Below, piece after piece: positions 1 to 61,428 of a stretch of 61,428 bases of DNA. The stretch spans positions 1 to 61,428 of the forward strand of contig JAMCST010000005.1 of assembly GCA_023380935.1 (NCBI GenBank). The letters are read 5' to 3'. The translations under genes were made by a program, and so were the position numbers. The notes under the pieces are model-generated. The model ran no database searches, had not been told where the DNA came from, and was given only the letters and a program-made list of their open reading frames with translations. Source of the DNA: Patescibacteria group bacterium. GTDB taxonomy: Bacteria; Patescibacteriota; Microgenomatia; UBA1406; GWC2-37-13. Position 1 is the stretch's first letter; each line of letters opens with the position of its first letter.

Positions 1-7
1 GTGAACT

Positions 8-346
8 ATGAAGAGAGAAATGCGGATTGACTTAAAGATCGAACCGGTGAAAAAGCCGTATTTGAACGCCTACTACGTGGCTCAGACGATTGCGGAAAAG
101 TTAATTCGTCACTTTCCCCACCGGTCCGTGGTGCACAACGCGATGAACCGGGCGTTGGAGGGCGGAGCCAAAGGCATTAAGGTTCAAGTGGGGGGAAGAA
201 TTGGTGGTGCGGAGATTTCCCGACGGGAAAAGTATTTCCAGGGGACCATTCCCACCTCGACGATCAGGGAAGACGTTGATTTTGCCCGTTATCCTGCTTT
301 GACGCGCTCCGGCTATATCGGCGTCAAGGTTTGGATCTGTAAATAA
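8..346 (+). CDS. rpsC: 30S ribosomal protein S3, C-terminal domain only
   Basis: The 112 residues match the C-terminal domain of S3, including the conserved GAKGIKVQVGGRIGGAEI stretch and the ending GVKVWI. S3 lines the mRNA entry channel of the small subunit. The N-terminal KH domain is absent: an in-frame TGA at 2-4 blocks extension upstream, and ATG 8 overlaps another TGA (9-11) in the preceding frame. The normal S3 linker would sit exactly at this junction, so the KH half is probably a separate upstream ORF coupled by an ATGA overlap, or there is a frameshift. Only 11 upstream bases are visible. L16 follows directly. Confidence 0.85.
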   Translation: MKREMRIDLKIEPVKKPYLNAYYVAQTIAEKLIRHFPHRSVVHNAMNRALEGGAKGIKVQVGGRIGGAEISRREKYFQGTIPTSTIREDVDFARYPALTRSGYIGVKVWICK

Positions 347-367
347 TATTTATTTAGTTATATCGAG

Positions 368-778
368 ATGTTAGCACCGAAAAGACAAAAATACCGGAAG
401 CAATTTCGCGGCGTCTGGAGAAGGATGGCGGTTAAGGGACAGACGCTTAACTTTGCCAACTTTGGTTTAAAGGCGCTGGAAGCGGGTTGGATTAAAGATC
501 GCGAAATTGAGGCGGTCCGGGTGATTTTTGCCCGCTCGACCAAAAAGCTGGGCAAATTTTGGATGCGTATTTTTCCCGACAAACCGTTTACAAAAAAACC
601 ACCCGAGGTCACGATGGGAGCCGGAAAAGGCGACGTCGCCTATTTCGTCGCGTCGGTGACACCGGGACGGGTGTTATTTGAATTGGCCGGGTTAAGTCCC
701 GAGGAGTCCCGCGCCGTGCTTAAGGCGGCGGCGGCCAAGCTGTCGGTGAAAACGAAAGTTGTGAGCCGTGAACTATGA
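368..778 (+). CDS. rplP: 50S ribosomal protein L16
   Basis: Full-length L16 (136 aa), recognised by the N-terminal KRQKYRKQFRG block, the WIRIFPDK-like WMRIFPDKPFTKKP stretch and the GAGKGDVAYFVASVTPGRVLFEL region. L16 helps position the A-site tRNA and is a late-assembling protein of the large subunit. It follows S3 as in nearly all bacteria. Its TGA stop overlaps the ATG of rpmC by four bases (ATGA), so the pair is translationally coupled. No Shine-Dalgarno is visible before ATG 368. Confidence 0.96.
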   Translation: MLAPKRQKYRKQFRGVWRRMAVKGQTLNFANFGLKALEAGWIKDREIEAVRVIFARSTKKLGKFWMRIFPDKPFTKKPPEVTMGAGKGDVAYFVASVTPGRVLFELAGLSPEESRAVLKAAAAKLSVKTKVVSREL

Positions 779-975
779 AAAAATTCGTCAAGGAAAATCA
801 GGACAAGACACTGGGGCAACTGGAACAGTTGGCGCGCAGTTTAGAAATGGAGATCGTCAAGATGGCATTGGCGGCCAAGTCAGCGCCGGCAAAAGACACC
901 AATCTGTTGCGCAAAAAAAAGAAGAATCTGGCGGTGATTAAGACGTTAATTACGGCCAAAAAAGATATTAGTTAG
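775..975 (+). CDS. rpmC: 50S ribosomal protein L29
   Basis: Small lysine-rich helical protein of 66 aa in the canonical L29 slot between L16 and S17. The pattern of two helices joined by a basic turn (RKKKKNLAVIKTLI) fits L29, which sits near the peptide exit tunnel and docks the signal recognition particle and trigger factor. Sequence conservation in this family is low, so position carries much of the identification. The start overlaps the rplP stop as ATGA. Confidence 0.9.
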   Translation: MKKFVKENQDKTLGQLEQLARSLEMEIVKMALAAKSAPAKDTNLLRKKKKNLAVIKTLITAKKDIS

Positions 976-998
976 TTAACGCCGATAGATCAACTATT

Positions 999-1232
999 AT
1001 GACAAAAACATTGACCGGACGGGTAGTCTCAACCAAGATGAAACACACCGTGGTGGTGGCGGTTACCCGCAAATATCCGCACGCCCGCTATAAAAAAGTG
1101 GTGATGCGCCAGAAAAAATACAAGGTGCATTGTGAGGATGAAACTGTTAAAGTGAACGACTCGGTAGTAATCAAAGAAACCCGTCCCGTTTCCAAAGACA
1201 AGCATTTCGTCCTGATCGGAAAAGTTAAATAA
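999..1232 (+). CDS. rpsQ: 30S ribosomal protein S17
   Basis: 77 aa with the S17 OB-fold signature: LTGRVVSTKMKHTVVV at the start, a KYKVHCEDE segment and the VVIKETRPVSKDKHFVLIGKV end. S17 binds 16S rRNA early in small-subunit assembly. Gene order L29-S17-L14 is canonical. The start ATG lies 23 bases after the rpmC stop without a recognisable Shine-Dalgarno. Confidence 0.96.
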   Translation: MTKTLTGRVVSTKMKHTVVVAVTRKYPHARYKKVVMRQKKYKVHCEDETVKVNDSVVIKETRPVSKDKHFVLIGKVK

Positions 1233-1241
1233 TACGTCCAT

Positions 1242-1616
1242 ATGTTACAATTAAGATCTTTATTGACGGTAGCTGATAACACCGGCGCTAAAAAAGTGTC
1301 GATGATCGGGATGCCGGGCAAGGGGAATCGGCACTTTGCCTACCTGGGTGAGGTGATCAATGTCGTGGTCAAGGATGCTATCCCGTTTGCCCAGGTGAAA
1401 AAAAGTGACAAACTGAGCGCGGTGATTGTCCGGACCCACAAGGAAAAAAAACGCCGTGACGGCAGCTATATTCGTTTTGACGATAATGCCTGTGTGATTC
1501 TTGCGGAAAAGGGAGGCAAAGATCCGAAGGGAACCCGGATTTTCGGACCGATCGCCAAAGAAGTCAAAGACAACGGTTTTAACAAGATTGCCAGTTTAGC
1601 CGAAGAAATTTATTAA
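1242..1616 (+). CDS. rplN: 50S ribosomal protein L14
   Basis: 124 aa, full length for L14. Typical features are the LLTVADNTGAKKVSMIG start, the VRTHKEKKRRDGSYIRFDDNACVIL core and the GTRIFGPIAKEV end. L14 contacts L19 and forms an inter-subunit bridge. The gene starts nine bases after rpsQ and is followed after eight bases by rplX, consistent with one polycistronic message. Confidence 0.97.
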   Translation: MLQLRSLLTVADNTGAKKVSMIGMPGKGNRHFAYLGEVINVVVKDAIPFAQVKKSDKLSAVIVRTHKEKKRRDGSYIRFDDNACVILAEKGGKDPKGTRIFGPIAKEVKDNGFNKIASLAEEIY

Positions 1617-1624
1617 GTCTGTCT

Positions 1625-1930
1625 ATGAAAATCAGAAAAAACGACAAAGTCAAGGTGATTTCCGGAAAAGACAAAGGTCGTAGCGCCGTGGTCGAACACG
1701 TCTATGAGAAATCCAAAACGGTGCTGCTGCCCGGGCTTAATCTTTACAAAAAGCATATTAAAAAAAACGACAAGATGCCCAAAGGGGGAATTGTCGAGTT
1801 GCCGCGGCCGCTGGCCGTTGCCAAGGTGATGTTGGTCTGTCCGAAGTGCAACAAGGCTACCCGTGTCGGTTATCGGACAGAAAAAAACCGAAAACGCCGG
1901 GTCTGTCGGCAGTGCGACAGTGTCATTTAA
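1625..1930 (+). CDS. rplX: 50S ribosomal protein L24
   Basis: 101 aa. The N-terminal KOW motif is clear (KNDKVKVISGKDKGRSAVVEHV, about residues 5-26), followed by the basic NLYKKHIKKNDKMPKGGIVE region. The C-terminal half carries two CxxC pairs (CPKCNKATRVGYR and CRQCDS) that could form a zinc ribbon, as in some bacterial L24 proteins. L24 nucleates large-subunit assembly. The stop overlaps no neighbour; rplE starts ten bases later. Confidence 0.96.
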   Translation: MKIRKNDKVKVISGKDKGRSAVVEHVYEKSKTVLLPGLNLYKKHIKKNDKMPKGGIVELPRPLAVAKVMLVCPKCNKATRVGYRTEKNRKRRVCRQCDSVI

Positions 1931-1940
1931 CCAAATCAAT

Positions 1941-2486
1941 ATGAAATTTAGCGATTATTATCGTCAGGAAGTGGGGCCGCAGTTATTGAAGGAACTGAAG
2001 CTGAAAAACCTCATGGCGTTGCCCCGGGTAGAAAAGATCGTGGTAAACGTCGGCGTCGGCGAGGCAGTCACGAACAAAAACGCGATCGCCAAGGTGAAAG
2101 AACAGTTGGCGCTCATTACCGGGCAAAAGCCGGTGGAAACCAAGGCGCGAGTTTCGATTTCCGCCTTTAAGATCCGCAAGGGCCTGCCGATCGGAGTCAA
2201 GGTGACCTTGAGGAATAAACGGATGTACGACTTTCTCGAAAAGCTCATCAAGATCATTATCCCCCGGATCAGGGACTTCCGCGGAATCGATGAAAAAAAC
2301 ATCGACCGAAACGGTAACCTGAACCTCGGGTTTACCGAGCAGACGATCTTTCCGGAGATTGAATTTGATAAAATTGATAAGGTGCGTGGGCTTCAGGTCA
2401 CCGTTGTCACCGACGCCCACGGTTTCCAGACGGGAAAACTGTTGTTCGCCAAGTTAGGCATTCCTTTTAAAAAGACTCATGGCTAA
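1941..2486 (+). CDS. rplE: 50S ribosomal protein L5
   Basis: 181 aa from ATG 1941, which gives the usual L5 N-terminus ([18 protein letters not shown]). The frame is open further upstream to 1863, but that part overlaps rplX and has no homologous look, so it was rejected. Signatures include [25 protein letters not shown] and RDFRGI. L5 binds 5S rRNA and P-site tRNA. The 3' end overlaps rpsN by eight bases. Confidence 0.96.
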
Positions 2487-2664
2487 AACATCGGACATCG
2501 TCAAATTCCAGAAAAAGCAAAAATATCCGGTGCGCCAGCACAACCGCTGCCCGCACTGCGGCCGGGCGCGTGCCTATATGCGCCGTTTCGGGATGTGTCG
2601 TATCTGTTTCCGGGAGAAGGCGCTATCCGGGGAGATTCCCGGAGTGAAAAAGTTGTCGTGGTAA
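2479..2664 (+). CDS. rpsN: 30S ribosomal protein S14, zinc-binding type
   Basis: 61 aa, the short zinc-binding (C+) form of S14. Cysteines C24, C27, C40 and C43 form the two CxxC knuckles, and the C-terminal [21 protein letters not shown] is typical. S14 assembles into the head of the 30S subunit with S3 and S10. It starts inside the end of rplE (eight-base overlap), so translation is probably coupled. Confidence 0.97.
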
Positions 2665-2691
2665 CGATTTATTATCAAATCTAAATAAAAC

Positions 2692-2976
2692 ATGAGCCGA
2701 TCACTAAAAAAAGGACCGTATGTCGACCCACGGGTAATGAAAAAGGTAATGAAACAAAAACAAACCAATGACCATGGTGCCATTAAGGTCTGGGCAAGAG
2801 CTTGTCAAATCGCCCCAGAGTTCGTTGGACACAAGTTTGCGATTCACAATGGCAAGAAGTTTATCGAGGTGCTTATCAGTGAGTCGATGGTAGGGACACG
2901 CCTGGGCGAGTATGCGCCGACCCGAACCTTTAGGGGTCATGGTAAAGTGACGAAGCGCACCGCCGATAAAACCTAA
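2692..2976 (+). CDS. rpsS: 30S ribosomal protein S19
   Basis: 94 aa, clear S19: MSRSLKKGPYVDPR start, WARACQIAPEFVGHKFAIHNGKKF core and the GEYAPTRTFRGH end. S19 forms a heterodimer with S13 in the 30S head. The position is unusual: in most bacteria rpsS lies between rplB and rplV upstream of rpsC, but here it sits between rpsN and rpsH. It has its own 27-base leader after rpsN, without Shine-Dalgarno. Confidence 0.97.
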   Translation: MSRSLKKGPYVDPRVMKKVMKQKQTNDHGAIKVWARACQIAPEFVGHKFAIHNGKKFIEVLISESMVGTRLGEYAPTRTFRGHGKVTKRTADKT

Positions 2977-2993
2977 TGTAAATTAACACACCT

Positions 2994-3386
2994 ATGACTT
3001 ATTTAACTTATTCAATCGGAGATCTGGTGATTCGGATTAAAAACGGGTACATGGCGAAACGCGAATCTGTTTCGGCCCCCTATTCCCGCGTCAATGAGGC
3101 CGTGGTCAAAAAACTGGCTCAACTGCAGTTTATCAGCGACTACCATGTCGATAAGGAGAAAAAACTGCTCGATATCCGGTTGCGTTATGATGACGGCCGA
3201 CCGGCCTTGACCGACCTGCGTTTGTTCTCGACGCCGGGACGCCGCTGGTATGTGTCTTACCGGACGCTGAAGCCGGTTTTGAGCGGTTACGGGTTTTCTC
3301 TATTGTCCAGTCCCAAAGGAATTGTCACCAACATCGAGGCGAAAAAACTCAAGGTCGGAGGCGAGTTACTATTTAATATCTGGTAG
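2994..3386 (+). CDS. rpsH: 30S ribosomal protein S8
   Basis: 130 aa. The N-terminus (YSIGDLVIRIKNGYMAKRESVSAPYSRV) and the C-terminal GYGFSLLSSPKGIVTNIEAKKLKVGGELLFNIW match S8. In many bacteria S8 binds 16S rRNA helix 21 and can repress the spc operon by binding its own mRNA; whether that happens here cannot be seen. The rplF start lies one base after the stop. Confidence 0.96.
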   Translation: MTYLTYSIGDLVIRIKNGYMAKRESVSAPYSRVNEAVVKKLAQLQFISDYHVDKEKKLLDIRLRYDDGRPALTDLRLFSTPGRRWYVSYRTLKPVLSGYGFSLLSSPKGIVTNIEAKKLKVGGELLFNIW

Positions 3387-3387
3387 C

Positions 3388-3942
3388 ATGTCGAAGATTG
3401 GCGAAACACCAATTGGTCTTCCCGCTGGCGTCACCGTGACGGTGGCGGCCGGCGTGGTTACCGTGGCCGGACAACACGGCACATTAACCTATACGTTGCC
3501 GCCGGCGCTCTCTACCGAAAAAGCCGGGGAGAAGCTGATGGTCAAGCGTACTGGCAATCAAAAAAAGATCAAGGCGTTGCACGGACTGTACCGGAGTCTG
3601 ATCGCCAATGCGGTCACTGGCGTCGCACACCCTTTTTCCAAGCGGCTCGAGGTGGTGGGGACCGGTTTTGGCGTGAAACTGCAAGGTGAAGACCTCCAGT
3701 TCAAACTGGGTTTTAGCCATCCGGTAATTTTCAAAAAAGTCGCCGGGATTCAGTACCAGGTCGAGGGTAACAATAAAGTCGTGGTTCTCGGAGTCGACAA
3801 GCAATTGGTTGGCCAGGTGGCGTATCAAATCAAGATCATCAAAAAACCCGACGTTTACAAAGGTAAAGGAATTCGTTATGCCGGAGAACGGTTAAGAATT
3901 AAACCGGGCAAGAAAGTCAAGGCGGCCGGACCCACCCAGTAA
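3388..3942 (+). CDS. rplF: 50S ribosomal protein L6
   Basis: 184 aa from ATG 3388, giving the standard MSKIGETPIGLPAGVTV N-terminus; an upstream in-frame extension lies wholly inside rpsH and was rejected. The second L6 domain ends with KPDVYKGKGIRYAGERLRIKPGK, a family hallmark. L6 lies close to the sarcin-ricin loop. The gene is tightly packed between rpsH and rplR. Confidence 0.97.
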   Translation: MSKIGETPIGLPAGVTVTVAAGVVTVAGQHGTLTYTLPPALSTEKAGEKLMVKRTGNQKKIKALHGLYRSLIANAVTGVAHPFSKRLEVVGTGFGVKLQGEDLQFKLGFSHPVIFKKVAGIQYQVEGNNKVVVLGVDKQLVGQVAYQIKIIKKPDVYKGKGIRYAGERLRIKPGKKVKAAGPTQ

Positions 3943-3945
3943 TCT

Positions 3946-4308
3946 ATGTTTATCAAACATTTCGATAAAAAAATCAGGCGGCACCGCCGCGTCAGTTTGA
4001 ACATTCGCGGCAACGGACAACGGCCGCGTATTGCGCTGCATCGTTCTGGTCGTTATATTTACGCCCAAGCCATCGACGACGACAAACGCATGACGCTGGC
4101 GGCGTTTTCCAGTTTGAAGCTGCGCCGGGAAAAGGCGTATCAGAAAACTAAAAAAAGCGACGAAGCCCGGTTGGTCGGGCAGCGGTTGGCTGCCCTGCTG
4201 CAGGGCAAGAAGATTAGTCGGGCGGTATTTGACCGGGCCGGTTATCCCTATCTGGGCCGCGTTAAGTCGGTGGCCGAGGGAATCCGGGAAGGCAAAGTAC
4301 AAATTTAA
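3946..4308 (+). CDS. rplR: 50S ribosomal protein L18
   Basis: 120 aa. The HRRVSLNIRGNGQRPRIALHRSGRYIYAQAIDDD segment and the AVFDRAGYPYLGRVKSVAEGIREG end are diagnostic of L18, which binds 5S rRNA together with L5. It starts three bases after rplF and is followed by rpsE after 21 bases. Confidence 0.96.
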   Translation: MFIKHFDKKIRRHRRVSLNIRGNGQRPRIALHRSGRYIYAQAIDDDKRMTLAAFSSLKLRREKAYQKTKKSDEARLVGQRLAALLQGKKISRAVFDRAGYPYLGRVKSVAEGIREGKVQI

Positions 4309-4329
4309 GTTTTATCTGTTTTCATATTT

Positions 4330-4827
4330 ATGGTAGAAATCACAGGAAAAAACGGGAAAACGTCTCTGGCCACGCCGGAGGAAAAGCTGGAAGAACGGGT
4401 ATTGCTAATCCGGCGGGTATCCAAAAAGACCACCGGCGGTAACTACGTCAGTTTCTCTGCATTGGTGGTGGTGGGGAACGGTCGGGGCCGGGTCGGAATG
4501 GGACTGGGTCGGGCGCTTGAAGTGCCTCCGGCCATCCAGAAGGCCGTCACCTATGCCAAAAAGCACATGATCACCGTTCCGATTAAGCGCAATTCGATTC
4601 CCCATGAGGTAAAGTTGAAGTATAAGTCCGCCCGGATTTATCTCAAGCCCGCTCCCGAAGGCACCGGATTGAAGATCGGCAGCGTCACCCGGGCAATTTT
4701 CGACCTCGCCGGCATCTATAATGCCTCGGGTAAAATCATCGGTTCCCGCAATCAGGTGGTTAATACCTATGCGGTCATGAAGGCGTTGGCTTCGTTAAAG
4801 TTTAGGCCAAACCCGTCATCAACATGA
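4330..4827 (+). CDS. rpsE: 30S ribosomal protein S5
   Basis: 165 aa. Recognised by the double-stranded RNA-binding motif (VLLIRRVSKKTTGGNYVSFSALVVVGNGRGRVGMGLG) and the C-terminal domain with PAPEGTGLKIG and NTYAVMKALASL. S5 takes part in decoding accuracy and mRNA unwinding at the entry site. The stop region overlaps rplO by four bases. There is no rpmD (L30) between rpsE and rplO, a usual feature of CPR genomes. Confidence 0.97.
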   Translation: MVEITGKNGKTSLATPEEKLEERVLLIRRVSKKTTGGNYVSFSALVVVGNGRGRVGMGLGRALEVPPAIQKAVTYAKKHMITVPIKRNSIPHEVKLKYKSARIYLKPAPEGTGLKIGSVTRAIFDLAGIYNASGKIIGSRNQVVNTYAVMKALASLKFRPNPSST

Positions 4828-5273
4828 AAGCATTTTTATCCCAGTTGCCGGCCCTGGTGGGCAAAAAGAAGAAGCGTGTTGGTCGCGGCTTGGGCAGCAA
4901 CCGTGGTGCCAAGTCCGGCCGCGGTACCACGCGTCATCAAAAGGCGCGCCAGTCGATACCGATTCATTTTGAGGGCGGACAGGGACGGATGGTGAAACGT
5001 TTCCCCCTACTGCGTGGTAAAGGCAAAAACAAGTCAAAGCGGGTCAAGCCGGTGGCCATTCCGGCCGCGGTACTGGAACGATTTGACGCCGGAGCGACGG
5101 TTGATATCCGTTCGCTTGCCAAACAGGTCGGTCTTTCGCTGCCCACGCGACGTACCGGAGTCAAGCTGGTGGGAAAGTTGTCCCTTAAGAAAAAATTGTT
5201 GGTCAAATTGCCGGTGTCCCGAGCGGTGAAAAAAATCATCGAAGACAACGGCGGCCAGGTTGAACCAAAATGA
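4824..5273 (+). CDS. rplO: 50S ribosomal protein L15
   Basis: 149 aa. The KKRVGRGLGSNRGAKSGRGTTRHQKAR stretch near the start and FEGGQGRMVKRFPLLRG are typical of L15, a late-assembly protein of the large subunit. It begins inside the rpsE stop (ATGA) and its own stop overlaps the secY start in the same way, so rpsE-rplO-secY form a coupled chain. Confidence 0.97.
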   Translation: MKAFLSQLPALVGKKKKRVGRGLGSNRGAKSGRGTTRHQKARQSIPIHFEGGQGRMVKRFPLLRGKGKNKSKRVKPVAIPAAVLERFDAGATVDIRSLAKQVGLSLPTRRTGVKLVGKLSLKKKLLVKLPVSRAVKKIIEDNGGQVEPK

Positions 5274-6556
5274 AAGAAATTCGGGAAAAAATTAATCTGC
5301 TGTTACGCGATCCGCAACTGAAACGGAAAACCATCTTTACCCTGTTTTTGTTTTTTGCCTTTCGCGTTTTTGCCTTTTTGCCGGTGCCGGCGATCGACCT
5401 GCCCCGGCTGCAGGCCTTGTTTTCCCAGAACCAATTTTTGTCACTGCTGGACATTTTTTCCGGCGGTACCCTGATCAACTTTTCCGTGATGGCCTTAGGG
5501 TTGAATCCGTACATCAACGCCTCAATCGTGATTCAGATGCTGTCAGTGCTGTTCCCCAGTTTGGAGCGTTTGACCAAGGAAGGGGAATACGGTCGCTATA
5601 AAATCAACCAGTACACCCGTCTACTCACCGTTCCCTTGACCATTGCCCAGGCGATCGGCATCTATGTGTTGTTGCGTAACCAAAAGGTAATCGGCGTCCT
5701 GAGCCCGATCCAGTTTTTTTCTTTCGTCGTCACCATGGTGGCCGGTACCTTTATTTTGGTGTGGTTCGGGGAACTGATTTCCGAATACGGTCTGGGTAAC
5801 GGGATTTCCCTGTTGATCTTCGCCGGCATCATCGGCCGCTTACCGGTGGTGGCGCGCCGTACGCTGGTGGTGGTGAATCAGGAGATGATCTTCAGCCTGA
5901 TTGTCTTCGTCGTCGTGGCGATACTGGTGGTGGCTGCGGTCGTATTCGTCAACGAATCGGTACGCAAGATTCCCGTTTACTATGCCAAACGCATTAAGGG
6001 AAACCGGATGTACCAGGGCGCCACCAACTTTTTGCCGTTGAAACTGAATCAGGCCGGAGTGATTCCCATCATCTTCGCCGTTTCGTTTGTGTTGTTTCCC
6101 CAACTGATCGGTAACTTTTTGGCTTACTCAAAAAACCTAACCGTTGCCACCGTGGCCAGATTTCTTGCGCAGACATTCAATCCGTCCGGATTTTTTTACA
6201 ACTTTTTCTATTTTATCCTGGTAATCGGCTTTACCTATTTCTATACGGTGATCGTGTTCAATCCGCAGAAGATTTCCGAGGAGATCCAAAAGCACGGTGG
6301 TTTTATCCCCGGCATCCGGCCGGGTCTGCCGACCAAACAATATCTGGAGAAAATTCTTTATAAAATCACCAGCGTCGGTGCGCTGTTTTTAGGGATGATC
6401 GCCATTCTTCCCGCCATCGTTTCCGGACTGACAAAGATTACCAGCTTGTTGATTGGCGGTACCGGGGTACTGATTGTGGTTTCGGTGATTTTGGAGACCT
6501 TTAAAACGATTGAGGCGCAATTGGTAATGCGCAACTACGATAAGTTCATCAGGTGA
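5270..6556 (+). CDS. secY: Protein translocase subunit SecY
   Basis: 428 aa polytopic membrane protein, the channel of the Sec translocon. Landmarks are the plug-side GGTLINFSVMALGLNPYINASIVIQ block, the cytosolic loop KEGEYGRYKINQYTR, GELISEYGLGNGISLLIFAG and the C-terminal LVMRNYD. About ten membrane segments are visible. It is coupled to rplO by ATGA. SecA, its motor, is encoded at the far end of the window (58503-61289). Confidence 0.97.
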   Translation: MKEIREKINLLLRDPQLKRKTIFTLFLFFAFRVFAFLPVPAIDLPRLQALFSQNQFLSLLDIFSGGTLINFSVMALGLNPYINASIVIQMLSVLFPSLERLTKEGEYGRYKINQYTRLLTVPLTIAQAIGIYVLLRNQKVIGVLSPIQFFSFVVTMVAGTFILVWFGELISEYGLGNGISLLIFAGIIGRLPVVARRTLVVVNQEMIFSLIVFVVVAILVVAAVVFVNESVRKIPVYYAKRIKGNRMYQGATNFLPLKLNQAGVIPIIFAVSFVLFPQLIGNFLAYSKNLTVATVARFLAQTFNPSGFFYNFFYFILVIGFTYFYTVIVFNPQKISEEIQKHGGFIPGIRPGLPTKQYLEKILYKITSVGALFLGMIAILPAIVSGLTKITSLLIGGTGVLIVVSVILETFKTIEAQLVMRNYDKFIR

Positions 6557-6585
6557 TCCCGATTATCAGTTTATTTTATGTTTTT

Positions 6586-6759
6586 ATGGCCAAGAAAGGG
6601 ACGCGGGTACAGATCGGTCTGGTGTGTTCGGTTTGCCGCCGGCAAAATTACACCACCGAGAAAAACAAAGTGAACACGGCGTCGGGTCTGAAAATTAATA
6701 AATATTGCCCCCGGTGCAAAAAAAGAACGACTCATAAGGAAAATAAAAAATTAGACTAA
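6586..6759 (+). CDS. rpmG: 50S ribosomal protein L33, zinc-binding type
   Basis: 57 aa from ATG 6586; an in-frame GTG at 6553 would add eleven hydrophobic residues and is less likely. Cysteines C14/C17 and C41/C44 form the zinc knuckles of C+ L33. L33 lies near the E site of the large subunit. Placement after secY is not the common one: L33 is often next to secE or rpmB. Confidence 0.93.
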   Translation: MAKKGTRVQIGLVCSVCRRQNYTTEKNKVNTASGLKINKYCPRCKKRTTHKENKKLD

Positions 6760-6767
6760 ATCACCAT

Positions 6768-7895
6768 ATGAAACTCGTATTAATCGGTATTCAGGGAGCG
6801 GGAAAATCCACCCAGGGTAACTTGTTATCAAAACAGCTAAAGATTCCGTATCTGTCTACCGGTCACATCTTTCGCGAAATCGCCAAGGAGAAAACCTCAC
6901 TGGGACGCTACGTTAAAGAAACGATCAATTCCGGCATCCTCATCCCCGACGAAAAAACCATCGCCATTGTTGAGGAGTACCTTTCCCGGGCCGAGTATCA
7001 ACGCGGTTACATCCTCGACGGTTTTCCCCGTACCATGAATCAGGCCGGCCGGTTCAAAAACGGCATCGATCGGGTGATTTATTTACGGATTCCCGATAAA
7101 GACGCTTTGTGGCGCATTGCTTACCGGAACGACCACGCGCGTGCCGACGAGAGCCTGCCGGCACTGAAAAAGCGGATCGAGTTGTTTCACCGTTTCACCG
7201 AGCCGGTGCTCCAATTTTACGAAAAAAAAGGTAAATTGGTGGAAATCGACGGAACACAGTCGATCAAAGAAGTTAACGAAGAAATCCTTAAGTGCGTCGG
7301 GAAACAGCTCATCAAAAACCAGATTACCGCTTGGAAACAAAAACAGAAAACCATTATGGCGATTGTCGGCCTGCCCGGATCGGGCAAAACCGAGGCGGCC
7401 AATTTTTTCCGCGCCAAAAAACTTCCGGTGATTTCGTTTGGCAAAGCGATCAACGACTATGTCGACCAACATCATCTTCCCCATACCGAAACGGTTCATA
7501 AAGAAATCCGGGAAGGCCTAAGAAAAAAGCACGGCATTGCCGCTTTGGCAATCTTAAACGAGACAAAAATCCGGCAGGCGTTGCGCAATAACCAGCTGGT
7601 GATCATTGACGGCATGCGTTCCTGGGAAGAGTATCTGTATTTAAAAAAGGTGCTTCCCAAGGTGCGGATGTTTATTGTCGGTTTGTTCGTGAATAAAGAC
7701 ATTCGGTCGGAACGGATCGCCAAACGCAAAGAACGCGCCCGGCTTTACGGTGAACGGCGCGACATTGACGAGCTGATCGGAACCAACATGGGTCCGACCT
7801 TCAGCTACGCCGACTACCTCATCAAAAACAACTTTTCTCTGAAGGAGTTCTTTGACAAACTTGAAGAAGTGTACCGCAGCATATATTTTTCCTGA
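6768..7895 (+). CDS. adk: Adenylate kinase fused to a UPF0200-like P-loop kinase domain
   Basis: 375 aa with two P-loop domains. Residues 1-180 are adenylate kinase (P-loop GIQGAGKST at 7-15, DGFPR at 84-88) with the LID shortened to a few residues around YRNDHARADE, i.e. the short-form enzyme that interconverts AMP, ADP and ATP. Residues 196-375 begin with a second Walker A, GLPGSGKT (201-208), and continue with VISFGKAIND, VVIDGMRS-like VIIDGMRSWEEY and ADYLIKNN, which resemble the archaeal UPF0200/dephospho-CoA-kinase-like family. Position after secY matches adk in other spc operons. The substrate of the second domain is unknown. Confidence 0.85.
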   Translation: MKLVLIGIQGAGKSTQGNLLSKQLKIPYLSTGHIFREIAKEKTSLGRYVKETINSGILIPDEKTIAIVEEYLSRAEYQRGYILDGFPRTMNQAGRFKNGIDRVIYLRIPDKDALWRIAYRNDHARADESLPALKKRIELFHRFTEPVLQFYEKKGKLVEIDGTQSIKEVNEEILKCVGKQLIKNQITAWKQKQKTIMAIVGLPGSGKTEAANFFRAKKLPVISFGKAINDYVDQHHLPHTETVHKEIREGLRKKHGIAALAILNETKIRQALRNNQLVIIDGMRSWEEYLYLKKVLPKVRMFIVGLFVNKDIRSERIAKRKERARLYGERRDIDELIGTNMGPTFSYADYLIKNNFSLKEFFDKLEEVYRSIYFS

Positions 7896-7904
7896 TCCGT
7901 CCCT

Positions 7905-8651
7905 ATGATTAAACTAAAGCGCCCTGAGGAGATCCGGATCATGCAGTCCGGCGGCAAGATTCTCCGGGGAGTGGTGGAACAGTTGGTTCCCTGGGTAAGG
8001 GGGGGGATGACTACCAAGCAGGTGGACGACGAAGCCACCAGATTAATCAGGGCGGCCGGAGCGGATTTGTCATTTGCCCAGGTTAAGGGTTATCACTGGG
8101 CCACCTGTCTGCCGGTTAACGAGCAGATCGTCCATACCATACCGGGATCGCGCGTGTTGAAAGACCAAGACGTGTTGACGATCGACATCGGTTGCTATTA
8201 CCGGGGATTCCATACCGACTATGCGACGACTTTTACGATCGGTCCGGCCAACCCTCGGGTGCGGCGTTTTCTTGAGGCCGGTCGTACCGCTCTGGGCCGG
8301 GCAATCAAGGCGGCCGCCAGGGGCAGTTATCTGGGTGAGGTGTCGCGGACGATCGAGCAAACGATTAACCACGCCGGTTATGCCGTTGTCGAAGAACTGA
8401 CCGGACACGGTATTGGCCGGGAACTGCACGAAGAGCCGTACATTCCGGGAAAACCGATCGGTCCGTTAACCAAAACCGATAAGATCTGTGCCGGCATGGC
8501 GTTGGCCATTGAAGTCATTTACGCCGAAGGCGGGGCGGCCATCGCTTATGAACCGGACGGCTGGTCGATCGCCACGGCCGACTCGAGTCTCTCGGCCTGT
8601 TTTGAAAAAACTATTGCCGTCACCGATAAAAATACTATCGTATTAACTTAA
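7905..8651 (+). CDS. map: Methionine aminopeptidase, type I
   Basis: 248 aa cytosolic metalloprotease that removes the initiator methionine from nascent proteins. The five metal ligands of the pita-bread fold are present: D94 (TIDIG), D105 (FHTDYA), H168 (GHGIGRELHEEP), E203 (AIEVIYAEGG) and E234 (ACFEKTIAVT); H77 (NEQIVHTIPG) is the substrate-side histidine. There is no N-terminal extension. Gene order secY-adk-map-infA is conserved in many bacteria. Confidence 0.97.
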   Translation: MIKLKRPEEIRIMQSGGKILRGVVEQLVPWVRGGMTTKQVDDEATRLIRAAGADLSFAQVKGYHWATCLPVNEQIVHTIPGSRVLKDQDVLTIDIGCYYRGFHTDYATTFTIGPANPRVRRFLEAGRTALGRAIKAAARGSYLGEVSRTIEQTINHAGYAVVEELTGHGIGRELHEEPYIPGKPIGPLTKTDKICAGMALAIEVIYAEGGAAIAYEPDGWSIATADSSLSACFEKTIAVTDKNTIVLT

Positions 8652-8656
8652 GTTTA

Positions 8657-8665
8657 TGGTAAAAT
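8657..8665 (+). promoter_or_regulatory. Extended -10 promoter for infA
   Basis: TGgTAAAAT, ending nine bases before the infA ATG. The predicted transcription start falls within about three bases of the start codon, which implies a leaderless or nearly leaderless mRNA starting a sub-operon (infA to rpsI). Confidence 0.55.
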
Positions 8666-8674
8666 ATAAACTTC

Positions 8675-8890
8675 ATGAAAGATAACGTTGTCACGATTGA
8701 GGGAGAAGTAATTGAAAATCTTCCCAATACGTTGTTTCGGGTCCGTATCGATAATTCCGATAAAATAATTTTAACATATTTATCGGGAAAGATGCGTAAA
8801 AACTATATTAAGATCCTGCCGGGCGATAGGGTCAGGGTGGAAATGACGCATTATGACCTTAACCGGGGGAGAATTGTTTATCGCATATGA
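8675..8890 (+). CDS. infA: Translation initiation factor IF-1
   Basis: 71 aa, the normal IF-1 length, with the S1-like OB fold: [40 protein letters not shown] and the final [12 protein letters not shown]-1 occupies the A site during initiation. The gene carries an extended -10 box just upstream and its stop overlaps rpmJ as ATGA. Confidence 0.97.
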
Positions 8891-9000
8891 AAGTAAGATC
8901 GTCGATCAAAAAAATCTGTCCGAAATGTAAGATCGTCAAACGCAAGGGCAAACTCTATATTATTTGTTCTAATCCCAAACACAAACAACGTCAAGGTTGA
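8887..9000 (+). CDS. rpmJ: 50S ribosomal protein L36
   Basis: 37 aa: [20 protein letters not shown] followed by [18 protein letters not shown]11, C14, C27 and H32 make the zinc ribbon of L36. The start overlaps the infA stop by four bases and rpsM follows after 15 bases, the standard infA-rpmJ-rpsM order. Confidence 0.97.
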
Positions 9001-9015
9001 AATTGACGACTATCT

Positions 9016-9444
9016 ATGGCAAGAATACTCGGAATTGTATTGCCGGATAATGCCAGGATCGCATACGCCCTGACTTTGGTTTACGGCATCGGTTGGTCCA
9101 ATGTGCGCACCGTTTTGGATCAGGCCGGAGTTGATCAAAGCAAACGGGTGAATCAACTGGGCGAGGAAGAGTTGAGAAAGATCAGCCAGGTAATCGAAAA
9201 GAACTACAAGGTTGAGGGTGATTTACGGGAGATCGTCAACGAAAATATCAAGCGTCTGAAAGAGATCGGGATTTACCGGGGAGTACGCCATATGCACGGT
9301 TTACCGGTTCGTGGTCAGCGGACACGCCGGAACGCGCGCACCAAGCGCGGAAAACGCAAGACCGTCGGCGCTCTGAAAAAAGAGGCTTGGGCAAAGATGG
9401 AACAACAAAAACCGCCGGCGGCCAGCGCCAGCCAGTCGTCTTAA
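9016..9444 (+). CDS. rpsM: 30S ribosomal protein S13
   Basis: 142 aa, somewhat long because of a C-terminal tail rich in Ala, Pro and Ser. Typical S13 features: ARILGIVLPDNARIAYALTLVYGIG and the basic RGVRHMHGLPVRGQRTRRNARTKRG segment that contacts P-site tRNA. S13 pairs with S19 in the 30S head. Confidence 0.97.
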   Translation: MARILGIVLPDNARIAYALTLVYGIGWSNVRTVLDQAGVDQSKRVNQLGEEELRKISQVIEKNYKVEGDLREIVNENIKRLKEIGIYRGVRHMHGLPVRGQRTRRNARTKRGKRKTVGALKKEAWAKMEQQKPPAASASQSS

Positions 9445-9457
9445 ATTTTGAACACAC

Positions 9458-9832
9458 ATGAAAAGAAAAAAAACCAATCGCATGGTGGAAAAAGGCAAAA
9501 TTCACATCACCGCCACCTTTAACAACACTTTAATTACCATTACCGACGAGGCCGGTCAGCCGATCGTGGTTTCTTCCACCGGCATGTTTGGTTTTGCCGG
9601 GACAAGAAAGTCGACGCCCTACGCAGCGACGACCGCCACCGAAGGTGCCCTGAAAAAGGCGATGGAAAACCATGGGTTGCGCAAACTTGACGTTTATGTC
9701 AAAGGCATCGGTCCGGGCAGAGAGGCGGCATTGCGGGCGGTGCGCGGTTCCAGTATCGAAATTGAGAAGTTGGTCGATCTGACCCCGATTCCCCATAACG
9801 GAGTCCGGCCGCCAAAAATTCGTCGATCTTGA
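9458..9832 (+). CDS. rpsK: 30S ribosomal protein S11
   Basis: 124 aa. GKIHITATFNNTLITITD, STGMFGFAGTRKSTPYAA and the C-terminal DLTPIPHNGVRPPKIRR are diagnostic. S11 forms the platform near the E site. It lies between rpsM and rpsD as usual. Confidence 0.97.
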   Translation: MKRKKTNRMVEKGKIHITATFNNTLITITDEAGQPIVVSSTGMFGFAGTRKSTPYAATTATEGALKKAMENHGLRKLDVYVKGIGPGREAALRAVRGSSIEIEKLVDLTPIPHNGVRPPKIRRS

Positions 9833-9869
9833 CAATCAGTATTAAAAATTGACACATGGTTTACCCATC

Positions 9870-10490
9870 ATGAGATATACCGGTCCGAAAAATCGTTTGG
9901 CCAGGCGTGAGGGAATGGACCTTGCCCTGAAAACCGCCGGCAGTAAGGCGCAGGCCCGTCTGTTAAAAAAATTGAACGTTGCTCCGGGACAGCACGGTAG
10001 TCGGGGACGTCGTAAGGTTTCAGACTACGGAAAACAACTGCGGGAAAAGCAAAAACTGCGCTATATGTTCGGCTTATCGGCCAAGCAACTAAAAAATTAT
10101 TATACAAAAGCGATAAAAAAGCCGGGTAACACGGCACTTTTCCTAGCAGAATATCTGGAGCGCCGGTTGGACAATACCGTCTATCGTCTCGGTCTTGCCC
10201 CTACTCGCGCCTGTGCGCGCCAGCTTATCGTTCACGGTCATATAAAAGTTGATGATCGACTGATGACGGTTCCGTCGCATCAGTTGGAAAAAGGGAACGT
10301 GTTGTCTTTTGCCAAGCCCAGCAGCGTTAAGATTCCGGCGGTGGAAAAAGCGTTGGAAACTAAAGACGTTCTGTTGCCCGCCTGGTTGGAAAAAAAAGCC
10401 GCCAGCGGCAGAATGACCGGTGACCCGAACGGCGATTTTATCGAAAAACAGATTAAGATGCGTCTGGTGATCGAGTTTTTTTCGCGTTAA
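9870..10490 (+). CDS. rpsD: 30S ribosomal protein S4
   Basis: 206 aa from ATG 9870, giving the usual MRYTGPKNRLARREG start; a TTG at 9849 would add seven unlikely residues. The S4 RNA-binding domain is clear (YLERRLDNTVYRLGLAPTRACARQLIVHGHIKV). The N-terminal zinc cysteines are absent, so this is a C- form. S4 initiates 30S assembly and in some bacteria represses the alpha operon. Confidence 0.96.
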   Translation: MRYTGPKNRLARREGMDLALKTAGSKAQARLLKKLNVAPGQHGSRGRRKVSDYGKQLREKQKLRYMFGLSAKQLKNYYTKAIKKPGNTALFLAEYLERRLDNTVYRLGLAPTRACARQLIVHGHIKVDDRLMTVPSHQLEKGNVLSFAKPSSVKIPAVEKALETKDVLLPAWLEKKAASGRMTGDPNGDFIEKQIKMRLVIEFFSR

Positions 10491-10502
10491 TATAAATTTT
10501 TC

Positions 10503-10508
10503 TATACT
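10503..10508 (+). promoter_or_regulatory. -10 box TATACT upstream of rpoA
   Basis: TATACT ends six bases before the rpoA ATG, the same geometry as the other leaderless promoters in this window. It would allow rpoA-rplQ-rplM-rpsI to be transcribed separately from the upstream ribosomal genes. Confidence 0.4.
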
Positions 10509-10514
10509 AAACAT

Positions 10515-11441
10515 ATGATAGAGCCAGCGTTTTTTACCAAAACGGTCGAGCTCGGTGACCATGATACTCGTTTTACCCTGGAGCCGCTGCTGCCCAGTTT
10601 CGGACAGACTTATGGCAACGCGCTCAGGCGTACCCTGATCTCGACCATCAAGGGCGCGGCCGTTTCCTACATTCGCGTTAAAGGAGCGCCCCATCTTTTC
10701 TCGACCATCAAGGGCGTGAAAGAGTCGGTGTTGGAGATCGTATTGAATCTCAAACAGCTCCGCTTTGAGATTCCTGCCGACGGTCAGTACGAAATTCATC
10801 TGGAGGTTAAAGGGGCCAAAAAAATCACCGGCAAGGATTTCACCGGAGAGATTAAGGTCGTCAATCAAGACCTGGTGGTGGCCGAGACGACCGATGCCAA
10901 GGCAAAACTGGAAATCGATCTGATTGTAGAAACCGGTTACGGCTATGCCGCCTCCGAAGAAAAAGAGGCCAAGACCGATTATATCGCGGTCGACTCGTTT
11001 TTTTCGCCGGTAAAAAAAGTCAATTTCAAGGTGGAGTCGGCCCGGGTGGGCAGAAAGACAAACTACGATCGTCTGATTCTGGAGATCGCCACCGACGGCA
11101 GTATTGCCCCCGAAGACGCGTTGCGCAACGCCGCGAATATCTTGGCCAAGCACTTCGCTCATGTTTTGTCGGGAAAAGACCAGCCTCAGGAAGAAAACAG
11201 CGCGATTCAGGAACAGTCCAAGCAGCGGGTTGAAGCTGACAAGCGCCTGTATGAGGTGATTATTGACGAACTTAACCTACCTTCACGCGTGGTTAACGCC
11301 CTGTTGAGGGAAAATATCGAAACGGTAGCCGATCTGATCAAGGCCGGTCGAGACAAGTTAATTGACCTAAAGGGTTTGGGTAAGAAATCGATTGTGCTGA
11401 TCGACGAAGAGTTAAAGAAGATCGGCGTGGAATTTAAATAA
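10515..11441 (+). CDS. rpoA: DNA-directed RNA polymerase subunit alpha
   Basis: 308 aa. The N-terminal assembly domain (FTLEPLLPSFGQTYGNALRRTLIST, dimerisation) is followed after an acidic/Gln linker (about 215-235) by the C-terminal domain that binds UP elements and activators (LPSRVVNALLRENIETVADLI, LKGLGKKSIVLIDEEL). Gene order rpsD-rpoA-rplQ is canonical. Confidence 0.97.
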   Translation: MIEPAFFTKTVELGDHDTRFTLEPLLPSFGQTYGNALRRTLISTIKGAAVSYIRVKGAPHLFSTIKGVKESVLEIVLNLKQLRFEIPADGQYEIHLEVKGAKKITGKDFTGEIKVVNQDLVVAETTDAKAKLEIDLIVETGYGYAASEEKEAKTDYIAVDSFFSPVKKVNFKVESARVGRKTNYDRLILEIATDGSIAPEDALRNAANILAKHFAHVLSGKDQPQEENSAIQEQSKQRVEADKRLYEVIIDELNLPSRVVNALLRENIETVADLIKAGRDKLIDLKGLGKKSIVLIDEELKKIGVEFK

Positions 11442-11456
11442 TTAACCTGTCGCCCC

Positions 11457-11870
11457 ATGAAGAAAATCAAATTCCATTACGGTTCGGATGCCAAACGCGC
11501 CCTGATGAAAAGGCTGGTATATAATTTTTTCCGTGACGGAAAAATTACGACGACCGAAACGCGCGCCAAGGCCGTCAAGCCGATCATTGAAAAGTTAGTC
11601 GGGAAGATCAAAGTGAAAAACGAAGCCAACCAAAACGACCTGCTGTTTTATTTTTCCGACCGCCGGTTGGTAGAGCGCTGGTATCGAACAGTCGCACCGG
11701 TCATGACCAAGCGGGTCGGCGGTTATGTCAAAATGGAGAAGCTGACGCAACGGTTTTCCGACGGCGCCCGATTAGTTAAACTGTGGTGGACAGACCCAGT
11801 GGTAGTTGACGCGGCGCCCGAAGCGAAAACCGCCGAAGTCACCGCGGCCGCTACCAAATCTAAACAATAA
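11457..11870 (+). CDS. rplQ: 50S ribosomal protein L17
   Basis: 137 aa. L17 signature in the first part (RALMKRLVYNFFRDGKITTTETRAKAVKPIIEKLV) and KMEKLTQRFSDGARLVKLWW. The last 25 residues are an Ala/Glu/Lys tail with no conserved fold. L17 lies near the exit tunnel. The gene ends one base before rplM. Confidence 0.95.
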   Translation: MKKIKFHYGSDAKRALMKRLVYNFFRDGKITTTETRAKAVKPIIEKLVGKIKVKNEANQNDLLFYFSDRRLVERWYRTVAPVMTKRVGGYVKMEKLTQRFSDGARLVKLWWTDPVVVDAAPEAKTAEVTAAATKSKQ

Positions 11871-11871
11871 T

Positions 11872-12309
11872 ATGGTGCACTTAACTCATGCAACCAAACC
11901 GATACAGAGTCGTACAATTACCCGTCAATGGCATTTAATCGATGCCCAAGGCAAAACACTGGGACGGGTTGCCAGTTCGATCGCCCGGTGGTTACAGGGA
12001 AAACACATGCCCCAGTTTGTTCCTTATTTGGACAGCGGTGATTACGTAGTGGTTACCAATGCCAAACGGGTGCGTCTGACCGGAAGAAAAACGGAGCAGA
12101 AAACCTATACGCACTATTCCGGTTACCCCTCCGGTTTGCGCGTGACCAGTTTTGCCCGGTTGATGGAAAAAAACCCGTCCACGGTAATCAGGCGGGCGGT
12201 GGCGGGCATGCTGCCGAAAAACAAACATCGGCAAGACCGGTTGGGACGTCTGTTCGTTTTTGCGGACGACCAGCACCCTTATCACAAACAGCTGGAAAAG
12301 CACGGTTAA
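11872..12309 (+). CDS. rplM: 50S ribosomal protein L13
   Basis: 145 aa from ATG 11872; the frame is open upstream but overlaps rplQ. L13 motifs: WHLIDAQGKTLGRVASSIARWLQGK, GDYVVVTNAKRVRLTGRK and the AVAGMLPKNKHRQDRLGRLFVF segment. L13 is an early-assembly protein. It is paired with rpsI as in most bacteria. Confidence 0.97.
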   Translation: MVHLTHATKPIQSRTITRQWHLIDAQGKTLGRVASSIARWLQGKHMPQFVPYLDSGDYVVVTNAKRVRLTGRKTEQKTYTHYSGYPSGLRVTSFARLMEKNPSTVIRRAVAGMLPKNKHRQDRLGRLFVFADDQHPYHKQLEKHG

Positions 12310-12324
12310 TAATTAGCTATTTTC

Positions 12325-12777
12325 ATGGCCAAGAAAACCAAAAATATACAGTACTACGAAGCAGTCGGTCGCCATAAAGAAGCGGTGGCCCGGGTGCGTT
12401 TTTACCTGGTCGGCAAGACCAATGAGGTGACGGTGGGTAATCAGAAGATAAAAAAAGGGGAGATCATGGTGAATAAAAAACCGATCACCAGCGTGTTTCC
12501 GGCGGCGGTAGAACGACACCGCTATGGGTATCCTCTGGCGTTGACTGACAGCGAGGATCGTTTTGCCGTCTCTATTCATGTTTCCGGCGGCGGCCGCGTC
12601 GGTCAACTGGGGGCAATCGTCCACGGGCTGGCGCGCGCTCTGGAACGGGTTGACGCCAGCTATCGGGCAACGTTGAAAAAAGAGAAGCTCCTGACTCGTG
12701 ATCCGCGCACGCGGGAACGCCGTAAGGTGGGAACCGGCGGTAAGGCGAGACGGGCAAAGCAATCTCCGAAGCGTTAA
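12325..12777 (+). CDS. rpsI: 30S ribosomal protein S9
   Basis: 150 aa. YEAVGRHKEAVARVRFYLV, GGGRVGQLGAIVHGLARAL and DPRTRERRKVGTGGKARRAKQSPKR fit S9; the basic C-terminal tail (ending SPKR) reaches the P-site tRNA. It closes the ribosomal operon, and a strong -10 box for the next unit follows within ten bases. Confidence 0.97.
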   Translation: MAKKTKNIQYYEAVGRHKEAVARVRFYLVGKTNEVTVGNQKIKKGEIMVNKKPITSVFPAAVERHRYGYPLALTDSEDRFAVSIHVSGGGRVGQLGAIVHGLARALERVDASYRATLKKEKLLTRDPRTRERRKVGTGGKARRAKQSPKR

Positions 12778-12786
12778 ACCAACTGC

Positions 12787-12792
12787 TATAAT
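12787..12792 (+). promoter_or_regulatory. -10 box TATAAT of the glycosyltransferase unit
   Basis: A perfect TATAAT ends seven bases before ATG 12800, so transcription should begin at or next to the start codon. No Shine-Dalgarno is present. Confidence 0.6.
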
Positions 12793-12799
12793 TACTGGT

Positions 12800-13621
12800 A
12801 TGATCGAGCTGTCCATTGTGGTGGTTTCTTACAACAGTGAAACCTTGCTTGATCGTTGCATCGGTGCCCTCAAACAGACGTTAAAGGAGTTCTCTCCCCG
12901 GTTGTGCTACGAGATTATTGTCGTTGACAACCACTCGCGCGATAAAACCAGACAGGTGATCGAGCGGTTCGGCGTCAGAGCGATCTTCAATCAGGAAAAC
13001 CGCGGCTTTCCCCGCGCCAACAATCAGGCGATCCGACTGGCCCGGGGGCGCTATCTGCTTTTTTTGAACCCCGACGTTATCTGCGGTCGCGTCAATTTTC
13101 AGGAGTTGCTGGAGATGTTTAAACGGGACGACCGGTTGGGGGCGTTGACCGTCAGCGTCCGTCTGGAAAACGGGGAACTGGATCCGGCCTGTCATCGCGG
13201 TTTTCCCACCCTGACGAACGCACTGTGTTATTTTCTCAAATTGGAGAAGCTCGGCGGCAGTTGTGGCGGGTATCATCTGGTCGGCAAGGATCTGAACACT
13301 GCCCACGAGATCGATTCGGGAAGCGGCGCCTTTTTCTTGACGAGAAAAGCGCTGATGGATGAACTCAAAGGATTTGACGAGGACTTCTTCATGTACGGGG
13401 AGGATCTTGACCTGTCTTTTCGCATCAAAGAAAAGGGATTAAAGATCATCTACTATCCCCGCTTTCAGGTAACTCATCTCAAGCACCAGAGCGGGTTTCG
13501 CCCGGCGCCGTTTTTTGACGCGATGGGAATTTTTTACCGGAAACATTACGAGCGATATCGACCGTGGTTGGTCAACCGCCTGGTCCAGGCGATTATCGAG
13601 TTAAGGAAACTCACCTCATGA
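12800..13621 (+). CDS. Family 2 glycosyltransferase (rhamnosyltransferase-like)
   Basis: 273 aa from ATG 12800. The GT-A fold is seen in LSIVVVSYNSE, VVDNHSRDKT, FLNPDV (DXD-like) and the acceptor-site region ELKGFDEDFFMYGEDLDLSFRI. The closest familiar family is WbbL-type rhamnosyltransferases that build cell-envelope polysaccharide on a lipid carrier. No membrane segment is obvious, so it probably acts at the inner face of the membrane. The ATG used is supported by the TATAAT box right upstream. Coupled to the next gene by an ATGA overlap. The sugar cannot be told. Confidence 0.88.
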   Translation: MIELSIVVVSYNSETLLDRCIGALKQTLKEFSPRLCYEIIVVDNHSRDKTRQVIERFGVRAIFNQENRGFPRANNQAIRLARGRYLLFLNPDVICGRVNFQELLEMFKRDDRLGALTVSVRLENGELDPACHRGFPTLTNALCYFLKLEKLGGSCGGYHLVGKDLNTAHEIDSGSGAFFLTRKALMDELKGFDEDFFMYGEDLDLSFRIKEKGLKIIYYPRFQVTHLKHQSGFRPAPFFDAMGIFYRKHYERYRPWLVNRLVQAIIELRKLTS

Positions 13622-14709
13622 AAAAGATCGGAATCGACGCCCGTCTGTATTTTCAGACCGGCGTCGGCGTCTACATCAGAAACCTAGTGCGTCACATCGA
13701 CCCGAAAGCCTCAAGCACCCAGTATTTCATTTACGTATTAAAAAAAGACCTGTTCCGCCTGCGTTTGCCCAAGGGTTTGGTAATTCGTCCGGTGACGAGC
13801 TACTGGCACAGTCTGGCCGAACAGACGGTTTTTTTGCGCCAACTCCAGGCGGACCGGCTGGACCTGGTTCATTTTCCCTATTTCAGTTACCCGGTGCTTT
13901 ATCGTCGCCCTTTTGTCGCTACGATCCATGACCTGACACCGTTACTCTATCGTACCGGCCGCGCCTCCACCAGACATCCTTTTCTCTATTGGCTAAAATA
14001 CCTGGTCTTTCGGGCGGTGCTGCGTACCCAGGTGGGGCATGCCTTAAAGATAATCACGCCGACCCAGGCAGTTAAGGCCCAGCTGGTGTCGGTTTACGGC
14101 GAGGCGATCAAAGACAAGATCACGGTGGTCTACGAAGGGGTAAACTCCGAGCTGCTCCAGGTCGAGGAAGCGCCGTTGACAAAGGTTGCCCCGCCTTTTT
14201 TCCTATATGTGGGCAATTTTTATCCACATAAGAACCTCGGTTGGTTGGTCAAGGAATTTGCCCAGGCGCGTACCAAAGCTAAGTTGCTCTTGATCGGACC
14301 GCCGGATCACTTTTCCTTCCGGCTGCGTCAGCTGATCAGCCAGCAACACCAGACGCAGCGTATTTTTCTTCTGGAAAACGCCTCACTCGGCAATCTGGTT
14401 TACGCTTATCGTCACGCCTTGGCCTTGATTCATCCTTCCCGCTCCGAGGGCTTTGGTTTGCCGATTGTCGAGGCGATGCATTTTCGGCTGCCGGTGATGG
14501 CGTCGGATATTCCGGTTTTCCGGGAACTGTTGGGGAACCAGTCCCGTTTTTTTGATCCGGGAAAGACCGGGGAGTTGCGACCAATGATTGAGGCGATCCG
14601 GGTGCGCCGTCCGGTCATCTATCAAAACCTGGAGCGGTTTTCCTTTGCGGACATGGCGGTTGCGACTCTGCAGATTTACCAAGAGGTTTTGTCGATTATA
14701 TCCAGTTGA
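13618..14709 (+). CDS. Family 4 glycosyltransferase
   Basis: 363 aa, GT-B fold. Donor-site features are FFLYVGNFYPHKNLGWLVKEF, LALIHPSRSEGFGLPIVEAM (the E-x7-E type motif) and MASDIPVFRELLGN. The N-terminus GIDARLYFQTGVGVYIRNLV is the usual acceptor-side start. It likely adds a hexose to an envelope glycan made together with the preceding GT2. ATG 13618 overlaps the previous stop; an upstream in-frame start would lie inside that gene. Confidence 0.9.
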   Translation: MKKIGIDARLYFQTGVGVYIRNLVRHIDPKASSTQYFIYVLKKDLFRLRLPKGLVIRPVTSYWHSLAEQTVFLRQLQADRLDLVHFPYFSYPVLYRRPFVATIHDLTPLLYRTGRASTRHPFLYWLKYLVFRAVLRTQVGHALKIITPTQAVKAQLVSVYGEAIKDKITVVYEGVNSELLQVEEAPLTKVAPPFFLYVGNFYPHKNLGWLVKEFAQARTKAKLLLIGPPDHFSFRLRQLISQQHQTQRIFLLENASLGNLVYAYRHALALIHPSRSEGFGLPIVEAMHFRLPVMASDIPVFRELLGNQSRFFDPGKTGELRPMIEAIRVRRPVIYQNLERFSFADMAVATLQIYQEVLSIISS

Positions 14710-14772
14710 CAAAAGGGTTTTTTTGTCTTACTGTAAATTACATGATATTTTTATCAATTTGTTTAAGTTTAT

Positions 14773-15246
14773 ATGGAAGAGAAAACGGTTTGCCCAAAAT
14801 GCGGTAGCCCGTTGGGCGCAGTCGAAACGACCAAAACTGGAAAGCAGCTCCAACGTTGTTCCGCCGGAAAATGGAACAAAGAAACGCGCAGCGTCGATGG
14901 CTGCGACTATGTTAAATGGTTGGTGGTCGAGCCAGAGACGCTGGAGGAAAAATGTCCCAAATGCGGCAGCGCCCTTTTGCTGGTGACGACGCGTTTCGGA
15001 CGGAAAATGAAGCGTTGTTCTACTAACAAATGGGATCCCGCCACCAAGACTTCCAGCGGCTGCGATTATTTTGCCTGGTTAAAGGCGACGGTGGAGCCGC
15101 TGGAAAAAGAAGCCTGCCCCAAATGTGGTGCCCCGCTGGTGTTGATGACGACGGCCGGTGGCAAACGTCTGAAAAAGTGTTCCACCAACACCTGGGACAG
15201 ACAAACGCGCACCGCGGTTGGGTGCGATTTTGTCCAATGGTTATAA
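14773..15246 (+). CDS. Triple zinc-ribbon protein (topoisomerase-type zinc fingers)
   Basis: 157 aa made of three tandem repeats of about 50 residues. Each has CPKCG, a basic strand, (R/K)CS, about 12-14 residues with a Trp, then GC(D) and a closing WL. This resembles the C4 zinc fingers at the C-terminus of topoisomerase I, but without any enzyme domain. The cysteine spacing between the third and fourth ligand is longer than usual. A DNA- or RNA-binding role is likely from the fold; no partner can be assigned. A TTGACA (14706-14711) lies upstream but no convincing -10 at 17 bases. Confidence 0.75.
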   Translation: MEEKTVCPKCGSPLGAVETTKTGKQLQRCSAGKWNKETRSVDGCDYVKWLVVEPETLEEKCPKCGSALLLVTTRFGRKMKRCSTNKWDPATKTSSGCDYFAWLKATVEPLEKEACPKCGAPLVLMTTAGGKRLKKCSTNTWDRQTRTAVGCDFVQWL

Positions 15247-15264
15247 ATTCAAAACATTGTGATC

Positions 15265-15675
15265 ATGAGCGACGTGACCAAAGCCAGTTCGGTGATCGAT
15301 TTAACCACCATTATTCAACGTTACTTAGTTGATCTGGACAAGTTGCGCAGCGATTTAAAAATGCAGCGTCAACAGTATAATGACGTTTTTAAAAACGATG
15401 CCGTCTATGCGGAAAAAGAAGACAAAGTCAAAGCGGTAACCCGGGAAAGAACCGCCATCAAACAGAATCTAATGAAAAAGACGGAGACCGAGGCGCTCCA
15501 GGCTAAAATCCAGCAGGTCCGCGCCGAGATCAAGGCGGCGCAGGAAGCACTGTCCGATTACCTGTCCGAATACCAGCGCGTCTCCGGAGCCACCACAATC
15601 GAAAACGGCGAAGGAGAAGTATTACAGATCGTTCCTGCCTTCCGTCTGAAAAAGAAAAATAAGTTTAATCCGTAA
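15265..15675 (+). CDS. Hypothetical coiled-coil protein
   Basis: 136 aa from ATG 15265 (a GTG at 15259 is possible). Most of the protein (about 20-115) is highly charged with heptad-like spacing, suggesting a long coiled coil; the end is basic. No signal peptide or membrane segment. Family not recognised. It lies in a run with the zinc-ribbon gene and the cyclophilin, two bases before the latter. Confidence 0.7.
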   Translation: MSDVTKASSVIDLTTIIQRYLVDLDKLRSDLKMQRQQYNDVFKNDAVYAEKEDKVKAVTRERTAIKQNLMKKTETEALQAKIQQVRAEIKAAQEALSDYLSEYQRVSGATTIENGEGEVLQIVPAFRLKKKNKFNP

Positions 15676-15677
15676 CG

Positions 15678-16334
15678 ATGAAAAACCGACCAGTGGTAAT
15701 TATTGTCGCGGTCGTAATAGGGATAGTTTTGTTGGTGGTGATGATTAACCGAAGCGGGAGGACCGCGGTTGTGACCGAAACCACATTAACCAAGGCATTG
15801 ACACAGGCCGGTGTGTCGGCTACCATTGCCGCTCCACCACCCATGGTGATCGATCAAAATAAACTCTATCAAGCCGTTCTTGAAACCAGTGCCGGGAAGA
15901 TTGTGATTGAGCTTAATGCCAAAGCCACACCGGTTACCGTCAACAACTTTGTGTTTCTGGCGCAAAGAAAATTCTATAGCGGGACGATTTTTCATCGGGT
16001 AATTAAAGGTTTTATGATCCAAGGTGGCGATCCAAACGGAGACGGCACCGGCGGCCCTGGCTACCATTTTGCCGATGAACCGTTTTCCGGCGATTATCAA
16101 CGAGGAACGGTGGCGATGGCCAATGCCGGTCCCGACACCAACGGCAGCCAGTTTTTTATCATGCAGCAGGATCAGGAACTCCCGAAGAACTACGTCATCT
16201 TCGGACGAGTCGTCCAGGGCATGGAGGTGGTTGATCAGATCGCCAACGCGCCGGTGGAGGCGGGTGCCGGTGGAGAAATGTCAAAACCGGTGCGTCCGGT
16301 TACCATCACTGCGGTGCGGATTATCACACAGTAA
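15678..16334 (+). CDS. Membrane-anchored cyclophilin-type peptidyl-prolyl isomerase
   Basis: 218 aa. One N-terminal membrane segment (about 5-23) is followed by a linker and a cyclophilin domain from about residue 60: FHRVIKGFMIQGGDPNGDG contains the catalytic Arg, and AMANAGPDTNGSQFFI is the family signature. The enzyme isomerises X-Pro bonds and would act outside the cytoplasmic membrane, on proteins exported through SecYA. Confidence 0.93.
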   Translation: MKNRPVVIIVAVVIGIVLLVVMINRSGRTAVVTETTLTKALTQAGVSATIAAPPPMVIDQNKLYQAVLETSAGKIVIELNAKATPVTVNNFVFLAQRKFYSGTIFHRVIKGFMIQGGDPNGDGTGGPGYHFADEPFSGDYQRGTVAMANAGPDTNGSQFFIMQQDQELPKNYVIFGRVVQGMEVVDQIANAPVEAGAGGEMSKPVRPVTITAVRIITQ

Positions 16335-16348
16335 TTATCCTCGGTTTT

Positions 16349-16357
16349 TGGTATAAT
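16349..16357 (+). promoter_or_regulatory. Extended -10 promoter of typA
   Basis: TGgTATAAT, a perfect extended -10. The start codon of typA is 92 bases further on, so unlike most promoters here this one gives a true 5' leader of about 85 bases. Confidence 0.6.
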
Positions 16358-16449
16358 TGCATCTTGCAATCAGGGAGACGGTGACGGTCAATTTGGTCTT
16401 ATTCACTCGCTCGGTCCGCCTTTTTCATTGCTTTAATTATCTAACGACG

Positions 16450-18300
16450 ATGGAAATTCGTAATATTGCCATTATTGCCCATGTCGACCACGGTAAAACC
16501 ACCTTGGTGGATGCGTTGTTGAAGCAAACTCACACCTTCCGGGAGAATCAGAAGGAGATGCGGGAGACCTTAATCATGGACTCCAGCGATCTGGAAAAAG
16601 AAAAGGGGATTACCATATTGGCCAAAAACACGGCGATTTACTATCGGGATACGAAAATCAACATCATCGACACACCCGGTCATGCCGATTTCGGCGGCGA
16701 GGTGGAGCGTACCATCAATATGGCCAGCGGGGCAATTTTGTTGGTTGATGCCGCCGAGGGGCCGTTGCCGCAGACGAAGTTTGTGCTGAAAAAGGCCTTG
16801 GAGAACGGATTGAAGATTATTCTGGTAATTAACAAAATCGACAAAAAAGACGCCCGCCCGCTGGAGGTACTCCATCAGGTGGAAAATCTGTTTCTCGAAT
16901 TGGCGGACGACGCCACCGCCCTGCAGTTTACGACGCTGTATGCGGTGGGACGGGATGGTAAGGCGTTTTATCAACGACCCTCATCTTATGCCCCGGCGCT
17001 CGCCGGTAATCTCACGCCGTTACTGGACACCATTCTTAAAGACGTGCCCGACGCGGCCGTCGCCGAGGAAAAACCGTTCCAGATGCTCATTTCTACCTTG
17101 GATCGGGACGACTACGTCGGAAAACTCTGTATCGGCAAGGTGACGCGCGGCAGTCTGGGGCGGGGAGACACGGTGGCGTTGGTGGAGGCGGGCCGCCCGT
17201 TGGGCCAGTACCGGGTGCAAAAACTCTATACTTTTGCCGGTTTAGGGAAACAGGAGACCGACCGGGTAACGGCCGGAGACATTGTCGCCATCGCCGGGAT
17301 TCCCGAACTGACGATCGGCCAGACCGTCACCGATCCCCGGTCTCCCGACAGTCTGCCGAAAATCGTCGTGGCCGAACCGACCATTAAGGTAACCATCGGG
17401 CCCAATACCGGTCCGTTTTCCGGTCGCGAGGGCAAATACTGCACCTCGCGTCAGATCAAGGAACGGTTGCAGCGGGAAAAAGAAACCAATCTTGGTCTGC
17501 GGATTGAACCGGATAAAGACGGTGTGAACTTTGTCGTTCACGGCCGGGGCGAACTTCACCTCGCCATTCTCATCGAGACGATGAGGCGGGAGGGATTTGA
17601 GATGGAGATCTCCAAGCCGCACGTAATCTATAAATCCATCGCCGGCCAGCACTGCGAGCCCTATGAAGAAGCGACCATTGAGGTGGAGCGTGACCATCTT
17701 GGAGCCGTAAGCGAAGAGATGGGCAAGCGGAAAGCCATCTTGCAGAATATGATTGAGGATCGTCATAACAATCTCCGGTTAACCTACCAGATTTCCAGCC
17801 GCAACTTGTTGGGAATTCGCAGCGTCCTGCTGACCAAGACGCGGGGAACCGCGGCAATGAGTTCTTACTTACTGGGTTACCGTCCGGTTGGGGTGCGGAT
17901 GGAGACGCCAAGAAACGGGGCGTTGGTGGCGACGAAATCCGGGACCGCTTTAACCTATGGTTTGGTCAATGCCCAAGAGCGGGGAACGTTGTTTGTTGGC
18001 GTGGGTGAGGCAATTTATGGGGGCATGGTGGTTGGTGTTTCCAACCGCGATCGGGATATCGAGGTAAATGTTTGTAAAGCCAAGCAACTGACCAACAACC
18101 GGTCGGCTGGCGAAGGCGTATCCGTCCCGTTGACGCCGGCCACCAAGCTTAGCCTAGAGCAGTGTCTTGACTTTATCGCCGACGACGAGTTGTTGGAGGT
18201 GACGCCGCAAACCCTGCGCCTGCGCAAAAAAATCCTTTCGGAAACCCTCAGGCGCGTGGATAATCGTCAGGCAAGACAACGCTCAGCCAAACAATCATGA
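16450..18300 (+). CDS. typA: GTP-binding protein TypA/BipA
   Basis: 616 aa from ATG 16450; the frame is open 31 codons upstream, but only this start gives the conserved IRNIAIIAHVDHGKTT. G1 (AHVDHGKTT, 10-18), G3 (DTPGHADFGGEVERT) and G4 (NKIDKK) are intact, and the EF-G-like domains III/V plus the BipA C-terminal domain are full length. TypA binds the ribosome and helps large-subunit assembly and stress adaptation. The upstream leader is about 85 bases and shows no obvious Shine-Dalgarno. Confidence 0.97.
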   Translation: MEIRNIAIIAHVDHGKTTLVDALLKQTHTFRENQKEMRETLIMDSSDLEKEKGITILAKNTAIYYRDTKINIIDTPGHADFGGEVERTINMASGAILLVDAAEGPLPQTKFVLKKALENGLKIILVINKIDKKDARPLEVLHQVENLFLELADDATALQFTTLYAVGRDGKAFYQRPSSYAPALAGNLTPLLDTILKDVPDAAVAEEKPFQMLISTLDRDDYVGKLCIGKVTRGSLGRGDTVALVEAGRPLGQYRVQKLYTFAGLGKQETDRVTAGDIVAIAGIPELTIGQTVTDPRSPDSLPKIVVAEPTIKVTIGPNTGPFSGREGKYCTSRQIKERLQREKETNLGLRIEPDKDGVNFVVHGRGELHLAILIETMRREGFEMEISKPHVIYKSIAGQHCEPYEEATIEVERDHLGAVSEEMGKRKAILQNMIEDRHNNLRLTYQISSRNLLGIRSVLLTKTRGTAAMSSYLLGYRPVGVRMETPRNGALVATKSGTALTYGLVNAQERGTLFVGVGEAIYGGMVVGVSNRDRDIEVNVCKAKQLTNNRSAGEGVSVPLTPATKLSLEQCLDFIADDELLEVTPQTLRLRKKILSETLRRVDNRQARQRSAKQS

Positions 18301-18368
18301 CAAAGGCCACAAGTCCCCTACCTGCGTTTTTTTGTTTACAAATAAAAACAACGACATTAATCATTATT

Positions 18369-18402
18369 AATATTTTCAGTTAATTAATTAACTGAAAATA
18401 TT
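18369..18402. repeat. Perfect 34-base AT-rich palindrome
   Basis: The 34 bases are their own reverse complement: arms of AATATTTTCAGTTAA and its complement around TTAA. It lies in the 159-base gap between typA and the next glycosyltransferase. No T-tract or GC-rich stem follows, so it is not a standard intrinsic terminator. An operator for a dimeric repressor or a bidirectional transcription barrier is possible. The rest of the gap holds nothing else recognisable except the promoter at 18448. Confidence 0.8.
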
Positions 18403-18447
18403 TACGTATAGTGAAAATCAGTCGAAGCAAGGGAAATTTTTATGCGG

Positions 18448-18453
18448 TAAAAT
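18448..18453 (+). promoter_or_regulatory. -10 box TAAAAT of the polysaccharide unit
   Basis: TAAAAT ends six bases before ATG 18460, implying a leaderless message. It lies 45 bases downstream of the palindrome at 18369-18402. Confidence 0.5.
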
Positions 18454-18459
18454 AAGTAC

Positions 18460-19578
18460 ATGCCGACTAAAAAAACCGCGATTGTTTACGACTGGATCGA
18501 CAGTTGGGGTGGGGTGGAGCGGGTACTTTTGCATCTTCGCAACATGTTCCCCGCCGCCGATTTTTACACTTCTTATGTTGATTTTGACCGGGCCGGTTGG
18601 GCAAAAGATTGGCGAATAAGAACCTCATTTCTGCAAAACCTGCCGGATTTCATCAAAAAAAGTCGAAGCTTGTCTTTACCTCTTTATCCCTATGTTTTTG
18701 AGTCATTTAATTTTTCCGGGTACGATTTGGTAATCTCGGTGACCTCGTCATTTGCCAAATCAGTCATTACCAAGCCTGACACTTTCCATCTTTGCTATCT
18801 GTTGACGCCGACCCGTTATCTCTGGCTTTATCCGGAACAATATCTGACCAATTGGCAGAGACGGATCGGTCGTCCGTATCTTCAGGCGTTGCAGCGTTGG
18901 GATTACGTTGCCGCGCAACGGCCGGACAAAATCGTGGCCATTTCGCGCACCGTGGCCGACCGCTGCAAAAAGTATTATGGCCGAGAAGCACCGGTGGTGT
19001 ATCCGGGATTTGATCGCGGTTACTGGCGAAGCGTTCGGAACGGAAATTCGGAGTCTAAAGCCAGGGAACAGGAATATTACCTGGTAGTTTCGCGACTGGA
19101 GCCATATAAGCGGATTGATCTTGCGGTTGCCGTCTTTAATCGGTTGGGTTGGCGATTGATTATTGTTGGTACAGGAACCCAACTAGGCAGATTAAAGCAA
19201 CTAGCCGGACCCAATATCCAATTCCTATCGGGTATCACCGACCAGAAACTGACGCAACTCTATGCCAACGCTCAGGCGCTTGTCATGCCCCAGGAAGAAG
19301 ATTTCGGTTATGTGGCCTTGGAAGCGCGTTGGTTTGGCTGTCCGGTAATTGCCTACGGCCGGGGCGGCGCCAGCGAGACAGTCGCCGATGGGCAGACCGG
19401 CATTTTCTTCAAAGAACAAACCCCGACGAGTTTAAGACAAGCTTTAGAAAAATATGATAAAATTAAGACAGATCTGAAAAAATGGCTTAGGACAACCAGA
19501 GGAACCGGTTTTGACCCGTACGATCTGGACAGATTTAAAGCCAGGGTTTATCAGTTATGCGACAGTCGTCATTACTGA
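18460..19578 (+). CDS. Family 4 glycosyltransferase (WbaZ/mannosyltransferase-like)
   Basis: 372 aa, GT-B fold. AIVYDWIDSWGGVERVLLHL at the start and YYLVVSRLEPYKRIDLAVAVFN, MPQEEDFGYVALEARWFGCPVIAYG in the donor domain match the WbaZ-type group that often uses GDP-mannose. That fits the next gene, which makes GDP-mannose. It probably extends a lipid-linked surface glycan in the cytoplasm. Confidence 0.88.
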   Translation: MPTKKTAIVYDWIDSWGGVERVLLHLRNMFPAADFYTSYVDFDRAGWAKDWRIRTSFLQNLPDFIKKSRSLSLPLYPYVFESFNFSGYDLVISVTSSFAKSVITKPDTFHLCYLLTPTRYLWLYPEQYLTNWQRRIGRPYLQALQRWDYVAAQRPDKIVAISRTVADRCKKYYGREAPVVYPGFDRGYWRSVRNGNSESKAREQEYYLVVSRLEPYKRIDLAVAVFNRLGWRLIIVGTGTQLGRLKQLAGPNIQFLSGITDQKLTQLYANAQALVMPQEEDFGYVALEARWFGCPVIAYGRGGASETVADGQTGIFFKEQTPTSLRQALEKYDKIKTDLKKWLRTTRGTGFDPYDLDRFKARVYQLCDSRHY

Positions 19579-19600
19579 TTGTTAACACCAACAGCTATTT

Positions 19601-20686
19601 ATGAAAGCGATTATTTTTGCCGGCGGTACCGGCACCCGACTGTGGCCGCTCTCCAGAAAGAAGACGCCGAAGCAGTTCGACAAACTAGTCGGAGACAAAT
19701 CGACTTTACAGTTGGCCGTGGAGCGCCTACGCCCGGATTTTGAGTACAAAAACATCTACATTTCCACCAATATTGCTTACGAAAAAACGATTCGCGAACA
19801 GCTTCCGCTCATTCCCAAAGACAACATCATTATGGAACCGGAGAAGAAAGACGTCGGGCCGGCCATCGCCTTGGCGGTCGGCGTCATTCACCGTCAGTTC
19901 CCCCATGAACCAATTGCCATCCTCTGGAGCGATCACCTGGTAAAACAAGCGGCCTTGTTTAGAAAAATTCTCAAACTGGCCGGCAAATACGTGAAGCGGG
20001 CGCCGGATAAAATCGTTTTTGTCAGTCATAAACCACGTTATGCCAGTGTCAATCTCGGATACGTTCATTTTGGCAAACGGATTCATGAAGACCAGCGGAT
20101 CAGTTTTTATCAGTTCAAGGGATTGAAATATCGTCCGGACGCGACAACGGCCAAGAAATTTTTCCGCTCCGGAAGCTATGCCTGGAACTTGGGTTATTTT
20201 GTTACAACCCCGAAGTTTATCATGAAGGTATTTTCCCAGCTCGCGCCCAATATCTACCGCAACACGGTTAAGATCCTTGAGCATTACGGCAAACCCAGCT
20301 ATCAGGCATTCCTCAAAAAGCACTATGGTCAGGTTGAGGGGATTTCCTTTGACAACGCCATCCTGGAAAACCTCGATCAAAAAGACGCCCAGGTAATCGT
20401 CGAAGACGTCGGTTGGAGCGACATCGGGGCCTGGGAAGCCTTGAAAGAGGCGCTGGAGGCGCATCCGTACGAAAACGTGATCCGCGGCAAGGTGTATCTG
20501 GAGCACGTGCGCGACTCTTTAATCTATAACTACGAGGACAAACAGTTGATTGTGGGAATCGACCTGGACGAAACCATTGTCGTCAATACCAAAGACGTAA
20601 TTCTTATCGCCAAAAAGAACTCGGTGCCCAAAATTAAAAAATTAGTTGAGGGGTTCGAGGGCACGGAAAACGAAAAACTGATATAA
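19601..20686 (+). CDS. manC: Mannose-1-phosphate guanylyltransferase
   Basis: 361 aa. The nucleotidyl-transfer motif FAGGTGTRLWPLSRKKTPKQF (residues 5-25) and VEDVGWSDIGAWEAL near residue 270 are characteristic. The enzyme makes GDP-mannose from mannose-1-phosphate and GTP. It lacks the phosphomannose isomerase domain of the long bifunctional form. Flanking glycosyltransferase and priming enzyme genes point to a mannose-containing surface polysaccharide. Confidence 0.94.
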   Translation: MKAIIFAGGTGTRLWPLSRKKTPKQFDKLVGDKSTLQLAVERLRPDFEYKNIYISTNIAYEKTIREQLPLIPKDNIIMEPEKKDVGPAIALAVGVIHRQFPHEPIAILWSDHLVKQAALFRKILKLAGKYVKRAPDKIVFVSHKPRYASVNLGYVHFGKRIHEDQRISFYQFKGLKYRPDATTAKKFFRSGSYAWNLGYFVTTPKFIMKVFSQLAPNIYRNTVKILEHYGKPSYQAFLKKHYGQVEGISFDNAILENLDQKDAQVIVEDVGWSDIGAWEALKEALEAHPYENVIRGKVYLEHVRDSLIYNYEDKQLIVGIDLDETIVVNTKDVILIAKKNSVPKIKKLVEGFEGTENEKLI

Positions 20687-20688
20687 AT

Positions 20689-21348
20689 ATGAGTTTATTA
20701 TATGGTCCGACGTACGGGCAGTATACCAAACGGATCATTGACATTTTCTCTTCGGCCTTCCTGTTGATCCTGTTTTCTCCATTATGCCTGGTTACCGCAG
20801 TGGCCATCAAAATCGACAGTCCGGGCCCGGTGTTCGCCGACGTGCCGGCCCGGGTGGGCAAAAGCGGCAAGAAGTTCAAGATGTATAAGTTCCGCTCGAT
20901 GGTGGTTAATGCTCATCGTTTGCTGCGGGCCGATCCGCGTTTTAAGGCGCTTTACGATCAGTATAAGAAAAGTAGCTATAAACTAAAAAAAGATCCGCGG
21001 ATTACGGCGGTGGGAAAAGTTCTCCGCAAGCATTCGATTGATGAGGTCCCCCAGCTGATCAACGTCTTAAAAGGCGAGATGAGTCTGGTGGGACCGCGTG
21101 CCTATTACCCCGACGAACTGGATCATCAGCAGGACCAATATCCCCAGACCAAAAAGCTGGTGAACAAGGTATTGTCGGTGAAGCCCGGTATCACCGGTTT
21201 GTGGCAGGTGTCGGGGCGGTCAGAGATCAACTTTGACAAACGGATTGCCATTGACGCGACCTATGTCGATCATTTATCATTGGTAAAAGACCTAAAAATT
21301 ATTTTTAAGACTCCCTTTATCATGTTGACGGGTAAAGGGGCAATCTGA
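20689..21348 (+). CDS. Polyprenyl-phosphate sugar-1-phosphate transferase (priming enzyme)
   Basis: 219 aa. The single N-terminal hydrophobic segment (about 14-38) and the catalytic domain with [33 protein letters not shown] and [13 protein letters not shown] define the bacterial sugar transferase family (WcaJ/PglC type). It moves a sugar-1-phosphate onto undecaprenyl phosphate to start glycan assembly at the membrane. The long N-terminal membrane bundle of WcaJ is absent, so this is the short form. It starts two bases after manC. Confidence 0.93.
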
Positions 21349-21391
21349 ACGTAACGGGTCAGACGGGCATTATGAATTTACTTGGCAGCGT

Positions 21392-23221
21392 ATGAAGAAA
21401 AAAATCATCTTGGCGGTGTTGGCAGTTGTGGTAGTGTTGGCCGGAGCGGCGTACTTGAAAGTTTATCGGCCTTATGTGAGAATCAGGGCCAAGGGGGTGG
21501 CTTTGATGGCGGCGGTACAGGAATTCAAAACCGTGTTAAAAAAGAATAATATTGATCTGGTGAATCGACAGGTCGACGTGATCGGGCAACGTTACGGTGA
21601 TTTTCAAAAAGAAGCCCAGTCGGTTTACTGGTTGTCTTTTATCCCTTACGTGAACGACTTTAAGAACGGCGTGATCGCCGGAGATTACCTGGTAAAAGCG
21701 GTCAAGGAGTCGGTCGTGGCGATTACTCCCTACGCCGACCTGATCGGATTCAAGAAAGGCGAGGTTTCCTTTGTGGACAAGTCCGCCGAAGACCGTCTTC
21801 AGACCGCCATTCTTACCCTGGATAAAGTACTGCAAAAGATCGACGTGATCTCGGCGGATATCAAAGCGGCGGAAGACCGGATCAACGCCATTGACGTTAA
21901 CCGCTATCCGGAGAAAATCGGAAACGTCGCCGTGCGCAGCCGGTTGGAAAACATGAAAGAACAGTTCGTCGGCATGGCAACGCTGTTTGTTGATGCCAAG
22001 CCGTTGCTGAAAAAACTCCCGGAAATCTTTGGCAAGAACAAGGAGAAGACCTATTTGGTGTTATTCCAAAACGATAAAGAGGAGCGGGCGACCGGCGGCT
22101 TTCTTACCGCCTACGCACTGTTTCGCATCAAGGACGGCAAAATGAGGGTAGAACGGTCAAAGGACATCTACAGTTTGGACGACTCGATCGCTTCCCATCC
22201 CGTCGCTCCGCAGGAAATATTGACCTACCACAAGGGCGTCAGCCGTTTTTATATCCGCGACAGCAATCTGTCGCCGGACTTTGTCCAGTCGGTCAAGCTG
22301 TTTAATTCGCTATACGATAAAAGCAGCGTCAAGGAGGATTACGACGGAATTATTGCCCTGGACACCAAGGTGCTGGTGGACATGTTGAAGATCTTCGGCG
22401 ACACCGAGGTAAGGGGCGTCCGTTTTTCCGCGGACATTGACAAACGCTGCAACTGCCCCCAGGTGATTTACACGCTGCTGGACGAGATCGATCGGCCGGT
22501 GGGTTACATCAAAGAAGACCGCAAAGGTATTTTGGGCGATCTGATGTATTCATTATTTTATAAGGCCATCGGTTTTTCCCCTTCCAAATACTGGGGCGCG
22601 CTGGTGCAGACGATGTTCCAAAATCTTGAAGAAAAACACATCCTGCTCTATTTTGTTGATTCCCAGATCCAGCAGTCGATTGAAAAACTGAATTATGCCG
22701 GCCGGATCCGCCCATACACCGGCGGCGACTATCTCCATATCAATAACGTTAACTTCGCCGGGGCCAAATCCAACCTGTTCGTGTCCCAGGCGATCGAATC
22801 CAATGCCAAGACCGTCGGCAACGCGATTGAAAAAGAAGTAACCATCGAGTTCCGCAATCCCTATCCGGCCTCGGACTGCAATCTGGAGCGCGGCGGGCTC
22901 TGTTTGAACGCGCCGCTGCGCAACTGGATCAGATTTTACGTTCCCCAGGGTTCCCAGCTGATTGACTTCAAGGGTTCGGAGATGAAAGTCGCCACCTATA
23001 ACGAGCTGGGTAAAACCGTTTTTTCCGGCTTTTTGATGGTTTATCCGCAGGGAACGGCCAAGGTGGTGGTGCGTTACCGACTGCCGGCGAGCATCGACGC
23101 CCAACACTACCGGATCCTGATCCAAAAACAACCGGGAACCGACGCCGACAAGCTCAAGGTAAAGTTCAACGACAAAACCATGTACGACGGCGTTTTAGAT
23201 AAAGATAAGGAGATCAAGTAG
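21392..23221 (+). CDS. DUF4012 surface protein
   Basis: 609 aa. One N-terminal membrane anchor (about 3-22), a helical region to about 200, then the DUF4012 core: KTYLVLFQNDKEERATGGFLTAYALFRI and later YDGIIALDTKVLVDML. DUF4012 proteins are frequent in CPR and Gram-positive genomes next to glycan genes; their biochemical role is not established. The C-terminal part is rich in beta structure and includes two Cys in CNLERGGLC that could pair outside the cell. Start chosen at the only ATG before the membrane anchor. Confidence 0.8.
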   Translation: MKKKIILAVLAVVVVLAGAAYLKVYRPYVRIRAKGVALMAAVQEFKTVLKKNNIDLVNRQVDVIGQRYGDFQKEAQSVYWLSFIPYVNDFKNGVIAGDYLVKAVKESVVAITPYADLIGFKKGEVSFVDKSAEDRLQTAILTLDKVLQKIDVISADIKAAEDRINAIDVNRYPEKIGNVAVRSRLENMKEQFVGMATLFVDAKPLLKKLPEIFGKNKEKTYLVLFQNDKEERATGGFLTAYALFRIKDGKMRVERSKDIYSLDDSIASHPVAPQEILTYHKGVSRFYIRDSNLSPDFVQSVKLFNSLYDKSSVKEDYDGIIALDTKVLVDMLKIFGDTEVRGVRFSADIDKRCNCPQVIYTLLDEIDRPVGYIKEDRKGILGDLMYSLFYKAIGFSPSKYWGALVQTMFQNLEEKHILLYFVDSQIQQSIEKLNYAGRIRPYTGGDYLHINNVNFAGAKSNLFVSQAIESNAKTVGNAIEKEVTIEFRNPYPASDCNLERGGLCLNAPLRNWIRFYVPQGSQLIDFKGSEMKVATYNELGKTVFSGFLMVYPQGTAKVVVRYRLPASIDAQHYRILIQKQPGTDADKLKVKFNDKTMYDGVLDKDKEIK

Positions 23222-23225
23222 GTCT

Positions 23226-24092
23226 ATGGTGAAAGACAGGTACTCGGCCGTTTGGGTATCGCATACGTCACTGACGGACTTTCTCCGTTGTCCGCGTGCA
23301 TATTATTTAAAGAACCTCTATCGTGACAAAATCACCGGCCACAAGATCAAGATCACTGCCCCGCCGTTGTCCTTGGGACAGGCGGTGCACGAAGTGATCG
23401 AAGTCATCTCGCAAAAACCGGTGGAGGAGCGTTTTAAGGAAAGTCTGGTGGCGCGACTGGATCAGGTATGGAAAACGGTGGCCGGCAAGCGCGGTGGTTT
23501 TACCGACGCGGCCAGCGAGCAACAGTACAAACACCGCGCCCAGGCGATGCTGCTGCGTTTGATGAAACAACCCGGTCCGCTGGCGCATCTGACCGTCAAG
23601 ATTAATCGCGACCTACCGTATTATTGGCTATCGGAAAAGGACAATATTATTTTATGCGGAAAGATCGACTGGCTTGAATACCTGGAGACCACCGACAGCG
23701 TCGGCGTGATCGACTTCAAAACCGGCCGCCACCAGGAAGAAGCCGATTCGCAGCAGTTGGCGATTTACTATTTATTAGTCAGCCATTGCCAGCGCCGGCC
23801 GGTCAGCCGCGTCAGCTACTGGTATCTGGAAAAAGATATCGGTCCGCAGGAGCAGCCCTTACCCGAGGTTGACCGCACCACCGCCGCTTTAATCGAGACG
23901 GCGAAAAAAATAAAATTAGCCCGTCAGCTCAGTCGTTTCAAATGTCCGCACGAAAACGGTTGTTCCTACTGCCGTCCCTACGAAACGATTCTCCAGGGCC
24001 GGGCACAGTTGGTTGGCCAAAATAGCTTTCACGAAGACCTCTATATCCTCGACCAGCCCGCGGTCGAGCCCAATAAAGCCGTTATTCATTGA
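23226..24092 (+). CDS. PD-(D/E)XK nuclease of RecB/Cas4 type with Fe-S cysteines
   Basis: 288 aa. SHTSLTDFLRCPRAYYLKNL is the standard entry of the PDDEXK_1 family. Likely metal ligands are H55, D148 (GKIDWL) and D163 with K165 (VIDFKTG). C22 plus C240, C246 and C249 (CPHENGCSYC) form the C-x(n)-C-x5-C-x2-C arrangement that holds a 4Fe-4S cluster in AddB and Cas4. No helicase domain is present. Adjacent recO points to DNA repair or recombination. No CRISPR array or cas genes lie in the window. Confidence 0.85.
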   Translation: MVKDRYSAVWVSHTSLTDFLRCPRAYYLKNLYRDKITGHKIKITAPPLSLGQAVHEVIEVISQKPVEERFKESLVARLDQVWKTVAGKRGGFTDAASEQQYKHRAQAMLLRLMKQPGPLAHLTVKINRDLPYYWLSEKDNIILCGKIDWLEYLETTDSVGVIDFKTGRHQEEADSQQLAIYYLLVSHCQRRPVSRVSYWYLEKDIGPQEQPLPEVDRTTAALIETAKKIKLARQLSRFKCPHENGCSYCRPYETILQGRAQLVGQNSFHEDLYILDQPAVEPNKAVIH

Positions 24093-24102
24093 TACCCACC
24101 CG

Positions 24103-24633
24103 ATGTCCGCTTTTCTGCATACCCAGGCAATCGTGTTGAAACACCGGTCGTTGTTAAACCAGGATCAGGTGATCACGGTATTCAGCGAGCCGTTCGGTAA
24201 ACTGCGTCTGTTGGCCAAAGGGATCAGGAAGATTACCAGCCGCCGGCTCTCGCATATGCAGACCGGCAATCTGGTTCGGCTCGGATTGCAAAAGCGTGCC
24301 CAATCCTATTATCTGCGCGACACGGCGCTGGTCTCCTCGTTTTACCGGATCAAACGCTCCAGCGCCAAGACCAACCGGCTTTATCTGCTTCTGTTTATCC
24401 TCGACCGCGTGCTTGCCGAAGATCAGCCCGAACCGAAAATATATCAGGTAGTTTTAAAAACCTTCGTTGCCTTGTCCGGAGGTTCGGCGGAACAAGATCT
24501 GGCGACATTGACCGGGGCGCTCAACCTGATCAAAAGAGAACTCGGCTACGGCGACGCCCGTCTGTCTTTCCCCAAATTAATCGGTAATTTTGAGCTAATC
24601 ATCGGCGAAAAAATCCCCGTAAGTAGTATATAA
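24103..24633 (+). CDS. recO: DNA repair protein RecO (short)
   Basis: 176 aa from ATG 24103, shorter than the usual 230-250. The N-terminal OB fold is clear (HTQAIVLKHRSLLNQDQVITVFSEPFGKLRLLAKGIRK) and is followed by the helical domain up to GALNLIKRELGYG. The C-terminal zinc-finger region is missing. RecO loads RecA onto SSB-coated DNA with RecR. The stop overlaps the -10 box of glyS. Confidence 0.82.
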   Translation: MSAFLHTQAIVLKHRSLLNQDQVITVFSEPFGKLRLLAKGIRKITSRRLSHMQTGNLVRLGLQKRAQSYYLRDTALVSSFYRIKRSSAKTNRLYLLLFILDRVLAEDQPEPKIYQVVLKTFVALSGGSAEQDLATLTGALNLIKRELGYGDARLSFPKLIGNFELIIGEKIPVSSI

Positions 24634-24634
24634 T
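24629..24634 (+). promoter_or_regulatory. -10 box TATAAT of glyS
   Basis: TATAAT spans the recO stop codon and ends nine bases before ATG 24644, so the glyS transcript would have a leader of only a few bases. Confidence 0.5.
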
Positions 24635-24643
24635 AATAAAAAT

Positions 24644-26008
24644 ATGGACAAGATCGTTGCCCTATGTAAAAGGCGTGGGTATTTTTATCCGTCGTCGGAA
24701 ATTTACGGAGGAATGGCCAACTGTTGGGACTTTGGTCATTACGGTACGCTGTTGAAACACAATCTGCGTGACCGGTGGTGGAAAAAGTTCGTACTTGACC
24801 GCGACGACATGGTAGGAATTGACGCGGCCATTCTCCAGAATCCGGCGGTTTGGAAGGCATCGGGACACGTCAGCGGCTTCAACGACGCCCTGGTGGATTG
24901 TCGTCACTGCCGTAACCGTACCCGGGCCGATCATCTGATTGAGGCGCAGCTGCCGGGGAAAAAAGTCGAAGGTCTGACGCCGCAGGCGCTGACCAAGATC
25001 ATTCGCGACCATCACCTGCACTGCGAAAAATGCGGCAGCACCGATCTAACCGAGGTACGCCGGTTCAACCTGCTTTTCACTACCCAGGTGGGGATTATTG
25101 AGGGCGACCGGTCTTTGGCCTATCTGCGCGGCGAGATTGCCCAGGGAATTTTCCTCAACTTCCGTAACGTCGTGGACACGATGCGGGTGCGTCTGCCTTT
25201 TGGTATCGCCCAGCAGGGAAAGGCCTTTCGCAACGAAATTACGATGGGGAGGGCGGTGCACCGGACGCTGGAGTTTGATCTGATGGAGTTTGAGTACTTC
25301 ATTCGACCCGACCAGTGGACCGTCACCTATGAATATTGGCAAAAGCAGATGTGGGATTTTGTTTTGGGGTTGGGGATAGACCCGACTCGACTGCGGTGGC
25401 GCGAACACGAACCGTACGAACGCTCGCATTATTCCCGTAAAACCATGGATATCGAGTACCACTATCCGTACGGTTGGATGGAAATGTTCGGTTTGGCATA
25501 CCGGACCGACTTTGACTTGAAAAACCACATGAAACATTCGGGTAAGGATCTGCGGTATACCGATCCGGTGAGCGGTGACAAAATCATCCCCCACGTGATC
25601 GAGCCGACCTTTGGACTGTCGCGTTTGGTGGGGATTACTGTTACCGACGCCTTTCGCGAAGAGTCGGTCAAAGGCAAGCCGCGTACCTATCTGAAGTTGA
25701 AGCCGGGGCTGGCTCCAGTGAAAGCGGCGGTTTTTCCGCTGCAAAAGGACGAACAATTGCGCCAGCAGGCAGAAACTATCTACCACAACCTCAAAAAAAA
25801 CCATTATACTGAATTTGATGACAGCGGGAACATCGGCAAGATGTATCGACGCCAGGATGAAATTGGTACGCCGTTTTGCGTGACGATTGATTATCAGACG
25901 CTTTCCGACCATACGGTGACGGTAAGGGACCGGGATACGATGAAACAGATCCGTTTACCCGCTGACCGTCTGGCTGGCTGGCTGGACGAAAAAATTAATA
26001 GTTACTAA
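24644..26008 (+). CDS. glyS: Glycyl-tRNA synthetase, single-chain dimeric type
   Basis: 454 aa class II synthetase. RRGYFYPSSEIYGGMANCWDFGHYG is the N-terminal hallmark; motif 2 is in GKAFRNEITMGR and motif 3 in EPTFGLSRLVG. An inserted region carries four cysteines (CRHCRN, CEKCGS) that could bind zinc. The C-terminal anticodon-binding domain (PVKAAVFPLQKDE) is present. This is the alpha2-type enzyme, not the alpha2beta2 form. It charges tRNA-Gly with glycine in the cytosol. Confidence 0.96.
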   Translation: MDKIVALCKRRGYFYPSSEIYGGMANCWDFGHYGTLLKHNLRDRWWKKFVLDRDDMVGIDAAILQNPAVWKASGHVSGFNDALVDCRHCRNRTRADHLIEAQLPGKKVEGLTPQALTKIIRDHHLHCEKCGSTDLTEVRRFNLLFTTQVGIIEGDRSLAYLRGEIAQGIFLNFRNVVDTMRVRLPFGIAQQGKAFRNEITMGRAVHRTLEFDLMEFEYFIRPDQWTVTYEYWQKQMWDFVLGLGIDPTRLRWREHEPYERSHYSRKTMDIEYHYPYGWMEMFGLAYRTDFDLKNHMKHSGKDLRYTDPVSGDKIIPHVIEPTFGLSRLVGITVTDAFREESVKGKPRTYLKLKPGLAPVKAAVFPLQKDEQLRQQAETIYHNLKKNHYTEFDDSGNIGKMYRRQDEIGTPFCVTIDYQTLSDHTVTVRDRDTMKQIRLPADRLAGWLDEKINSY

Positions 26009-26017
26009 TCGGGATTT

Positions 26018-26485
26018 ATGAAGAAAAAGAATATTATTATCGTTTCTGTCGCGGCGGCAGTCATATTGGTCGTCGGATTAACCGTTGTCCGCTTGCGTGG
26101 CGGCGGCAGCGCGACGCAGACCGAATCGGTTACGGCCACGCCGTCGCCGGAGATGGTGATCCCGACGGTAGGATCGCAAACCACCGTAACCGTCACACCG
26201 GCCAATACCCGTCACGCCGTCATTGTCGACGTGGAGGGGATTCCCGCTGGCACCACCAGCATCGATTACTCGATCTCCTACCAAACCAAACAACAGGGAC
26301 TGCAGGGGATCATCGGGACCATCAGCCTGGATAACGGCGAGACGTCATATCAGATTAAACGCGATCTGGGAACGTGTTCCTCCGGAACCTGCGTCTATCA
26401 TGACGTGGTGGGAAAGGTGACGGTGCAGCTAAAGTTTACCGGGGACTATGGTGACAAGTTGTACGAAAAAGATTTCCCTTTTTAA
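26018..26485 (+). CDS. Hypothetical membrane-anchored protein
   Basis: 155 aa. One N-terminal membrane segment (about 5-24), a Thr/Pro-rich linker, then a beta-rich domain (about 60-155) with a CSSGTC motif likely to form a disulphide outside the cell. Family not recognised. It lies between glyS and rpsT with no obvious functional tie to them. Confidence 0.7.
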   Translation: MKKKNIIIVSVAAAVILVVGLTVVRLRGGGSATQTESVTATPSPEMVIPTVGSQTTVTVTPANTRHAVIVDVEGIPAGTTSIDYSISYQTKQQGLQGIIGTISLDNGETSYQIKRDLGTCSSGTCVYHDVVGKVTVQLKFTGDYGDKLYEKDFPF

Positions 26486-26501
26486 TCACGGGTTAGTTAA
26501 G

Positions 26502-26510
26502 AAAGGAGGT
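26502..26510 (+). promoter_or_regulatory. Strong Shine-Dalgarno of rpsT
   Basis: AAAGGAGGT, with GTG continuing the match, a near-perfect complement to the 16S rRNA 3' end, ten bases before ATG 26521. By eye it is the only strong Shine-Dalgarno site in the window. Confidence 0.85.
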
Positions 26511-26520
26511 GGGTTGATTC

Positions 26521-26778
26521 ATGCCGAATATTAAATCCGCCAAAAAAAAATTACGCCAAGACCAAAAACGCACCAAGAAAAACAACACGCATCGTAACAT
26601 GATCAAAAGATCACTCCATGCTTTTAAAAAGCTACTGGTTAAGGATCGGAAAAAAGAACTGCGCCGGGCCTATGCGCTCATCGATAAAGCGGCGAAACGT
26701 AAGGTAATCCACAAGAACAAGGCCGCACGACTGAAGTCAAAAATCGGCAAATTGGCGAGTAGTTCTAAAAAAGGATGA
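26521..26778 (+). CDS. rpsT: 30S ribosomal protein S20
   Basis: 85 aa, lysine- and arginine-rich helical protein starting MPNIKSAKKKLRQDQKRTKK, typical for S20, with KKELRRAYALIDKAAKRKVIHKNKAARLKS further on. S20 binds 16S rRNA early in assembly; in Escherichia coli it is autoregulated at translation. Here it stands out by its strong ribosome binding site. The stop overlaps the next gene by four bases. Confidence 0.95.
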   Translation: MPNIKSAKKKLRQDQKRTKKNNTHRNMIKRSLHAFKKLLVKDRKKELRRAYALIDKAAKRKVIHKNKAARLKSKIGKLASSSKKG

Positions 26779-27296
26779 AATACAAAATCAATCTGTTTCC
26801 GGCCAAAGAACGCACCTTGATGGACAAGGTAGTGTATTTTTCGTTGAATTATCTGCGCTATATCCTGGTGATTACCCAGACGGTCATCATCGGGGTATTC
26901 TTTTACCGGATTAAAATCGATCAGGAAATTGTAGATCTTAAAGATTCGTTGTCCCAAAAGCAGGAGATCGTCAGCGTCTCGACTCCGCTCATGTCCGAAG
27001 CCGAAGCGGTGGATCGTACAACCAGATTGGCAGCCGATATCGTCAACGATCAAAACAAAACGCAGCAGATGTTGAGCTATTTTCTAAGCCGGTTTCCGGA
27101 AAAAATGACCATGACTAGATTAGTTATCAATAACGACAGCGTAGAGTTTGAGGCGATGACGGTTGACTCCATGACGATCAAGCTGTTTACCAACCGGATT
27201 GCCAAAGAGGCCCATTTCGGTGCAATCCAGCTGAAGAAAATCCAGAAACGCGAAGGCGGTTTTTTTATCAATTTTGTCCTAAACCAGTATCACTAG
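26775..27296 (+). CDS. pilN: PilN-like type IV pilus assembly protein
   Basis: 173 aa. The start KYKINLFPAKERTLMDK followed by one membrane segment (about 28-46) is the typical PilN layout (short cytosolic INL-P motif, membrane helix, coiled coil, small ferredoxin-like domain). PilN links the cytosolic PilM ring to PilO in the inner-membrane alignment complex. No pilM is adjacent. Coupled to rpsT by ATGA, and the PilO-like gene follows after one base. Confidence 0.72.
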   Translation: MKYKINLFPAKERTLMDKVVYFSLNYLRYILVITQTVIIGVFFYRIKIDQEIVDLKDSLSQKQEIVSVSTPLMSEAEAVDRTTRLAADIVNDQNKTQQMLSYFLSRFPEKMTMTRLVINNDSVEFEAMTVDSMTIKLFTNRIAKEAHFGAIQLKKIQKREGGFFINFVLNQYH

Positions 27297-27297
27297 C

Positions 27298-27879
27298 ATG
27301 AGAAAATCCGACATCAAAAAACTGCTATTCGCCAACAAGGTCAAGGACTACAGCTTTACCGTCGCTTTTTTCCTGATTTTTTCCTTTTTTCTCGTTTTCA
27401 TTATCAAACCCAACGTCGTGTTGGTTTTTAACCTGGAAAAAGAAAAAACGGCACTAACCGACCTGAACAATAATTACGAGAACGTCATCGCCAACATCGT
27501 CGGTATCCAGACAGAACTGGAAAAGTCACGGGACGATCTGTATCTGATTAAGCAAGCCATCCCGTCGGTGCCCGACGTGAATGTGGTGGTCAACGACGTC
27601 CGTCAGTCCGCCTCCGATACCGGACTAATTATCAAAAAGTTCGACATTAATCAGGTTAACTTGAAATATCCCGACTCCACCGATAAGGAAGCGCATACGC
27701 TCGAGGTCAGTTTGGAGTCCGAGGCGGATTTTCCCACCGCCCGGGCGTTTATCGACTCCCTCCTCAACCAGCGGCGCTTAAAAAAATTCAGTCAAATCAC
27801 CATTGCCAACCCTCCTAAAGCCGCCAGCGGCGGCGCCAATTTAAAAATTGATATCCAACTGCAGGGTTTCTACCTATGA
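27298..27879 (+). CDS. pilO: PilO-like type IV pilus assembly protein
   Basis: 193 aa. One membrane segment (about 18-38), a coiled-coil region to about 95 and a C-terminal alpha/beta domain with VSLESEADFPTARAFIDSLLNQRR, which fits the PilO fold. PilO dimerises with PilN. The identification rests on topology, size and the pair with the preceding gene. The stop overlaps the next ORF as ATGA. Confidence 0.72.
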   Translation: MRKSDIKKLLFANKVKDYSFTVAFFLIFSFFLVFIIKPNVVLVFNLEKEKTALTDLNNNYENVIANIVGIQTELEKSRDDLYLIKQAIPSVPDVNVVVNDVRQSASDTGLIIKKFDINQVNLKYPDSTDKEAHTLEVSLESEADFPTARAFIDSLLNQRRLKKFSQITIANPPKAASGGANLKIDIQLQGFYL

Positions 27880-28061
27880 GCAGAAAGGAATTACTCATTA
27901 TCGCGGTCGGAATTTTCCTGACGGTGATTGCTTGGATGATCATCGACGTATATAACGTCAGCAACTCTCCCTATACCAATCTCAAGATGGAACCGGTCAC
28001 CGTTCCCAGTTATCACGTCGACACGAAAACGATCGAAACATTAAAAAACAAACAGCCTTGA
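27876..28061 (+). CDS. Small single-pass membrane protein
   Basis: 61 aa: one membrane helix (about 5-24) and a polar tail of about 35 residues. It is coupled to the PilO-like gene by ATGA and stands four bases before the next gene, so it is probably a real part of the pilus operon. Family not recognised; PilP is one thought by position but no sequence feature supports it. Confidence 0.6.
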   Translation: MSRKELLIIAVGIFLTVIAWMIIDVYNVSNSPYTNLKMEPVTVPSYHVDTKTIETLKNKQP

Positions 28062-28065
28062 TTCT

Positions 28066-29358
28066 ATGACTTATAGTCGTTACTACCTGCGGTCGCGGTG
28101 GCGCTTTCCGTTAATTTTGGCGGGGGTGGCACTATTAAGCGTCGTCGCCTTGGTTTACGTCATGACGCAACCACCGGCCGCGCCGAAAACGCCGGCGACT
28201 TCGGCCGTGTCGGCCTTTCAGGTGGTTAACCTCGGGTCGGGTTCGGCCGGGGTATTTTGGCAGACCACTCAACCCAGCACCGGTTATCTGCGGTTGGGGA
28301 CTCAGGCCGACCGTCTGACGACGACGGTGGGAGACGGACGCGATCTGGACGCAAAAGCCAAAGGTAAGTACCGGTTTCATTACGCGCCTTTGTCGCAGTT
28401 GACGCCCCAGACCCGGTACTATTATCGCATTGTCTCCGGGGCGGTCAGCACGCCCAGCTCGGATCAACCACCGGCGTACTTTATCACGCCGCTGAACACC
28501 GTGACCGACCTTTCGCCCAAAATGACACTGGGTAAGGTGGTGGATCGTCATAACCAGCCGGTGAGTGACGCTTTTGTGATTTTTCGATTTGACCAGTACG
28601 GTTCGTTACTCACCCAGACGAAGTTGACCGGCGAGTGGTTGATGCCCCTCACTTATCTGGTGGAGCTTGATCAGGGAAAAAACCGGGTGGTGACTTCGGT
28701 CGACACGACGCCGGTAACGGTGGAGATTATCAGTCCCGACGGCCAGAAAGCCAGCGTGACAACCGATGTGACGGCGTTACTCACCAGCAACCGGACCATT
28801 ACGCTGGGGAAAAATTATCGTTTCTTAAGCGCCGCCCAGGTGTTGGGTGTCAGCGACGCGTCCGACCCTAAACAGGCCGGAACCATCAGTATCATTTATC
28901 CAAAAGACGGCGCCGTGATTGCCGCGGCCCATCCGTTACTAAAGGGAAAAGCGCTGTCGGGACAGGCCGTTTGGCTAAGTATCAACTCCCAGCCGCAGCA
29001 GAATTTTCGCGTTACGGCCGACAATCAGGGTGACTGGCGGGTATTGTTTACCCCGGCGATCGCTGCGGGGAAGTATCGGTTGACGTTAACGACCAAGGAC
29101 CAGGCCGGTAAGGAGGTTACCGTCATTCACCAGTTCACCATTGCCAAAAGCGGGGAGCAGGTGCTGGGCGAGGCGACCGGTGAGGCGCAGCCAACCATCA
29201 CCATGGCCGTTACCGTCACCGCGACCCCGACCGCGATCGCCTTGGTGTCGCCGAGCCTATCGGCCACGCCTCCGGTTACCGGAGTCAGCCAAAACCTGTG
29301 GTTCATCGGCAGCATCGCTTTGACCGTGGTGGGGGCGGGATTACTGCTTGCTTTTTAA
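28066..29358 (+). CDS. Surface protein with FN3-like, CarboxypepD-like and Ig-like domains
   Basis: 430 aa. N-terminal membrane segment (about 15-33), a fibronectin-III-like domain close to the N-terminal domain of purple acid phosphatases (STGYLRLGTQ...LTPQTRYYYRIVSG, about 65-140), a carboxypeptidase-regulatory-like domain (GKVVDRHNQPVSDAFVIF, about 160-240), an Ig-like domain (ISIIYPKDGAV, about 285-370), a Thr/Pro-rich stretch, then PVTG (403-406) and a hydrophobic C-terminal helix. The last elements resemble a degenerate sortase signal. Probably displayed on the cell surface or pilus. Confidence 0.72.
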   Translation: MTYSRYYLRSRWRFPLILAGVALLSVVALVYVMTQPPAAPKTPATSAVSAFQVVNLGSGSAGVFWQTTQPSTGYLRLGTQADRLTTTVGDGRDLDAKAKGKYRFHYAPLSQLTPQTRYYYRIVSGAVSTPSSDQPPAYFITPLNTVTDLSPKMTLGKVVDRHNQPVSDAFVIFRFDQYGSLLTQTKLTGEWLMPLTYLVELDQGKNRVVTSVDTTPVTVEIISPDGQKASVTTDVTALLTSNRTITLGKNYRFLSAAQVLGVSDASDPKQAGTISIIYPKDGAVIAAAHPLLKGKALSGQAVWLSINSQPQQNFRVTADNQGDWRVLFTPAIAAGKYRLTLTTKDQAGKEVTVIHQFTIAKSGEQVLGEATGEAQPTITMAVTVTATPTAIALVSPSLSATPPVTGVSQNLWFIGSIALTVVGAGLLLAF

Positions 29359-29371
29359 CGGCCGCAGTCGT

Positions 29372-29377
29372 TAGAAT
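29372..29377 (+). promoter_or_regulatory. -10 box TAGAAT
   Basis: TAGAAT ends six bases before ATG 29384; an overlapping TATAAT (29377-29382) would be too close to the start codon. Leaderless geometry. Confidence 0.35.
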
Positions 29378-29383
29378 ATAATT

Positions 29384-30040
29384 ATGGAAGAGGTGATCGG
29401 GTTTTTAGCATCGATAAACAAAATCAGCATCGTCGCCTTTATCATCACGATGGGATTCCTGGTCTACGAATTCCGTCTGATCCGGCGTGAGAAAATAAGT
29501 CAAACAAAACCCAGCATTCCCCGCTTTGACGCCGGTCACCCCGGGGGGGAAGGCCGGTTCCAGTCCGCGACGGTGGTGGATCGCAGTAAAAAGGTGGATA
29601 TTAACTTTCAGAGCCAGCGCTGGCTGTTTTCCATCTTATTTTTGATGGCGATTTTCTTTGCCGGCGTGACGGTCATCGGTTTTGTCGCGCGCACCGACTC
29701 CGGCAACACTAACCCACCCGTCACCGTAGTCTATCACGAGGTGGCCTCCGGAGGCGTTAAGATCTATACGCCGGACTGGAAGGAGATAGGCAAAGACCAG
29801 CTTAACGCCGTTCAACCCGGCAGTGAGATCATTATCGGGGTCGAGTCGATTCCCGACGCGGACATTGATCGGGCGCGTATCCGGGTCAACAGTAGCCAGT
29901 GGTCCGCCGACAATATCACCGTTAAATACGACAAAGGCCGCAACATTTATTATCGTTCCTATCAGTTAGCCTCTAATACGGCGCAGTTAACCATTGAAGC
30001 CCAACTCCATTCGGTGAAAGACGGGTGGTTGGGCGATTAA
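29384..30040 (+). CDS. Hypothetical membrane protein with external beta domain
   Basis: 218 aa with two membrane segments (about 14-29 and 84-106), a short cytosolic loop between them, and a C-terminal domain of about 110 residues that would lie outside. The outside domain has no cysteine and looks beta-rich. Family not recognised. Neighbours are surface proteins, one with an LPETG signal two bases downstream. Confidence 0.65.
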   Translation: MEEVIGFLASINKISIVAFIITMGFLVYEFRLIRREKISQTKPSIPRFDAGHPGGEGRFQSATVVDRSKKVDINFQSQRWLFSILFLMAIFFAGVTVIGFVARTDSGNTNPPVTVVYHEVASGGVKIYTPDWKEIGKDQLNAVQPGSEIIIGVESIPDADIDRARIRVNSSQWSADNITVKYDKGRNIYYRSYQLASNTAQLTIEAQLHSVKDGWLGD

Positions 30041-30042
30041 CC

Positions 30043-30531
30043 ATGAAAAAGAAAGTTTCTACCATCGTGTTGGCGGTTACCACGGTGTTACTACTGGTGG
30101 GGGCGGTGTACACCAGTGTTTTGCTCAGGCAGGAACCCGGACAGCAGGCGGCCACCACCATTCAAAAGACCAAAGCCGCCAGCAAAACCTACCTGCTGGC
30201 GTTTAACGTCAACGTTCCCATCCCGTCGCCGACCACGATACCGTCCGCGGCGCCGACTGCCGACCTGACCGAACCCAGCCCCAGTCCCAGTCCGGCCAAT
30301 CAACCGACCGGTGCAGCGGCTCCAACCGGAAGTAGCGCGTCAGACCTGTCGCCCAGCCCGACCGAGATCATTCTGGCAAAAAACGTCACGGCGCCGACCA
30401 CGACCGGGACGGCGTCACTGACTGTTTCTCCCACCAAAGTGAGCGCTTTGCCCGAAACCGGCTGGACCCAGTACTCCCTCATTATCTTTATCGCTTCCGT
30501 CACCGTATTTTTCCTCGCCTTTATTTTTTAG
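30043..30531 (+). CDS. LPETG-containing surface protein
   Basis: 162 aa. Signal/anchor helix at about 7-28, a Pro/Ser/Thr/Ala-rich low-complexity stalk (60-130), then LPETG (136-140) and a hydrophobic tail (144-162). LPxTG plus a hydrophobic helix is the sortase cell-wall sorting signal; the usual positively charged residues after the helix are missing. A sortase is encoded at 39205-39948. The stalk is likely the attachment spacer of a very small surface display protein. Overlaps tpiA tail to tail by 11 bases. Confidence 0.72.
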   Translation: MKKKVSTIVLAVTTVLLLVGAVYTSVLLRQEPGQQAATTIQKTKAASKTYLLAFNVNVPIPSPTTIPSAAPTADLTEPSPSPSPANQPTGAAAPTGSSASDLSPSPTEIILAKNVTAPTTTGTASLTVSPTKVSALPETGWTQYSLIIFIASVTVFFLAFIF

Positions 30532-31177
30532 GAAGACAAGCCATGAATTCGCAACCCTGCAATGAAGCGGTTCCGATCAGTAATCCGTCGATCTGGGCAG
30601 TCGATAGGTATGTTTGAATATTGGCAGAATTGACACTGCCGCCGTAAAGGAAGGCGGTGGTGGGCGCAAGCCTGATTTGGGAGCGGAAGTCAATGACGGT
30701 CTGGACCGGATAATTATTTCCCGAGGCGATGGCGTCTACCGGTTCATAAGCCAGCAGATCGGTTTCCGGAGGAACCGCCTGATGGATGGAGCTCAGGCAC
30801 ACAACGGTTTTTATCCCGTAACGGTGCGCTTGTTGACTTTTTTTGAGTATTTGGTCGTCGGTTTCTCCCAGCCAGCGTCTTCTTTCGCTGTGTCCGATAA
30901 TCACGTAGTCGGCGATTTTTTCCAGCATGGCGGCAGTGGTCTCGCCGGTATATTTGCCGCGGTCAAACCGGGAGATGTCCTGGGCCCCGAATTTGACCCG
31001 TGGCAGGCGGGCCTGGTAACGGTTCTTGATTGTCAATAGATAGGGAAGTGGCGGGCAAATGACGACTTCCAGATCGGTGAACGACTCGGGATGATAGATA
31101 CGACTGAATTCATCCATCCAGCCAAGACATTGCTCCAGGTTTTTTTCCGCCTTCCAGTTAGCGATAAAATAGCGCAT
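30521..31177 (-). CDS. tpiA: Triosephosphate isomerase (short)
   Basis: 218 aa, about 30 residues shorter than usual. Catalytic residues are in place: N7 and K9 (ANWK), H96 (IGHSERR) and E145 (AYEPVDAIASG), plus the GGSVN phosphate loop near residue 190. It interconverts dihydroxyacetone phosphate and glyceraldehyde-3-phosphate in glycolysis. The shortening falls in peripheral loops. Expressed from its own leaderless promoter, divergent from the helicase gene. Confidence 0.93.
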   Translation of the reverse strand: MRYFIANWKAEKNLEQCLGWMDEFSRIYHPESFTDLEVVICPPLPYLLTIKNRYQARLPRVKFGAQDISRFDRGKYTGETTAAMLEKIADYVIIGHSERRRWLGETDDQILKKSQQAHRYGIKTVVCLSSIHQAVPPETDLLAYEPVDAIASGNNYPVQTVIDFRSQIRLAPTTAFLYGGSVNSANIQTYLSTAQIDGLLIGTASLQGCEFMACLPKK

Positions 31178-31178
31178 A

Positions 31179-31187
31179 TGTTAACAT
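31179..31187 (+). promoter_or_regulatory. Extended -10 promoter of the uvrD-like gene
   Basis: TGtTAACAT ends eight bases before ATG 31196. It overlaps the divergent tpiA -10 box, so only one direction may be used at a time. Confidence 0.4.
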
Positions 31188-31191
31188 TATA
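31186..31191 (-). promoter_or_regulatory. -10 box TATAAT of tpiA
   Basis: TATAAT on the minus strand, ending eight bases before the tpiA ATG (31177). Leaderless geometry, overlapping the divergent promoter of the helicase gene. Confidence 0.5.
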
Positions 31192-31195
31192 AACT

Positions 31196-32956
31196 ATGGA
31201 TCAGGCAATATTCAAAAAGCTGAACCGTAAGCAGCAGGAGGCGGTAAAACAGGCGAACGGCCCATCGTTGATTCTGGCCGGCGCCGGCTCGGGAAAAACG
31301 CGGGTGCTGGTCTATAAAGTGTTGCACCTGATCAAAAACCACGGCATTGATCCCAGGGCGATTGTCATGATTACCTTTACCAATAAGGCGGCCGGGGAAA
31401 TGCGGTCGCGGATCAACCAAACCTTGGGTTATAGCGGCACCTTTCATGCGTTTTGCTGCATGGTGCTGAGACGATTCGGTCCGGCAATCGGGGTCGATCG
31501 TGAATTTGTGATCTATGATGAAGACGACCAAAAAAGCCTGATAAAGTCGGTCCTAAAACAGGAGGACGTCACCCAGTTTTCTCCCGCCTATTTTCTCAAT
31601 CGGATTTCCGCGGCCAAATCGATGTTGATCGGCCCCGAGCGTTATCAGGAGATTTTTTCCGACTATCAAGCCGCCCGAACCGCCAGGATTTACCAACGTT
31701 ACCAGCGGCTACTGGGCAAAAATCAGGCCGTTGACTTTGACGATCTGATTATGCAGACGGTCGCCCTGTTTACCAGCCATCCCGACAGTCTGGCTTATTA
31801 TCAGAGACAGTACCGTTATCTGTTGGTGGACGAGTTTCAGGATACCAACTTTGCCCAGTATCAGTTGGTGCGTTGGTTGGCCGGTCAGGAGCATAACGTT
31901 ACCGTGGTCGGCGATTTCTCCCAAAGCATCTATTCCTGGCGGGGGGCCGATATCCGCAACCTGGAAAAGTTCCAGACGGATTTTCCCGAAACCAAAACCT
32001 ACTATCTGGAACAGAATTACCGTTCCACTCAGAAAATTCTCGACTTTGCCCATCAGATAATTGAGAAAAATCAGACCCACCCGATTCTGCAGTTGTTTAC
32101 CACCAACGTCCAAGGCGAGGCTCCCGTTTTCCATGTCAGCGGCAATGCGGAAGGAGAGGCGCTGTTCGTGGCCGACGAGATCCAACGCCTACAGTCAAAA
32201 TATCCGGCCCAGGAAATCGCCGTGCTCTACCGCACCAACGCCCAGTCCCGTTTGATCGAAGAAGTGTTCTTGCGCGCCGGAATCAACTATACGCTTATCG
32301 GAGGCACGCGTTTTTACGAAAGAAAAGAGATCAAGGATGTGTTGGCCTACCTGCGATTGTTGATCAACGTTAACGATTCGGTGGCCAGGGCACGCGGTCA
32401 GAAATTGGGAAAGCGCCGCTGGAGCGATTTCCTACGTTTCCGCCGCCGCCATGCCCGCTGGCAGCAACATACCACCGACGAGTTAATGAACGGAATTTTT
32501 TCCGCCACCGGCTATCTTCAGCTTTACGATATCCACAATCCAGAAGACTATGCCCGGTTGGAGAATATCAAGGAACTCCGGTCGGTGGCCCTGGGATTTC
32601 CCGACCTTGGCCGATTCTTGGAACAGGTGGCGTTGGTCGAGTCGGAGTATTTTGAAAAAGAAAAACGCACCGGTCATCATGACGGTGTCCGGTTGATGAC
32701 GCTGCACCAGGTTAAAGGACTGGAGTTTGCCGTGGTATTTGTCGTCGGATTGGAGGAAGGCTTGTTACCTCATAGCCGGTCGCTCGACGACAATTTTCAA
32801 CTTGAGGAGGAACGCCGGTTGTTTTACGTGGGCGTGACGCGGGCAAAACAGCGTCTTTACCTTACCCGCGCCCAACGTCGGTTTATTTTCGGGAGCCGCG
32901 TCGAAACCATGCCCTCCCGTTTTATCAGTGACTACACTATGGATAACGACGGGTGA
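31196..32956 (+). CDS. uvrD: UvrD/PcrA-type superfamily 1 DNA helicase (short)
   Basis: 586 aa; PcrA and UvrD are about 720. Walker A GAGSGKT (29-35), TFTNKAAGEM (motif Ia), VDEFQDTN (211-218, motif II), VGDFSQSIYSWRGA (III), QNYRST (IV), TLHQVKGLEFAVVFVVGLEEG (V) and YVGVTRAKQRLYL (VI) are intact, so it should be an active 3'-5' helicase. The 2B region is reduced: the PxRGIG segment that usually follows YLRLLIN is missing. Likely role in repair and removal of recombination intermediates. Confidence 0.92.
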   Translation: MDQAIFKKLNRKQQEAVKQANGPSLILAGAGSGKTRVLVYKVLHLIKNHGIDPRAIVMITFTNKAAGEMRSRINQTLGYSGTFHAFCCMVLRRFGPAIGVDREFVIYDEDDQKSLIKSVLKQEDVTQFSPAYFLNRISAAKSMLIGPERYQEIFSDYQAARTARIYQRYQRLLGKNQAVDFDDLIMQTVALFTSHPDSLAYYQRQYRYLLVDEFQDTNFAQYQLVRWLAGQEHNVTVVGDFSQSIYSWRGADIRNLEKFQTDFPETKTYYLEQNYRSTQKILDFAHQIIEKNQTHPILQLFTTNVQGEAPVFHVSGNAEGEALFVADEIQRLQSKYPAQEIAVLYRTNAQSRLIEEVFLRAGINYTLIGGTRFYERKEIKDVLAYLRLLINVNDSVARARGQKLGKRRWSDFLRFRRRHARWQQHTTDELMNGIFSATGYLQLYDIHNPEDYARLENIKELRSVALGFPDLGRFLEQVALVESEYFEKEKRTGHHDGVRLMTLHQVKGLEFAVVFVVGLEEGLLPHSRSLDDNFQLEEERRLFYVGVTRAKQRLYLTRAQRRFIFGSRVETMPSRFISDYTMDNDG

Positions 32957-32981
32957 GTTGAGAGACAGTGGTGGTTTATTA

Positions 32982-32987
32982 TATAAT
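32982..32987 (+). promoter_or_regulatory. -10 box TATAAT of the acyltransferase gene
   Basis: TATAAT ends 15 bases before ATG 33003, so a leader of about 9 bases is predicted. No Shine-Dalgarno. Confidence 0.5.
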
Positions 32988-33002
32988 GACCTAAATTACA
33001 CT

Positions 33003-33608
33003 ATGCTTATCCCAGTCAGCGATCGTCACGGCCATCGCCTGACCGCCGCCCAGTTTTTTACTAAAGTTAAGGCGCGGCTGCTGATGATTAATTTGGAGCT
33101 GTGTCTGTTGATCCTCCATGGAGTTGGCCACCTGCCGTTTCACCACCTGCGCCGTTTTTTTTATCGCCTCGCCGGTCTGCGACTCGGTTCCGGTTCGACC
33201 ATCCATATGGGGGCCCGTTTTTATCAACCAAATCAGATAGAGATTGGACACGACACGATTTTAGGCGAGAAGATCGTGCTTGACGGCCGGGCACCGTTGA
33301 AGATCGGTAGCCATGTGGACATCGCTTCGGCCGTAATGATATATAACGCCCAGCACGACGTTAACGACCCGGATTTTTCCCAGGTTAACCAGCCGGTAAC
33401 AATCGGTGATTACGTGTTTGTCGGACCGCGATCAATCATCCTGCCCGGCGTCACCCTCGGGACGGGCGCGGTGGTGGCGGCCGGCGCCGTGGTCACCAAG
33501 GACGTGCCTCCGTACGCGATAGTGGCTGGCGTGCCGGCCAAGATTATCGGCGAGCGCCGAATAAAAAATCCCCATTATCGTTTGGGCCGGGCCCATTGGT
33601 TCAGATGA
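33003..33608 (+). CDS. Left-handed beta-helix acyltransferase (WcaF/maltose acetyltransferase type)
   Basis: 201 aa from ATG 33003, placed by the upstream TATAAT. The hexapeptide repeats run from about residue 60 to 185 (LGSGSTIHMGARF, IEIGHDTILGEKIVLDG, VTIGDYVFVGPRSIILPGVTLG, GAVVAAGAVVTKDVPPYAIVAGVPAKII). The last signature is that of sugar O-acetyltransferases using acetyl-CoA. An N-terminal hydrophobic patch (about 25-45) may touch the membrane. Probably decorates an envelope glycan. Confidence 0.88.
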   Translation: MLIPVSDRHGHRLTAAQFFTKVKARLLMINLELCLLILHGVGHLPFHHLRRFFYRLAGLRLGSGSTIHMGARFYQPNQIEIGHDTILGEKIVLDGRAPLKIGSHVDIASAVMIYNAQHDVNDPDFSQVNQPVTIGDYVFVGPRSIILPGVTLGTGAVVAAGAVVTKDVPPYAIVAGVPAKIIGERRIKNPHYRLGRAHWFR

Positions 33609-34221
33609 TCTGGAGTAAGGCGTCGGGACGGTCGATGAGCCAGGTGGGGTGATGGAGCATCAGCCGGTGGCGCGGATGCAGTCCCCAACTGACCGCCGCT
33701 GCCTCAATTTTTAGCCGCTGGCACGCTTCAATGTCACGGACCTCGTCCCCAACATAGACGGTGGTTTTCGGATCAAGCCGGTACTGGCTGATAATTTTTT
33801 TCAAGGCCCGGTCCTTGCCGAACAAGTTATTGGCGCTCCAGACAAAATCAAACGCTGTCAGGTCGTATCTGGCCAGCACGCCACGGACGTTGTCCGCTCC
33901 GTTTGAGGTGAGGATTCCCAGCTTAACACCGCGTTTTTTCAGTTCCTGCAGTACCGTGACCAGGGAAGGAAACAGTTTTACCTGGGTGATATGCTGGGCG
34001 AACAAGGCCCGTCCTTTTATCAACAGGCCGGGGATGCGCCAGAGGGGAAGGTGGAGGATTTCCCTTATTTCGGCGTAGTCCCGGTGCCGCAGCTGTTCAA
34101 TGCGGGTGTCGCTGATGGTAAAGTGGTAAGAAGCGGCCAGCTCTTTGATAATGCCTTTAATGATCGGCCAGGTGTCGGCGAGCGTTCCGTCAAAGTCAAA
34201 AATAACCGTTTGTTTTTTCAT
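33601..34221 (-). CDS. HAD-family phosphatase
   Basis: 206 aa from ATG 34221. Motif I is FDFDGTLADT (D9 nucleophile, D11), motif II LGILTSNG and motif IV VYVGDEVRDIEA. The helical cap domain sits between motif I and II, so it is of the phosphoglycolate phosphatase/beta-phosphoglucomutase class. The natural substrate is unknown. It overlaps the acyltransferase tail to tail by eight bases and follows the VanW gene by one base. Confidence 0.88.
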   Translation of the reverse strand: MKKQTVIFDFDGTLADTWPIIKGIIKELAASYHFTISDTRIEQLRHRDYAEIREILHLPLWRIPGLLIKGRALFAQHITQVKLFPSLVTVLQELKKRGVKLGILTSNGADNVRGVLARYDLTAFDFVWSANNLFGKDRALKKIISQYRLDPKTTVYVGDEVRDIEACQRLKIEAAAVSWGLHPRHRLMLHHPTWLIDRPDALLQII

Positions 34222-34222
34222 A

Positions 34223-35632
34223 TTATTCTGCTTGCCCGACCAGAAAGACGGCACGCCAAGGTTGATAATCGGAAAAAAACTGGGTACGTACCGGTTTTTC
34301 TCCGGGTAACGTCACGGTGTAATAAAAGTTCACTTTGGCGCCCCAGGCGGCGAAATCAATTTGTTTGACCACGCCTTTTTTCAAGGTGGGGTCGTCCTGG
34401 TAGACCGGGTCGCCCGGCGGCTGAACGTCGTAAACCGTTGCCGATGAGATCTTTACCTGGCGTCCGTCGCTTTTTCCGTAAAAAACAAAACTCAGTTCGG
34501 TGTTCACCTGGTCGACGTTGGTTTGGATCAGGATGGCCGCCGGCGTATTGTTTTTGACCTTCAGGTCGACGCTGGGAGCGAAGATGGTCGCGTCCAGTCC
34601 GGGCGAACTGTCGTTTTCGTAATACGAAACGCGGTAGGCGTGGGCGTGGCGTTCGACAATCGGCAGACCGCTGTTAAGGGCGGCACGAAAAAACGTGGTA
34701 GACACCTGGCAGACTCCGCCGCCGTCTCCCAGTACGGTCCTGCCTTGTTTGATAATATAAGCCGGTTCGTAGCCGGTGGACGATGAGATGTCGCCGACGG
34801 CGTCGTTGAAAGAAAAAACCTCTCCCTTGGGAATAAGAATGCCGTTGAATTTGGCGGCCGCCAGGATAATATTATGTACCCGTTCCGGCAGTGAGTGACG
34901 GAAGTTGGACTTGCCGACGCCGATCGTGGTTTCGATGCCAAACTGGTTTGCCTGGGCCAGGGTAATGTCCGGATTGATCGGTTCGTCGTGATAAACAAGG
35001 GTGGTGCTTCTCACCTGTTGTTTCAATGAAGCGATTTGGGCGTCAAGATCGGTCTGGAGTTTTTCCGATTCCAGGCGAACGCCTTTTTCTTCTTGGCGGA
35101 AACTGACGACGCGGTTGTCCACAAAGGTAAAACGCGCGTTGCGGGCCGGTTGATTAAACTGGTCTTCCGACCGGCTGATCAGCTCCCGGATTACGCCGGC
35201 ATCGTAGCTGATATGGGTGGAAAATTGGTAGCGTCGCAGTTGAAGGAAGTTATTAATCTGTTCGGCCAATCTCGTGATGAGGGGCCGGCCGTGCCCAATC
35301 GCATAAGCCGTCTCTGTCACCGTTTGATAATCGGAACGCAGACGCAGATCCTGGGCGGAAAGAGTGGCCAGTGGTGCGTCCCGGTAGAGAACGGTGATTT
35401 TGGTGTTTTTTAGGTCAAGGTAACGTCTCCGGTAGCTTTCCAGAACGGCCGTTTTTGTGGCGCGACCGATCGGTTGCCCATCCATGAAGACCTGCGGGTA
35501 GAAACGGCCGTTAAGACGCAGGTTAAGGACAGAGAAACCGTAGCCGACCGAGGCGGCCGCCGCGACTAAGGCAAGCGCCAGGACTAAAAACCAAGACAAC
35601 CGGCTGTGTTTTTCTTGTCTTTTTGTTATCAT
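34223..35632 (-). CDS. VanW-family protein with G5-like domain
   Basis: 469 aa from ATG 35632. Membrane anchor at about 13-35; a peptidoglycan-binding-4-like region (about 40-220); the VanW domain (about 235-390) with KFNGILIPKGEVFSFND, GGGVCQVSTTFFRAALNSGL and ERHAHAYRVSYY; and a C-terminal G5-like segment. VanW proteins occur in Gram-positive bacteria and CPR near cell-wall genes; function in the wall is presumed, not shown. Here it is divergent from a solute-binding protein. Confidence 0.88.
   Translation of the reverse strand: MITKRQEKHSRLSWFLVLALALVAAAASVGYGFSVLNLRLNGRFYPQVFMDGQPIGRATKTAVLESYRRRYLDLKNTKITVLYRDAPLATLSAQDLRLRSDYQTVTETAYAIGHGRPLITRLAEQINNFLQLRRYQFSTHISYDAGVIRELISRSEDQFNQPARNARFTFVDNRVVSFRQEEKGVRLESEKLQTDLDAQIASLKQQVRSTTLVYHDEPINPDITLAQANQFGIETTIGVGKSNFRHSLPERVHNIILAAAKFNGILIPKGEVFSFNDAVGDISSSTGYEPAYIIKQGRTVLGDGGGVCQVSTTFFRAALNSGLPIVERHAHAYRVSYYENDSSPGLDATIFAPSVDLKVKNNTPAAILIQTNVDQVNTELSFVFYGKSDGRQVKISSATVYDVQPPGDPVYQDDPTLKKGVVKQIDFAAWGAKVNFYYTVTLPGEKPVRTQFFSDYQPWRAVFLVGQAE
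35624..35632 (+). promoter_or_regulatory. Extended -10 promoter of the solute-binding protein gene
   Basis: TGtTATCAT ends six bases before ATG 35639, leaderless geometry. It overlaps the start codon of the divergent vanW-like gene. Confidence 0.45.
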
Positions 35633-35638
35633 ATTGTT

Positions 35639-37174
35639 ATGGATGATAATAAAACAAATCCCGATCAAAATCAATCAACCTTACCCAATCGGCCCCTCTA
35701 CGAAGCCGTTCCGGTCGAGGACAATCGCAACGCCAGCCTGACTCCCGAAGAGGTGGCGCCGGACGTGACCAATCCCGAACAGGTCCAATCAGACACGCCC
35801 AGCGATATGCCGCCGGAAATGCCGGCCGACAATCTGCCGCCGGTTTACGAAGACAACAAAAACCAATATTTGTTCATCGGCGCGGCGATCGTGGTTTTTC
35901 TGGTGGTATTTTTCCTGATTTACAAATTCGTGCTCAGCGGCAGCACTCATACCGCCGACACAAAAAAGGTCAAGCTGGTTTACTGGGGCTTGTGGGAAGA
36001 CAAAGCCGTATTTGACCCTCTGATTGCCCAGTATCAAACACAGCATCCCAACGTGACGATTGAGTACGTAAAGATGTCCGCCCAGGATCAGTACCGGGAA
36101 AAACTGATTACCCGCAGTAAAGCGGGCAACGGCCCGGATATTTTCCGTTTCCATAACACCTGGTTGCCCGAACTTAAAGACAATAATCAGATTATTCTGG
36201 CCCCGTTGCCGGAGACGGTGATGTCCAATCAGGAGTTTGAAAAAACCTTTTACCCCATTCACCAAAAGGATCTAAAAATCGGCGACCATTATTACGGTTT
36301 GCCGTTGACGGTTGACGGCCTGGTTTTGATCTATAATCAGGGGCTGTTTAAAAAAGCCGGCATTCAGACGGCGCCGACCAGCTGGACTGAAGACGTATTG
36401 GCCGACGTCGACAAACTGACGGTGCGGGACGCGCAACAAAACCTGATTACCTCGGGCATCGCCTTGGGCACGGCCAGCAACATCGAGCATTTCTCCGACA
36501 TTTTCGGACTGCTTCTGACGCAGAACGGCGGCGACCTACGCAAACTGGACCAACCCGAAGCCGCCCAGGCCCTTGAGGTTTACCGCCGGTTTGCCGAAGC
36601 CCCGACCAACTATTGGGATCAGACCATGCCCAACGCGATCACCGCCTTTATCCAGGAAAAAGTGGCGATGATCATCGCTCCTTCCTGGGAGGTGATGGTG
36701 ATCAAGGCGGCCAATCCCGATATCGATATCAGGACGGCACCGGTGCCGCGCGGTCCGCAAGGGAAACTCTTGTCTTTGGCCAATTACTGGGTTGAAGGGG
36801 TATCGCGCTTTAGTCCCAACCAGCTGGAGGCCTGGAAATTCCTGCGTTATCTGGTCGAAAAAGAGCAGATGACGAAGTTGTATGAACTCGAGGCAAAAAC
36901 CCGTTTTTTCGGCGAACCCTATTCCCGGGTAGACCTGGCCAGCACCCTGTCTCAACACGAATTTCTCGGAGCGGTAATTGCCGAAGCGCAGTCGGACGCC
37001 TTTATCAGCCTGCCGGTGATCAGCCGCACCTATGATAACGGCTTAAACGACGAGATCGTGCGTTATCTGGAGAACGCCGTTAACGCCACGATTCAGGGAG
37101 TGGCATACGGCGATGCGTTGAAAGCCGCCAAGGAAGGCGTCGATCAGGTGTTGGCGCGTTACAAAATCAATTAG
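35639..37174 (+). CDS. Membrane-anchored extracellular solute-binding protein, family 1
   Basis: 511 aa. An acidic, Pro-rich cytosolic N-terminus (1-75), one membrane helix (about 77-99) and a two-lobed binding domain typical of sugar ABC importers: VKLVYWGLWEDKAVFDPLIAQYQTQHP, NGPDIFRFH, YYGLPLTVDGLVLIYN, AFIQEKVAMIIAPSWEV. It is not a lipoprotein; the anchor is a helix with a long cytosolic tail. No permease or ATPase genes are near. It could feed a transporter elsewhere or act as a sensor. Confidence 0.85.
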   Translation: MDDNKTNPDQNQSTLPNRPLYEAVPVEDNRNASLTPEEVAPDVTNPEQVQSDTPSDMPPEMPADNLPPVYEDNKNQYLFIGAAIVVFLVVFFLIYKFVLSGSTHTADTKKVKLVYWGLWEDKAVFDPLIAQYQTQHPNVTIEYVKMSAQDQYREKLITRSKAGNGPDIFRFHNTWLPELKDNNQIILAPLPETVMSNQEFEKTFYPIHQKDLKIGDHYYGLPLTVDGLVLIYNQGLFKKAGIQTAPTSWTEDVLADVDKLTVRDAQQNLITSGIALGTASNIEHFSDIFGLLLTQNGGDLRKLDQPEAAQALEVYRRFAEAPTNYWDQTMPNAITAFIQEKVAMIIAPSWEVMVIKAANPDIDIRTAPVPRGPQGKLLSLANYWVEGVSRFSPNQLEAWKFLRYLVEKEQMTKLYELEAKTRFFGEPYSRVDLASTLSQHEFLGAVIAEAQSDAFISLPVISRTYDNGLNDEIVRYLENAVNATIQGVAYGDALKAAKEGVDQVLARYKIN

Positions 37175-37183
37175 AATTAATAT

Positions 37184-39202
37184 ATGGTTAACTGGTTGGG
37201 TTGGTTAAAACCGCGTTCCCAAAACCAAAAACAGTATCTAGGTCTGTTTTTGAAACAAGACCAGGGGGTGGGGATCATTTTCAACCAGCGTGATGGCGGG
37301 ATGGAGATGATGGCTCAGGAAAAATTCGGCTACACCAACGGTTGGGATAACCTGACCGAGGACGTCGACAATCTGTTGGTTCACCTGGAAAAACAAACAA
37401 ACGCCAAGCTTAACGATACCATCTTCTTTTTTTACTCCAACGTCATTGACGGCAAAACCGGAGAGATCAAAACCGACTATTTTAAATCGGTGAAGTCGTT
37501 GGTGAAAAATCTGGAGTTGGTGCCGTTGGGATACATTGAAGTTTCCGATGCGGTTTTGGCGCTTTTGCAGAAAAAGGAGGGGGCGTCGCTGAACTGTATT
37601 TTACTGGAGCTTGATAAAGCCGACTGTAGCCTGTTTATTGTCAAAAACGGCAAAAAAACTCTCAATCGGACCATCGGTCGCAGCGACAACCTGATCGATG
37701 ACCTGACCCTTTGTTTCAATCAGTTAAAAGCCGAGGTTGCCCTTCCGGCGCGCCTAATCCTGTACAACTCCGTTAACCTGGAAAAGGAGGCGGCTCTGAT
37801 CGTTTCCCACCGTTGGAGCAGTAGTGTTTTTGTCCAGTTGCCCCGGGTGGAGATTGTGGCCGATGCCGACGTCTTTGCCGGTCTGAGTTTGGTGTTTTCC
37901 GAACAAATCCAGGCGCGCCAACCGGCCGTGGCTCTAGCGGAGACCCAAGAAGGAACGAATAAGCTAGGATTTGTTATCGGTGGCGACGTGGGGACGGCGC
38001 CGCCGCCCATTTTGCCGGAAAAACCCGCCCGGCACTGGTCGTGGCCGCGTCTGCCGCGGCTGGCGATTCGCCCGGGTGGGTCATGGTTATATTTGACGGG
38101 TATCGGTTTAATTGCGGCCATGCTTTTTTTGATCGAGTGGTTTGTCCATACGGCCACCGTTACGGTTTTCTTTCCCACCCGCGCCATCAATCAAGACGTC
38201 AGCTATGCCTCGGATGCCAACGGCGGCGTTCTTCCGGTTCAGACGAAAAGTCTGACGATCCCGGCCAGCCAAACCAAAATTACCAACGGCACCAAGGCGA
38301 TCGGCAACAAGGCTAAGGGGGAGGTTACCGTCTATAACTTTGACGACCAGGAAAAGACGTTTACCAAAGGGACGACATTGTCCAATAACAACCTTCAGTT
38401 CAGCCTGGACGACAATGTGACGGTGCCGGCCGTCACCATCACCTACACTTCGAGCAATGACCAGGTGCGTTCCCCGGGCAAAGCCAAGGTCAACGTGACG
38501 GCGCTGGATATCGGCGCGGAAGGCAATCTGGCTAAGGGCACCCGGTTTAGTATCGGTGACTACTCGGCGTCGCTTTACTTTGCCATTAACGAGACCGGCT
38601 TGTCCGGCGGATCGAAAAAAGAAGTGCGTACGGTGGCCAAACAGGATCTGAACGAGCTGGAAACGGCGGTTCTGGACAAGGCGAAAAAAGACTACCCGGC
38701 CAAACTGAAAACGAGCGCAAACACCAACGAGATCATTATCGACCCGTTGACCGAAATAAAGCTGGCCCAAACTAATTACTCCAAGGAATTGGGCGAGGAG
38801 GCGGACAGCGTTTCGCTTACCGCCAAGGTGGTCGTCACCTATTACTATGTCGATAAAACGGCATTTTTTTCCTTTCTCCAGTCTCAACTTAAGGACACGA
38901 TCGGTAGCGGTTATCATCTCTCCAGCCAGACGGTTCATCCGCGCATCAAGCAGGCGGAAAAAAACTCTGACGTGATTACGATCGATTGGTCAATCAGCGG
39001 CAACGCGGTGAAAGAAGTTGACGCGGCCAGTTTGAAGCCGCGACTACTGGGGAAAAGCCGCGGTCAGTTGGAAAGCCTGCTTAAAAACGACTACCAGGCG
39101 ACCGGATTTACCTTAAGCATCCGGCCCGACGCGCCACCGCTTAATCTTTTTACTCCGTGGCGAAGCAGCAACGTTAAACTGGTGATCAATTCGCTCAACT
39201 AA
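37184..39202 (+). CDS. ASKHA-like N-domain fused to baseplate-J-like surface domain
   Basis: 672 aa. Residues 1-250 look like a degraded actin/PilM-FtsA-like domain (LGLFLKQDQGVGIIF, LNCILLELDKADCSLFIVKNGK), then a Pro-rich linker, a membrane helix (about 300-320) and a beta-rich outer part. The outer part has GEVTVYNFDDQEKTFTKGTTLSNNNLQF, which resembles baseplate J/gp47-like proteins common in CPR. No phage genes are near. The layout suggests a cytosolic module joined to a surface display module. Both assignments are by pattern only. Confidence 0.6.
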   Translation: MVNWLGWLKPRSQNQKQYLGLFLKQDQGVGIIFNQRDGGMEMMAQEKFGYTNGWDNLTEDVDNLLVHLEKQTNAKLNDTIFFFYSNVIDGKTGEIKTDYFKSVKSLVKNLELVPLGYIEVSDAVLALLQKKEGASLNCILLELDKADCSLFIVKNGKKTLNRTIGRSDNLIDDLTLCFNQLKAEVALPARLILYNSVNLEKEAALIVSHRWSSSVFVQLPRVEIVADADVFAGLSLVFSEQIQARQPAVALAETQEGTNKLGFVIGGDVGTAPPPILPEKPARHWSWPRLPRLAIRPGGSWLYLTGIGLIAAMLFLIEWFVHTATVTVFFPTRAINQDVSYASDANGGVLPVQTKSLTIPASQTKITNGTKAIGNKAKGEVTVYNFDDQEKTFTKGTTLSNNNLQFSLDDNVTVPAVTITYTSSNDQVRSPGKAKVNVTALDIGAEGNLAKGTRFSIGDYSASLYFAINETGLSGGSKKEVRTVAKQDLNELETAVLDKAKKDYPAKLKTSANTNEIIIDPLTEIKLAQTNYSKELGEEADSVSLTAKVVVTYYYVDKTAFFSFLQSQLKDTIGSGYHLSSQTVHPRIKQAEKNSDVITIDWSISGNAVKEVDAASLKPRLLGKSRGQLESLLKNDYQATGFTLSIRPDAPPLNLFTPWRSSNVKLVINSLN

Positions 39203-39204
39203 CT

Positions 39205-39948
39205 ATGGCGGTTTATTGTTACGTAAAGCAAAACAATTCGGTGTCGCGCCGCCTGGTGAATCGCCTGTCTTACTTAATGCTGGTGATTGGGGCAGTGTTG
39301 TTGTTTTGGTCTTTTTATCCGATTATTTCTTTTGAATTGTTTTCCCTTCTGTCCTTTAGCCATCGGGTGTCTCCGGTGCCGGTCTCCCGGACCAGCGAAG
39401 CGGTGGCCGCGGCCGGATCAATCTTGGGAAGCAGCGACGGTTTCTCCAGCAACCTGCGTGATTTTACCGCAGCCAACCAGTGGTTTCCTTCGGCCCCGCA
39501 AACCACCAACAGCAAAATCACCTTAAAAGAATATACCTTGTCCATTCCCAAATTGAACATTTCTCAGGCAAAGGTGACGGTGGGAGGCAATGATCTGTCA
39601 CGCAGCATGGTCCATTATCTGCCCACTTCGTTGCCCGGAGACTACGGTAACGTGGTGATTTTTTGTCACTCGACCCTGCCGCAGTTGTACAACGTCAAAG
39701 ACTACAAAACCATCTGTACTTACCTGCCGTCGTTGGAAAAAGGCGACTTGATTGTGGTTAGGCGCGACAATCTGGATTACGAATTCGCCGTGAGCGACAT
39801 GTTCGTGGTTGATCCGGATCAGGTCTCGGTTCTTCAACAAAAGTACGACGCCTCCTATTTGACGATGATTACCTGTGTGCCGCCGGGAACCTATTGGAAA
39901 CGGTTAGTGGTGCGGGCAAAATTAACCAAATTGCCGACGCAACCGTGA
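39205..39948 (+). CDS. Sortase
   Basis: 247 aa. N-terminal membrane segment (about 20-45) and a sortase domain with H155 (VIFCHS), C224 (MITCVPPGTYWKRL) and R233. The T-x-T-C like motif and the R eight to nine residues on match class D/E enzymes. It joins LPxTG-bearing proteins to a surface acceptor; LPETG (30043-30531) and possibly PVTG (28066-29358) proteins are in the window. It starts two bases after the preceding gene and precedes a PBP1A gene. Confidence 0.9.
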   Translation: MAVYCYVKQNNSVSRRLVNRLSYLMLVIGAVLLFWSFYPIISFELFSLLSFSHRVSPVPVSRTSEAVAAAGSILGSSDGFSSNLRDFTAANQWFPSAPQTTNSKITLKEYTLSIPKLNISQAKVTVGGNDLSRSMVHYLPTSLPGDYGNVVIFCHSTLPQLYNVKDYKTICTYLPSLEKGDLIVVRRDNLDYEFAVSDMFVVDPDQVSVLQQKYDASYLTMITCVPPGTYWKRLVVRAKLTKLPTQP

Positions 39949-39968
39949 TTGAAGAAACCTATAATATG

Positions 39969-39977
39969 TGCTAAAAT
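39969..39977 (+). promoter_or_regulatory. Extended -10 promoter of the PBP gene
   Basis: TGcTAAAAT ends six bases before ATG 39984. A TATAAT at 39960-39965 lies just upstream and could be an alternative. Confidence 0.5.
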
Positions 39978-39983
39978 AGCAGG

Positions 39984-42128
39984 ATGAATTTGCTTAAACT
40001 GGTATCGTTTTTGGTTGACTTCTTAATTTTAGTTGGTCAATTTACCCAGATCCCCTTTAGAATCGCTTTCCGCTATCTGAAGATTGTCTTTAAATATGGG
40101 ATAATGATTCTCACGCGACTGGCCATTCTGCCTTTCCAACTGATACGGGCGTTTATGCACAATATCTCTTACAAGATCCGCTACTTTTTTTTCGGTTTCT
40201 TAATCTGTTTGTTGGCGGTAGCGCTTGAACAAGGGTATCAGTTCATCAAGTCGCTTCCCAATCCCCAGGAGATCGGCAAGTCCAATTACTCGTTGTCCAC
40301 CCACCTTTATGACCGTAACGGCAAACTGCTTTATGAAATTTACCACGACGAGAACCGGACGCCGGTCAAAATTGACGAACTGCCACCCTATGTTTACCAA
40401 GCGACCATTGCGATTGAGGACAAGGACTTTTATCTCCATAAGGGTGTGGCGCTTACTTCCGGCATTCTGCGGGCAATCAGGGATGCCTACGTCAATAAAA
40501 AAATTCAGGGTGGATCGACCATTACCCAACAATTGGTCAAAAGCGCCCTGCTGACGCCGGAACGCACCATTACCCGTAAGATTAAAGAGGTAATCCTGGC
40601 GATCTGGACCGAACGCATCTACAGCAAAGATCAGATTCTCCAGATGTATCTTAATCAGGTGCCTTACGGCGGTTCGGCTTACGGCGTCGAGGAAGCGGCC
40701 AAAACCTATTTCGGTATTCATGCCAAGGATTTGACTCTAAGCCAGGCGGCGCTGCTGGCCGGTCTACCCCAGTCGCCGTCGATCTACTCGCCCTACGTCA
40801 ATCCGGATCTGGCGATTTCCCGGCGCAACGAAGTATTGAAGAAGATGGTGGAACAGGGCTATATCACCAAGGACGAACAGATGCAGGCGATGACAAGCGC
40901 GCTGAACGTGATGCCGCTCCAGTCGACCATTAAAGCGCCTCACTTCGTGTTTTACCTGAAGTCGCAGTTGGAGCAGAAGTTCGGATCGCGCGACATCGAG
41001 CGGGGCGGTTACCGGGTAATCAGCACCCTGGATCTTAATATCCAGAACGAAGCCGAACGCATTCTCAAGGAAGAACTGGCAAAAATTGCCTATTTGAATG
41101 TGACTAACGGGGCCGTCCTGGTAACCCGGCCGCGCACCGGGGAAATTCTGGCGATGGTCGGTTCGGTCGATTATTTCGCGGAGAACAACGGCGCGTTTAA
41201 CGTTACCACCGCGCTGCGCCAGCCGGGGTCGTCGATCAAACCGGTCATGTACTCGCTTGCACTGGAAAAAGGCTATACCGCCGCGACGGTTCTTAGCGAT
41301 ACGCCGGTCGTCTTCAGTTTTCCCGGCAGTCCGGTCTATCGCCCGGTAAACTACGACGGTGTGTTTCACGGTGACGTTCCGTTGCGTTACGCCCTGGCCA
41401 ACTCCTACAACATTCCGGCGGTGCGGGTATTGAGTACGATCGGGGTGGACAACTTTATCAATCAGGCGCGTAAAATGGGCATTTCCACCTGGAACGACAG
41501 CGGACGCTACGGTTTGTCGCTGACCCTGGGCGGCGCCGAGGTGACCATGGTCGACATGGCCAAGGCCTACGGCGTATTTGCCAACCAAGGGTACCGGGTT
41601 GACCTGAATAGTTATCTGAAGATCGTTGACCCGGTGAGCAATACCCAGTGGGAAAACCGAGCCACCGGCGTCAAGGTAATAGACGACGGCGTCAGTTACA
41701 TTATTTCCGACATCCTCTCGGACAACTTTGCCCGCCGGTTTGAGTTTGGTCCCAACTCGGCTCTGGAAATTCCCGGTTACAAAGTGGCGGTGAAAACCGG
41801 TACCACCGACGACAAAAAAGACAACTGGACAATCGGGTATACTCCGGACTTTTTGGTGGTCGTCTGGGTGGGGAACAACGACAATACGCCGATGAACCAG
41901 TATCTGGCGTCCGGAGTGACCGGTGCGGCACCGGTGTGGAATCGGGTAATGAGTTTTCTGCTAAAGCAGTACGGAAACAATAACGGTTGGTTTGCCAAGC
42001 CGAGCGATGTCGTAGAAAAGCCGTGTTACTTCGGCAAAAACGAGTACTTTATCGCCGGTACGGAAAGCAAAGCTTCCTGTCGCAGTTCGTTGTTTGGCGT
42101 CACGCCGTCGCCGACTCCGGCGCCTTGA
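39984..42128 (+). CDS. Bifunctional penicillin-binding protein 1A-type peptidoglycan synthase
   Basis: 714 aa. A hydrophobic N-terminus with a membrane helix at about 65-83; the GT51 transglycosylase domain has EDKDFYLHKGV and GGSTITQQLVKS; the transpeptidase domain has SSIKP (active Ser), SYN (NSYNIP) and KTGTTDDKKDNW. It polymerises and crosslinks lipid II outside the membrane. A Ser/Pro-rich tail ends the protein. Overlaps serS tail to tail by 29 bases. Confidence 0.96.
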   Translation: MNLLKLVSFLVDFLILVGQFTQIPFRIAFRYLKIVFKYGIMILTRLAILPFQLIRAFMHNISYKIRYFFFGFLICLLAVALEQGYQFIKSLPNPQEIGKSNYSLSTHLYDRNGKLLYEIYHDENRTPVKIDELPPYVYQATIAIEDKDFYLHKGVALTSGILRAIRDAYVNKKIQGGSTITQQLVKSALLTPERTITRKIKEVILAIWTERIYSKDQILQMYLNQVPYGGSAYGVEEAAKTYFGIHAKDLTLSQAALLAGLPQSPSIYSPYVNPDLAISRRNEVLKKMVEQGYITKDEQMQAMTSALNVMPLQSTIKAPHFVFYLKSQLEQKFGSRDIERGGYRVISTLDLNIQNEAERILKEELAKIAYLNVTNGAVLVTRPRTGEILAMVGSVDYFAENNGAFNVTTALRQPGSSIKPVMYSLALEKGYTAATVLSDTPVVFSFPGSPVYRPVNYDGVFHGDVPLRYALANSYNIPAVRVLSTIGVDNFINQARKMGISTWNDSGRYGLSLTLGGAEVTMVDMAKAYGVFANQGYRVDLNSYLKIVDPVSNTQWENRATGVKVIDDGVSYIISDILSDNFARRFEFGPNSALEIPGYKVAVKTGTTDDKKDNWTIGYTPDFLVVVWVGNNDNTPMNQYLASGVTGAAPVWNRVMSFLLKQYGNNNGWFAKPSDVVEKPCYFGKNEYFIAGTESKASCRSSLFGVTPSPTPAP

Positions 42129-43365
42129 TGACTTTTTTCCCAAGATAGTGGTGGAGCACCGCGGGAAGGTTAATTGAGCCGTCAGCCTGCTGGTGATTCT
42201 CCAGTAAAGCGATCAACAGGCGGGGTGAAGCCAGGGCGGTATTGTTCAAGGAGTAGCAAAACTCCGTTTTTCCGTCCGGCCGGCGGCATTTGATTTTCAG
42301 TCGGCGCGACTGGAAATCTCCTAAAATCGAGTTGGAGGCGACTTCGCCATAACTCTGACGCGACGGCATCCAAACTTCAGTATCGTGTTTAAAAATCTGC
42401 GGTTCGCCCATTTCACCGGTACACATCATCATAACGCGGTAAGGAAGACCCAATTCCTGAAGCATCGTTTCGGTATTTTCCTGCAGTTCCTGATGCAGAC
42501 GCTTGGCTTCTTCCAGGTCGGGCTGGGCGATAATGACCTGTTCGACCTTCCAGAATTCGTGTACCCGGTAGAGCCCGTGGGTATCCTTGCCGTACGAACC
42601 CGCCTCCTTGCGAAAGCAGGGCGACAGGGCGACGATTTTTTTCGGAAGGGCGGTTTTGTCAAACGTTTCCCCACTGTAATAAGCCATCACCGGCACCTCG
42701 GCCGTGCCGGACAGATACAGGCCCGGTTCATTAGTTTGATAGACATCGTCCTGGCTCCAAGGAAAATGTCCGGAACCGAAAAAGGCAAACTCCTTGACCA
42801 GAGCCGGGGCAATCATCGGGACGTATCCTTTGTCAACCAGTCTGTTAAATCCATACATCAACAGAGCCAAATGGAGCTGAGCGGCGGCATTTTTCAGGAA
42901 GTAACCGCGGAAACCGGATACTTTTGTCCCGCGTTCCAGATTGAACAAATCAAGTTTGCGGCCCAAATCAATGTGCGAAAGCGGCGTAAAATCAAAAACA
43001 GTTGGTTCTCCCCAAGTTTTAATGACGGCGTTTCCAGTGGCATCTTTACCGATGGGTACGTTATCAAGGGGAACGTTGGGGACAAAAGCGACCAGCTGAT
43101 TCATTTCGTTCTCAACCTTGAGCAAATCGTTCTCGATTTTTCTAAGGTCATCCTTTATTTGTTTGCCTTGCTGACGGATTGATTCGGTAAATGGTTTTTT
43201 GGCTAATTCATTTCTTTGCTGTCGAAGCGACTGGCTTTGTCGTGTCAATTGTCGTCTCTTGTCATCCAACGCGACAATTTTATCGACATCGACGTTACGG
43301 TTCTTATTTTTGGCCGCGTTGGCCACTTTGTTTTTATTAGCGCGGATATATTCAATAGACAGCAT
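42100..43365 (-). CDS. serS: Seryl-tRNA synthetase
   Basis: 421 aa. The N-terminal coiled-coil arm (about 25-100) binds tRNA-Ser; class II motifs are seen as PCFRKEAGSYGKDTHGLYRVHEFWKVEQ (motif 2) and NNTALASPRLLIALLENHQ (motif 3). It charges tRNA-Ser and tRNA-Sec with serine. The start overlaps the end of the HAM1-like gene by 14 bases, so the three minus-strand genes 44627 to 42100 form one operon. Confidence 0.96.
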   Translation of the reverse strand: MLSIEYIRANKNKVANAAKNKNRNVDVDKIVALDDKRRQLTRQSQSLRQQRNELAKKPFTESIRQQGKQIKDDLRKIENDLLKVENEMNQLVAFVPNVPLDNVPIGKDATGNAVIKTWGEPTVFDFTPLSHIDLGRKLDLFNLERGTKVSGFRGYFLKNAAAQLHLALLMYGFNRLVDKGYVPMIAPALVKEFAFFGSGHFPWSQDDVYQTNEPGLYLSGTAEVPVMAYYSGETFDKTALPKKIVALSPCFRKEAGSYGKDTHGLYRVHEFWKVEQVIIAQPDLEEAKRLHQELQENTETMLQELGLPYRVMMMCTGEMGEPQIFKHDTEVWMPSRQSYGEVASNSILGDFQSRRLKIKCRRPDGKTEFCYSLNNTALASPRLLIALLENHQQADGSINLPAVLHHYLGKKVIKAPESATA

Positions 43366-43987
43366 GAATTAATTGTAACAAATCAGGAGCGATTTTTTTT
43401 AGTAATCTCTGCAGAGCTTTCAGTCGATGGTTGATTTGGAAATGCTCTTTGTCGGTCAATTCGTCGTAATATTTATCGAAAGCGGCAACGATAAATAAGG
43501 CACGATAGGGATAACCATCAGTGGCACGACCGCTCGGTTTTCGGGCGATGTGTCCTTTAATCTTTTCCGTTTCGTAACTAAGTTTTCCCGTTTGCGGATG
43601 GTAAAAACACAAAGATGTTTGCAAATAAGCCGTCCTATCAGCCCATGTTACACCTCGTAGGTGTTTCAGGGTATGATTGATCAGCTCTCTGTCGCCGGCC
43701 TCATGTCCTAACCAGCGGCGTGACTTCACTCCCGGCTCGTTGTTTAAATAGGGAATAAGCAATCCTCCGTCATCGGCAATCGTCGGCAGTTTAGTGATTT
43801 CGCCGTAATATTTGGCTTTGATCCGGGCGTTGTCCCGGAAGGTGCGGCCGGTTTCCTCCGGTTCCTGTTTGATTCCCAACTGTCTCAGGGTGGCGATTTT
43901 AACCGAGCCGGCGAACATATCCCGTACTCCCATACTTAGTTCGCCCAACTTGGCTTGATTGGTGGTGGCCAACAATAAAGTTTTCAT
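43352..43987 (-). CDS. HAM1/RdgB-like NTP pyrophosphatase, divergent
   Basis: 211 aa from ATG 43987. The ITPase fold is visible: LLLATTNQAKLGEL, ADDGGLLIPYLNNEPGVKSRRWLG and DGYPYRALFIVA in place of the usual DDSGL, SARY and GFGYDP. The family removes inosine, xanthosine and other non-standard NTPs. The changed motifs mark a divergent subgroup, so substrate range may differ. It lies between a P-loop kinase gene and serS. Confidence 0.8.
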   Translation of the reverse strand: MKTLLLATTNQAKLGELSMGVRDMFAGSVKIATLRQLGIKQEPEETGRTFRDNARIKAKYYGEITKLPTIADDGGLLIPYLNNEPGVKSRRWLGHEAGDRELINHTLKHLRGVTWADRTAYLQTSLCFYHPQTGKLSYETEKIKGHIARKPSGRATDGYPYRALFIVAAFDKYYDELTDKEHFQINHRLKALQRLLKKIAPDLLQLIHAVY

Positions 43988-43991
43988 ATGA

Positions 43992-44627
43992 TTAATACCT
44001 GCCTTCGGCTGTTCTTGTTTTTCGGCCTTCGGCATCGGACATTAATCGTTGCACATATTGTGTGATCTGGGTTTCCAAAGCGGGCAACGGTCCGTTATTT
44101 TCTATCACTGTTCCAGCCCCGTCTCTCAATATAGCAAAACACTGGTCCAGTTGGGGGCCGGCCGGATTGGGATGGTGATTTTCTTCAGCATCCAACTGGT
44201 CAAAATCAGGGGTAAATCGTTCTGTGCCAGTATCGCGGCTGTCACCTTGTCGGGCCCGCTCTCTTCTTATGTTTACGTCGGCATCAACACCAAGCAGTGA
44301 CACCGGGTCACAGGTCAGGTGTTGATGCGATAACAAAAAATCGATTTCGTCCAGGTGGCGGAGGCCGTCGATCACCACCGTTTTGGCTCCTGTGGTTTTG
44401 GCTTGTTGTAATGCCCGATGCATCAGGTAAGCAGTTCCATATGTTTCTTTAAGTATGATACCCCCTTCTATAAAGTCATCTCTGGTAGTATGGGGTAGGC
44501 CGTATTGTTCTAATTCATCACGAAGGATTTCCGAGATGATCACCTGGGCAAAACCGTGACGTTCCAAGATCCGTGCCGACTCGTTTTTTCCGCCGCGCAA
44601 CCGGCCGACCAGTCCGATAATTAACAT
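43992..44627 (-). CDS. P-loop kinase-like protein (dephospho-CoA-kinase/UPF0200-like)
   Basis: 211 aa. The start IIGLVGRLRGGKNESARIL is a Walker A in which the last Ser/Thr is replaced by Asn (GGKN). VVIDGLRHLDEIDFL and the following LLGVDADVNIRRERA fit the dephospho-CoA-kinase-like group, similar to the second domain of the Adk fusion at 6768. A nucleoside- or nucleotide-kinase role is suggested by the neighbours, but the substrate is unknown and activity is uncertain because of the Asn. First gene of the serS operon. Confidence 0.65.
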   Translation of the reverse strand: MLIIGLVGRLRGGKNESARILERHGFAQVIISEILRDELEQYGLPHTTRDDFIEGGIILKETYGTAYLMHRALQQAKTTGAKTVVIDGLRHLDEIDFLLSHQHLTCDPVSLLGVDADVNIRRERARQGDSRDTGTERFTPDFDQLDAEENHHPNPAGPQLDQCFAILRDGAGTVIENNGPLPALETQITQYVQRLMSDAEGRKTRTAEGRY

Positions 44628-44658
44628 AGTCCATATAATTATTTTTAGTATTTAGCAG

Positions 44659-44685
44659 GTTAATTATACAAAATATGAAATTAAC
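44659..44685. repeat. Inverted repeat in divergent promoter region
   Basis: GTTAATT and AATTAAC, seven bases each, separated by 13 bases, in the gap between the divergent genes at 44627 and 44795. It could be an operator; it is AT-rich and may be by chance. Confidence 0.3.
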
Positions 44686-44696
44686 AGGCACGCGGC

Positions 44697-44724
44697 TTGA
44701 TTTTTATCCCAAATTTGTTTTAAT
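44697..44724 (+). promoter_or_regulatory. Promoter with -35 TTGATT and extended -10 TGtTTTAAT
   Basis: TTGATT (44697-44702), 16 bases, then TTTAAT (44719-44724) preceded by TGt. It predicts a start near 44731 and a leader of about 60 bases that contains a terminator-like hairpin just before the gene. Confidence 0.45.
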
Positions 44725-44760
44725 AGGGTTAATAATTCGAGCCTGATATAGGATATGATT

Positions 44761-44794
44761 ACCTCTGTTTAGTGTCAGAGGTTTTTGCTTTTTT
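44761..44794 (+). terminator. Terminator-like hairpin directly before a start codon
   Basis: ACCTCTG (44761-44767) pairs with CAGAGGT (44776-44782) around an eight-base loop, followed by a T-rich run broken by GC and then ATG 44795. No plus-strand gene lies upstream for several kilobases, so it is more likely an attenuator in the leader than the end of another unit. A five-codon ORF (44755-44772) ends with TAG in the loop. Confidence 0.65.
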
Positions 44795-45835
44795 ATGAGT
44801 CATAAAATCGAAAGCTTACCATCGATACCCCACCTGATTACCGGAAGTCCAATTAAGATAGGGTGGGCCCATGAGGTAGGGCAACCGTTCTTAACCGGAG
44901 ATGCCGTAGTAGCGCGGGTACCGGGGGAAAAGGCAGGATTAACCGCAACAGTGGCGTCGGCGGTGATTGATGGAGTAGAAGTGGACTATCAAGCCGATGA
45001 GGGTAATCGGCCGATTTGGCCGTATCGGCCATCGAAAAAACCCGGTATAGGTGACTTTATTGTCGAGCGCCTGGGAGTAGGGTTATATAGGGAGGTTGAT
45101 CAAAGACCCGATGGCTCTTTTACTGGACCAGGATTGAATTGGCAGAGTTTACCAGCACCGGTAAGGATTGCGGTTGTGAAGGCCGCCGGTTTAGTTAGTG
45201 GCTTACGTGATTTGGGAGCGGTTCCAACTGAAGACCTTCAAGTCAGTGATACAGGTTATACCAGTGGACTTCGAACCAAAGACGGCATAGAACCGAAGTT
45301 TTACCTCAATAAGCATGATGACGATGTTTTTCGTTATGTTCAATTAATGCAGTTTTACTCCGGTTTATTTAAGCGCGCTAATGGTAAAAACGGCATTCCT
45401 TTTTTTTCTCAAGCTGGGGTAGTTGATATTATGCAAGTGAGACAGAAAACTCCAGATGATACTTTCTATTTAAGACCACGTTTAACCTCACTATACTTAG
45501 GTAATCTAGTTCCTCCCGCGGTCAGCGACGGGCAGGGACAGTGGTTTATTGATATGCTTCGGGATAACGGCCAGCGTGCTGCGGCTATCAATTTGGCCGA
45601 CGCTTACGCTAACGGATTAGTTCAACCTTTGGCTGATGGTCTCCCTTATCAGGTTATAGGCTATGGAACCTGGGCGGTTAATCTGGATCCGTTTGTTTCT
45701 GCTCATCTGAGAAAACCACGGGGTATAACTACAGTAAGCACCAGGCTTGATCTTGATAAATATAATCTAGCCAGCGATATTTGGGCGGCGGCGATGGGAA
45801 TTATGAATGTAGTTGATCTGCGTCGGGTTAAGTAG
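44795..45835 (+). CDS. Protein of unknown function
   Basis: 346 aa, soluble, no signal peptide or membrane helix. Not recognised. Conserved-looking stretches are KIGWAHEVGQPFLTGDAVVARVPG (about 21-44), YTSGLRTKDGIEPKFYLNKHDDD (about 155-177) and YGTWAVNLDPFVSAHLRKPRG (about 290-310). Base use is somewhat more AT-rich than the ribosomal genes. It sits in a block of nucleotide-related genes and has a hairpin in its leader, like the next gene. ATG 44795 is the first good start after the hairpin. Confidence 0.7.
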   Translation: MSHKIESLPSIPHLITGSPIKIGWAHEVGQPFLTGDAVVARVPGEKAGLTATVASAVIDGVEVDYQADEGNRPIWPYRPSKKPGIGDFIVERLGVGLYREVDQRPDGSFTGPGLNWQSLPAPVRIAVVKAAGLVSGLRDLGAVPTEDLQVSDTGYTSGLRTKDGIEPKFYLNKHDDDVFRYVQLMQFYSGLFKRANGKNGIPFFSQAGVVDIMQVRQKTPDDTFYLRPRLTSLYLGNLVPPAVSDGQGQWFIDMLRDNGQRAAAINLADAYANGLVQPLADGLPYQVIGYGTWAVNLDPFVSAHLRKPRGITTVSTRLDLDKYNLASDIWAAAMGIMNVVDLRRVK

Positions 45836-45862
45836 GGCATTGGATTCTTGTCTAAAATCGAT

Positions 45863-45890
45863 TTGATTTTTTTCCGGGATCGTGTACAAT
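45863..45890 (+). promoter_or_regulatory. Promoter with -35 TTGATT and -10 TACAAT for the leader ORF
   Basis: TTGATT (45863-45868), 16 bases, TACAAT (45885-45890). The predicted start is at about 45896-45898, exactly at the ATG of a 35-codon ORF, so this small ORF would be translated as a leaderless message. Confidence 0.55.
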
Positions 45891-45895
45891 AGAAT

Positions 45896-46003
45896 ATGGA
45901 ACGACAGAGAACACGATTGATCATCCGCCCACGGGCGGATTTTTGCGTTTATGGAGCATTTCCCGCCGGGCTAGGGCGGGTTTTTGGTTTATGGAACAAC
46001 TAA
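45896..46003 (+). CDS. Putative arginine-rich leader peptide (35 aa)
   Basis: Open frame of 35 codons starting MERQRTRLIIRPR. Arg occupies codons 3, 5, 7, 11 and 13, mostly CGA, AGA, CGC and CGG. The ORF begins at the predicted transcription start, runs through both hairpins (45923-45940 and 45962-45980) and stops 13 bases inside the following gene in another frame. This is the layout of an attenuation leader. A second tiny ORF, MEHFPPG (45951-45974), lies between the hairpins with its stop in the second loop. Evidence is layout only. Confidence 0.4.
   Translation: MERQRTRLIIRPRADFCVYGAFPAGLGRVFGLWNN
45923..45944 (+). terminator. Terminator-like hairpin 1 in the leader
   Basis: ATCCGCC (45923-45929) pairs with GGCGGAT (45934-45940), tetraloop CACG, followed by TTTT. 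A classic intrinsic terminator shape, placed inside the 35-codon ORF right after its Arg codons. Confidence 0.75.
45962..45985 (+). terminator. Terminator-like hairpin 2 in the leader
   Basis: CCCGCC (45962-45967) pairs with GGCGGG (45975-45980) around GGGCTAG, followed by TTTTT. The downstream gene's ATG is only ten bases after the stem. The loop holds the TAG stop of a seven-residue ORF. Confidence 0.75.
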
Positions 46004-46767
46004 GACCGAATCCGGCACAGGTTTACCATCAGCCCGGTCGTCCCGTAGAGCTGGTAACCAACGGAGCAATGAAACGGGCGGCGGCGGCCGGCGAGGGTAT
46101 TTTGGTCTCTGACAATCAGACAATGCTCCGTCGGATTGCCGGGGCCGAGGGAGTAAATCACGTGATTACGGCCAGTCGTGATGCAAACGGATTACCGTTC
46201 GTAGTTAACACAGCCATGCGTAAAGGCGCGAGCCTGGTTGATTATTTGGCCGATGCGGAACAGGAGGACGACGCTAGCCCTATTAAGGTTAAGGTGGTGA
46301 CCGATACCGGTTGGGAAGTCAATGGCCTAACCCTCAACAAACACGCCGGGGAGCAGGATAATCTTAATAAGCTGAAAGAGACGTTGGCCAATTTGCGTAA
46401 CGAAACCATTGCTTCAACTGCCGGAATCGTGGTGGTCGATCAGAACGGGATCGAGTCGGTTTATTATAGCCGTCTGATCGTCGGAAAACTAATTAATCCC
46501 CAGTTGTTGTCTGAGATGATTGACGGCAATCCCCAGCATGCGGGTGGTTTAACCACCTTGGAATTACTACGAAGCAACGCCATCATCAATGGTGGCTTGG
46601 TTGATTTCAGCCTGCATCAAGTTGATCCGACCAGTCATGAGATGGTGCCGGTTTTTGCTTCAGAGATTAAAGTGGACCTGAAAGATGAAGGCTGTATAAA
46701 ATTAATTAACGGCTTGGCCCAGGGCATTATTCCTGACGGCTTGGTGTCAACCACGGCAGTTAATTGA
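45991..46767 (+). CDS. Maf-like nucleotide pyrophosphatase, divergent
   Basis: 258 aa from ATG 45991; a TTG 16 codons upstream is unlikely as it lies in the hairpins. The middle (VVTDTGWEVNGLTLNKHAGE, then LNKLKETLANLRNETIASTAGIVVVD, about 105-150) has the order of Maf-type enzymes: ADTVV, a loop with GK, a helix ending L-x-x-L-x-x-x-T and a Tgv-strand. HAGGLTTLELL could match the later AGgY region. Maf proteins hydrolyse non-canonical or excess NTPs. The similarity is by eye and partial. HAM1-like and kinase genes nearby agree. Confidence 0.45.
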   Translation: MEQLRPNPAQVYHQPGRPVELVTNGAMKRAAAAGEGILVSDNQTMLRRIAGAEGVNHVITASRDANGLPFVVNTAMRKGASLVDYLADAEQEDDASPIKVKVVTDTGWEVNGLTLNKHAGEQDNLNKLKETLANLRNETIASTAGIVVVDQNGIESVYYSRLIVGKLINPQLLSEMIDGNPQHAGGLTTLELLRSNAIINGGLVDFSLHQVDPTSHEMVPVFASEIKVDLKDEGCIKLINGLAQGIIPDGLVSTTAVN

Positions 46768-46773
46768 CATTAT

Positions 46774-46782
46774 TGATACAAT
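46774..46782 (+). promoter_or_regulatory. Extended -10 promoter upstream of the HD gene
   Basis: TGaTACAAT; the predicted start at about 46789 is three bases before the ATG of a ten-codon ORF (46792-46824), leaving a leader of about 60 bases before ATG 46852. Confidence 0.45.
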
Positions 46783-46791
46783 TGTTTTGTT

Positions 46792-46824
46792 ATGGTGAAC
46801 CGGGTCTGTTTATGTTTGCGGTAG
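46792..46824 (+). CDS. Putative ten-residue leader peptide
   Basis: ATG at 46792, reading MVNRVCLCLR then TAG. It starts where transcription should begin and ends 27 bases before the HD gene. There is no hairpin with a T-run here. It may simply be a chance ORF. Confidence 0.25.
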   Translation: MVNRVCLCLR

Positions 46825-46851
46825 TTTTAAGGCATTAATTAATCTTGCCCA

Positions 46852-47451
46852 ATGGATGATTTTGGCCAAACCGAGCGACTCATCGCCGACGCCATTCTTC
46901 CCCAACTTTACCTTGGGCGTAGCCGGTTTGACCACGATCATACGGTGGCGGTTGTTTACTGGATCAAATGGCTGATAAAAAAAATAAGTCTGGGACAAAT
47001 TTACAAACGAATTTTAATTACGGCCGCCTATGCCCATGACTGGGGCTATGCGGGTTTGTTTCGGGAAAAGGAGGGGGAAAGCCTGGATAAGATCACACAA
47101 AAAAAGGCGTTGCATATGCGGCGGGGCGCCCGGAAAATCGGGCATTTTTTACGTACCAGATGTTCGTCTTACTTTACCGCTGATCAGATTAGGCGGATTG
47201 TTCATCTGGTAGCGGTGCATGATAACATCGAGGCGTTGGCAACGGAAGACGAAATCATTTTAATGGAAGCCGATACTTTAGGGATGTTGGACAGTGCCAG
47301 AGTCAAACCCACTTTCTCTTATGCGGATAACGAAAAATTTATGAAAGAACAGTTTTACGGCCGCCGGCTGTTGCATTTTCGCCATCAATGCGCCAAACAA
47401 GCGGCGTTAAAACTGGTGGAGCAACGGCAGCGTTTTTATCTCTCTGATTAA
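46852..47451 (+). CDS. HD-domain phosphohydrolase
   Basis: 199 aa. Metal ligands of the HD superfamily are visible: H28 (FDHDHT), the HD pair in AAYAHDWGY (about 61-62), LVAVHDN (about 118) and EADTLGMLD. In-frame TAA codons upstream fix the start at 46852. HD enzymes cleave nucleotides, (p)ppGpp or cyclic dinucleotides; the neighbours suggest nucleotides. It overlaps the deoxynucleoside kinase gene tail to tail by 45 bases. Confidence 0.8.
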   Translation: MDDFGQTERLIADAILPQLYLGRSRFDHDHTVAVVYWIKWLIKKISLGQIYKRILITAAYAHDWGYAGLFREKEGESLDKITQKKALHMRRGARKIGHFLRTRCSSYFTADQIRRIVHLVAVHDNIEALATEDEIILMEADTLGMLDSARVKPTFSYADNEKFMKEQFYGRRLLHFRHQCAKQAALKLVEQRQRFYLSD

Positions 47452-48060
47452 CCTCCGGCGGTCCTTGGCATTTGTTTCAAAATCCTTAATGTCGGACTCG
47501 CAGATTACATGTACTTTAATCTTCAGTCCACGCAACACTTTTATTAATGCTTGTAGCCCTTTTTCTATCTTATTCAGGTAATCGGTGTTGTAGTACTTCA
47601 ACTCGTAAGCGCGGCCGCGTTTTTTAATGCGTTTTTTTAACGTGGCGATCGAGTAAGAAAAAAATACCACGTGAGAGTGGTAAAAAACGTCTTTGGTTAA
47701 ATGATGATACAAATTTTCGTAAAGTTTCCATTCGTGAGGGTTAATCACTCCGTCGCAGTAATGACTGTGGGCATAAACCCAACTCATTAATAGACCGCTA
47801 TCGATTACCGTTATCTGGTTGGGATTTTGCTTAAGATGCCGTTGCAGTAATTTCGTTCTTTCGAACGTCATCCACAGTTCGGTGGTTAACGCCCAACGGG
47901 ACATATCATCCAAATAATGCTGCTGAAAGGGATTGGCGGTTTGGAACAGGTCGTCGGCGTAGAGTATCGAAGCATTCAGTGCTTGAGCTATGATCGGCGT
48001 AGCGGTGGTTTTTCCCGATCCGATGTTGCCGATTAGTGTAATCAACTGACCGCTATGCAT
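47407..48060 (-). CDS. Deoxynucleoside kinase family protein
   Basis: 217 aa. P-loop GNIGSGKT (11-18), a DD pair in YADDLFQ, the ERTKLLQRHL helix and the lid-side RIKKRGRAYE place it in the deoxyadenosine/deoxyguanosine kinase-like family. These enzymes phosphorylate salvaged deoxynucleosides with ATP, a reaction useful to a host-dependent CPR cell without full nucleotide synthesis. The exact base preference cannot be told. Convergent with the HD hydrolase. Confidence 0.83.
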   Translation of the reverse strand: MHSGQLITLIGNIGSGKTTATPIIAQALNASILYADDLFQTANPFQQHYLDDMSRWALTTELWMTFERTKLLQRHLKQNPNQITVIDSGLLMSWVYAHSHYCDGVINPHEWKLYENLYHHLTKDVFYHSHVVFFSYSIATLKKRIKKRGRAYELKYYNTDYLNKIEKGLQALIKVLRGLKIKVHVICESDIKDFETNAKDRRRLIREIKTLPLLHQF

Positions 48061-48140
48061 ATCTATATATTACCTATCGGTAACAATCTCTTGGAGTATT
48101 GTTTTCTGGCACATTTGGTTGGTTAGGTTATTCTCGATAA

Positions 48141-49604
48141 TTAGACCGTTAAATCAAGCTTTTCTTCCCGTCTTAGCGTCGGAAAAAGGATGACTTCTTT
48201 GATCGCCCAGTTATTGGTGAAAAACATGGTGAGGCGGTCGATGCCGATACCGATGCCGCCGGTGGGCGGCATGCCATACTCCATGGCCGTAATAAAATCT
48301 TCGTCAACTTGTTGGGCCTCTTCTTGGTCTTTTCTCGCTGCTTTCAGGTCGGCGGTGAAGCGCTGGCGCTGGATCTGGGGATCGGTCAACTCGCTCCAGC
48401 CGTCGCAGATTTCCCGGCCGCCGATATAGCCCTCAAACCGCTCTACCCAGCCGGATTTACTGCGGTGGTCTTTAGAAAGAGGTGAAACATCAACCGGATA
48501 ATCGATCACCCAGGTCGGTTTAATCAACGTCTCGGGAATTTTGTGTTCGAAGATTAAGTAGATCAACTGGCCTTTGGTTTCGCCACCGACCATCTCAATG
48601 TTCTGCTGACCACAGTAATCGGCCAGTTCTTTAGTCGTAGTCTTTTCCACATTGAGCTTTAGTTTGTCTTTCATAATCTCGCTCATGGGAATACGTGGCC
48701 ATTGACCTGAGAGATCAATTTCCTTGTCGTCGATTTTCATCCGCGTATTCCCATTGATCGTCTTGGCCAGATGTTTGAACAGTCCTTCGGTGACGTCCAT
48801 CACCCGGCTATAATCGGCGTAGGCCTCGTACCACTCAATCATGGTAAACTCGGGATTATGGGTACGGTCCACGCCTTCGTTGCGAAAATCCTTGGCAATC
48901 TCATAGACCCGCTCGTATCCGCCGATGATCAGGCGCTTCAGATAGAGTTCGTCGGCGATCCGCAAATACATCTTTTGCCCCAGGGCGTTCAGGTGGGTGA
49001 CAAACGGTTTGGCATTGGCGCCGCCGTACAGCGGCTGCAACACCGGCGTTTCCACCTCCCAAAATCCCAGATCGTCCAGATAGCTTCTTAGGGCGCGGAT
49101 GATCTTGGTGCGGACGTTAAACCGTTCCCTCACTTCAGGATTAAACAACAGGTCAAGATATCTTTGCCGGTAGCGTGCCTCGACGTCTTTGAGGCCGTAC
49201 CATTGATTGGGTAGAGGCAGGAGCGCCTTTGACAACAGTTGGTAACTGGTGGGGACGATTGAAATCTCTCCCGCAATCGTTTTAGTCACCGCGCCTTCAA
49301 CGCCCAAATAATCGCCGATGTCCAGCAGGTTGAGATGTTGGTAATTCTCTTCGCCTAACACTTTTTTCTGGAAAAACAGCTGAATTTTGCCGGTTTCGTC
49401 CTTTAGGTCGGCAAAGGCGATATTGCCGTGGGTACGGAAAGAAAACAGTTTACCGGCGGTTTTGACGGTTTTGCCTTCCATCTGGCGCGTTTGACCGACC
49501 AGCTGTTTTTTTTCAAAATGGGCCGGATAGGGATTCCAGCCCAGTGCCCGGATCTTTTCCAGTTTTTCCAATCTTTCGGTACGGATGTTTTTTGACGTAG
49601 GCAT
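48141..49604 (-). CDS. lysS: Lysyl-tRNA synthetase, class II
   Basis: 487 aa from ATG 49604. OB-fold anticodon domain (about 45-140: GQTRQMEGKTVKTAGKLFSFRTHG), class II motif 2 (YEIAKDFRNEGVDRTHNPEFTMIEWYEAYADY) and motif 3 (GMPPTGGIGIGIDRLTM). It charges tRNA-Lys in the cytosol. An upstream in-frame ATG would precede the predicted transcription start, so the downstream ATG is preferred. Confidence 0.96.
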   Translation of the reverse strand: MPTSKNIRTERLEKLEKIRALGWNPYPAHFEKKQLVGQTRQMEGKTVKTAGKLFSFRTHGNIAFADLKDETGKIQLFFQKKVLGEENYQHLNLLDIGDYLGVEGAVTKTIAGEISIVPTSYQLLSKALLPLPNQWYGLKDVEARYRQRYLDLLFNPEVRERFNVRTKIIRALRSYLDDLGFWEVETPVLQPLYGGANAKPFVTHLNALGQKMYLRIADELYLKRLIIGGYERVYEIAKDFRNEGVDRTHNPEFTMIEWYEAYADYSRVMDVTEGLFKHLAKTINGNTRMKIDDKEIDLSGQWPRIPMSEIMKDKLKLNVEKTTTKELADYCGQQNIEMVGGETKGQLIYLIFEHKIPETLIKPTWVIDYPVDVSPLSKDHRSKSGWVERFEGYIGGREICDGWSELTDPQIQRQRFTADLKAARKDQEEAQQVDEDFITAMEYGMPPTGGIGIGIDRLTMFFTNNWAIKEVILFPTLRREEKLDLTV

Positions 49605-49611
49605 AGATTTT

Positions 49612-49617
49612 ATTATA
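49612..49617 (-). promoter_or_regulatory. -10 box TATAAT of lysS
   Basis: TATAAT on the minus strand ends seven bases before the lysS ATG (49604). It overlaps the stop region of the M20 peptidase gene, so lysS has its own leaderless promoter. Confidence 0.6.
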
Positions 49618-50767
49618 CACAATCATCTAATTGTTTTAAGAATTGATTTAGAATCTTGAGCAGAGTATTTAGTGACGATAATGATACCCACTCGTTGGAT
49701 GAATGAGCATTGCCTCCGGTTGCCCCTATTCCCAGCACAGTGATACCCTCGGACGCAAAAACGTTTTCGTCAGCGACGGATGAACGAAAATACGGCTTTG
49801 CAGTGTGTTTGGTTACCGACCCAATGGTCTTCTTCAATATATTAAGATAAGCATTGCGTGAATTGGTTCGGTATGCGGTTAAAAAAGGGGTAGGCCTGTA
49901 TCGATAGCCGACCTCTATTTTGATATTGCGATCAAAGCTCTGCGCCATTTTATACGCGGTTTTTTTTATAAACTCCAGGACAGATTGATTAGTATCGGGA
50001 GGAAGACTAGAAGCATCGAATTCCAAAAGACTGTGTTGGGGAGTCGAAAGCCCGTTTGTCAACGTCGTCATGTGCCTCAGAAAAATAAATTGTTTCCCAT
50101 AATGTGTCTTCTTGTTATATGTCGTTAACTCCTTGATAATACACGCAGCGAGCAGATTAATATCCTTAGCGGTTTCATATTTGTAGAAATGTCTTGATGG
50201 GGTAAACAGGTTGACGTGAAAAACCGATCTCCCGATTCTTCCGACCACAATGCCTTGGTTCCCATATTGAAACGCCGGTTCGGTGGAAATAACACAGTCG
50301 GCTGTCGCGCCCTGCTCGGACCCAATCAACCTAAACGCCCCAAGAGATATATTTTCTTCATCCACGCACAGATAAAGACGTAGCCTAAAATGGTCAGGGT
50401 TATACCTCATAAAGGTGAGTAGATTAATCGTCAAACCCCCTTTCATGTCCCAGGCACCCAGTCCGTAAGCCCGGTCTCCTTTTACTGTGAGTTTTAGTGG
50501 TTTGGTCTTCCAGTGACTAGATTTTGCCACCGTGTCAAGGTGGGCGTATATGGCAATCAGTTTTTCCCCTTTACCTTTTTCTGCAATTATGTTGTAGCGG
50601 TTTTTTTCCACTTTCTGTCGGCGGTACTTAATTTTTCTTTTTGTAAACAACCGGCAGATAAAATCCGCGATTTTTTTTTCGTGAGGGTAAACCGAATTAA
50701 TAGCTACGAACTGCGACAGGAGTGGTATAATTCGGACAGATTCGTCAGTTGACGTTAACTCTTCCAT
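49613..50767 (-). CDS. M20-family metallopeptidase
   Basis: 384 aa. Metal ligands and catalytic residues fit M20: H in IYAHLDTV (about 76), D in GAWDMKGG, the E-E pair in CVDEENISLGAF, E in STEPAF and H in GGNAHSSNEW near the end. The family includes DapE, ArgE and carboxypeptidases that release an amino acid from a peptide or acyl group. No signal peptide, so it works in the cytosol. The start overlaps the end of the GNAT-like gene by 23 bases. Confidence 0.88.
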   Translation of the reverse strand: MEELTSTDESVRIIPLLSQFVAINSVYPHEKKIADFICRLFTKRKIKYRRQKVEKNRYNIIAEKGKGEKLIAIYAHLDTVAKSSHWKTKPLKLTVKGDRAYGLGAWDMKGGLTINLLTFMRYNPDHFRLRLYLCVDEENISLGAFRLIGSEQGATADCVISTEPAFQYGNQGIVVGRIGRSVFHVNLFTPSRHFYKYETAKDINLLAACIIKELTTYNKKTHYGKQFIFLRHMTTLTNGLSTPQHSLLEFDASSLPPDTNQSVLEFIKKTAYKMAQSFDRNIKIEVGYRYRPTPFLTAYRTNSRNAYLNILKKTIGSVTKHTAKPYFRSSVADENVFASEGITVLGIGATGGNAHSSNEWVSLSSLNTLLKILNQFLKQLDDCV

Positions 50768-51758
50768 AGGTATCTAGAACTTGCCTGATTCTGGTATGAT
50801 CGGCATATGTCATAGTCATATCTTCAACCTGAAAAATGGCGCCGTTTGGGGCGGTAACGTCAACGGTAATGCCTGGTGCCAGCGTGGAAGAAATCTGCGT
50901 ATGGCGGGGTAAAAGCGTATGATCAGACAACAAGAGACCGGCGCGTTGGTTAACCGCGAGAACAGGCGCAATCCGACTGTCAGTGAAGGCTAAATGCGGT
51001 ATCCGATCGAGCTGTTCTAATCTTGATAAAAGCGCGCGTTTCATTAACGCCCCTGACGATTTTACATCGGGTAGGGAGGCCGAATCACCGATTTCACCGA
51101 TTGCCACCCCACAGGGCAAAGTCATAAGTTCCGCTCCGGTAATGGCAACCGCTCTGTTGGTCGAGTCGAGTGTGCAAACGAAAACGCTTCTTCCGCAGGA
51201 CGTCTCTATGGTATTAACCACGTCATATGGGTAACTGGTAAAGGCAGCTTGATATAGATTAGTTATCGTTGGTTTTAGATCGGCAAAGTTATCGGGTGAA
51301 ATTTGGATTATCGAGACGTCTCCCAACGACGGATTGGCTGAACGAAAGGCCTGCCACAACTGGGCAGCGGTTTGTGGGAAGAATCTTCCGTTACGAAACG
51401 CATCAACGTCTAGGAATCTTTGATGTTTGGTTGGTTCATCTATAGCGCGTGATCCACTGTTGTGTCCGCACACCACCCAGTTTAAAGATTGTCCATGGGC
51501 TTCAAAAGGAAGGGACGCTTCGACGGTAAATGGGCCGTTATGCAATAACGTATTCGGCGGGAATGGTTCTGTTGTAACGGCCTTAATAACGCGTCTTTGA
51601 ACGTCATGCATGCCGTTGGCTAAACCAAGTGCGGCATCAATCAGCTGGTGATGACTCATGATGTTTGGAAAAACCTTAACAAGTCTGGTGCCATTATTGG
51701 AAAGCTCAACCTGTCCTACCGTGCCAATTCCCGGCGTGCTTTCTTGCGTCTGTGTCAT
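50745..51758 (-). CDS. GNAT-like acetyltransferase, putative
   Basis: 337 aa from ATG 51758, the second ATG; the first (51767) abuts the -10 box. The C-terminal half (about 170-310) has the order of a GNAT domain: AAFTSYPYD, VAITGAELMTL, IGEIGDSASLPDVKSSGALMKRALL (likely acetyl-CoA loop with the helix after it) and NQRAGLLL. The N-terminal half is not recognised. It is translationally coupled to the M20 peptidase, so the two may act on one amino-acyl or peptide substrate. Confidence 0.5.
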   Translation of the reverse strand: MTQTQESTPGIGTVGQVELSNNGTRLVKVFPNIMSHHQLIDAALGLANGMHDVQRRVIKAVTTEPFPPNTLLHNGPFTVEASLPFEAHGQSLNWVVCGHNSGSRAIDEPTKHQRFLDVDAFRNGRFFPQTAAQLWQAFRSANPSLGDVSIIQISPDNFADLKPTITNLYQAAFTSYPYDVVNTIETSCGRSVFVCTLDSTNRAVAITGAELMTLPCGVAIGEIGDSASLPDVKSSGALMKRALLSRLEQLDRIPHLAFTDSRIAPVLAVNQRAGLLLSDHTLLPRHTQISSTLAPGITVDVTAPNGAIFQVEDMTMTYADHTRIRQVLDTYGRVNVN

Positions 51759-51767
51759 ATAGGGCAT

Positions 51768-51773
51768 ATTCTA
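51768..51773 (-). promoter_or_regulatory. -10 box TAGAAT of the GNAT-like gene
   Basis: TAGAAT on the minus strand ends nine bases before ATG 51758 and directly before ATG 51767. This supports the second ATG as start. Confidence 0.4.
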
Positions 51774-51829
51774 TCGCCCTGTTTCCATAAAGCAAATCTT
51801 TAAACATTTTTTACAAAAGGCAATAGATA

Positions 51830-51838
51830 TGTTAAAAT
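51830..51838 (+). promoter_or_regulatory. Extended -10 promoter of the ACT-domain gene
   Basis: TGtTAAAAT ends ten bases before ATG 51849, giving a leader of about four bases. Confidence 0.5.
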
Positions 51839-51848
51839 TCAAACAAAT

Positions 51849-52499
51849 ATGTTAACAATTTCACAGATAACTGAAGAACTAATCGTCAAAGAACCGTTTA
51901 CGGTTGATTTGTTGGCTCAAGGAGTAGTTAATCATTCGGCTTTGGCGCGGAGACTTCGACCGAAAATAGAAGCGATCCTTTACAAACAAGTCCAGTTGGG
52001 AGCAATTATTATGGCGCTAAAGCGCTTTAAAAAAACCCTTCGATCCGGTATCGTTAATAAACTTCCGTTTACCAATCCCGACATGTTGGTTCGTTCCAAT
52101 CTGATGGAATTGACGTTGACCACCAAATCCCTTAACCGCGTCGAGCAATTGTCACGACTACACGCCATTGCCAACGAAAAAAATCTCTTTTTTGCCATCA
52201 CTCAAGGTGTAGTGGAAACCACCATTATTACCAGCTGCGATCTTAAAGAAAGGTTGCTTAAAGTGATTGAGACTAACGCTATCGTTTCTCAATACCAAGA
52301 ACTATCTGCTATTACTATTAAATTAAATAAGGAAACCGTGACGACTCCTGGCGCCTATTACTTCATTCTCAAAATTCTGGCGTGGAGAGATATCAACATC
52401 ATCGAGATTGTTTCCACCTATACCGAAGTGACGATCATTTTTGCCGACCGCGATGTGGAACGGGCGTTCAGCGTGTTAAAACGGGGCTTAAGAACTTAA
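51849..52499 (+). CDS. ACT-domain protein, aspartokinase-like regulatory domain
   Basis: 216 aa. The C-terminal part (about 150-216) with TTPGAYYFILKILAWRDINIIEIVSTYTEVTIIFADRDVERAFSVL is very close to the regulatory ACT domain at the end of aspartokinases. The N-terminal part (about 1-60) is helical and could be a winged-helix DNA-binding domain (ITEELIVKEPFTVDLLAQGVVNHSALARRLRPKIE). No kinase domain is present. Possibly a ligand-sensing regulator. Tail-to-tail four-base overlap with greA. Confidence 0.7.
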   Translation: MLTISQITEELIVKEPFTVDLLAQGVVNHSALARRLRPKIEAILYKQVQLGAIIMALKRFKKTLRSGIVNKLPFTNPDMLVRSNLMELTLTTKSLNRVEQLSRLHAIANEKNLFFAITQGVVETTIITSCDLKERLLKVIETNAIVSQYQELSAITIKLNKETVTTPGAYYFILKILAWRDINIIEIVSTYTEVTIIFADRDVERAFSVLKRGLRT

Positions 52500-52960
52500 G
52501 CGATGGAGACGATCTTGTAACTGGTTTTGCCGGCCGGCACCTCAATCTCGACCGTTTGGTTGACGCGCTTTCCCAGCAGCGCCTTGCCGATCGGAGAGCC
52601 GGCGGAGAGTTTATTGTTGAGCGGGTCGGCTTCGTACTCTCCGACGATCTCCACCGTCTCGGTGATATTGCCATGTGTTACCTTAACCCGGTTACCCACG
52701 CCGACCGTGGTTATGTCCATTTCGGTGTCGTTAATCACCCGGGTCTGTTCCAGGATGTTTTTCAGCTCCGTCATCCGGTTTTCGATGAACGACAACGCTT
52801 CTTTGGCCGCGGCGTATTCACTGTTTTCCTTCAGGTCGCCCATGCCGCGGGCCCGGTGCAGCCGTTCCACCGCTGCGGGGTGTTTATTGGCGATAAGGTC
52901 GTTGAGCTCCTGTTCCAACTTATCCCTGCCGGCCTGGGTGATCGGTTTACCGTGGTCCAT
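52496..52960 (-). CDS. greA: Transcription elongation factor GreA
   Basis: 154 aa. N-terminal coiled coil with the acidic tip (GDLKENSEYAAAKEAL) that enters the RNA polymerase secondary channel, and a C-terminal FKBP-like domain (SAGSPIGKALLGKRVNQTVEIEVP). GreA rescues backtracked polymerase by stimulating transcript cleavage. Divergent from the tRNA-Glu gene. Confidence 0.96.
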   Translation of the reverse strand: MDHGKPITQAGRDKLEQELNDLIANKHPAAVERLHRARGMGDLKENSEYAAAKEALSFIENRMTELKNILEQTRVINDTEMDITTVGVGNRVKVTHGNITETVEIVGEYEADPLNNKLSAGSPIGKALLGKRVNQTVEIEVPAGKTSYKIVSIA

Positions 52961-52978
52961 ATCTTTAGTAAGACAATG

Positions 52979-52987
52979 TGATAAAAT
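52979..52987 (+). promoter_or_regulatory. Extended -10 promoter of tRNA-Glu
   Basis: TGaTAAAAT; the predicted start lies one or two bases before the mature tRNA 5' end at 52996, so little or no 5' processing would be needed. Confidence 0.55.
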
Positions 52988-52995
52988 TATGGTCA

Positions 52996-53069
52996 GGCGC
53001 GTTCGTCTAGCGGCCTAGGACGACAGGTTCTCAACCTGTAAATCATGGGTTCAAATCCCATACGCGTCA
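52996..53069 (+). tRNA. tRNA-Glu (anticodon CTC)
   Basis: 74 bases fold into a full cloverleaf: acceptor GGCGCGT with ACGCGTC (one G-U pair), D arm GTCT with GGAC, anticodon stem ACAGG with CCTGT and loop TTCTCAA (anticodon CTC), five-base variable loop, T arm ATGGG with CCCAT and loop TTCAAAT. Discriminator base is A. The CCA end is not encoded (CCG follows). The sequence is close to bacterial tRNA-Glu. Confidence 0.95.
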
Positions 53070-53073
53070 CCGC

Positions 53074-54138
53074 TTAGTTGCCGCAATTGGCGGCGCTGCT
53101 GTTCGTGTTTTGGTTTGATGGTTGAGCGCTCACGGAAAAAGAAGTGGCCACTTCATTTTTTGACAGTGCTTGATTGCAATAATCACCCTTATTGCTAGAC
53201 CCGCAGCAAACAATCTGCTGCAGGGCATTGGGTACGCGGCCGCCAAAGTCAAATTCGGACACGACGGTTTTGTCGTTAAGCACTAGGGTTGGAGAACTGC
53301 CGATGTTTAGTTTATCGGCCAGATTAAAGTCCTTTTGGACATAGGCTAGACCGCGGTTTTTGTCGGCGGTGCAGGCATTGAGTTGGGTGGTGTCGATCCC
53401 GGTCTGGGTTGAGCACTCATCAGACTTTCCCTCTTTCATGTAACAGGCAAGATAATCCCAGTATTTACTCGGCTGTTCTTCGCGGATGCAGACCTGTTTA
53501 AGGTCTTCTTGAGCCTCTTGTTCGCCATGCAACGATATGATCTTGCCGTTGTCAATGCTGCCGATATATTTGACGTCAAAGTTGTTGGCGAGCGCCGGCT
53601 GTTCGTTAAGCGCCTGGGTCATCGCCCGTAGCATCTGTAAGCCATAAGGACAGTTTGACATGACAAACGCGGTTAGTTTGGGCGCGGCGGTTTTGGGAAC
53701 GTCGTTGCAAGTCATGGCTTTGGCCTGACTGCTGGCGCTTTGTCCTTTTACCTGGCCGAGGCTGGCAGTATTAATGCCGGAAACAAACAATATTTTCCCG
53801 TCTTTAGTAATGTATGAAGTATATTTCTGATCAGCGCCTGTTTTTAAGGTCAGTTCAAACTGATAGACGCCGCTGACGTCCTTGACGCTGCCGATTTCAA
53901 ACTTGGTGCTCGGGCTGTTAATAATCTTTTTTACCACTTCAGGAATAATATTGGCTTTGAAACGGGTCATGGCGTTTTGACTGGAAATATTCCTAAACAG
54001 CCAACCCACCGCCACCACCAGAACGGCGGCAAAGGCCACCAGAGCCAGTCGCGATTTTGGCTTTGGCGCGGGCATTTTTACCGCATCGACCTGGTTTTTG
54101 CTAACGGTTGAACGGACAGATTTGGTAGTTTTTTTCAT
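53074..54138 (-). CDS. Membrane-anchored thioredoxin-fold protein (GILT/DsbA-like)
   Basis: 354 aa from ATG 54138. Membrane helix at about 30-48, an N-terminal domain (about 55-135) like those found before DsbA-type domains, then a thioredoxin-like part: FVMSNCPYGLQMLRAM with one Cys in place of a full CxxC, IISLHGEQEAQEDLKQVCI, KYWDYLACYM and SSPTLVLND with a cis-Pro. The layout resembles GILT-type proteins. Several extra cysteines lie at the C-terminus. It would act outside the membrane on disulphides; the lone active-site Cys makes the chemistry unclear. Confidence 0.75.
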   Translation of the reverse strand: MKKTTKSVRSTVSKNQVDAVKMPAPKPKSRLALVAFAAVLVVAVGWLFRNISSQNAMTRFKANIIPEVVKKIINSPSTKFEIGSVKDVSGVYQFELTLKTGADQKYTSYITKDGKILFVSGINTASLGQVKGQSASSQAKAMTCNDVPKTAAPKLTAFVMSNCPYGLQMLRAMTQALNEQPALANNFDVKYIGSIDNGKIISLHGEQEAQEDLKQVCIREEQPSKYWDYLACYMKEGKSDECSTQTGIDTTQLNACTADKNRGLAYVQKDFNLADKLNIGSSPTLVLNDKTVVSEFDFGGRVPNALQQIVCCGSSNKGDYCNQALSKNEVATSFSVSAQPSNQNTNSSAANCGN

Positions 54139-54145
54139 ACCCAAA

Positions 54146-54174
54146 AAGATAACGGAAAAAACGGACTTTGTCAA
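54146..54174 (-). promoter_or_regulatory. Promoter with -35 TTGACA and -10 TATCTT
   Basis: On the minus strand, TTGACA (54174-54169), exactly 17 bases, TATCTT (54151-54146), then seven bases to ATG 54138. It is the most complete promoter in the window and again predicts a leaderless message. Confidence 0.6.
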
Positions 54175-54188
54175 ACGCAAATTGCCGG

Positions 54189-54527
54189 TTAGCTAATGGT
54201 GGTTCCCGGCGCGATGGCCTTACGGACAGGGATAATTATTGGGCGGGTGGCCGTGTCAAAAACCAGAATCATGCCGGCTGATTCCAGAGAGAACATTTTT
54301 TTAGGACGCAGGTTGGCCAGAAACAGCCCGTGTTTGCCGACCAGCTGCCGCGGCCGATACCAGGCGCTGATTCCGGACAAAATCGTCACACAGCCGTAAT
54401 CTTGGCCTAGTTCAACCGTCAGCTTGATCAGTTTTTTTGCCCCGGTTACCGGTTCGGCGTTCTTGATTAAACCAACCCGCAGATCGAGTTTTTGGAAATC
54501 GGCAAATTCCAGCAGCGGTTTTTTCAT
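54189..54527 (-). CDS. Free-standing tRNA-binding domain protein (MetG-C/CsaA type)
   Basis: 112 aa OB-fold protein of the EMAP-II/CsaA type: FQKLDLRVGLIKNAEPVTGAKKLIKLTVELG and LRPKKMFSLESAGMIL. The same domain forms the C-terminus of bacterial methionyl-tRNA synthetase, where it strengthens tRNA binding. Here it is alone, so it may serve a shortened MetRS in trans or bind tRNA generally. Confidence 0.85.
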   Translation of the reverse strand: MKKPLLEFADFQKLDLRVGLIKNAEPVTGAKKLIKLTVELGQDYGCVTILSGISAWYRPRQLVGKHGLFLANLRPKKMFSLESAGMILVFDTATRPIIIPVRKAIAPGTTIS

Positions 54528-54536
54528 TAATCATCT

Positions 54537-54545
54537 ATTATAGCA
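54537..54545 (-). promoter_or_regulatory. Extended -10 promoter of the tRNA-binding protein gene
   Basis: TGcTATAAT on the minus strand, a perfect extended -10, ending nine bases before ATG 54527. Confidence 0.6.
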
Positions 54546-54618
54546 GGGAGAAGAACGCCGCGGGCGTCAGTTTTCGGGCGATAATCGTGGGTTGATCCGG
54601 ATCTTGGACATTCGATGA

Positions 54619-56382
54619 TCATCTGGCGTAGAGTCGGTAGAGATTGCTGCCGATTTTTTCCCATTTATAGACGGTAATCCGATTGATTAGCCGTGTATTG
54701 GTAACGTGCGGCCCGCCACAAAGCTCTTGCGAATAGTCGCCGATGCGATAGACTTTGACGCGGTCGGGGTATTTTTCGCGGAAAAACGACTTGGCGCCGC
54801 TGCGCAGCGCTTCGGCCTTGGTCATAATGGCATGGTTGACCGGAAGGCCGGCCTTGATCTTGGCATTGACGATGGTTTGAACTTGGTCGATTTGCTCCTG
54901 GGTCGGTTTGGTTAGCGAGTAGAAATCAAAACGCAACCGGCTGCCGGTAATGTTTGATCCCTCCTGGCGTACGTCGTTACCCAACACGTCAAACAACGCC
55001 TGGTGGATCAGGTGGGTAGCCGTGTGATATCTGACAGTTTGCTCGGATTGGTCGGCCAATCCGCCCTTAAACTTGTCGGCCGAGGCGGTGCGCGACAACT
55101 GTTTGTGTTTTTTGAATTCATCCTGAAACTGTTTTCTGTCAATCGTCTGGCCTTTTTCCTGCCAAAGCTCCTCGGTCATCTCCAGAGGGAATCCGAAGTT
55201 TTGGTACAGGTCAAACGCGATTTTTCCGTCGATCCGGCCGATTTTTTCGATGATGCGCAGACCGCGCTGCAGGCCGGAGCGAAATTTGTCGACCTCCTGG
55301 TCGATGATTTGGCCGACCGTGTGATCGGGCAGCGGTTGGTTGACGACCGGCGCGGTTTTAATCTGATGATAGATGGCAGAAAGAGAGTAATCGGACCGGC
55401 CGGTCAGGCGCATCATTTTTAAAGCAGAGCGGCGCAGCAGTCTGCGTAGCACATATCCCTGTTCCTTGTTGGTCGGCAGCACGCCGGCCTGGATGAGTGA
55501 TACGGCCGCGCGCAGATGGTCGGCGACAATGCGCAGGTTGGCGCGTTGGCGCGGATCGTCATAGTGCTGGTGCGTTTCGGCTTCAATCGCCCTGATGATC
55601 GGACGGAAGATGGCGGTTTGGAACATGTCGGGGTCGTTGTTAAGGGCGGCCGTCATCCTCTCCAGTCCGCCGCCGAAGTCGATGTTTTTCGCCGGCAGCG
55701 CCGCGAACCGGCCATCAGCCTGTTTTTTGTACTCCATGAAAACGCTGTTGCCGATTTCCAGGAAACGGCCGCAGTCACAGTTGGGATGACAGTGGGGGCC
55801 GAAGCGCCGGTCATGTTTTACCTGGGTGAATTCGTAAAACACCTCGCTGTCCGGACCGCCCGGTTCACCGGACGGCATCTGCTCCGGCATGCCGGAGCGC
55901 GACCACCAGTTGTCGTCGTAGCGAAAAATGCGCGGTTCGGCTATCCCCAATTGTTTCCAGACGCGGTAAGATTCGTCATCGGCGGGCAGGAGCGCATCGC
56001 CCTTGAAGATCGATACTGCCAGTTTTGTCTTGGGAAGGGATAAGTCCTTAGTGAGAAATTCCCAAAACCAGGCGAGTTGGTCTTTTTTAAAATAATCCCC
56101 GAGAGACCAGTTACCGAGCATCTCGAAAAAGGTGGTGTGGCGGTTGTCGCCGACCGCTTCGATGTCCTGGGTGCGTAGGCAGGGTTGAATATTGTATAAT
56201 CTTTTTCCAAGCGGATGGGTTTGTCCCAACAGATAAGGCAACAGTTGCTGCATCCCGGAGCTGGTGAAGAGCGTCGTCGGGTCGTCTTTGGGGATAAGCG
56301 GGGCCGGTGGCACGCGGCGGTGGGCCCGTTTTTCCCAAAAGGCGCCGAACTTGTTTCGAAGCTGATCGGTAGTGATGGACAT
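54619..56382 (-). CDS. alaS: Alanyl-tRNA synthetase, short form without C-Ala domain
   Basis: 587 aa; the standard enzyme is about 870. Present are the class II catalytic core (FTSSGMQQLLPYLLG, QPCLRTQDIEAVGDNRHTTFFEMLGNWS), the tRNA-recognition helices and the editing domain with HTATHLIHQAL and CGGPH zinc-site residues. The C-terminal dimerisation/C-Ala region is missing, and the stop is followed by unrelated sequence. The second of two adjacent ATGs (56382) has the usual distance from the -10 box; 56385 is possible. Confidence 0.93.
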   Translation of the reverse strand: MSITTDQLRNKFGAFWEKRAHRRVPPAPLIPKDDPTTLFTSSGMQQLLPYLLGQTHPLGKRLYNIQPCLRTQDIEAVGDNRHTTFFEMLGNWSLGDYFKKDQLAWFWEFLTKDLSLPKTKLAVSIFKGDALLPADDESYRVWKQLGIAEPRIFRYDDNWWSRSGMPEQMPSGEPGGPDSEVFYEFTQVKHDRRFGPHCHPNCDCGRFLEIGNSVFMEYKKQADGRFAALPAKNIDFGGGLERMTAALNNDPDMFQTAIFRPIIRAIEAETHQHYDDPRQRANLRIVADHLRAAVSLIQAGVLPTNKEQGYVLRRLLRRSALKMMRLTGRSDYSLSAIYHQIKTAPVVNQPLPDHTVGQIIDQEVDKFRSGLQRGLRIIEKIGRIDGKIAFDLYQNFGFPLEMTEELWQEKGQTIDRKQFQDEFKKHKQLSRTASADKFKGGLADQSEQTVRYHTATHLIHQALFDVLGNDVRQEGSNITGSRLRFDFYSLTKPTQEQIDQVQTIVNAKIKAGLPVNHAIMTKAEALRSGAKSFFREKYPDRVKVYRIGDYSQELCGGPHVTNTRLINRITVYKWEKIGSNLYRLYAR

Positions 56383-56390
56383 CATGTAAA

Positions 56391-56399
56391 ATTATATCA
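56391..56399 (-). promoter_or_regulatory. Extended -10 promoter of alaS
   Basis: TGaTATAAT on the minus strand, ending eight bases before ATG 56382. It shares the 20-base gap with the divergent nnrD gene. Confidence 0.55.
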
Positions 56400-56404
56400 T
56401 TGCT

Positions 56405-57334
56405 ATGGATAAATTTACGGACAGCGTCGTAACCACCGCCATTGCCGGCTCGATTCGCCCTTATGCGTCCCGACTGCATTTACCAGAACCCAATTCCCAT
56501 AAGGGGCAGAACGGCAAGTTGTTGATCGTCGGCGGATCTCAGCTGTTTCATAGTGCTTCAATCTGGGCCGCGGAAATTGCCTCCCATTTTGTCGATATGG
56601 TGCATTATGCCTCTACCGAAGAAAACAACCAGATTCTGCTGTCCCTCAAAAAAAAATTCATCAACGGCATGGTGGTTTCCCGGCAGGAACTGGATCTTTA
56701 CGTTGACGAAGACGACAGCGTATTGATCGGACCGGGGATGATGAGATCGTCGAGGCGATTTTTCCTTAAAGCCGCTGCCTCACTGAACTCAATCCTCCGC
56801 TTAAAAGACGAAGGCGAACTTACCTATCGGTTGACCGACTATTTGTTGCACCGCCATCCCAATAAGCAGTGGGTGATAGATGCGGGAGCATTGCAGATGA
56901 TGGATAAAAATTGGCTGCTTGATTTGTCGCGTCCGGCCATCATCACCCCGCACCAACAGGAATTTACCCGTTTGTTTGGCGTCGAGCTAAGCGAAAATAA
57001 AGACAAGAAAAAAAACCAGCTGCGGCAGATCGCCGGCCGGTACCGTAGCCTCATTCTGTTGAAGACCGGAGTAAGCGATTTTGTCAGCGACGGCCGGATC
57101 GTGATTGAGATCCGGGGCGGCAATGCCGGTCTGACCAAAGGCGGCAGCGGTGATGTTTTGGCCGGTTTGACGGCGGCGTTTTCCACCCGTAACCCTCCCC
57201 TGGTCGCGGCGGTGACCGCTTCTTATTGCCTGAAAAAAGCCGCCGATGTTCTCTTTCAAAAAAATAAATATTGGTATAATATTGATAACCTAATCGATAT
57301 CATCCCTACGTTGGTGGCCAAGAGTGGTGTATAA
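56405..57334 (+). CDS. nnrD: ADP-dependent NAD(P)H-hydrate dehydratase
   Basis: 309 aa ribokinase-fold repair enzyme. KGQNGKLLIVGGSQLFHSASIWAAE, SVLIGPGMM, VIDAGALQMM, IITPHQQEFTRLFG and GGNAGLTKGGSGDVLAG (catalytic GSGD) are family hallmarks. It dehydrates damaged hydrated NAD(P)H. The partner epimerase NnrE is neither fused nor adjacent. About 40 extra residues at the N-terminus are not part of the fold. Confidence 0.9.
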   Translation: MDKFTDSVVTTAIAGSIRPYASRLHLPEPNSHKGQNGKLLIVGGSQLFHSASIWAAEIASHFVDMVHYASTEENNQILLSLKKKFINGMVVSRQELDLYVDEDDSVLIGPGMMRSSRRFFLKAAASLNSILRLKDEGELTYRLTDYLLHRHPNKQWVIDAGALQMMDKNWLLDLSRPAIITPHQQEFTRLFGVELSENKDKKKNQLRQIAGRYRSLILLKTGVSDFVSDGRIVIEIRGGNAGLTKGGSGDVLAGLTAAFSTRNPPLVAAVTASYCLKKAADVLFQKNKYWYNIDNLIDIIPTLVAKSGV

Positions 57335-57335
57335 T
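57330..57335 (+). promoter_or_regulatory. -10 box TATAAT
   Basis: TATAAT spans the nnrD stop and ends ten bases before ATG 57346. Confidence 0.5.
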
Positions 57336-57345
57336 CAAAGTTCCT

Positions 57346-57777
57346 ATGAAAAAAGAAACGATTATCGCGGTGATACTGGGAATCGGCTTCGGTCTGGCGG
57401 TGGCCTTTTTCATGATTACGAAAACCAAGCAGAGCGACCTTCAGTCCAAGAAAGCCATTAGTGTAGACAACAAGGTCAGTCCGACCGGCTCCGCCCCGAA
57501 CAAAGTTGGCCAGGCTCTGGTAGTAACCAGTCCGAAGGACAACGCCGTGGTAAGCACCGACAAAATAAAGATCCAGGGAAAAACCAGCCGGGATGCGCTC
57601 GTGGTTATCCAGTCGCCGGCTGACGACTTGGTATTTACCGAAAAAACCGATCAGTTTTCCGTCGATTTTCCCCTGACGCTGGGAGAAAACGTCATCCGCG
57701 TCAGCGTTTATCCCAAAGACAAAACTTTGCCCGAACAGCAAAAAGAGTTAAGAGTTTATTATCTTGACGAACAATGA
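57346..57777 (+). CDS. Membrane-anchored Ig-like domain protein
   Basis: 143 aa: an N-terminal membrane helix (about 5-24), a linker, and one Ig-like beta domain (about 55-140) with VVTSPKDNAVVSTDKIKIQGKTS and FPLTLGENVIRVSVYP, as in glucodextranase-type Ig modules. Probably exposed outside the membrane. Coupled to the next gene by ATGA, so the pair is likely co-made just upstream of secA. Confidence 0.72.
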   Translation: MKKETIIAVILGIGFGLAVAFFMITKTKQSDLQSKKAISVDNKVSPTGSAPNKVGQALVVTSPKDNAVVSTDKIKIQGKTSRDALVVIQSPADDLVFTEKTDQFSVDFPLTLGENVIRVSVYPKDKTLPEQQKELRVYYLDEQ

Positions 57778-58490
57778 GAAAAACTTTGGTGGTGTTGGTC
57801 GCGGTGTTTTTCCTGGTCGGTGGCCAGTTTCAGACGCGGGCGCAAACCAACGCCAGCGACAGCGCGGTGCCGGCGAGCCAGTCGGCCGATACCGACATCA
57901 ATAAAGCCACCCAAAACTTTATCGAGAAATTGGCCAGCAGCGTGGCGCAGACCCGGAAAAACGACAACCATGTGGTGGTCGGCGACATTACCGATATCAA
58001 AGACCAAGAATTCACCGTACTCGCCAATGCCGGCGACACCTATACGGTCGCCTTTATCGAAGGAAACTTGACCAAAATCTATCAGATCGTCAACGGCCAA
58101 AAAAAGGAACTGAAACAAAGCGATCTGAAAAAAGGCAACTTCGTCATTGTCTCCGGAGTGATCAGCGACAAGTCGGTGACGGCCAACGTGGTCTATGTTG
58201 ACCAACCGTATATGGTGGAGTCCGGCAGCATCACCGAAATTAGTAATACGGATTACTATATTAAGGTCACCACTCCGGAAAAAGACAACTTTACCGTCGA
58301 CGTGGAAACCTATACGAAAATCAATGCCGTGAATATCAAGACACTGGCGCTGGAGCGCATCGGTTTTTCCAAACTGAAGGAGGGAGACATCATCCATTTC
58401 GTTTATCAGCCGTCCCTGTCCGCCAAAGAAAAAAACCGCGTCTCCGCCCGGCGAATTTTAATGATCCCCCAGGAATATTTTATCAAGTAA
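57774..58490 (+). CDS. Exported protein with OB-like repeats (DUF5666-like)
   Basis: 238 aa. A Sec signal peptide (about 1-23, ending in TRAQ), a polar stretch, then beta-rich segments with VVGDITDIKDQEFTVLANAGDTYTVAF and SGSITEISNTDYYIKVTTPEKDNFTVDV, which look like two repeats of the type in DUF5666. Function unknown. It lies 12 bases before secA. Confidence 0.65.
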   Translation: MRKTLVVLVAVFFLVGGQFQTRAQTNASDSAVPASQSADTDINKATQNFIEKLASSVAQTRKNDNHVVVGDITDIKDQEFTVLANAGDTYTVAFIEGNLTKIYQIVNGQKKELKQSDLKKGNFVIVSGVISDKSVTANVVYVDQPYMVESGSITEISNTDYYIKVTTPEKDNFTVDVETYTKINAVNIKTLALERIGFSKLKEGDIIHFVYQPSLSAKEKNRVSARRILMIPQEYFIK

Positions 58491-58502
58491 CCGCTCGGTA
58501 CT

Positions 58503-61289
58503 ATGTTCAACATCTTTAGGAAATTTTTCGACTATAACGAAAAAGAAATCACCAGATTGCAAAAAAAGGTCAAGGAGATCGATGGGTTGGAGGAACGGGC
58601 AAAACGGATGAGCGATCGGGAGTTTCTCAAAGAAACTGCCAGCCTAAAAAAGACGATTCAGGAAAAGAAGCGCGGCTTGGACGAAATTTTGCCGTGGAGT
58701 TTTGCTTTGGTGCGGGAGGCAGCCTGGCGGGCCCTGGGGCAACGCCATTATGCGGTACAACTGATGGCCGGTATTGTCCTGCACGAAGGCAAGGTGGCCG
58801 AGCAGAAAACCGGAGAAGGGAAAACCCTCTCGGCGACGGCCGCGATGTACCTCAATACCTTGACCGGCAAGGCCGTCCATCTCGTGACGGTAAACGACTA
58901 CCTGGCGCGCATCGGTACCGGCTGGATGGGGCCGGTGTTTGATCGGCTGGGAATTACGGTGAGCACCGTGATTGCCGACGCTTCTTACATCTACGATCCG
59001 CAGTATCGCGACAGTCAGGCGCAGGATTGGCGTCTGGTGCACCTGCGGCCGATCACCAGAAAAGAAGCCTATGCGGCCGACGTCATCTACGGCATCAACA
59101 GTGAGTTCGGCTTTGACTATCTGCGCGATAACATGGTCAACCACCGTTCGGAGTTGGTGCAGCGCGGATTTTATTTTGCGATCATCGACGAGGCCGACTC
59201 GGTATTGATCGACGAGGCACGTACTCCGCACATCATCTCGGCTCCCAATGACGAAGACACTTCCAAGTATTACCGCTATGCCCAACTGGTTAGACGGCTG
59301 GAATCGCAGACCGACTACGTCATCGATGAAAAAACCCGCACCGCCAACCTGACCGAGGCGGGGATCGCCAAGGTGGAAAAGATGCTTAACGTCAGCAACA
59401 TCTACGAAAAGGATTTTGACACCCTGTTTCATATCGAAGCCGCCCTGAAGGCCGCGGCGCTGTTCAAGAATAATAAGGAATATATTATTCGTGACGGCGA
59501 GGTGGTGATCGTTGACGAGTTTACCGGTCGATTGTTGTCCGGCCGGCGGTTTTCCGAGGGAATCCATCAGGCCATCGAGGCCAAGGAGAACGTTTCCATT
59601 CAGCGCGAGTCCAGGACGCTGGCAACCATTTCCCTCCAGAACTACTTCCGCATGTACGAAAAACTGGCGGGGATGACCGGAACCGCGGCCACCGAGGCCG
59701 AAGAGTTCCATAAAATCTATCATACCGATGTGGTGGTGTTGCCCACCCACCGCAAGATGATCCGGCGCGACTCTCCGGACATGATCTACAAAACCGAACG
59801 GGCCAAGTTCAACGCCGTAGTTAACGACATCGCGGCCAACTACCAAAAGGGTCGGCCGGTGTTGGTGGGAACCTCGTCGATCGAAAAGAACGAACACCTG
59901 TCAAATCTGCTAAAACAAAAAGGCGTTCCCCATGAAGTGCTTAACGCCAAGAACCATCTCAAAGAAGCCCAGATTATTGCCCGGGCCGGGGAAAAGGGGG
60001 CGGTGACGATTGCCACCAACATGGCCGGTCGGGGAGTGGATATTATCTTGGGTGGGCAACCGCCGGAGGAGTCGAAAGTCAAGGCGTCGGCGGCCGCGCT
60101 TAAAAAAGACAAACAAGCCTGGCAAAAAAAACACGATGAAGTAGTGGATCTGGGCGGGTTGTATGTTATCGGTACCGAACGCCACGAGTCGCGCCGGATC
60201 GACAACCAGCTGCGCGGAAGAGCCGGCCGCCAGGGAGATCCCGGCGACACCCGGTTTTACGTCTCGCTTGAAGACGACCTGATGCGCATCTTCGGCGGCG
60301 AACAGATTGCCAAAATCATGGACTTTCTTAAATTCCCCGAAGACCAGCCGCTCACGCACGGCATGGTGTCCAGGGCGATCGAGCAGGCCCAGGTCAAAGT
60401 CGAGGGCTACAATTTTGACATCCGCAAACACCTGGTCGATTATGACGACGTGCTGAACAAGCAGCGCAGCATTCTTTACAGCTTGCGTATGAAGATGCTG
60501 CTTTCCGATGCCCGGCCCGAAGAGTTTAAACAGGCGGTATTTACGGTCTTTAACGAAGAGATCGAGGAACTGGTGAATCAGTCCTTTGCCCAGGAAGACG
60601 CCGGCGACCTGCAAACGGTCGATCGGTTCATCAAGGAAGCCAATCTGATTCTTCCGGTGGAAGCGGATCTGATTAGGCAGCTGGCCGGTAAACGCGACAT
60701 CGAGGGCATTGATCGTTCCCTGAAACAACTGGTCAAGGAAGAGTATGAAGGGCGCGCCCATAAGATCGGAAACGAGGTTTGGATGCGATTAGTCAGTTTT
60801 GTGTTTTTGTCCACCATTGACAAACACTGGACCGATCATTTGACCGCCATCGAAGATCTGCGCGAAGGCATTAATCTGCGCGGCTATGCCCAGATCGACC
60901 CGCTGGTCGCTTATAAAAATGAGGCCTTTACCATGTTTGAGCGGTTGATCGGTAACATTAATTTTGAATCTACCCGCCGGTTGTTCAAGATGGAGATCGA
61001 GGTAAAGACGCCGGAGTCTGATCTGGAAAAACGGCTGCTGACGTCAACCAAAACAGACGCGGCGACCTTTAAGTCCGCCTCGGCGGTCAATCCGTTTACC
61101 ACACCGCCGCCCCAAGCGGCTGCCCCGGTTTCTCCGTCGCCCAAACCGGCGCTGGCAAACCCAGCCGCTGACGGGAATCTGGGTTTCAAGATAATTTTAC
61201 CCGGGGAAAACAAGGTTAAACCGAATCGTAATGATCCTTGCTGGTGCGGCAGCGGCAAAAAGTACAAACGTTGCCACTACCCCAACTGA
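58503..61289 (+). CDS. secA: Protein translocase ATPase SecA
   Basis: 928 aa. Walker A TGEGKT (about 99-104), the DEAD-like IIDEADSVLIDEA, preprotein-crosslinking domain, GTSSIEKNEHLS, MAGRGVDI and RGRAGRQGDPG helicase motifs, and the helical scaffold are complete. The end has an Ala/Pro-rich linker and the zinc-binding SEC-C motif (NDPCWCGSGKKYKRCH) that binds SecB or ribosomes. SecA drives export through SecY. Confidence 0.97.
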   Translation: MFNIFRKFFDYNEKEITRLQKKVKEIDGLEERAKRMSDREFLKETASLKKTIQEKKRGLDEILPWSFALVREAAWRALGQRHYAVQLMAGIVLHEGKVAEQKTGEGKTLSATAAMYLNTLTGKAVHLVTVNDYLARIGTGWMGPVFDRLGITVSTVIADASYIYDPQYRDSQAQDWRLVHLRPITRKEAYAADVIYGINSEFGFDYLRDNMVNHRSELVQRGFYFAIIDEADSVLIDEARTPHIISAPNDEDTSKYYRYAQLVRRLESQTDYVIDEKTRTANLTEAGIAKVEKMLNVSNIYEKDFDTLFHIEAALKAAALFKNNKEYIIRDGEVVIVDEFTGRLLSGRRFSEGIHQAIEAKENVSIQRESRTLATISLQNYFRMYEKLAGMTGTAATEAEEFHKIYHTDVVVLPTHRKMIRRDSPDMIYKTERAKFNAVVNDIAANYQKGRPVLVGTSSIEKNEHLSNLLKQKGVPHEVLNAKNHLKEAQIIARAGEKGAVTIATNMAGRGVDIILGGQPPEESKVKASAAALKKDKQAWQKKHDEVVDLGGLYVIGTERHESRRIDNQLRGRAGRQGDPGDTRFYVSLEDDLMRIFGGEQIAKIMDFLKFPEDQPLTHGMVSRAIEQAQVKVEGYNFDIRKHLVDYDDVLNKQRSILYSLRMKMLLSDARPEEFKQAVFTVFNEEIEELVNQSFAQEDAGDLQTVDRFIKEANLILPVEADLIRQLAGKRDIEGIDRSLKQLVKEEYEGRAHKIGNEVWMRLVSFVFLSTIDKHWTDHLTAIEDLREGINLRGYAQIDPLVAYKNEAFTMFERLIGNINFESTRRLFKMEIEVKTPESDLEKRLLTSTKTDAATFKSASAVNPFTTPPPQAAAPVSPSPKPALANPAADGNLGFKIILPGENKVKPNRNDPCWCGSGKKYKRCHYPN

Positions 61290-61327
61290 CGCCCCCCCTG
61301 CCGCATTCTCCTCGTAAATATCCGACA

Positions 61328-61347
61328 GTCCATATATAGTTATGGAC
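61328..61347. repeat. Inverted repeat over a start codon
   Basis: GTCCATA, six bases, TATGGAC: a seven-base inverted repeat whose right arm contains the ATG (61342) of the last gene. It may be an operator or part of a mobile-element end. Confidence 0.4.
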
Positions 61348-61428
61348 ATGATAAATCAAACACAGATTGTTTTGGCCCGGGAACTCTACGAGCAAGGGGT
61401 CCCAAAGATGCATATTGCTCAGAAGCTG
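61342..61428 (+). CDS. Partial helix-turn-helix protein, possibly a transposase start
   Basis: 29 codons, cut by the window end. The reading MDMINQTQIVLARELYEQGV followed by PKMHIAQKL is the beginning of a helix-turn-helix; this wording is common at the start of IS21-type and related transposases, and also in resolvases and small regulators. ATG 61348 is an alternative start. Too little is visible to decide. Confidence 0.45.
   Translation, partial: MDMINQTQIVLARELYEQGVPKMHIAQKL

Follow-up and report, generated by a model that had tools for sequence, protein, structure and literature searches.

In Escherichia coli, a stop codon placed 5 bp from a terminator lowers termination from ~90% to <10%, an effect that is lost without translation (PMC4824070). 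The terminator of pyrBI sits within its own leader ORF (PMC4824070, PMC5021804), and amino-acid attenuators keep >20 bp between the leader stop and the terminator (PMC4824070). Mycobacteria have leaderless polycysteine uORFs (Canestrari et al. 2020, cited in PMC9031893), which, as far as the account drawn on from PMC9031893 goes, regulate downstream translation through their Cys codons. The Salmonella mgtCBR leader contains two short ORFs and alternative stem-loops that answer ATP and proline (PMC3641672).

The leader described here precedes a gene for a Maf-fold protein in a 61,428-nucleotide stretch of DNA from a Patescibacteria genome (the window). It resembles E. coli pyrBI (pyrL) in that the leader ORF overlaps putative intrinsic terminators, T-rich stretches lie upstream (here the T-runs after hairpin 1), and the gene in the window is nucleotide-related; as in pyrBI, a closely following ribosome would, as we propose, prevent termination, with no need for an antiterminator hairpin. 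It departs from pyrBI in its apparently leaderless start, its basic peptides, its usual pair of hairpins with T-runs and its frequent second uORF, and its target genes are unrelated to pyrBI. We therefore describe the leader as probably working like pyrBI but do not file it as a member of the pyrBI family, because the gene downstream encodes a Maf-fold or another protein. With the trp, his and phe attenuators it shares a short leader ORF, hairpins, and a terminator-like element before the structural gene, whereas it has no conserved antiterminator or regulatory codons and its stops lie on the terminator rather than >20 bp away. A leaderless short ORF whose elongation speed controls a downstream gene recalls the mycobacterial polycysteine uORFs, but in the present leader the switch appears to lie in the terminators, and conservation does not extend to any single codon. 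The mgtCBR leader, too, combines two short ORFs with two stem-loop decisions; it differs in that its stem-loops are alternative structures, whereas here both hairpins are terminator-like and the first ORF is leaderless.

The leader and its gene in the window

The leader elements (Table 1) are closely packed. The 5 nt between the end of the -10 hexamer and the ATG at 45896 fit a transcription start at the A of this ATG. The leader ORF (uORF1) carries Arg at codons 3, 5, 7, 11 and 13, crosses both hairpins, and stops (46001-46003) 13 nt inside the Maf-like gene; hairpin 2 with its T5 ends 5 nt upstream of the gene ATG. An earlier note on this DNA had described the promoter at the ATG, the 35-codon ORF, its Arg codons, both hairpins with T-runs and the 13-nt overlap, and all of its coordinates proved correct. 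The stop of the possible second uORF lies in the loop of hairpin 2, and the three ATGGA starts in the leader lie among partial direct repeats. Three strict hairpin+T sites occur on both strands of the whole window, and two of these are leader hairpins 1 and 2. Dinucleotide shuffles of the 155-nt gap (n=5000) produced at least one such site in 10 cases and two sites in none.

Table 1. Positions of leader features in the window, and other genes found behind the same leader.
Feature	Position or locus	Strand	Basis or remark
Promoter-like TTGATT-16-TACAAT	45863-45890	+	Consensus match
-10 hexamer TACAAT	45885-45890	+	
uORF1, leader ORF, 35 codons, MERQRTRLIIRPRADFCVYGAFPAGLGRVFGLWNN-stop	45896-46003	+	Relatives have leaderless ATGGA ORFs in the same position
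Hairpin 1 + T-run, terminator-like, -12.3 kcal/mol	45923-45944 (stem-loop 45923-45940)	+	Strict hairpin+T scan, folding
Possible uORF2, MEHFPPG-stop	45951-45974	+	Weak, single sequence; start ATGGAGCAT as in the L023 uORF
Hairpin 2, CCCGCC/GGCGGG + T5, terminator-like, -12.8 kcal/mol	45962-45985 (stem-loop 45962-45980)	+	
Downstream gene, divergent Maf-fold protein, 258 aa	45991-46767	+	
HIT proteins	L030, L046, L051		Same leader upstream
GNAT protein	L035		Same leader upstream
Protein without Pfam match	L068		Same leader upstream

The protein encoded at 45991-46767 gave no match to Pfam or NCBIfam profiles. Its AlphaFold model (pLDDT 86) was compared with PDB structures, and the 13 best matches were all Maf proteins (E 1.4e-6 to 2.4e-4), followed by Ham1; TM-scores against the PDB Maf proteins were moderate (0.40-0.57). 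The label of a nucleotide-related, Maf-like gene, given in the earlier note, is thus supported at the level of the predicted fold, and its enzyme activity is presumed. A profile search placed a homologue in 10 of the 72 genomes of the family, the window's own genome included. The aligned homologues are ~18-24% identical to the window protein, and their alignment backs the gene start at 45991. The sister species lacks the Maf-like gene, which leaves the window copy as a single sequence. Searching named genomes with the Maf-like protein found nothing, and a DNA-pattern search of named genomes gave three Microgenomates matches among unrelated ones.

The window's genome comprises 0.94 Mb (84.7% complete) and belongs to a family that includes Ca. 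Roizmanbacteria/Microgenomates; genes for Rho and EF-P are present. The analysis covered samples of ~289 kb of this genome and ~280 kb of a second one (G020). In the own-genome sample (the window and L006-L019, taking the longest ORF as the start), SD-like motifs were found at 8 of 254 starts, and -10-like hexamers were most frequent 6-9 nt upstream of the ATG. Because SD-like motifs are rare and -10-like hexamers lie mostly at this short distance, leaderless or near-leaderless starts seem to be common in this genome.

Several other places in the genome were noted in passing. Within a divergent gap, a hairpin (44761-44782) and T-run lie directly 5' of the ATG of the upstream gene (44795-45835); a leaderless-looking uORF, MKLTGTRLDFYPKFVLIGLIIRA-stop, occupies 44675-44746 ahead of the same gene, making 44675-44795 a second candidate attenuator in the window. 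Elsewhere, a hairpin and T-run shortly precede the ATG of genes for an unknown protein (L011 11908, minus strand), ribosomal protein L3 (L012 3063, minus strand) and a GNAT protein (L013 2326, plus strand), the last with a leaderless-looking uORF, MQRTLSTVSARRRISGEDSVLIE-stop. At L014 ~4160-4190 (plus strand), a tRNA-like 3' end is directly followed by CCGTTTTTTATG, so that a protein gene starts in the apparent T-run of the tRNA.

Related leaders in the family

Related leaders precede the homologues L020-L025, L027 and L028, although the proteins can barely be aligned; homologues L026 and L127 have no leader. Common to 14 leaders are the -10, a spacing of exactly 5 nt and the uORF1 ATG, which in all of them begins ATGGA. 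In the relatives, hairpin 1 and its T-run are either crossed by uORF1 or contain its stop in the loop, with the exceptions of L021, L023 and L118, which have a single terminator, and L025, where a second small ORF crosses hairpin 1. A second, Lys/Arg-rich terminal uORF is usual, for example MKRKHRYKLNLPAQKP-stop, MKHRYKLQRVLYP-stop and MKFRLKIRRELLP-stop, and is fused in frame with uORF1 in L020 and L046. Many relatives have a small hairpin at the C-terminal codons of this uORF and AGCGCA directly after its stop codon. The terminal hairpin is mostly CCCGCC/GGCGGG with a T-run, and the gene ATG usually follows within ~12 nt. In the leaders of the basic type the terminal-uORF stop falls 3-8 nt before the terminal hairpin or inside it (12 nt in L123). 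Several relatives carry the leader between a divergent Ham1 gene and the Maf-like gene, with a convergent gene downstream that is LysRS class I-like (an identity read from sequence).

Across 11 aligned cores, 99.1% of pair cells are paired, and 7 of the 11 pairs show change on both sides. The core covariation score was 0.405, against 0.094 in shuffles and <=0.03 when slid; because the alignment had been fitted to the model it is biased towards structure, but the slid controls are clear. Lys and Arg are commoner in the coding frame of the terminal uORFs than in their two alternative frames, and acidic residues are few. The residues after Met-Glu in the first ORF vary (MERQK, MELQS, MEEQV, MEEIG, MEHLH), and the relatives' first ORFs share no conserved Arg position. 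The window leader lacks the TAGAGCGCA core/linker of its relatives and does not match the covariance model (R1); by sequence comparison it is a divergent member, whose kinship rests on its anatomy and its homologous gene. Anatomy, conservation of layout, covariation and the relatives' stop positions were all read directly from the DNA, and on these grounds the layout is real and conserved, with the architecture expected of a translation-coupled attenuator.

A DNA pattern made from the leader core found the same leader before unrelated genes (Table 1). Simpler leaders, each made up of a basic uORF and a terminator, precede other genes in the Ham1-divergent slot in L118, L123 and L113, the gene in L113 being ornithine carbamoyltransferase. 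The same enzyme appears to be encoded in this gap in L131 (G048; read by eye), and in both L113 (G043) and L131 an inverted repeat, TTCCAGTA..TACTGGAA, near the leader start is perhaps a repressor site. Model R1 matched in 12 of 83 genomes of the order, all within the window's family. One weak match outside the family, among 281 genomes of the class, looks like an ordinary terminator, as do three further matches that we set aside (L066, L067, L148). As judged from these searches, credible R1 matches are confined to the window's family.

Mechanism and competing readings

We favor, as the probable reading, pyrBI-like attenuation of transcription, coupled to translation of a leaderless leader ORF. 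The earlier note had proposed translation-coupled attenuation of this type, and the layout has since been found with homologues of ~18-24% identity and before other genes, which supports the proposal. We infer the transcription start, termination and the ribosome's effect as follows. Judging from the -10 spacing, transcription would begin at the A of the uORF1 ATG, and a ribosome would engage the newly emerging 5'-terminal AUG, as the near absence of SD motifs in the genome suggests. A first ribosome close behind RNA polymerase would cover hairpin 1 and then hairpin 2, so that no terminator folds and polymerase enters the Maf-like gene; ribosomes that terminate on uORF1, 13 nt into the gene, might reinitiate at the gene's own ATG. 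A ribosome that lags behind, stalls early or never initiates would instead leave an RNA ending near 45944 or 45985. Ribosomes in E. coli have often not yet caught up with polymerase in the first ~100 bp of an ORF (PMC4824070), and the leader may therefore need a polymerase pause. The signal may be a pausing of polymerase in the T-runs that depends on nucleotides, or else slow progress of the ribosome through the basic codons.

A bolder extension would make the leaders a lineage-specific, portable Microgenomates class, in which a leaderless ORF and its basic nascent peptide form a ribosome-arrest sensor on tandem intrinsic terminators and control unrelated genes (Maf, HIT, GNAT and others) through one common signal. 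We hold this to be doubtful; the list of target genes points to no single signal.

An arrangement of the trp/his type, which we regard as improbable, would sense charged tRNA-Arg (or Lys): a ribosome stalled at basic codons would mask the 5' arm of hairpin 1, and the free 3' arm of hairpin 1 would then prevent terminator 2 by pairing with the hairpin 2 5' arm. Five Arg codons among the first 13 of uORF1, the Lys/Arg-rich terminal uORFs of relatives, a possible 5-bp GGCGG:CCGCC pairing in the window leader, and a seemingly trp-type leader elsewhere in the family (before a DAHP synthase gene, L054) all speak for it. Against it, the relevant arms of hairpins 1 and 2 scored 12.3 in their own leaders versus 12.8 when swapped between species, and 4467 of 5000 permutations were at least as good, whereas the two arms of hairpin 2 itself were better than swapped arms (3/5000 permutations). 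Hairpin 2 also still folds with the hairpin 1 5' arm removed, leader stops sit on the terminator instead of the >20 bp away typical of amino-acid attenuators (PMC4824070), and Arg positions are not conserved. pyrBI logic fits better than trp logic because stops lie on the terminal hairpin, the window ORF crosses both hairpins and the arms do not co-vary. Of the earlier note's idea that ribosome position governs the hairpins, a ribosome that blocks the terminators directly fits, but a choice between alternative hairpins lacks co-variation support. Its expectation of conservation in relatives held for the leader ORF layout and for the stems, with their covarying core, but not for the Arg codons; we accordingly rejected arginine-specific sensing, and what recurs in place of an Arg sensor is a generally Lys/Arg-rich terminal uORF.

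We give similarly little weight to the possibility that the peptide of the terminal uORF itself matters, as opposed to tRNA or pure coupling. The basic terminal uORFs of relatives, which mostly end in Pro-stop at 5-8 nt from the terminator, and a nine-codon core, MKRKHRYKL, that differs between L022 and L035 by three synonymous changes and no others would suit such a role. Yet Pro-stop is missing in L028, L113, L118 and L123, no stop codon of the window ORF falls at the terminators, the peptide cores of other members have diverged strongly, and Lys codons also arise from A-rich DNA by itself.

Least probable, and very unlikely in our judgment, is that ordinary terminators of the upstream gene (same strand in the window, no Pfam match) adjoin a leader ORF short enough to be open by chance, with the Maf-like gene expressed by read-through or in spite of the hairpins, since the upstream gene, Ham1, is divergent in most relatives, so that the hairpins there are not its terminators, no space remains for a promoter between T-run and gene ATG, and the leader ORF, spacing and stop positions are conserved.

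Two other candidates were rejected. Rfam at its gathering score reported a tRNA alone in the window, with weak sub-threshold matches in relatives and no credible riboswitch or known leader. Pairing of the small-hairpin (P2) 5' arm with the terminal-hairpin 5' arm is not kept in L022, L028 and L051 (by eye).

Aromatic leaders and significance

Two further leaders concern aromatic amino acid genes. In L054 (G028; 1466-1610, minus strand), a DAHP synthase gene follows a leaderless peptide, MKLVLQKFWFSYFYPARNGRSVM-stop, that includes FWFSYFYP. Its stop lies 27 nt before the terminator, the sole leader where that distance exceeds 20, and a 2:3 pairing folds while the 3' arm of the terminator is still missing. 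The arrangement suggests an aromatic attenuator of the trp type, carried by a Candidate Phyla Radiation genome. In L146 (G020), upstream of 5829 (minus strand), a uORF with two Trp codons (MKNYSNKNCWQKTYPRSGWLL-stop) and a terminator-like hairpin precede a TrpB-like gene (by eye), possibly a trp leader.

To our knowledge, hardly any work has addressed gene regulation in the uncultured Candidate Phyla Radiation, and the literature we searched described no attenuator for this group. If a conserved leader does tie leaderless translation to intrinsic termination, bacteria with small, nearly SD-free genomes would be using the ribosome itself as a regulator. Such leaders may also offer compact reporters for transcription-translation coupling on leaderless RNA.
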